From Candidatus Poribacteria bacterium (GTDB taxonomy: Bacteria; Poribacteria; DTPJ01; WJIO01), in the NCBI GenBank assembly GCA_014730235.1, contig WJIO01000247.1:1-24983 (forward strand): DNA of 24,983 nucleotides. Direction: 5' to 3'. The position numbers and the translations under genes are program-made. Below the pieces are notes generated by a model. That model saw only the letters and a list, made by a program, of their open reading frames with translations, did not search any database and was not told where the DNA came from. Below are positions 1-24,983 of the stretch, piece after piece (the first letter of the stretch is position 1; every line of letters begins with the position of its first letter).

Positions 1-57
1 ATGGAAAAGGCTATGGAAACGATTAAAAAACTCAAAAAACTTTACAAGTTAAAGTAA
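1..57 (+). CDS. C-terminal tail of an upstream gene (partial)
   Basis: An open frame runs from the first base of the window to TAA at 55-57. It encodes 18 residues rich in Lys and Leu (ending KKLYKLK). It opens with an ATG at base 1, but this is probably an internal Met of a gene that begins before the window, because no ribosome binding site can be seen. The stop lies 13 bases before the next ATG, so the two genes are probably in one operon. Nothing can be said about function. The tail does not carry the W-G/S-x-I-K C-terminal motif of the secreted proteins nearby. Confidence 0.4.
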   Translation: MEKAMETIKKLKKLYKLK

Positions 58-70
58 ATGGAGGTAAAAA

Positions 71-850
71 ATGAGGAAATGTAAATTAATGCTTATAATT
101 ATTGCCATTGCTTTGTCTTTTTCATTGAATGCAATGTCTTTACCTGAAGCAGACCTGGTGCTGCATTATACCTTTGATAGTGGGACAGTTGATGGTGATC
201 AGGTAACAGACCTTTCCGGTAATGGTTATGATGGTACTCTTACGGGTGGAGCCAGTGTAGCTGGCGGAATTCTTGAACTGGATGGGGCTGATGGTTATGT
301 GGCCATTCCTGCCCTGGAAGTAAGAACCGGCGGTGCTGCTCCTTTTACAGCTATGGGCTGGTTCAGGACAGAGGAGTCAATCAATGGTCCGTTATGGATG
401 TGGGGAGATAATGCCGTTCCCGGCGCATCAGGTGGAGCTGAAGCCCCGGTTGGCTGGAGGGTTGGATCTGAGAACCTGACCGCAGGATTTTACAATAACG
501 CCCACTTCTATGCTGAATCTGAGGACAGCTATACAGACGGTGAATGGCATTTCGTCGCTCAGGTCGGAACTGAAGACACAGGTTTCCTGTATATAGATGG
601 TGAACAGATAGCTTCCACAGAAGCCACATATATATATGCGGCTGCACCCTATTTTATCCTAGGGGCCAGAAGCAAAAATTCCGGTAGTGAAATTGATGAT
701 GTAGAATACTTCCAGGGCTCCTTCGATCAGGTTGCCATTTACAGCGTAGCCCTTTCTGAAGGTGAAATAAAAGCTATATTTGAAGCAGAAAGTGCTGTTT
801 CTGCTCAGGGTAAGTTATCATCCACGTGGAGTAAAATAAAAATCAAATAA
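71..850 (+). CDS. Secreted LamG/concanavalin A-like domain protein
   Basis: This is a 259-residue protein with a signal peptide at about residues 1-23 (basic MRKCK, a hydrophobic stretch, then NAMS). GGAGGT at 60-65 sets the ATG. A single LamG (Laminin_G_3-like, concanavalin A-like jelly roll) domain fills about residues 28-238. It shows the usual marks: LVLHYTFDSG, DLSGNGYDGTL, LELDGADGYVAIP, DGEWHFVAQV, LYIDGEQI and FDQVAIYSVALSEGEIKAIF. Such domains bind carbohydrate or protein outside the cell, and no catalytic residues are evident. The last 18 residues (AVSAQGKLSSTWSKIKIK) match the C-termini of the two discoidin-like proteins at 8996 and 9702. The RND pump gene follows after 18 bases. 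The fold is well supported; the ligand is unknown. Confidence 0.87.
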   Translation: MRKCKLMLIIIAIALSFSLNAMSLPEADLVLHYTFDSGTVDGDQVTDLSGNGYDGTLTGGASVAGGILELDGADGYVAIPALEVRTGGAAPFTAMGWFRTEESINGPLWMWGDNAVPGASGGAEAPVGWRVGSENLTAGFYNNAHFYAESEDSYTDGEWHFVAQVGTEDTGFLYIDGEQIASTEATYIYAAAPYFILGARSKNSGSEIDDVEYFQGSFDQVAIYSVALSEGEIKAIFEAESAVSAQGKLSSTWSKIKIK

Positions 851-868
851 AAAAAATAAGAGGTCTAC

Positions 869-3800
869 ATGAGAATTACAGAGCTTGCTATTAAGAACCA
901 CCAATTTACGATTGTCGCGGTTATAATGCTTGTTCTTCTGGGGATAGTGTCTCTTTTTACAATGCCATATTCGGAAGATCCTCAGGTGTCAAATGCCGGA
1001 ACCAGCGTTATTGTTATATATCCCGGAGCAAGTCCCAAGGATATGGAACAACTGGTTGTTGATACTATTGAAGAGGCTATAAACGAACTGGATGATATTA
1101 AAATGCTAAGCTCAGGTATGCAGGACAGTCTGGCTTCTATAGCGGTTGAGTTCGAGTCAGGTTCCGATCCTGATAAGAAATTTTCTGATGTAACCGAAAA
1201 GGTTAATTCAATTCGTAGCTTATTACCGGATGGTGTAACTTCTGTAGACCTTTGGAAATGGTCTGTTTCAGATACAAATATTCTACAAATGGCCATTGTA
1301 TCTGAAACATCAGCATATAAAGAATTGGAAGAATATGCTGAAAGGCTTAAGAAAAATATAGAAAAAGTTAAAGGTATAAGAGAATCAGAAACATGGGGTT
1401 ACCCTGAACAGGAAGTGCATGTAACCCTGAATCTGGATAAGATGTCCAGAATGGGTATCCCCCTAAATCAGGTATTCGGTATTATACAAAGTAACAATGT
1501 CAATATCCCCGGAGGGGATATTGACATTGGCAACATGAGTTTTAATGTCCGAACCAGCGGCAGCTTTCGGTCTCTGGAAGATTTGCGAGATACGGTAATT
1601 CATTCCTACATGGGCAAAATAGTCCAGCTTAAAGATATTGCCCATGTAGGAATGAATTACAAGGACGAAGAACATCTTGCCAGGTATGACGGCACAAGGG
1701 CTGTTTTTGTAACAGCTACTCAAAAAGAAGATACAAATATATTCAGCATTTTCAGTGATTTAAGAAAGGTTATTTCAAAGTTTGAAGAAGAACTTCCTGA
1801 ATCTATGAAAATCTATTATGCTTTTGACCAATCTAAAAGCGTCAGACACCGTATATGGGAATTTACCAAAAATCTTATAGGCGGTATAATATTAGTTGGA
1901 GTAGTTGTATTTTTATCTTTAAGCTTCCGTTCTTCTATTATTGTTATGCTGGCAATCCCTATCAGCATTGCTATTGGTATTGGTTTTGTAGATCTTACCG
2001 GCTATGGTATCCAGCAGATGACCATAGCCGGTCTTGTAATTGCCCTGGGTATACTTGTAGATAACGCCATTGTCGTTGTCGAAAATACCACCAGATTTAT
2101 GAAGCTGGGTTATGATCGTCTGGAAGCTGCAATCAAAGCTACTGAACAAATCTCATGGGCTGTGATAAGCGCAACGGCAACGACTATCTTAGCTTTTGTT
2201 CCAATCATCATGATGCAGGATATAACAGGTGATTTTATTCGAAGTATGCCTACCACAGTTGTTTACACACTGACTGCATCTCTTTTTCTAGCACTTACCT
2301 TTACTCCTTATCTGGCCAGCAGGTTCTTAAAAACTGAAGATGAGGAATCAGATAAATCCGAATCGGGTTTTACCCATATAATCAAATGGTTGCCTAGTAA
2401 AATACAAAATGCCCAGGATTATTTCATAACTGGTCCTTACCGCAGAATTCTCAATTTTTCCCTTAATAGGAACAAACTAATAGTTATTTTAAGCGTTGTA
2501 GTTTTCCTCATCAGTCTGGGTTTATCCCTTTTTGTCGGTATAAGCTTTTTTCCCAAGGCAGAAAAATCCCAATTTGTCATTAATGTCACAGCACCCAAAG
2601 GTACAAGTCTTTACAAAACTGACGAGGTAGCCAGATATATCGAATCAGTATTGGCCACAAAGGAAGAAATAAGTCATTATGTTACAAATGTTGGCAGAGG
2701 TAATCCAAGAATATATTATAATATAATTTCTAGAAACCGGGATAAGGCCCATGCCCAATTTTATGTCGATCTTAAAGAATATGATAGACTAATCCTCTCA
2801 AGGTTAATAAATGAATTAAGAGAAGAATTTGACAATTATCCTGAGGCCAGAATTGATGTTAAAGAATTGGAACAGGGTCCTCCTGTTGAAGCACCTATTG
2901 CCATAAGGGTTGTAGGGGAAAGGCTTGATGTTCTCAGGGATGTATCCAGAGATGTAGAGAAGATAATCACTGAAGAAGCTGGAACTGTTAACGTAGATAA
3001 CCCCTTAACTACAACACGGATGGATCTGCATGTAAACATAAATCACCAGAAGTCTGCTGCATTAGGTTTACAGCTTCTTGATATTGATAGAACTGTTCGC
3101 ACATGTGTTGCCGGTATGCCCATATCAAAATATCGCGATCCTGAAGGTGAAGAATTCGATATTACAATCAAAATACCCACTGATGGAGATTTCTCTGTGG
3201 AAGATTTTGACAAAATATACCTGACTTCAGTTATAGGTACTCAGATACCATTGAAACAGGTTGCATCTTTTAAGTTCAGCGAAAGTGCTCAGGAAATCAC
3301 ACATGATGATATGGATCGAAGTGTAACCGTTACAGCCGATGTTCTGGAGGAATATTCTACTGCCGAAGTAACAAACAAAATAGTAGAAAAACTGGATTCA
3401 TATAAATGGCCCATAGGAACGCGTTATGAAGTAGGTGGAGAAGCCGAAAGCCGGGAACAGTCTTTTGGGGGTATGGGTAAAGCTATAATCATTGCCATGA
3501 TTGGTATTTATGCCGTATTGATATTGCAATTTAAGTCCTTTATCCAGCCTGCTGTAGTTTTCGCAGCTATACCTCTGGCTGTTATTGGTTCAATTCTCGC
3601 TCTGTTAACAACCGGATATACATTTTCATTCACAGCTTTTATAGGTTTAACCAGTTTAGTGGGTATTGTAGTTAATAACGCAATTATTCTGGTTGAATAT
3701 ACAAATCAATTGCGGGATGCTGGTAGTGATCTGGTTGAAGCCCTGAAAAAAGCCGGTGAAACAAGATTCAGACCCATTATCTTTACCACAGCTACAACTA

Positions 3801-3988
3801 TCGGTGGTTTACTACCCCTTACCCTGGCCGGGGGATCTCTATGGGCTCCCATGGGATGGACTATCATAGGAGGTCTATTAGTATCTACGGTTCTTACACT
3901 GGTTATAGTGCCAGTTTTATATAAAACTTTTGAGTCAAAATCCAGAGATAATCAAGGTAATATTTCAAAGGAGAAAGCCTTAATATAA
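869..3988 (+). CDS. RND family efflux transporter, inner-membrane pump
   Basis: This is a 1039-residue AcrB/HAE-type RND permease, the usual length for the family. It would export small molecules across the inner membrane using the proton gradient, with the adaptor encoded next. TM1 lies at about residues 13-32, followed by a large periplasmic loop, TM2-6, a second periplasmic loop from about residue 560, and TM8-12 at the C-terminus. In TM4 the motif ILVDNAIVVVEN keeps one of AcrB's two aspartates (D398) and has Asn at 399. In TM10 the segment VVNNAIILVEY has Asn where AcrB has Lys940, as in many non-AcrB RND pumps. The start has AAGAGG at 858-863. The coding sequence contains a 23-bp and a 16-bp perfect inverted repeat, at 1595-1660 and 1495-1529. 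No outer-membrane factor is seen here. The substrate is unknown. Confidence 0.95.
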   Translation: MRITELAIKNHQFTIVAVIMLVLLGIVSLFTMPYSEDPQVSNAGTSVIVIYPGASPKDMEQLVVDTIEEAINELDDIKMLSSGMQDSLASIAVEFESGSDPDKKFSDVTEKVNSIRSLLPDGVTSVDLWKWSVSDTNILQMAIVSETSAYKELEEYAERLKKNIEKVKGIRESETWGYPEQEVHVTLNLDKMSRMGIPLNQVFGIIQSNNVNIPGGDIDIGNMSFNVRTSGSFRSLEDLRDTVIHSYMGKIVQLKDIAHVGMNYKDEEHLARYDGTRAVFVTATQKEDTNIFSIFSDLRKVISKFEEELPESMKIYYAFDQSKSVRHRIWEFTKNLIGGIILVGVVVFLSLSFRSSIIVMLAIPISIAIGIGFVDLTGYGIQQMTIAGLVIALGILVDNAIVVVENTTRFMKLGYDRLEAAIKATEQISWAVISATATTILAFVPIIMMQDITGDFIRSMPTTVVYTLTASLFLALTFTPYLASRFLKTEDEESDKSESGFTHIIKWLPSKIQNAQDYFITGPYRRILNFSLNRNKLIVILSVVVFLISLGLSLFVGISFFPKAEKSQFVINVTAPKGTSLYKTDEVARYIESVLATKEEISHYVTNVGRGNPRIYYNIISRNRDKAHAQFYVDLKEYDRLILSRLINELREEFDNYPEARIDVKELEQGPPVEAPIAIRVVGERLDVLRDVSRDVEKIITEEAGTVNVDNPLTTTRMDLHVNINHQKSAALGLQLLDIDRTVRTCVAGMPISKYRDPEGEEFDITIKIPTDGDFSVEDFDKIYLTSVIGTQIPLKQVASFKFSESAQEITHDDMDRSVTVTADVLEEYSTAEVTNKIVEKLDSYKWPIGTRYEVGGEAESREQSFGGMGKAIIIAMIGIYAVLILQFKSFIQPAVVFAAIPLAVIGSILALLTTGYTFSFTAFIGLTSLVGIVVNNAIILVEYTNQLRDAGSDLVEALKKAGETRFRPIIFTTATTIGGLLPLTLAGGSLWAPMGWTIIGGLLVSTVLTLVIVPVLYKTFESKSRDNQGNISKEKALI
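1495..1529. repeat. 16-bp perfect inverted repeat inside the RND gene
   Basis: The left arm at 1495-1510 (CAATGTCAATATCCCC) and the right arm at 1514-1529 are exact reverse complements, with a GGA spacer. The repeat encodes NVNIPGGDIDIG. In the opposite frame it gives almost the same peptide. Confidence 0.9.
1595..1660. repeat. 23-bp perfect inverted repeat inside the RND gene
   Basis: The left arm at 1595-1617 begins GTAATTCATTCC and ends GGGCAA. It is the exact reverse complement of the right arm at 1638-1660. The spacer is 20 bases. The arms encode VIHSYMG and AHVGMNY around the conserved RND segment KIVQLKDIA. Confidence 0.92.
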
Positions 3989-4004
3989 ATTGGGAGGTAA
4001 CGCA

Positions 4005-5360
4005 ATGTGGAGTAAATTTTGTTTAATAATTATTATATCAGTATTCCTTGCCTTTGGTATATATGCTCAGGAAATGCAGGAGGAAAAAATCGAAGCTAAA
4101 GAAGCATCTCCGGAGGTAGACCTGGAAAATACAGCAAATGGTAATGCAACGTTATCCCTGGTAGGTGATATAGAAGCCAATTCCCAGATTTATGTCATTG
4201 CCAAAATACCGGGTAAAGTGGAAGAATTAAAAGTGGAAGTAGGATCCGTAGTTCGTAAGGATGAGGTATTAGCAGTAGTGGAACATGATGAGCTTGATTT
4301 AAATGTCCGTCAGGCAAAAGCTGTCCTTGAATCAGCCCGGGCTTCTCTTGATCAGGCCATGGCATTGTCAGAAATAGATGTGCTTTCAAAAGCAGATCAG
4401 GCCCAAGCCGGTCTGGCTGCAGCCAAAGCTGCTTATGAACAGGCAAAAGCCTTATCCCTTACCCAGGTAGATACCCAGGTTGCCCAGGCCAGAGCCGCCC
4501 TGGAAGCCGCAAAATCTATGCTGGAAAAAGCAAAAGAAGGTGCAAGAACTCAGGAGAAAAAGCAGGTAGAAGCCACAGTTGAACAGGCCAAAGCCGGACT
4601 TGATAATGCTAAAAGTAACTTTGAAAGAGCCGAAAAACTACATGAACAGGGTGTTATTAGCCAGCAGGCCTATGAGGGATCAAAAACCCAATACGATGTA
4701 GCCAAAGCCCAGTATGAAGCTGCGACACAACAGCTTGATTTAGTCAGAGAAGGGGCAAGAGAACAGGACATCAAAGCCGCCGAAGCCCAGGTAAACCAGT
4801 CTCAGGCTGCTCTGGAAATGGCCAAAAGCCTTAAGGAATCCAAAAGTTGGGAAAAAGACATTGCTATGGCCGAAGCACAATTAAATCAAGCCGAAGCTAT
4901 GCTTTCAGTAGCTCAAAAAGCCAAGGAAACCAAGACGTGGGAGTTGGATATAACAAGGGCTAAAATGGGTGTAGAGCAGGCCAAAGTAGGTCTGGAACTG
5001 GCCCAAAAAAAGCTTTCTGACGCGACTATAAACGCTCCAATATCTGGCATAATCTCTATGCGTAATATAGATTTAGGGGGTATGGCATCAACCCAGACAC
5101 CTCTATTTGAGATAGTTGATATGAATATAGTAAAAGCAAAGGTTAGTGTTACAGAAGCGAACCTTAGCAAGCTGTCTATTGGTGACATTGCTATGGTATC
5201 CGTAGATGCCATTGATGAACCGGTGGAGGGAAAAATTACAGTTATAAGTCCAAGAGTTGATAAAATGAGTCGTACTGCAATGGTGGAAATTTCCATACAG
5301 AACCCGGACTATCGTTTAAAACCCGGCATGTTTGCCAGAGCCAGAATTGCAATTGATTAG
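4005..5360 (+). CDS. Periplasmic adaptor (HlyD/MFP family) of the RND pump
   Basis: This is a membrane fusion protein of 451 residues that would link the RND pump to an outer-membrane channel. The ATG at 4005 is preferred over the in-frame TTG at 3990, because GGGAGGT at 3992-3998 sits correctly before it and the protein then starts with a clean signal sequence (MWSKFCLIIIISVFLAFGIYAQ). The domains in order are a lipoyl half near residues 50-90 (IPGKVEELKVEVGSVVRKDE), a very long Ala/Gln/Glu-rich coiled-coil hairpin at about 90-340 with a tip-like KLHEQGVISQQAYEGSKTQ near 210, the second lipoyl half (INAPISGIISMRNIDLGG), a beta-barrel and a membrane-proximal domain ending RLKPGMFARARI. The coiled coil has internal repeats (EKDIAMAEAQLNQAEAML, ELDITRAKMGVEQAKVGL) that lengthen it. 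It follows the pump gene; in many RND operons the adaptor comes first. Confidence 0.9.
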   Translation: MWSKFCLIIIISVFLAFGIYAQEMQEEKIEAKEASPEVDLENTANGNATLSLVGDIEANSQIYVIAKIPGKVEELKVEVGSVVRKDEVLAVVEHDELDLNVRQAKAVLESARASLDQAMALSEIDVLSKADQAQAGLAAAKAAYEQAKALSLTQVDTQVAQARAALEAAKSMLEKAKEGARTQEKKQVEATVEQAKAGLDNAKSNFERAEKLHEQGVISQQAYEGSKTQYDVAKAQYEAATQQLDLVREGAREQDIKAAEAQVNQSQAALEMAKSLKESKSWEKDIAMAEAQLNQAEAMLSVAQKAKETKTWELDITRAKMGVEQAKVGLELAQKKLSDATINAPISGIISMRNIDLGGMASTQTPLFEIVDMNIVKAKVSVTEANLSKLSIGDIAMVSVDAIDEPVEGKITVISPRVDKMSRTAMVEISIQNPDYRLKPGMFARARIAID

Positions 5361-5377
5361 ACAAAGGACAAAAAACC

Positions 5378-6793
5378 ATGGAACGGCAGACTAAAATTGT
5401 ATGTACCATAGGCCCGGCAACAGAAAATCCAGAAATGCTTAAAAAGCTTATTATCGCTGGCATGAACGTAGCCCGGGTAAACTTTTCCCATGGAACCCAT
5501 GAACAACACGCCAGGGTCATAGAAAATATTCGGTCTATATCATCGGAAATGAATATTTCCGTAGGCATACTCCAGGATCTAACAGGGCCCAAAATCCGTA
5601 CCGGAGATGTGGAATCTAATCTCGTACTGAAATACGGATCAGAACTGGTTTTAGTCGAACAGGAATCGGTTAACGAAAATAATCGTATATCTGTATCCTA
5701 TTACGATTGTCTGGCCGAGAATCTTAAACCCGGAGACCAGATATATCTTTCTGATGGTAGTATACAGCTAAATGTAAAAAATATCAGTAAAGCAGGAATA
5801 AGCTGTCAGGTTGTAACAGACGGTATTCTCCGTTCCCGTCAGGGGATTAACGTTCCCGGGGTAAACCTTCATATTCCGGCAGTAACGGCAAAGGATTTGA
5901 TTGATCTTGAGTTTGGCATTGAGCATGATGTGGATTTTGTGGCCTTATCTTTTGTCCAGAATTCATCAGATTTAATTTTAATCAAACATGCTCTACAGAT
6001 AAGAAAAGCCAGAATACCTGTAATAGCTAAAATTGAGAAACACGAAGCCCTGGAAAATATTAATAACATCATTGATAAGTCTGATGGAATAATGATTGCC
6101 CGGGGGGATCTTGGTATTGAGATACCCTTAGAACAAGTTCCTGTAACCCAGAAGATGATAATCAACAAAGCAGGACTAAAGGGTAAACCGGTTATAACAG
6201 CCACTCAGATGCTGGAATCCATGATTAATAACCCAAAGCCCACCAGAGCCGAAGCCACAGATGTCGCCAATGCCATATTTGACGGAACCGATGCCGTTAT
6301 GCTGTCAGGTGAAACAGCTATTGGAAAACACCCCATAAAAGCTGTGGAAATGATGGATAAAATCGCAAGAAGCACAGAAGCTGTTTTACCCTATGAAGAT
6401 ATTCTTGTCCAGAGACATGAAGCTGTAAATAAAACAATTCCCGATGCCATAAGCCATGCAGCTTGTTATACCGCCCAGTATATCGGGGCAAAGGCAATTA
6501 TTTGCTGTACTCAATCGGGTTATACTGCCCGAATGGTGGCAAAATACCGTCCAAAACCAAGGGTCATAGCTGTAACCCCTGTAGAAACTACTTACCGACA
6601 ATTATCCCTTCCCTGGGATATACTACCTCTCAAAATTAATCAGGCGGAAGATACTGATGACATGATTGAAAAAGCCAAACGAAGAGCCAAAGATGCCGGT
6701 TTGGTAAATACGGGTGATGTTGTTGTAATAACAGCCGGTGTTCCTATTGGAATACCCGGAAAAACCAATATAATAAAAGCTGACGAAATATAA
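5378..6793 (+). CDS. pyk: Pyruvate kinase
   Basis: At 471 residues this is the normal bacterial length. It converts phosphoenolpyruvate and ADP to pyruvate and ATP, the last step of glycolysis, in the cytoplasm. The conserved blocks come in order: TKIVCTIGPATENPEML, GMNVARVNFSHG, LQDLTGPKIRTG, the B-domain, DFVALSFVQ, and the active-site segment PVIAKIEKHEAL with catalytic K218. Then follow GIMIARGDLGIEIP (metal and phosphate binding), ITATQMLESM and PTRAEATDVANAIFDGTDAVMLSGETAIGKHP. The C-terminal allosteric domain is present. The ATG lies 17 bases after the adaptor stop with only a weak AAAGGA before it, so it may be co-transcribed and translationally coupled with the pump genes. The neighbourhood gives no clue why it sits here. 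Confidence 0.97.
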   Translation: MERQTKIVCTIGPATENPEMLKKLIIAGMNVARVNFSHGTHEQHARVIENIRSISSEMNISVGILQDLTGPKIRTGDVESNLVLKYGSELVLVEQESVNENNRISVSYYDCLAENLKPGDQIYLSDGSIQLNVKNISKAGISCQVVTDGILRSRQGINVPGVNLHIPAVTAKDLIDLEFGIEHDVDFVALSFVQNSSDLILIKHALQIRKARIPVIAKIEKHEALENINNIIDKSDGIMIARGDLGIEIPLEQVPVTQKMIINKAGLKGKPVITATQMLESMINNPKPTRAEATDVANAIFDGTDAVMLSGETAIGKHPIKAVEMMDKIARSTEAVLPYEDILVQRHEAVNKTIPDAISHAACYTAQYIGAKAIICCTQSGYTARMVAKYRPKPRVIAVTPVETTYRQLSLPWDILPLKINQAEDTDDMIEKAKRRAKDAGLVNTGDVVVITAGVPIGIPGKTNIIKADEI

Positions 6794-6822
6794 AATCACA
6801 ACCAAACTAAATTTTCTAAACA

Positions 6823-6939
6823 TGTCATTCCTGCGAAGGCAGGAATCCAGTTTTCCAAAATAACATGTTTTCTGGTTTACTGACTTCATAAGAATGATGA
6901 ATTCTATAATCAAAAATAGAAAATCAGTGAATACTAATT
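6823..6939. mobile_element. Palindrome plus partial copy of a small MITE-like element
   Basis: The 204-base gap between pyruvate kinase and the next gene holds a hairpin, ATTCCTGC-GAAG-GCAGGAAT at 6827-6846. It also has a terminus at 6921-6939 (AAATCAGTGAATACTAATT), which is the exact reverse complement of 16311-16329. The sequence around 6894-6939 also aligns with the inverted 16311-16357 region. The left terminal repeat is not recognisable, so the copy is partial or decayed. A TATAAT at 6905-6910 could serve as a -10 box for the next gene, but the matching -35 is poor. Confidence 0.6.
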
Positions 6940-6997
6940 AGACAAAGTTTTTATATTTCCACACTCAAGTCGGAAAAGTTAATTATTTTAAAACAGT

Positions 6998-8929
6998 ATG
7001 TTTAAAAAATATAACCAGGATTTCACCATAAGGTCAATAATCATTGGTCTGATTCTGGCTCCGGTTTGTATTTACTGGGTAATGATGACCGAAGTCAAAT
7101 GGTATGTGCTTCAGGGAACCTCTATTCCTTTATTTGTCCGTCCAGTTTTTATATTGTTTTTAATCACCTGTAGTAATTTGTTATGGAGAAAATACTTTCC
7201 ACGATTTGCTCTCCGGACTGGTGAATTACTGGTAATATATTTTATTATGGTAATTTCATCTTCGTTTTCCGGGCACGATATGTTACAGAACCTGCTGGGA
7301 AGTATCGGACATGCTACATGGTTCGCCACCCCGGAAAATGAGTGGAACAGGCTTTTCATGGATCATCTTCCCGGCTGGCTTTTTGTCAAAGATCGTAGTA
7401 TTTTACAGGGATTTTACGAAGGTGAATCCTCATTTTATAACAGGCAAGTAATAAAAGCATGGATAATTCCAGTTGTTTCATGGACAATTTTTGTGCTTGC
7501 TTTAAACTTCATGATGCTTTGCATAAATGTCCTTGTTCGTCGTCAGTGGACTGAAAACGAAAAACTGGCTTATCCGATCATCCAGCTTCCTGTAGCCATG
7601 ATCCAGCAAAATAGCGTTTCTGATTTTTTCAGAAATAAAATAATGTGGGCTGGATTTAGCATAGCCTTTGGTCTTAGTATCCTGAATGGTTTGCATTTCC
7701 TTTTTCCTTCTGTTCCTGAACTCAATGTATCAATGCGGGATGTTGGGCATTATCTAACAGGTAAGCCCTGGAATGCCGTAGGTTGGGTTCCTATATCCCT
7801 TTTCCCTTTTGCTATTGGTATTGCATTCTTTCTACCATTGGATTTATCTTTTTCCTGCTGGTTCTTTTATGTGTTTCGCAAGCTTATAAGGGTAGTAGGA
7901 GTAGCGGCTGGAATACAAAGTCTGCCGGGATTCCCGTATTTCAACGAACAGGCCACCGGTGCATGGATTATGCTTGCTTTACTGGCTTTATGGGCATCCC
8001 GTCGGCACTTCAGAGAGATAGCAAAGAGGATATTTTATAACAAAGACACTGAAGCACATGAAGATGAACCCATGTCTTACAGAGCAGCTATCGCTGGATT
8101 TTTTTTAGGTTCAATTTTCCTGATAGCTTTCTCCGGCTATGCTGGTATGTCTATATGGGTTAGCGTATTGCTCTTTGGTATATATTTTCTGCTTTCTATT
8201 GCCATGACCCGGGTTCGGGCAGAATTGGGCGCGCCGCATGAGATATATTTTGTCAACCCTCAGGAAGCCATAAACGCAACAATTGGAACAAAACGGCTTG
8301 GTACAGTTAATATGACTATCGTATGCGGATATTACTGGTGGAATCGCTGTTACAGAAGTCATCAGATGCCATGTCAGTTAGAGGCATTTAAAATGTCTCA
8401 GGTAATGAACATAAGGAATCTAAAACGTTTTCCCATAATAATCATTCTGGGTAGTCTGGTTTCAATCCTTTCAGGATTCTGGATAGGTTTGGATCTTTAC
8501 TATCGCGAAGGAGCTTCATCAGGTTTACAGGGAAATCATATATGGGTAGGTTCAGAGACATTTAACCGCTTACAGCGTTGGATGAATATGCCCAGCGGGG
8601 GTGGAGATGGAATTCGCATATCTTTTATGATAGTTGGCTCTTTTGTTGTGATTTTAATGATGTTTTTACGGATGCGCTTTTTATGGTGGCCGTTTCATCC
8701 GGCTGGATATGCCCTTGCAATTAGTTATGCAATGGAGTATTATTGGTTTGCATTCTTTATTAGCTGGTTAATTAAACTGGTTATTATGAAATATGGGGGA
8801 ATCAGTGGTCACCGAAAGGCGGTACCATTTTTTCTTGGTATAATCTTGGGAGACTATGCGATGGGCTCTATTTGGAGCATAATAGGAGCTTCTATACTTC
8901 ATGCTCCTGTATATCGTATGTTTTATTAG
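6998..8929 (+). CDS. Polytopic membrane protein of the DUF6785/DUF6784 type
   Basis: This 643-residue protein has about 13 hydrophobic helices. The first is at about residues 17-33 and the last is in AVPFFLGIILGDYAMGSIWS near 610. Conserved-looking marks are the loop TRVRAELGAPHE near residue 410, WWPFHPAGYALAISYAM near 565 and YYWFAFFISWLIKLVIMKYGG near 585. I recognise these from the uncharacterised DUF6785/DUF6784 family of Poribacteria and PVC-type bacteria. The role is unknown; the shape suggests a transporter or a membrane-embedded enzyme, but no catalytic motif was found. The ATG has no good Shine-Dalgarno sequence. The gene follows a gap with MITE remains and precedes the secreted discoidin-like pair by 66 bases. 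Confidence 0.75.
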   Translation: MFKKYNQDFTIRSIIIGLILAPVCIYWVMMTEVKWYVLQGTSIPLFVRPVFILFLITCSNLLWRKYFPRFALRTGELLVIYFIMVISSSFSGHDMLQNLLGSIGHATWFATPENEWNRLFMDHLPGWLFVKDRSILQGFYEGESSFYNRQVIKAWIIPVVSWTIFVLALNFMMLCINVLVRRQWTENEKLAYPIIQLPVAMIQQNSVSDFFRNKIMWAGFSIAFGLSILNGLHFLFPSVPELNVSMRDVGHYLTGKPWNAVGWVPISLFPFAIGIAFFLPLDLSFSCWFFYVFRKLIRVVGVAAGIQSLPGFPYFNEQATGAWIMLALLALWASRRHFREIAKRIFYNKDTEAHEDEPMSYRAAIAGFFLGSIFLIAFSGYAGMSIWVSVLLFGIYFLLSIAMTRVRAELGAPHEIYFVNPQEAINATIGTKRLGTVNMTIVCGYYWWNRCYRSHQMPCQLEAFKMSQVMNIRNLKRFPIIIILGSLVSILSGFWIGLDLYYREGASSGLQGNHIWVGSETFNRLQRWMNMPSGGGDGIRISFMIVGSFVVILMMFLRMRFLWWPFHPAGYALAISYAMEYYWFAFFISWLIKLVIMKYGGISGHRKAVPFFLGIILGDYAMGSIWSIIGASILHAPVYRMFY

Positions 8930-8995
8930 GATATACATCTTGATAAAACGAATCATCTTTTCTAATAAAATTTAGCTATTTCAAGGAGGTATTCA

Positions 8996-9661
8996 ATGTC
9001 CTACAAAAGAATCGTTATGTTATTTGTCACTTTTATGTTGTCAATAGGTTTAGCATTTTCTGTATATGCACAAAAACAACCTTTCCCAGAAGACTGGGCT
9101 CAGGATGCAGGTCCTGAACCTGAAGAAGTACCGGAAGTTGATGAACGCGGTGCTGTCAATGTAGCCCTTTTATCAAATACATCACCCAACGCATCATCGG
9201 TTATACCAGGTTATGAGGACAGACACAGCATCGAGTTTCTCAATGACGGTTGGTACAACAACCCAAGAAGCTGGATCACCGGAGAAAACCCTCCAGTCTG
9301 GGTTGAAATTGATCTTGGATCAGTATACATGGTTGACAAGGTTGTTTTTGGGAGTGAACATACACCACACTGGGAAGACAGGGCCATAGAAGAATTTAGC
9401 GTTCTCGTTGCTACAGAATACAACGCAGATTCAAATGCAGAAACATGGACTGAAGTATTCAATTACGCAGGTGATCCTGTAAGAGATACAACACCATTCA
9501 CATTTGATCCTGCGGATGCAAGATGGGTTAGAATTGATATTCTTGCAGGCGATGGTTGTCGAATTGATGAGCTTGAAATCTATGCTGTACCAGATGCAAC
9601 GGCAGTAGACAAAACCGACAAAATGGCAACCATTTGGGGGAAGATTAAAATCGGTAAATAA
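8996..9661 (+). CDS. Secreted F5/8 type C (discoidin-like) domain protein, copy 1
   Basis: This 221-residue protein has a signal peptide at about residues 1-25 (hydrophobic core ending AFSVYAQ) and a strong AAGGAGG before the ATG. An acidic, proline-rich linker (FPEDWAQDAGPEPEEVPEVDERG) leads into one discoidin-type beta-sandwich at about residues 52-200: IEFLNDGWYNNPRSW, VWVEIDLGSVYMVDKVVFGS, FSVLVATEY, WTEVFNYAG, ARWVRIDI and RIDELEIYA. Domains of this type usually bind glycans or cell surfaces; no catalytic residues are seen. The C-terminus AVDKTDKMATIWGKIKIGK carries the motif shared with the LamG protein at 71 and with the next gene. The next gene is a close tandem paralogue 40 bases downstream. 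Confidence 0.85.
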   Translation: MSYKRIVMLFVTFMLSIGLAFSVYAQKQPFPEDWAQDAGPEPEEVPEVDERGAVNVALLSNTSPNASSVIPGYEDRHSIEFLNDGWYNNPRSWITGENPPVWVEIDLGSVYMVDKVVFGSEHTPHWEDRAIEEFSVLVATEYNADSNAETWTEVFNYAGDPVRDTTPFTFDPADARWVRIDILAGDGCRIDELEIYAVPDATAVDKTDKMATIWGKIKIGK

Positions 9662-9701
9662 CAATCACAGCAATACTATTTAACAAAAAGGAGGTATTTA
9701 T

Positions 9702-10370
9702 ATGCAAGAGTCACTTACAAAAAAGGGAACTTTTTGCTTATTATTTTTGTCTGCTATATTACTAACAGGCTTAGTATTACCCGTTTCTGCTCAGAAACAA
9801 CCTTTCCCCGACGATTGGGCCAAGGATGCCGGTCCGGAACCTGAGGAAGTTCCGGAAACCGATGAACGAGGTGCTTTGAATGTAGCCCTTTTACCGGGCA
9901 CTTCACCTAACGCTTCGTCATGCATAGCCAATTACGAAGATAGACACAGTATTGAATTCCTTAACGACGGATGGTACAATAACCCCAGAAGCTGGATATT
10001 GGCCGGAATACCTGGATGGGCAGAAATAGATCTTGGCAGAACCTATGAGATAGACAAAGTAGTAATCGGAAGTGAGCACACAGCCAATTGGAATGATAGA
10101 ATGCCGGCAGATTTCAGTATTCTGGTCGCCACTGAATATGATGAAGATTCTGGCGCAGCCACATGGACTGAAGTCTACACCCATAAGGGTGAACCGGTGC
10201 ACGCCACAACTGCATTTGAGTTCGATGCCATAGACGCAAGATGGGTCAGGATAGATATTAGAGATCCTGATGGTGCAAGAATTGACGAAATTGAAATTTA
10301 CTCCATGAAAGGGGCTGCGGTTGATGCTAAAGGCAAATTAACCACAACATGGGGTAGGATTAAAATGTAA
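9702..10370 (+). CDS. Secreted F5/8 type C (discoidin-like) domain protein, copy 2
   Basis: This 222-residue tandem paralogue of the preceding gene has the same layout: a signal peptide ending LPVSAQ, the linker QPFPDDWAKDAGPEPEEVPE, and one discoidin-like domain (IEFLNDGWYNNPRSW, WAEIDLGRTYEIDKVVIGS, FSILVATEYDEDS, ARWVRIDIRDPDGARIDEIE). The C-terminal motif is AVDAKGKLTTTWGRIKM. AAAAGGAGG precedes the ATG. Identity between the copies is highest in the linker and the first half of the domain. The third base of many codons differs, so the duplication is not recent. A 28-bp perfect palindrome starts 15 bases after the stop. Confidence 0.85.
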   Translation: MQESLTKKGTFCLLFLSAILLTGLVLPVSAQKQPFPDDWAKDAGPEPEEVPETDERGALNVALLPGTSPNASSCIANYEDRHSIEFLNDGWYNNPRSWILAGIPGWAEIDLGRTYEIDKVVIGSEHTANWNDRMPADFSILVATEYDEDSGAATWTEVYTHKGEPVHATTAFEFDAIDARWVRIDIRDPDGARIDEIEIYSMKGAAVDAKGKLTTTWGRIKM

Positions 10371-10384
10371 TTAGCTGTTTTATT

Positions 10385-10412
10385 GTAGTGCCACGATATA
10401 TCGTGGCACTAC
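10385..10412. repeat. 28-bp perfect palindrome
   Basis: GTAGTGCCACGATA is followed directly by its exact reverse complement. It lies between the discoidin-like pair and the DUF362 gene. No T-run follows, so it is not a standard terminator. It could be a REP-like extragenic palindrome, an attenuator hairpin or a dyad protein-binding site. Confidence 0.85.
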
Positions 10413-10433
10413 CTCTTGCTAACAGGAGAAAAG

Positions 10434-11567
10434 ATGAATAATGTTAAAGTATCTATAGAAAAAACAAGGGGTGGTTTAAAAAAAGCGGTAGCAAAAGCTA
10501 TACAGGATGCCGGATGCCATGATACCATCTCAACAGGGGATTCAGTCCTGATCAAGCCAAATCTAAATGGATGCAGCATCAAAGGCTCTACAAGCGTCCC
10601 ATTAATTAAAGCCATTGCCCAGGTATCTTATGATATGGGTGCAAAAAAAGTCATAATTGGTGAAGGCCCTGTAAAAGTTGGTAAGGAGAGATTGCAGAAA
10701 TATTTCCGGAAAATGGGTATACAGGAAACGACGAAGGAAGTTGGAGCTTCCTTTGTAAATTTTGATGATTATGAACATGTAATCCACGAAAGCGTGTCGC
10801 AGGATCTGCCTGAAAAAATTGGTATATCAAAGTATATATACGAGGTTGATAGGATAATAAATGTTCCAATGCTAAAAGTCCATCCATCAACAGTAGTTAC
10901 ATTTTCTATGAAAAATCTGAAAGGCTGCACCAGACCTCAGGACAAAATCAAATTCCACCGTCTTGATCTACAAAAAGCCATAGTTGAGTTAAATAAATTA
11001 GTCAGGCCTCATATTAATATCATAGATGGAATAAAAGCCATGCAGGGAACTGATCATAACGGTGGGGATATTGTGGATCTAGGTCTTATCTTTTGCAGTA
11101 AAGACATTGTTGCGGTAGATTCAGTGGCAAGTTATACCATAGGAATCCAGCCTGAAACTATAAGACTTATCAAACTTGGTAATGAAGCTGGTCTTGGTGA
11201 ATCTGATCTCAGCAAAATAGATATAACAGGTGAAGACCTGGAAAGCAATCGAAGACGTTTCGAGCTTCCAGAAGAAGCTATGGCAAGAAGGTTTCCCGAC
11301 CTGCGAATCCTTAAAGAAGGTGCTTGTAGTGCATGTCTGGCAAACCTTATGGATGCTCTGGGATGGGCTGGCGGTCTCAGGAATTTTGGTACAATTGTCC
11401 TGGGTAAGGATAAGCCGGATGTTGATGATGCAATATTAATTGGGAATTGTACCAGAAAATATTGGGCAGAATATACTCATGTGAAGGGTTGTCCGCCCAC
11501 ATCAATGGAAATTGCCAATGCTCTTTCAAAGAATTCTCTCAGTGGAACAATATTTGTGGACGACTGA
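10434..11567 (+). CDS. DUF362 domain protein
   Basis: This 377-residue protein starts at the ATG at 10434 with AGGAG at 10424-10428. The in-frame TTG at 10416 is less likely. Family marks are LIKPNLNG near residue 45, IINVPMLKVHPSTVVTFSMK near 145 and LKGCTRPQDKIKFHRLDL. They also include INIIDGIKAMQGTDHNGGDIV, then a C-terminal part with CSACLANLMDALGWAGG. DUF362 proteins are often fused to or found with ferredoxin-like 4Fe-4S domains. No full CxxCxxC cluster is present here, only CSAC and scattered cysteines. The molecular function of the family is unknown. The epimerase gene begins 11 bases after the stop, so the two are probably co-transcribed. Confidence 0.85.
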   Translation: MNNVKVSIEKTRGGLKKAVAKAIQDAGCHDTISTGDSVLIKPNLNGCSIKGSTSVPLIKAIAQVSYDMGAKKVIIGEGPVKVGKERLQKYFRKMGIQETTKEVGASFVNFDDYEHVIHESVSQDLPEKIGISKYIYEVDRIINVPMLKVHPSTVVTFSMKNLKGCTRPQDKIKFHRLDLQKAIVELNKLVRPHINIIDGIKAMQGTDHNGGDIVDLGLIFCSKDIVAVDSVASYTIGIQPETIRLIKLGNEAGLGESDLSKIDITGEDLESNRRRFELPEEAMARRFPDLRILKEGACSACLANLMDALGWAGGLRNFGTIVLGKDKPDVDDAILIGNCTRKYWAEYTHVKGCPPTSMEIANALSKNSLSGTIFVDD

Positions 11568-11578
11568 AAGGTAGAAAC

Positions 11579-12472
11579 ATGAAAATATTAGTAACAGGTG
11601 CTTCCGGTGATCTGGGAAGGGATTTATCACCCATCCTATCTCGATATTATGATGTAATAACTACAGATATAAGAAAACCGGATAACAATCTTGAATTTAT
11701 CCGATGTGATATAACCCAACCGGAAGATGTAAAAAAAGCGACAAAAGATATAGATGTAATCATACATCTAGCCGCACTTTTAAGCTGTGAAACTTCGAAC
11801 CCCTTTATTGATGTCAACGTAAAAGGCACATGCAATATTCTGGAAGCGGCTTTGGAAAATAATATAAAAAAGGTAATATACGCTTCCAGTGTTTGGGCGG
11901 CGGCAAGAGGTGGTAATTTTCCATATCTACCCATTGATGAAGACATTCCATGTAAACCCGAGGGTATGTATGATATAACAAAGCGTATGGGTGAGGAATT
12001 TTGCGAATACTTTAACAGGTTATATGGGTTAAATACTGTTAATCTAAGGCTTTGTGGTTATTATCCCGTTGAAGGATTTTCGGATAATGGTGATATAATG
12101 TGGGATAAAGTAGATTTATGTGCATTGGTTGGTAGATTTGTAGGAACGGGGCCATCATATAAAATCACCAACCCATGGGATTTAACCCAGGCTTTCAAAG
12201 CTGTCATTGAAACAGATACCAGACCAAATGATACCTTTATCATCGGTCTTGGTGCGCCTTTTATTCAGGAAGACGCGGAAGAATTGGGAAAATCACCTCT
12301 AAACGTTATTGGAAAATATTATCCCGGTGCTGCTGAATTTTTCAAGGAGATAGGATTGGAGGTACCTGCCATAAATTTCTGGTATACAACAAAAAAGGCA
12401 GAAAAGAAACTTGGTTTTTCACCCAGGTTTTCTCTAAATGATATAATGGAAATGTATTATAGTAATCGTTAA
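11579..12472 (+). CDS. NAD(P)-dependent epimerase/dehydratase (extended SDR family)
   Basis: The protein is 297 residues from the ATG at 11579 (AAAGGTAG upstream). The frame stays open 132 bases further back into the DUF362 gene, but that stretch encodes nothing SDR-like. The Rossmann glycine motif GASGDLG is at residues 7-13, with D44 in IRCDITQ, IIHLAA near 61, YASSVWAA near 101 and the catalytic pair Y131-x3-K135 (YDITK). These fit an extended SDR acting on a nucleotide sugar or a free sugar derivative. The C-terminal part (INFWYTTKKAEKKLGFSPRFSLNDIMEMY) is typical. The substrate cannot be read from sequence. It lies between DUF362 and the glycyl radical enzyme. Confidence 0.9.
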   Translation: MKILVTGASGDLGRDLSPILSRYYDVITTDIRKPDNNLEFIRCDITQPEDVKKATKDIDVIIHLAALLSCETSNPFIDVNVKGTCNILEAALENNIKKVIYASSVWAAARGGNFPYLPIDEDIPCKPEGMYDITKRMGEEFCEYFNRLYGLNTVNLRLCGYYPVEGFSDNGDIMWDKVDLCALVGRFVGTGPSYKITNPWDLTQAFKAVIETDTRPNDTFIIGLGAPFIQEDAEELGKSPLNVIGKYYPGAAEFFKEIGLEVPAINFWYTTKKAEKKLGFSPRFSLNDIMEMYYSNR

Positions 12473-12572
12473 AAAATGGATATAATTTATTTGTAATCAT
12501 TATAAAGGTATTTTCTAAACACATTTTTCATTTTTTAAGATTACATTATAGAAACAAAGAAAGGTAATGAAA

Positions 12573-14816
12573 ATGCAGGATTATAATGCCGATTATGTAT
12601 CTCCAAGGGTAAAAAATCTGCTTAATCTATTACCAAAATTAACAAAAGGTTCCTTTTATACCCGCAGAATATTCTGGACAGAATCTTACCGCGAGACAGA
12701 AGGACAACCTCAGGTAATAAAACAGGCAAAAGCGTTTTCAAATCTTCTCAGTAATATTCCTGTAAATATATTCCCCCATGAATTAATCGTTGGCGCACAT
12801 CCTAAAGGTAATCCCACTGATAAGGAAAATGAATTACTTCAAAAATGTCAGGAATACTGGTCTGGGAAAACCGTAGGTGATAGAGTATCCCTTGCCTTGA
12901 CAGATGAAGAAAAAGCTGCGATGAAAACCGGTATCTATACTTCATCATCAAAAACCGGTCACATGACACCCGACTTTGACAAGGTTTTAAGGATTGGGAT
13001 AAACGGAATAAAAGCTGAGATAAGAGACAGAATAGAAAACCTATCCCTCTCTGATCCCAATAGAAGCAAAAAAGCCCAATTTCTTCACGCCGCGGCAATA
13101 ACAATGGAAGCCATTTGTGTCTTTGCTAAACGATATGCTGATGAAGCCCTGAAACTTGCTCAATCTGAAGAAAATCCACAGCGTAAGGATGAATTGATTT
13201 ATATCTCGGAAATATGCAATAAAATTCCCGCTAAACCTGCCGATACATTCCATGAAGCCTGTCAGTCCGTCTGGTCCATTCATCTGCTGGTTTGTTTTGA
13301 AGAGGGTGAATCACACGCCGCCTTTGCACCCGGAAGATTCGATCAATATACATACCCATATTATGAAAGAGATATAGAATCAGGTCGAATAACAAAAGCA
13401 GATGCCGCACAATTGATAGATTGTCTATGGATCAAATTCAATGAAATTGGAAATGAAATCCCTCAGACTATGACTCTGGGAGGAACGGCAAAAGATGGAT
13501 TTATAGGAGACAATGAACTCACATCTCTATGTATCGAATCCACCAAAAGGTTACGGGTATTAAACCCCTCTCTTGTGCTTCGGTGGCATAAAAATATGTC
13601 AATTAAGCTTATGGATAAAGCATGTGACCTGATAAAAACTGGTATGGGCTTTCCCCAGTTATTCAATGATGAAATAATGCAAAAAGCCATGCTATACGCC
13701 GGAGTATCAGAGAAAGATGCCCGGGATGCTGTTCCCGGTGGATGTGTTGAATTATCAATTGAGGGAAAAACAAATCCCTGGGTTGGCAATTTCTTCAACC
13801 TTCCCAAATGCCTGCTTCTGGCTTTGAATGATGGTATTGATTGGACTTCAGGGGAATCTCTGGGAACTAAGGCTGGTAAAATAGAAGATTTCAAATCATT
13901 CCATGATGTCATAAACAGTTATAAAACCCAGGTTGCATATTTTATGAAGCTAATGGCGGCATCTGAAAATAGCCATGATATTGCCCAGTCGGAAATAACA
14001 CCTTTTCCATTCCTGTCTTCGTTAGTCAGTGATTGTATAGAAAAAGCTATGGACATAACAGAAGGTGGGGCGAAATATAACTTTACTCAGGTTCAGGGTG
14101 TTGGTATTGCAAACGTTGCCGATTCCCTTGCAGCTATCAAAAAGCTTGTTTTTGAGGAGGAAAGAATATCTCTAACTGGGCTTGCTGATGCAATGAAAAG
14201 GGATTTTGATAATTGTGAAAATTTACGTCAGATGTTAATAAATGATGCCCCAAAATATGGCAATAATGATCCCTTTGTTGACAAAATAGCACAAGAAATA
14301 GTAAATAATTTTTATCAAGAGGTACGGAGATACAAGAATCCTCGTGGAGGACAATTTGTACCGGGATTATTGGTATGGACTCTGGCTGACAGTTTTGGTT
14401 CAGTTACCAGCGCAACCCCGGATGGTAGAAAAAGCAGAACGGTATTTTCCGATTCCATCGGTGCTGCTCAAGGGCGCGATGTGGAAGGGCCTACAGCATT
14501 AATCAAAAGCGTTACAAAGATAGATTATACACCGGTTGTTGGCGGTCTGTCATTCAATATGAAATTTTCACCATCTGTGCTTTCCACAGATGAATCAGTC
14601 AGAAAAATGCAATCCTTGATAAATACTTATTTTAATCTTGGCGGAATGCAGGTACAGATAAATGTTGTAGATAAAGAAATCCTTCAAAAGGCTCAACAAA
14701 ATCCGCAGCAATACAGCAATTTAATAGTCAGAGTTTCCGGATGGAGTGCGAGATTTACATCCCTGAGCAGGAAACTACAGGATGATATTATTTCCCGTAC
14801 TCATCAGGAATTATAA
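12573..14816 (+). CDS. Glycyl radical enzyme (pyruvate formate-lyase/dehydratase superfamily)
   Basis: This is a 747-residue enzyme if started at the ATG at 12573, which is better spaced from AAAGG (12560-12564) than the ATG at 12567. The catalytic thiyl-radical loop is PGGCVELS, with Cys at 391 and the neighbouring Glu seen in dehydratase-type and CutC-like members. The radical glycine lies in RVSGWSARF near the C-terminus (Gly at about 723). Most relatives have Tyr or Phe where this protein has Trp just after the Gly. The enzyme would be oxygen-sensitive and work only under anoxia, using radical chemistry on a diol, amine or acyl substrate. The radical-SAM activase that installs the glycyl radical is not in this window. 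The substrate is uncertain; the Cys-Val-Glu pattern argues against true pyruvate formate-lyase, which has a Cys-Cys pair. Confidence 0.9.
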   Translation: MQDYNADYVSPRVKNLLNLLPKLTKGSFYTRRIFWTESYRETEGQPQVIKQAKAFSNLLSNIPVNIFPHELIVGAHPKGNPTDKENELLQKCQEYWSGKTVGDRVSLALTDEEKAAMKTGIYTSSSKTGHMTPDFDKVLRIGINGIKAEIRDRIENLSLSDPNRSKKAQFLHAAAITMEAICVFAKRYADEALKLAQSEENPQRKDELIYISEICNKIPAKPADTFHEACQSVWSIHLLVCFEEGESHAAFAPGRFDQYTYPYYERDIESGRITKADAAQLIDCLWIKFNEIGNEIPQTMTLGGTAKDGFIGDNELTSLCIESTKRLRVLNPSLVLRWHKNMSIKLMDKACDLIKTGMGFPQLFNDEIMQKAMLYAGVSEKDARDAVPGGCVELSIEGKTNPWVGNFFNLPKCLLLALNDGIDWTSGESLGTKAGKIEDFKSFHDVINSYKTQVAYFMKLMAASENSHDIAQSEITPFPFLSSLVSDCIEKAMDITEGGAKYNFTQVQGVGIANVADSLAAIKKLVFEEERISLTGLADAMKRDFDNCENLRQMLINDAPKYGNNDPFVDKIAQEIVNNFYQEVRRYKNPRGGQFVPGLLVWTLADSFGSVTSATPDGRKSRTVFSDSIGAAQGRDVEGPTALIKSVTKIDYTPVVGGLSFNMKFSPSVLSTDESVRKMQSLINTYFNLGGMQVQINVVDKEILQKAQQNPQQYSNLIVRVSGWSARFTSLSRKLQDDIISRTHQEL

Positions 14817-14853
14817 TGACAAATCTGAAATAAAATCGTAAGAAACACAAATC

Positions 14854-16284
14854 TTAACGAATGTCACTTCTGACAAAACCGACATAACCGATCATAAATA
14901 GGCATGCAAGCAGCAAGAACAGTATAATAAAATCATAATAAACTGCATTCCATGATTCAGAGAGATTTGCTTCACGAAAATCAAGGTTTGGTAACTTTGA
15001 TACGTCAAATTTTATTTCATTTAATTCTTCTTGATTTTCTCCCTGACCTCTACCCACTCTTGTCATCAATTGGTTCATCATTTCGTTGAAATACTGAACA
15101 AAACTTACCTGATATATCCTTGCGGCTTTCATAAATCTTTCTTGGCGGTTAAAACCAGTGCGCGCTAGATTTGTTGATGCATAAGTATACACAGATGCAG
15201 GTGATATTCGAGACAATATAGAGGCAAGCCGAAATTGTTCAGCTTTCTTGGATTCATATTCCAGATCGATCTGAGATTTCTTTTTGCTTATGTTGTTAAA
15301 CATTTCTTCCTGCATTTCACCAACTTCTGCCATTACTTCCATTCTCTTATTGGTATCTCCCATTTCATTCCGATGTTCAGCAAAATATTTCTGGATTTTC
15401 TCCTGTTGTTCATTCATTATCTGGTTCATAGCCGTATCTTTTTCAGCCTGAATCTCCTGGATAGAAGGAACATCCTTAATCTTACCAGCAACGAGCATAC
15501 TAACTTTGGGAACAGCTAATACAACCACCACCCAGATAAATAGCAGTGTCATTAGTGATGTAGTGGAATGATTGGTTCTGCTGGAAACCATAACCCCCAA
15601 CATAAGGAAAACGCCTATATAAAGCAGGGATACTAATAAAATAAGACTTATGCGTATCCATTCCTCATTGGAAAAATCTATACTACCGGAAGATGTCAAT
15701 ATAAGAAAACCGATCAGCAGTGGTATAAGAAAGGGCAGTAATATTGTAAGATAACCACCAATACACTTTGCTAAAAGAACATTGGCTCTTGGAACACTGT
15801 TAGAAAGAGCGAGTTTCAACGTTCCCTGTTCCTTTTCGCCTGATATTGCATCATAAGTCAGGAGAATTGCTACCAGGCTTAATACCACTCTGACTATATA
15901 CATGATATCAAGAGTGCCAAAATATGCAAACATAGGATCACTACCAGAACCACCTTCTAATACAGGACTGGAAAGAATATTGATAGTTGTATAATTTCCA
16001 GCAGCTCCTTCCATACCTTCAACTATTACACTGAGAGGGGCAGGTGGTTTATCCAGTTTATAACCATTTATTGCAGCTTGGTTAAGTCCCTGCGCTCCTT
16101 CTGCCTCTTCAAGCTCAGCTTTGTGGATCTTGACAGCCGCAGAATATTCTTTAAGGCTTTCATTATATTTTCCTCGCATGGTATAGGTGCTGACCATGAT
16201 TAATGTAAAACAAAGCAGAAATATCAGTATAAATCTGAAGCTAAGTAAATTTGCTGCCAGTTCCTTTTTTATAATATTCCACAT
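14854..16284 (-). CDS. ABC-2 type transporter permease, without a neighbouring ATPase
   Basis: The protein is 476 residues from the ATG at 16284-16282. GGGAGGGG just upstream (16289-16296) fixes this start; the frame is open 39 codons further, but that extension translates a MITE. It has one N-terminal membrane helix (LSFRFILIFLLCFTLIMVS), a large outer loop of about 120 residues, and then four helices (IMYIVRVVLSLVAILLTYD, the ILLPFLIPLLIGFLIL region, LILLVSLLYIGVFLMLGVMV, LLFIWVVVVLAVP). A second, Glu/Gln/Lys-rich helical outer loop of about 150 residues follows, and a final helix (DFIILFLLLACLFMIGYVGFV). This matches ABC-2 permeases with long external loops such as the gliding-type or NosY-like proteins. 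No ATPase gene lies next to it. It converges with the glycyl radical enzyme gene 37 bases away. Confidence 0.85.
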   Translation of the reverse strand: MWNIIKKELAANLLSFRFILIFLLCFTLIMVSTYTMRGKYNESLKEYSAAVKIHKAELEEAEGAQGLNQAAINGYKLDKPPAPLSVIVEGMEGAAGNYTTINILSSPVLEGGSGSDPMFAYFGTLDIMYIVRVVLSLVAILLTYDAISGEKEQGTLKLALSNSVPRANVLLAKCIGGYLTILLPFLIPLLIGFLILTSSGSIDFSNEEWIRISLILLVSLLYIGVFLMLGVMVSSRTNHSTTSLMTLLFIWVVVVLAVPKVSMLVAGKIKDVPSIQEIQAEKDTAMNQIMNEQQEKIQKYFAEHRNEMGDTNKRMEVMAEVGEMQEEMFNNISKKKSQIDLEYESKKAEQFRLASILSRISPASVYTYASTNLARTGFNRQERFMKAARIYQVSFVQYFNEMMNQLMTRVGRGQGENQEELNEIKFDVSKLPNLDFREANLSESWNAVYYDFIILFLLLACLFMIGYVGFVRSDIR

Positions 16285-16310
16285 ATTTCCCCTCCCGATA
16301 ATAAGATAAT

Positions 16311-16423
16311 AATTAGTATTCACTGATTTTATAATGTTGCTATAAAATTCGTCATTCCTATGTTCGCAGGAATGACAAGACTTTATTTTAAATATATTCA
16401 CAGAAAAACAGTAAATACTAATT
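16311..16423. mobile_element. MITE-like element with terminal inverted repeats
   Basis: The ends AATTAGTATTCACTGATTTT and (reverse-complemented) AATTAGTATTTACTGTTTTT form imperfect terminal repeats about 113 bp apart. The complementarity of the outer ends extends 3 bases further on each side (16308, 16426). The middle is a hairpin, GTCATTCCT...AGGAATGAC at 16351-16376. The first 19 bases recur exactly, inverted, at 6921-6939. It sits between the GH127 gene and the start of the ABC permease, where it could supply transcription signals. Confidence 0.72.
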
Positions 16424-16452
16424 ATTTAAAGTTTTAATTTGAAAAGTAATTT

Positions 16453-18336
16453 CTATTTGCCATATCTTATCCAGACACGCATTTCCCCGGCTTCACGGTG
16501 ATCCCAAGCGTAATATGGAATAGCCGTAATCCTTATGGGTTTGCGCTTTTTAGATTCAAAACGGTAAAGAATATTATCCCAATCTGATTCATCCTCCAGT
16601 AATGCATCAGCTTTGATGACTGAAACACCACCCAGAAGGTTTACATCAAATTCAGTAGTAAATTCCGCATTTTCAGGAATAATAACATTATGCAATGGGA
16701 AAGGATTATCAGCCTGTTCAAGACAAAAAACAATTGGCCCTCGCTGAATTGCTACACAGCCTGCATCCTCCTTAACTCCTGGATGAGCATGCACTTTTTC
16801 CACAGGCATATCAAAAATTAACTCGACTGTATCCCCGGATTTCCATTCTCTCTCAATTCTGACATAACCCAGACTCATCAATTTATTTGAATTAAGCTTT
16901 TTTCCATTAACAAGTAGATTATATTTTTTTACCCAGCCGGGAATACGAAGGTTGAGACCAAAAGTTACCGGGAGTTTCTGGGTAACTTTCAATTTCACGT
17001 TTCCATCCCATGGATAATTTGTCTCCTGCTCTAAAATAACCTCATTTCCACCAATATCTAACTTACCTGTGCTCTGGATATATAGATGAATATAAGCATC
17101 AGAATCAGATTCAGAATAAATGTAGTTACCAATAGAAGCGATAAGCCTGGCGATATTAGGAGGACAACAGGCGCAGCCAAACCAGTCCTGGCGATGATGA
17201 TTACCTCTGCTTTCCAATGGATTGACATAGAAAAACTTCGTTCCATCCAGTGAAACACCACTGATAGCGCCATTATATAAAGCCCTTTCCATTACATCAG
17301 CAAAACGACTATCACCTTTAAACTGAAGCATGCGATGGTTCCAGAACACCAGACCAATAGCGGCGCATGTTTCAGCATAAGCAGTCAGGTTAGGTAAATC
17401 ATAATCGCCGGTGAAACCTTCATTGCTTCTGGATGGACCAATACCACCTGTAACATACATTCGCTTCAGGCATACATTTTCCCATAATCTTTCACAGGCA
17501 TCCAATAAACCCTTATCACCAGTTTCATTGGCTACATCAGCCATGCCGCAGTATAAATACATGGCTCTGACAGCATGTCCTACAACTTCGCTTTGTTCGC
17601 GGACAGGCAAATGATCCTGACAATATTCAGGATTAAATCTATCACCTAATCCCGGTTCTATTTGGTTAAGCTCTTTTACAAAGTATGATGGTTTTTGCCC
17701 ACGCTGATCCAGAAAAAATTGGCTTAACTTCAGATAACGCTCCTCACCCGTCGTATGATATAGTTTAACCAATGCTAATTCAATCTCTTCATGACCTGGT
17801 GCACCATCACGTTTTCCGAGTCCAAATACCGAATCAATATAGTCGGCATATTTACACATCACATCCAGAAGTGTTCTTTTACCTGTAGCATCATAATGAG
17901 CTACAGCAGCTTCCATAAGATGACCTGCGCAGTATAACTCATGCCAATGTGCCAGATTTTTCCATCGGTTTTCGGGTTCTACAACAGTAAAATAGATATT
18001 AAGGTAACCATCTTCCTGCTGTGCTCCGGCAATCTTTTCTATAACTTCATCCAGAAGCTTTTCCACTTCCGGATCGTGTTTATCAACCAGTGAATAGCTG
18101 GCGGCTTCTACCCACTTGGCAACATCTGAATCCCAGAAATAATGGGGTTTCGGTTCCATCCCGGGCTTCCAATTGAGCAAAAAGGCATCAATACGACCAG
18201 TATCTTTACACTGTTTATACTCATGTGGTATAGTCTTTTTGCGATTGATCTCCATCCGTGATGACCAGAATGTATCCTCAATACTAACCTGTGTAAAAGA
18301 TACAGGTGAAAGCTTTCTTTTTATCTGCGACTGCAT
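16453..18336 (-). CDS. GH127 family glycosidase, probable beta-L-arabinofuranosidase (DUF1680)
   Basis: At 627 residues this is about the family's usual length. AGGAGGT precedes the ATG. It starts with the family opening FTQVSIEDTFWSSRMEINRKKTIPH, followed by an (alpha/alpha)6 barrel. The pieces matching the catalytic set of HypBA1 are all present: Glu306 in EGFTGDYDLPN (acid/base), Glu322 and Cys324 in AYAETCA, and Cys388, Cys390 and Cys391 in WFGCACCPPN (zinc ligands and Cys nucleophile). The 16-residue spacing between the two Glu equals that of HypBA1 (322 and 338). A beta-sandwich C-terminus follows. No signal peptide is seen, so it probably acts in the cytoplasm on short imported arabinosides, although GH127 members have other sugar specificities. 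It lies between the amidotransferase and the permease, all on the - strand. Confidence 0.92.
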   Translation of the reverse strand: MQSQIKRKLSPVSFTQVSIEDTFWSSRMEINRKKTIPHEYKQCKDTGRIDAFLLNWKPGMEPKPHYFWDSDVAKWVEAASYSLVDKHDPEVEKLLDEVIEKIAGAQQEDGYLNIYFTVVEPENRWKNLAHWHELYCAGHLMEAAVAHYDATGKRTLLDVMCKYADYIDSVFGLGKRDGAPGHEEIELALVKLYHTTGEERYLKLSQFFLDQRGQKPSYFVKELNQIEPGLGDRFNPEYCQDHLPVREQSEVVGHAVRAMYLYCGMADVANETGDKGLLDACERLWENVCLKRMYVTGGIGPSRSNEGFTGDYDLPNLTAYAETCAAIGLVFWNHRMLQFKGDSRFADVMERALYNGAISGVSLDGTKFFYVNPLESRGNHHRQDWFGCACCPPNIARLIASIGNYIYSESDSDAYIHLYIQSTGKLDIGGNEVILEQETNYPWDGNVKLKVTQKLPVTFGLNLRIPGWVKKYNLLVNGKKLNSNKLMSLGYVRIEREWKSGDTVELIFDMPVEKVHAHPGVKEDAGCVAIQRGPIVFCLEQADNPFPLHNVIIPENAEFTTEFDVNLLGGVSVIKADALLEDESDWDNILYRFESKKRKPIRITAIPYYAWDHREAGEMRVWIRYGK

Positions 18337-18444
18337 GTCTACCTCCTGAATATATAATTAAAGAGCATCATATTTATACATAACCTGAATTTCAAAAGAT
18401 TATACAAATGATTAACAGGAGCGTCAATATAAAAGGTATATATG

Positions 18445-19110
18445 TTATCTAGAATAACCTTGGGCGATGGAAAAGAAGTTTTCTAAGACTTTAAAACCAT
18501 CAGTATAATTATTGTTTGACTGTTCCGGATGGAATTGAGTTCCGTAAATAGGTTTCCGGGAATGAACAAATGCCTGGACTTTACAATTTTCTGAACTGGC
18601 AAGCAAGATAAGAGCACTTGCTAATTCTTTTACCTCCCAACTGTGATATTCCTGCACTCTTATGGTTTTATTTAATCCCTTAAACAATGGATCTGGTCTT
18701 ATTACCTTTACAGGAAACATTCCCCATTCTTTGTATTGTCCCGGACAGTAACCGGGATTTAAATCAGGTTCATATTCCTCTATATTCCTGATAGGACCAA
18801 TTTTGCTACCGAACTGCACAGAAACTATCTGGTGACCACCACAAAAACCAATTTGAGGCACATTCCATTCCTTTATACACTCACAATAATCTTTTGTCTG
18901 CAATACATCATAATCATCATACATTGCACTGCCGCCGCTGTGACATATGGCCCAAGGGTTTTGCTGATTATATAATTCATAATTTACATGTTTGTAATGC
19001 AGAATTAGACAACGGTCCTTTGAATATTTTTCCAGAGTAAGTTTATGAAAATAGAAAGAAGAGGAATTTTTGTAAGTATTCTCTATATCAGTAACAATAT
19101 ACCATATCAT
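18445..19110 (-). CDS. Class I glutamine amidotransferase-like protein
   Basis: This is a 221-residue, single-domain protein. The nucleophile elbow is IGFCGGHQ with Cys90. The His-Glu part of the triad is FHPEQ with His194 and Glu196, and WAICHSGG near residue 55 is the oxyanion-type loop. These match the class I (GATase, Pfam GATase or peptidase C26-like) fold. No synthase domain is attached, so it may act as a free amidase or gamma-glutamyl hydrolase-like enzyme, or serve a separate synthase. AGAGGTGT lies before the ATG. The GH127 gene follows 108 bases downstream on the same strand. The specific reaction is unknown. Confidence 0.82.
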   Translation of the reverse strand: MIWYIVTDIENTYKNSSSFYFHKLTLEKYSKDRCLILHYKHVNYELYNQQNPWAICHSGGSAMYDDYDVLQTKDYCECIKEWNVPQIGFCGGHQIVSVQFGSKIGPIRNIEEYEPDLNPGYCPGQYKEWGMFPVKVIRPDPLFKGLNKTIRVQEYHSWEVKELASALILLASSENCKVQAFVHSRKPIYGTQFHPEQSNNNYTDGFKVLENFFSIAQGYSR

Positions 19111-19655
19111 TAATACACCTCTAATCTAGCAATTAAGGAATTTGACTTCTAGTCAACTCGGTGAAACCAGAATTATTCTAACATCATTCACCAATAAAAT
19201 AAAAATATGGAAAAAGGCATTTTTAAGTGTTGTATTATTTAAAAATCTCTAAAGCTATATAAACAGAGAAATAAAAGGAGTAACCAATTAACACATAGCA
19301 TAATAGACCACTATTAAAAGACGATTATAAAGGCATTAGGGTTATAAAGCGATATTCCATAGGGTGATGTAAACAATTGTAAACACATCGTCTTCCAGAG
19401 ACCAAACAGACAACGCCCCATAATATATGTTATGCAGAGCAAATTTCTAATAAAAATGATACAAACCAATCATCTCAGGTTACCCCAGGTTTAGTTTAAT
19501 AAAAACTGTTATATATCTGTTATTTCTGCTTTCGCAGGAATAAGCGTTAAATTAACTTTCCTCCTTGCGTCACGCTTGTGTCATGGCAAGGGTGACATTG
19601 TCAGGGATAACGCCTTTAATTACAGGAGTTTATCGCCATGACACATTGTAAATAA
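19111..19655. other. 545-base intergenic region with small dyads
   Basis: No protein gene could be supported. Just upstream of the amidotransferase start is a dyad, TTGACT-TCT-AGTCAA (19142-19156), which might be an operator. A hairpin of the shared MITE core lies at 19519-19544 (TTATTTCTGC-TTTC-GCAGGAATAA). Near the 3' end of the HTH gene there is a perfect 11-bp inverted repeat, TGTGTCATGGC (19577-19587) with its complement at 19635-19645. Between these arms is TGACATTGTCA (19593-19603). Confidence 0.5.
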
Positions 19656-20063
19656 TTATTTATCTACAGAACGACGTATCTTTTGCCATAGGGATTCACC
19701 CCGGCTGTTATCGTCTTTTCTGTCCTCCAGAAGTTTTCTTTGGGCTTCCAACTCATCAGCAAGTTTCATAATAATCGCATCGGATCTTTCATGGTTTACA
19801 CGTATCTCTTCCTGGAGTTTTTCTATCTGTTTATTCTTCTCATCCAACTCATTTCTCAGCATGCTTATTATCATGTCTTTGTCATTTTCTGACATGACAA
19901 TTTCGGCAACCTTGTCATCAGCAACATCAACCCCGACCATACGTCTACCGCTCTGCATTTTGCTTTGTATTTTGCCATCAGATATGTACCTTCTCACTGT
20001 CCTTTCTGACATGCCAAGTATGTCAGATGCCTGAGAAACTGTCACCCATTTTGTCATAGCCAC
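19656..20063 (-). CDS. Small HTH (MerR/excisionase-like) DNA-binding protein with coiled coil
   Basis: This 135-residue protein has a winged-HTH of the HTH_17/MerR type at residues 5-45 (WVTVSQASDILGMSERTVRRYISDGKIQSK) and a charged coiled coil at about 62-118 (NELDEKNKQIEKLQEEI), ending in a basic tail. The GTG at 20063 sits 5 bases after GGAG and is the likely start; the ATG at 20057 is the alternative. Upstream a palindrome, TTTGTCATGACAAA (20105-20118), with a further TCATGACAA half-site next to it, overlaps the likely -35 region (CATAAT -10 at 20087-20092), which suggests autoregulation. Such small proteins act as repressors, excisionases or plasmid/phage regulators. Which applies cannot be told. 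No recombinase or phage gene is nearby. Confidence 0.78.
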   Translation of the reverse strand: MAMTKWVTVSQASDILGMSERTVRRYISDGKIQSKMQSGRRMVGVDVADDKVAEIVMSENDKDMIISMLRNELDEKNKQIEKLQEEIRVNHERSDAIIMKLADELEAQRKLLEDRKDDNSRGESLWQKIRRSVDK

Positions 20064-20086
20064 CTATACTCCTTTAGTCATGTTTT

Positions 20087-20128
20087 ATTATGCCAATTCA
20101 AACCTTTGTCATGACAAATCATGACAAT
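20087..20128 (-). promoter_or_regulatory. Probable promoter and operator of the HTH gene
   Basis: A perfect 14-bp palindrome TTTGTCATGACAAA (20105-20118) is followed by a second TCATGACAA (20119-20127). On the - strand TTGTCA could be a -35 box, followed 19 bases later by CATAAT (20087-20092) as -10. The spacing is a little long. A dimer of the HTH protein binding here would block transcription. Confidence 0.5.
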
Positions 20129-20153
20129 TAAAGGTGTGTCTGGAAATTAATTT

Positions 20154-20267
20154 AGCTCTTCCTAAAGATAAGAAACTTCTTTATGCAGATCTTCTAGATT
20201 CCTGCTTTCGCAGGAATGACAGGCTGAGATAATTTTCAATTATAACCACACCAAACCCGGAAGAGCC
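20154..20267. mobile_element. MITE copy A with ISL3-like ends
   Basis: The right end, read inward, is GGCTCTTCCGGGTTTGGTG, which resembles the ends I know from ISL3-family insertion sequences. The left end is AGCTCTTCC, after which about 13 bp are missing relative to copy B. The body matches copy B at 24811-24930 in the same orientation: TAAAGATAAGAAACTTCTTT, the hairpin core, then CTGAGA and TTTCAATTATAAC-like segments. The 8 bases on each side are ATTAATTT (20146-20153) and ATAAATTT (20268-20275), a slightly decayed 8-bp target duplication. It carries no gene. Confidence 0.75.
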
Positions 20268-20275
20268 ATAAATTT

Positions 20276-20483
20276 TTAAATTTATATCAACAATCTGGAT
20301 TATAAAACACCACAAGACGCGATATCAAGCGGCTTAACCGTAAACACAGAGCATATTAAGCCATCGGCATTTTAACATCAAAGATATTTTAGCTTTCAAC
20401 TACGCAAATATCCCTCTTTACTCTTATAAGCGTTTCCAACCCCACTAAATACCCCTTTGGGAAAAGAAACTTTTAGAATCGAT
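20276..20483. other. Remaining intergenic region downstream of the methyltransferase
   Basis: Between MITE copy A and the end of the methyltransferase gene I see no gene, no tRNA and no clear terminator. The stretch is AT-rich with no repeat that recurs elsewhere in the window. Confidence 0.4.
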
Positions 20484-22418
20484 TTATAAACCAACTTCTT
20501 TAAGAAATATCCGGTCTTTATCATTTAGATTATAAAGATTAAAAACCAGCCTATCGATATAACTGTCCAAAAAAATAAAATTACCTTTATCATTACAAGT
20601 TACTATTTCTTTAACAGCATTAACTATTTTGGTAACTAAGGCCTGATTGATGTCTGATATTATAGGTACAGGTACATCATCTGCATAACCTTTACGGAAG
20701 TGCATAGTTCTTGTAGATTGATTGTAAATGAATTGATGAACATACCAGGATATAAATCTTGAATTAATGATTGCACATAAATAGCTTAAGGGATATGAAT
20801 CACTTACAATATTAGTAACTGTATTAGAATTTAACCAGTAACCTTCTTCATCCAAAGCAGCCATAAGTTTAATATGAGGTTTTGGATGCTTAATATGAGC
20901 TACTATATCCTGGGTTACTATTTTAGGATTATAAAACCTCTTAAGGCCATTAATAAAAGCTCTTTCATTTTTCTTACGCTGTGGAACATCTTTCTTTAAC
21001 TTGTAGCGTTTAATATCCCTTCCCTTTAATACTGTATCTTTTTCTTCATTTTCAGGATATAGATGGCTGTTTGGATTCAATCCACTCCATATTTGTGTTA
21101 TATCACCCAAACTTATACAGTTATCTGTTAATTTATTAATAATATTTTTTACATTTTCATTTCTAACCCATATATAAAAACGTTTTGGCCTTAAGTATTT
21201 ATTATTAATCCTATGAGAGTAGTTAATTTTTTCTTTCTCAGCAACGGATATTGATATAGGTATTTGTTGTTTTTTTTCCGTTTTACTAGCGATTATTATT
21301 AACTGTTCAAGGCGAACATTTGGAAAGACTTTGCGAGTATCAATAATTTCCAGTATTTTACATTTATCAAGTAATAATTGTCTTGTATTCTCCCAACTCA
21401 GTACATAACTTAGGGATTTAGGAACTATAAAACCCAGTAATCCATCTGTTTCCAGGGATTTTATTGATTTTCTTATAAACAGTGAAGTTGAATCTAATTT
21501 ACATTTACAGCCAAACTCATCTTGCAGTAACATTTTTTCATTTTTGGAAAATTTAATTCCGTAGGGAGGATTACCAATAATTATTTGATATTTTTTATCC
21601 AAATCAGAATTATTATGACATCTTTTTGGCAATAGATAATTTTCATTACTGATATTATTTTTGCAATTGAAAACAATATCTTTCCGGGTTATAACTATTG
21701 ATTTTAGAATTATTATTGCTGATGCAATTTCAATTGCCTCCTGATCCAGATCCATCCCAAATAAATGATTGTTGACAATGTCGGAAACCCAGGAATCATC
21801 ATCACGATAATAATAACTATAAAATTCAACGAATAGATTAAAAGCATATGTCAGAAAATATCCTGAGCCGCAAGCAGGATCACAAATTTTCAAATCCTTT
21901 ATGGATTCAAGATCTCTGGATGATGATATATGCTTTTTTTTACCCCAGAGGTATTTACCCAATGTCTGGTCTACAATATATTGAATAATATGCTGAGGTG
22001 TGTAATATATACCTTTCCCTTTACAATACTTGTTTGACTTTTCATTATTAATTTTTCTATATTTTTCATCATATATTATTCTGTTGACCAGGAAGTTCTC
22101 ATATACGTTGCCAAGTATTTCAAAGGGTATACTTTCCATACGAATAGATGATATTTCATCTTTAATTTCATCAACTATTTTTTTTGGGAAATAAAATGAT
22201 ATATCTGGTCGGATCAGCTTATTAAGTGTATCTGTAATATGAAGTTTTCTGCTTTTTAATAATTCTTGGGTTAGTAATCTAAGCAGCATCTTTTGTGATG
22301 CCTGGATAACCTTTTTTATTTCAAAATTACTATCCGCAAATTCCGTTTTCTCAATGAGTTTCTTCCGCCATTCTATTGATTTCTTTATTATCGATTCCTG
22401 ACCCAATTTTCCTCTCAT
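20484..22418 (-). CDS. Eco57I/TaqI-type N6-adenine DNA methyltransferase, no nuclease domain seen
   Basis: The protein is 644 residues. A helical N-terminus (1-120) leads to GKGIYYTPQHIIQYIV (motif X region). SAM motif I is CDPACGSGYFLTYAF with Asp180, and the amino-methyltransferase motif IV is GNPPYGIKFS (Asn283 to Tyr286). A TaqI-like target recognition domain follows at about 420-630 (QIWSGLNPNSHLYPENEE, VLKGRDIKRYK, YWLNSNTVTNIV, IINSRFISWY). It would methylate adenine within a specific DNA site. Type IIG enzymes with this core usually carry an N-terminal PD-(D/E)XK nuclease of about 200 residues, and none is recognisable here. The ATG lacks a good Shine-Dalgarno; the frame is closed by a stop upstream. 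A TTG five codons in, after AGAGGA, is an alternative start. It follows the J-domain gene by 66 bases. Base composition is clearly more AT-rich than the metabolic genes. Confidence 0.88.
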   Translation of the reverse strand: MRGKLGQESIIKKSIEWRKKLIEKTEFADSNFEIKKVIQASQKMLLRLLTQELLKSRKLHITDTLNKLIRPDISFYFPKKIVDEIKDEISSIRMESIPFEILGNVYENFLVNRIIYDEKYRKINNEKSNKYCKGKGIYYTPQHIIQYIVDQTLGKYLWGKKKHISSSRDLESIKDLKICDPACGSGYFLTYAFNLFVEFYSYYYRDDDSWVSDIVNNHLFGMDLDQEAIEIASAIIILKSIVITRKDIVFNCKNNISNENYLLPKRCHNNSDLDKKYQIIIGNPPYGIKFSKNEKMLLQDEFGCKCKLDSTSLFIRKSIKSLETDGLLGFIVPKSLSYVLSWENTRQLLLDKCKILEIIDTRKVFPNVRLEQLIIIASKTEKKQQIPISISVAEKEKINYSHRINNKYLRPKRFYIWVRNENVKNIINKLTDNCISLGDITQIWSGLNPNSHLYPENEEKDTVLKGRDIKRYKLKKDVPQRKKNERAFINGLKRFYNPKIVTQDIVAHIKHPKPHIKLMAALDEEGYWLNSNTVTNIVSDSYPLSYLCAIINSRFISWYVHQFIYNQSTRTMHFRKGYADDVPVPIISDINQALVTKIVNAVKEIVTCNDKGNFIFLDSYIDRLVFNLYNLNDKDRIFLKEVGL

Positions 22419-22484
22419 ATATTTTAATCTATGTAAATGATAATCAAGGTATTTTTTTAATTATAATATTCAAGTCGTGAGAAC

Positions 22485-24716
22485 CTATATTTTTAAATAC
22501 CAGGTTTTGTCTGGCTCCATTAATTCTTCTACCTTAAAGGCCTGTTCACAACCAATACTTTTTAATTCCTCTTCACCAAAATTCCAGCTTTGAGGGTTCA
22601 TATCTTTATTATAATGCAAATGTAAACCATTTTTCTTAGTTATTGAGACCATTTTTTTTATTGCTTCCAGTTCAAGCTCTTTGATTTTTTCTTTAAATCC
22701 CGGATCAAATGTATTTAAATTATGCTCCCTGGCTGACCAATTAGTAAAAGGAACACCAAACATTGCAGTGGTGATAACAACATCAAAGTATTCTTCCACA
22801 AAAGCCTCATCAATTCTGTCAACACTTATTCTGTAATATTTACATCCTCCATACTCTGAAGGACCACTATAGTTAATATCAGCAGCAGAGACTTCAGCTC
22901 CTAGCTTTGCCAGAATTATTGGTACTGAAAATTCTTCAGGTTCTCTACCAACCCCCATAACAAGGATTTTTTTACCTGACCAGCTATCCAGCATGGATTC
23001 AAGTATTCTTATTTCCTCAAAATATGGTCCCAAATAACTGCTATTTTCTTCATCCTCATAATTTTCAGAATTCCAAGCTGTATCTATCTTTTGATTTTCA
23101 GGTTTATCAGTAACTTGATTTTGATTTAATTCATCCTGTTCTAGATTATCATGATCCTCATATGGATTGCTTAAACCCTCCATGTATTTAAAATCTGATT
23201 CCATTTCGTTTTCCTCCACTGTATTAATATTATCCAGTAGTTTGATTTTCTTTTGTTTTCCAGCATTTTTATCTGGTTTATTAGAAGTATTATTAAATAA
23301 TCTGCTTATATTTCCCAGATAATTTATCATAGAAGAATCTTCTTTAAAGACATTAGCATCATTTTTTCCTGATTTTATTTTCCTGATGACAGAATCTTTT
23401 GCCTCTATAAGTAATTTAAAATACTGTTCCTTTTGTTCCTTGTCAGGTGCATCTGAATTTTTATCTGGATGATATATCTTGGCTTTTCGTTTAAAAGCAT
23501 CCTTAACTTGCTTTTCTGTTATTTCTTTTGTGTTATCAAGACCTAGAATTGAGTAATAATCACTGGGTTGGAAGAACATGGAAAAATATCTTGATGCAAA
23601 TGCAAAATCAGGATTCTGGTTATATATTATCCGGGCATATTCTTCATTTTCAATAGCGATTTTGGATTGACCAAAAAGTCTGTAGGTAATTTTTTGTTTC
23701 AGCAACGCAAAATTCCTGATCTCTTCTTTTACCGCAGTTATCACATCCTGACCCATTTTAGATAGATCATCCAGGTTTATCTTCTCCCAGAAAGATTTAT
23801 TTTTATTCAAACGTTTAAAGGCGGAAATATATTCTTCCTCTATTTTTTTTACATTATCCCTATATTCCTTCTCTTTCTTTATTTTGTCTTCATCTTGAAT
23901 TTTTTCCTGTTCCTTATCTGGAGTGGATTCTTCAGCTTTCTTTTTTGGTTTAATGTCACCTATATGATTTAGAGAATAAGAAGCTATTTGGTATTTTGCC
24001 TCAATATCCGATAGTTCTGAGAAAAATATTCTTTCCTTATCTGAATATTTCAGGGCATCCAGAGGTGATAATTCACATGATAATTGATCATTTCCTGATT
24101 CAGATAATAAAGCCTGATATGCAATTTCACCTGATATACCTTCAGGAAATATTTGTGCTGCTTTACGAATTTTTATACATCTATGCAGGTTCTGCACCAT
24201 TGGCCATATTAATTCTTTCTTCATCTTCAAAGGGAAATTGCCAAAATTTACCTTATTAAGTCCAGGATCAATATATTTATTATATTTCTTAAATATTCTT
24301 CTTATTTCTTTACTGGCGTAAATTTCACATTCTTCATTTCCAGAAAGCATGTTTATGGCTTCAGATAATGTAAGAGCAACAGCAACGTTATATTTAACAG
24401 CAAATGGTATTGAATCAGAACCGAAATTAAATGATGTTTTATTGTCTGTATTTATGTGCTTTTTGGCTTCATCATCAATAAATTCCTTAATCACGTGTTC
24501 AATTCTGCTTTTTCCATAGCTTCTTAATTGTCTATCAACAGAAAACCACTCAATAATCCCGAGTTTCTTTTTTGTTGATAGTATCTTTTCTATATTCTTA
24601 CTTTTATCATTATCTTTATTCAGTATAAAGGTATCATCTATCCTTATTTTGGGTTTGCTATCTGGAATGTTATTATCTTCATCTATAAGCAAGTCTATTA
24701 TAATTTTTGAAATCAT
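22485..24716 (-). CDS. J-domain and methyltransferase-like fusion protein of unknown function
   Basis: The 743-residue protein has an unrecognised N-terminal region (about 1-255) and a Lys/Glu-rich charged helix (about 255-305). A further helical region runs to about 380. A complete J-domain follows at about 386-448: DYYSILGLDN, QVKDAFKRKAKIYHPDKNSD with His416-Pro417-Asp418, the tripeptide that stimulates Hsp70 ATPase. After an acidic linker (about 460-565) comes a Rossmann-type methyltransferase-like domain: ILVMGVGREPEEF (SAM-type glycine loop at 588-590), LGAEVSAADINYSG and DVVITTAMFGVPFTNWS. This lacks an NPPY-type DNA-methylation motif, so the substrate may not be DNA. It is the first gene of a probable operon with the adenine methyltransferase. 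It is strongly AT-rich, which suggests horizontal transfer. No known family was recognised for the whole protein. Confidence 0.7.
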   Translation of the reverse strand: MISKIIIDLLIDEDNNIPDSKPKIRIDDTFILNKDNDKSKNIEKILSTKKKLGIIEWFSVDRQLRSYGKSRIEHVIKEFIDDEAKKHINTDNKTSFNFGSDSIPFAVKYNVAVALTLSEAINMLSGNEECEIYASKEIRRIFKKYNKYIDPGLNKVNFGNFPLKMKKELIWPMVQNLHRCIKIRKAAQIFPEGISGEIAYQALLSESGNDQLSCELSPLDALKYSDKERIFFSELSDIEAKYQIASYSLNHIGDIKPKKKAEESTPDKEQEKIQDEDKIKKEKEYRDNVKKIEEEYISAFKRLNKNKSFWEKINLDDLSKMGQDVITAVKEEIRNFALLKQKITYRLFGQSKIAIENEEYARIIYNQNPDFAFASRYFSMFFQPSDYYSILGLDNTKEITEKQVKDAFKRKAKIYHPDKNSDAPDKEQKEQYFKLLIEAKDSVIRKIKSGKNDANVFKEDSSMINYLGNISRLFNNTSNKPDKNAGKQKKIKLLDNINTVEENEMESDFKYMEGLSNPYEDHDNLEQDELNQNQVTDKPENQKIDTAWNSENYEDEENSSYLGPYFEEIRILESMLDSWSGKKILVMGVGREPEEFSVPIILAKLGAEVSAADINYSGPSEYGGCKYYRISVDRIDEAFVEEYFDVVITTAMFGVPFTNWSAREHNLNTFDPGFKEKIKELELEAIKKMVSITKKNGLHLHYNKDMNPQSWNFGEEELKSIGCEQAFKVEELMEPDKTWYLKI

Positions 24717-24983
24717 GTAAGTATCTTCTGTTAATTTAAATTATTTTTCGTAGTAGTGAAAGGATTTTATGGTTAATTTTATATAGATCTTTTACTTTTT
24801 AATTATCACTGCTTCTTCCGGGTTCAGTGTGGTAAAGATAAGAAACTTCTTTATGCTGTTATTCCTGCGAAAGCAGGAATGACAAGCTGAGAGAATCTTC
24901 AATTATAACTACACTAAATCTGGAAGAACTTTATCACTTACAATAACTGCATTATATGAAAAAATAAACGCTATGTCAAGAAC
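24717..24983. other. Right-end region: probable promoter area and MITE
   Basis: No gene was seen. The AT-rich stretch 24717-24802 should hold the promoter of the J-domain gene, but no convincing -35/-10 pair can be named. MITE copy B occupies 24811-24930. The last 45 bases of the window (24939-24983) show nothing I can identify. Confidence 0.4.
24811..24930. mobile_element. MITE copy B with ISL3-like ends and perfect 8-bp target duplication
   Basis: The 120-bp element has imperfect terminal inverted repeats of about 21 bp: TTCTTCCGGGTTCAGTGTGG at the left and, read inward, TTCTTCCAGATTTAGTGTAG at the right. TTATCACT flanks it exactly on both sides (24803-24810 and 24931-24938), an 8-bp duplication as made by ISL3-type transposition. 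The centre is a hairpin ATTCCTGC-GAAA-GCAGGAAT (24861-24880). It has the same orientation as copy A. Confidence 0.85.

What the first reader, a model, noticed from the sequence alone, without database searches (positions are those of the whole stretch)
20484..24716. Two-gene unit: J-domain/methyltransferase fusion plus nuclease-less Eco57I-type adenine methyltransferase
Both genes are on the - strand, 66 bases apart and more AT-rich than their surroundings. The second has full adenine methyltransferase motifs and a TaqI-like recognition domain but no nuclease. The first couples an Hsp70 co-chaperone domain to a second methyltransferase-like domain and a 255-residue unknown N-terminus. I know no described restriction-modification, BREX or DISARM module with this pair. 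If the N-terminus of the first protein is an effector, this could be a defence system in which a chaperone controls or assembles the complex. Both proteins may instead act together in epigenetic marking without restriction.
Basis: partly seen in the sequence, partly recalled or inferred. Interest (0 to 1): 0.72.

Follow-up and report, generated by a model that had tools for sequence, protein, structure and literature searches.

The report
J-domain protein paired with orphan methyltransferase
Two apparently imported genes sit together in an uncultured bacterium: a DNA-marking enzyme of a common restriction family that has no DNA-cutting part, and a one-of-a-kind protein carrying a chaperone-helper domain; the pairing is real and undescribed, but it was seen in only one genome, so its proposed role in virus defence is not established.

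Summary
At 22485-24716(-) there is a 743-aa protein with a genuine J-domain (residues 386-441, intact HPD). 66 bp downstream, at 20484-22418(-), is a 644-aa Eco57I/TaqI-type adenine methyltransferase with intact motifs DPACGSG and NPPY. Its nearest relatives are type IIG restriction-methyltransferase fusions; it lacks the 220-380 N-terminal residues that carry their D...ExK nuclease. Both genes are clearly more AT-rich (29.6 and 31.4% GC; neighbours 35.7-45.6%), have no obvious ribosome-binding site, and follow a perfect sigma-70 consensus. They look like an acquired operon. The 'second methyltransferase domain' rests on motif I only; no profile matched it and the fold model was too poor to test it. 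The defence interpretation is not supported by comparison. None of the 80 nearest methyltransferase loci has a J-domain gene nearby, and the J protein has no relative beyond the J-domain itself in any collection or genome set searched. The contig ends 267 bp upstream, and the visible side is not a defence island. The host has four other, ordinary J-domain ORFs, so this is not its housekeeping DnaJ. My best guess is an R-M-like or epigenetic cassette with an orphan-type methyltransferase and an ORFan partner. Chance adjacency remains nearly as likely.

The parts
22485..24716 (-). 743-aa J-domain protein: ORFan N-terminus (1-255), charged, largely helical stretch (256-383), J-domain (384-449, HPD intact), acidic low-complexity linker (450-555), Rossmann/SAM-motif-like C-terminus (556-743)
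   Evidence: ORF; Pfam DnaJ 386-441, E 1.1e-9; no other family match; motif I; segment composition
23394..23561 (-). J-domain coding segment
   Evidence: PF00226, 44.4 bits, over the curated cut-off
20484..22418 (-). 644-aa gamma-type N6-adenine DNA methyltransferase with TaqI-like specificity domain and no nuclease
   Evidence: Pfam Eco57I, N6_Mtase, TaqI_C; motifs DPACGSG, GMDLD and NPPYG intact, N-terminal nuclease region absent relative to type IIG relatives
24951..24979 (-). perfect sigma-70-type promoter consensus, TTGACA-17-TATAAT, upstream of the J-domain gene
   Evidence: 12 of 12 matches; a consensus match only
24833..24927 (-). copy of a dispersed repeat, inside the putative leader of the unit
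20163..20264 (-). second copy of the same dispersed repeat, downstream of the unit; direct orientation, 84-91% identical
   Evidence: family widespread in the genome

Best explanation
A horizontally acquired two-gene operon. The second gene is an orphan-type, probably active, sequence-specific N6-adenine methyltransferase of the type IIG/Eco57I lineage without a nuclease; it marks a specific DNA sequence. The first gene is an ORFan multidomain partner, which I think most likely supplies the non-methylating half of an R-M-like or modification-linked system. Its J-domain would recruit the host Hsp70 (DnaK) to assemble, hold inactive or turn over the complex. Shown: gene anatomy, intact methyltransferase motifs, loss of the nuclease region, foreign composition, intact J-domain with HPD. 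Inferred: co-transcription, catalytic activity, DnaK recruitment, and any restriction or defence role of the J protein.
For: Methyltransferase motifs are intact and the type IIG nuclease segment is missing. The nearest relatives in 80 loci are nearly all nuclease-containing type IIG proteins of about 900-1100 aa. The two genes are 66 bp apart on the same strand, share atypical GC and GC3 and share the lack of a Shine-Dalgarno-like leader, which suggests joint acquisition. A perfect promoter consensus lies upstream of the first gene. The J-domain is real and distinct from the four ordinary J-domain ORFs of the host. General knowledge: type II endonucleases often have no detectable relatives and sit beside their methyltransferase. 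Chaperones are linked to defence elsewhere: DnaJ is needed for bNACHT25 phage sensing (PMC12169576), and Hsp70-like domains occur in CoCoNuT systems (PMC11090510).
Against: The pair is seen in one genome only. No nuclease motif can be claimed in the J protein: the only strict D...ExK match (418-440) is helix III of the J-domain, and a loose one in the N-terminus (218-241) also occurs in 23% of shuffled sequences. No co-occurrence with defence genes was seen. Adjacency and shared composition could arise because both genes lie in one imported segment without working together.
Confidence: 0.38

Rival explanations
1. Two functionally unrelated genes that happen to lie next to each other in an imported AT-rich segment: a solitary methyltransferase and an ORFan J-domain protein.
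For: No J-domain ORF near any of the 80 nearest methyltransferase relatives. No homologue of the J protein in any search. The J protein has a charged middle stretch and a 106-residue acidic linker, features of a fast-evolving accessory protein.
Against: Same strand, 66 bp apart, matching base composition and similar leaders.
Confidence: 0.32
2. Epigenetic marking pair without restriction: the methyltransferase marks the genome or the mobile element that brought it, and the J protein stabilises it or targets it through DnaK.
For: No recognisable nuclease in either protein. Orphan methyltransferases are common (general knowledge; compare the abstract of PMC5867850).
Against: No target site or phenotype is known; the J protein is far larger than an assembly factor would need to be; ORFan endonucleases cannot be excluded by sequence.
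Confidence: 0.2
3. Remnant of a type IIG system: the methyltransferase is the leftover modification half of a decayed enzyme and the J protein landed in front of it.
For: Lack of the N-terminal nuclease relative to its closest relatives.
Against: The gene is an intact 644-codon frame with its own start and all catalytic motifs, and no nuclease remnant fits in the 66 bp between the genes.
Confidence: 0.1

Closest known systems
Type IIG restriction-methyltransferases (Eco57I/MmeI-like, PADLOC REase_MTase_IIG)
   Same: Methyltransferase core plus TaqI-like specificity domain; best relatives at 26-34% identity
   Different: No N-terminal D...ExK nuclease; about 640 instead of 900-1100 aa; a J-domain gene next to it
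Solitary gamma-type m6A methyltransferases (TaqI, BseCI)
   Same: Similar size (BseCI chain 585 aa) and domain order; BseCI is among the four PDB sequence matches
   Different: Low similarity; BseCI and TaqI belong to ordinary type II R-M systems (general knowledge), with no J-domain partner
BREX PglX/BrxX
   Same: Shares methyltransferase motifs; best NCBIfam hit, E 1e-31 but 109.6 bits against a cut-off of 500
   Different: Half the length; in the window no other BREX gene was recognised among the genes scanned
DnaJ/Hsp40 J-domain proteins
   Same: J-domain with HPD
   Different: No G/F-rich region, zinc-finger or DnaJ C-terminal match; J-domain lies in the middle of a 743-aa ORFan; lowest J-domain score of the five in the genome
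Chaperone-linked defence: bNACHT25-DnaJ (PMC12169576), CoCoNuT Hsp70-like proteins (PMC11090510)
   Same: A chaperone component tied to anti-phage systems
   Different: There DnaJ is the host's own, or the component is Hsp70-like; here a dedicated J-domain is fused into the unit's own protein

Membership tests
Type IIG restriction-modification enzyme | N-terminal PD-(D/E)xK nuclease fused to methyltransferase and specificity domain | tested here: not met
   Only 79 residues before the shared core, with no D...ExK motif; 13 of 16 full-length relatives have it
Eco57I/TaqI-type N6-adenine methyltransferase | SAM-binding motif I, NPPY motif IV, TaqI-like specificity domain | tested here: met
   Pfam matches above curated cut-offs and aligned motifs; activity not tested
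J-domain protein (class C-like: J-domain only) | J-domain with HPD; no class A/B DnaJ regions | tested here: met
   Pfam DnaJ and no other family in the 743 aa
Class I SAM methyltransferase (C-terminus of the J protein) | Rossmann-like SAM domain | tested here: inconclusive
   Motif I-like sequence found in 4 of 20000 shuffles, with a pattern written after seeing the sequence; no profile match; model pLDDT 47, structural matches uninformative
BREX | PglX plus PglZ, BrxC and others in one cluster | tested here: not met
   PglX score far below cut-off; of the nine other window genes scanned with Pfam, none matches a BREX component; the upstream side is cut by the contig end
Type II R-M system | Separate cognate endonuclease beside the methyltransferase | tested here: inconclusive
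   The J protein has no significant nuclease motif or match, but ORFan endonucleases cannot be excluded by sequence
Conserved defence system | Gene pair recurring in several genomes, often in defence islands | tested here: not met
   No second instance in 80 related loci, 83 other genomes of the phylum, 30 genomes carrying methyltransferase relatives, two further sets of 334 and 395 genomes, plasmids, phages or viral contigs; metagenomes not searched

The most novel reading that the evidence does not exclude
A restriction-modification-like immune unit in which a dedicated J-domain protein, carrying an unknown effector and a possible second SAM-binding domain, uses the host Hsp70 machine to control a nuclease-less adenine methyltransferase or its partner activity.
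Probability: 0.13. Interest if true: 0.75.

Novelty: new variant of a known kind. Interest (0 to 1): 0.38.

Why it matters
If the pair works together, it would be a modification system with its own built-in Hsp70 co-chaperone, extending the emerging link between chaperones and phage sensing (bNACHT25-DnaJ). If not, it is one more orphan methyltransferase next to an unclassified J-domain ORFan.

Tried and rejected
Relatives of the J protein: pattern scans of genome and viral contigs, tblastn of plasmids and phages with the whole protein and its parts, whole-genome searches of the phylum and other groups. All gave J-domain hits at best. One search returned the same genomes and hits, so it counts once. 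In the wider sets only the top few candidates per genome were scored, and one search had no positive genome, so these negatives are weaker than they look.

The flanking direct repeats (20163-20264 and 24833-24927) as transposition boundaries: rejected, because the repeat is a dispersed family in this genome.

A nuclease in the J protein from its LLIEAK motif: rejected, as it is J-domain helix III and no better than shuffles.

AlphaFold of the whole J protein (pLDDT 35) and of its C-terminus (pLDDT 47): too poor to use. The structural rows for the C-terminus (ferredoxin-like ACT/PII, Z about 6, residues 27-100) are not trusted.

The HTH gene 19656-20063 as MADS MAD1: only a generic HTH match; it lies 420 bp downstream across a repeat, so it is not counted as part of the unit.

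Literature: no paper was found that describes a J-domain fused to a methyltransferase in such a context.

Full report
WHAT IS THERE. The window is an entire 24,983-base contig of a 5.53-Mb, 451-contig assembly. The two ORFs are as described: 22485-24716(-), 743 aa, and 20484-22418(-), 644 aa, separated by 66 bp. Pfam finds a DnaJ domain at residues 386-441 of the first. It finds Eco57I, N6_Mtase and TaqI_C in the second. Both genes have the lowest GC of the 16 window genes (0.314 and 0.296; the other 14 have 0.357-0.456) and the lowest GC3. Neither has the AGGAGG-like leader that several other window genes have. A perfect TTGACA-17-TATAAT lies at 24979-24951(-), upstream of the J gene. Together this suggests a foreign two-gene operon; co-transcription is inferred.

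THE METHYLTRANSFERASE. Motif I (DPACGSG), the acidic residue after the second strand (GMDLD) and NPPYG are intact and align with 19 relatives. Relatives in the same phylum and in 80 loci across many phyla are roughly 20-34% identical and are mostly type IIG enzymes of 900-1100 aa. Of 16 full-length ones aligned, 13 have a D...(E)xK nuclease motif in the 220-380 residues before the shared core. The window enzyme has only 79 residues there and no such motif. It is therefore a methyltransferase of the type IIG/Eco57I lineage without a nuclease, and a complete gene rather than a visible pseudogene.

THE J PROTEIN. The J-domain keeps HPD and the surrounding helices. It is the weakest-scoring of five J-domain ORFs in the genome; the other four (286-377 aa) include much stronger matches, so this is not the housekeeping DnaJ. 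The remainder matches nothing: Pfam to E 10, NCBIfam and PADLOC, PHROGs apart from J-domain and chance-level hits, PDB sequences. The C-terminus has a convincing motif I-like stretch, but no profile or usable model supports it. I therefore call it methyltransferase-like, unproven. The N-terminus has no nuclease motif better than chance.

DOES THE PAIR RECUR? Not in anything searched. No J-domain ORF lies near any of the 80 nearest methyltransferase relatives, checked both by sequence search with the J protein and with a J-domain profile that recovers the window protein (that protein is in the model by construction). Only one viral-contig relative of the methyltransferase was found, a 1057-codon open frame without a J-domain neighbour. 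Whole-genome searches of 84 genomes of the phylum, 30 genomes with methyltransferase relatives, and two further sets (334 and 395 genomes) found only J-domain hits or nothing. Metagenome contigs could not be searched, and the host order has only two genomes held, so rarity may partly reflect sampling.

CONTEXT. The rest of the contig that was scanned is metabolic and transport genes: RND efflux, pyruvate kinase, pyruvate formate-lyase-like, GH127 and an ABC-2 permease. It is not a defence island on the visible side. The other side is lost at the contig end 267 bp upstream of the J gene. Direct repeats flank the unit, but they belong to a dispersed family and do not mark an element.

INTERPRETATION. 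The cautious reading is an imported orphan-type methyltransferase with an ORFan J-domain neighbour. My preferred mechanism, at 0.38, is an R-M-like or modification-linked pair in which the J protein is the non-methylating partner and its J-domain engages DnaK. Chance adjacency is nearly as likely (0.32). Precedents for chaperones in phage defence exist (PMC12169576; PMC11090510), but none has this architecture.

Noticed in passing
20163-20264 and 24833-24927; also many places in G000: A roughly 115-bp dispersed repeat with the palindromic core ATTCCTGCGAAAGCAGGAAT, 81-91% identical between the full-length matches. The first look gave 853 candidates in the genome; only 40 were scored, and they yielded 69 matches.
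   Followed up: partly
19656-20063 (-), operator-like site about 20105-20118: A 135-aa HTH_17/MerR-like protein with a coiled-coil-like tail, preceded by the perfect palindrome TTTGTCATGACAAA; further TGTCAT/ATGACA-like motifs lie after the gene. It looks autoregulated.
   Followed up: no
L005-L018: Type IIG-like enzymes of about 1090 aa are frequent in this phylum: 13 of the other 83 genomes carry a relative at E <= 1e-30.
   Followed up: no
6998-9661: Two ORFs of 643 and 221 aa without any NCBIfam match between pyruvate kinase and an F5/8-type C domain protein.
   Followed up: no
L051 (5735-9135): A Hodarchaeota contig with two adjacent Eco57I-like methyltransferase ORFs in tandem (590 and 558 codons, overlapping ends) that lack room for the type IIG nuclease, and a third relative on the opposite strand.
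   Followed up: no
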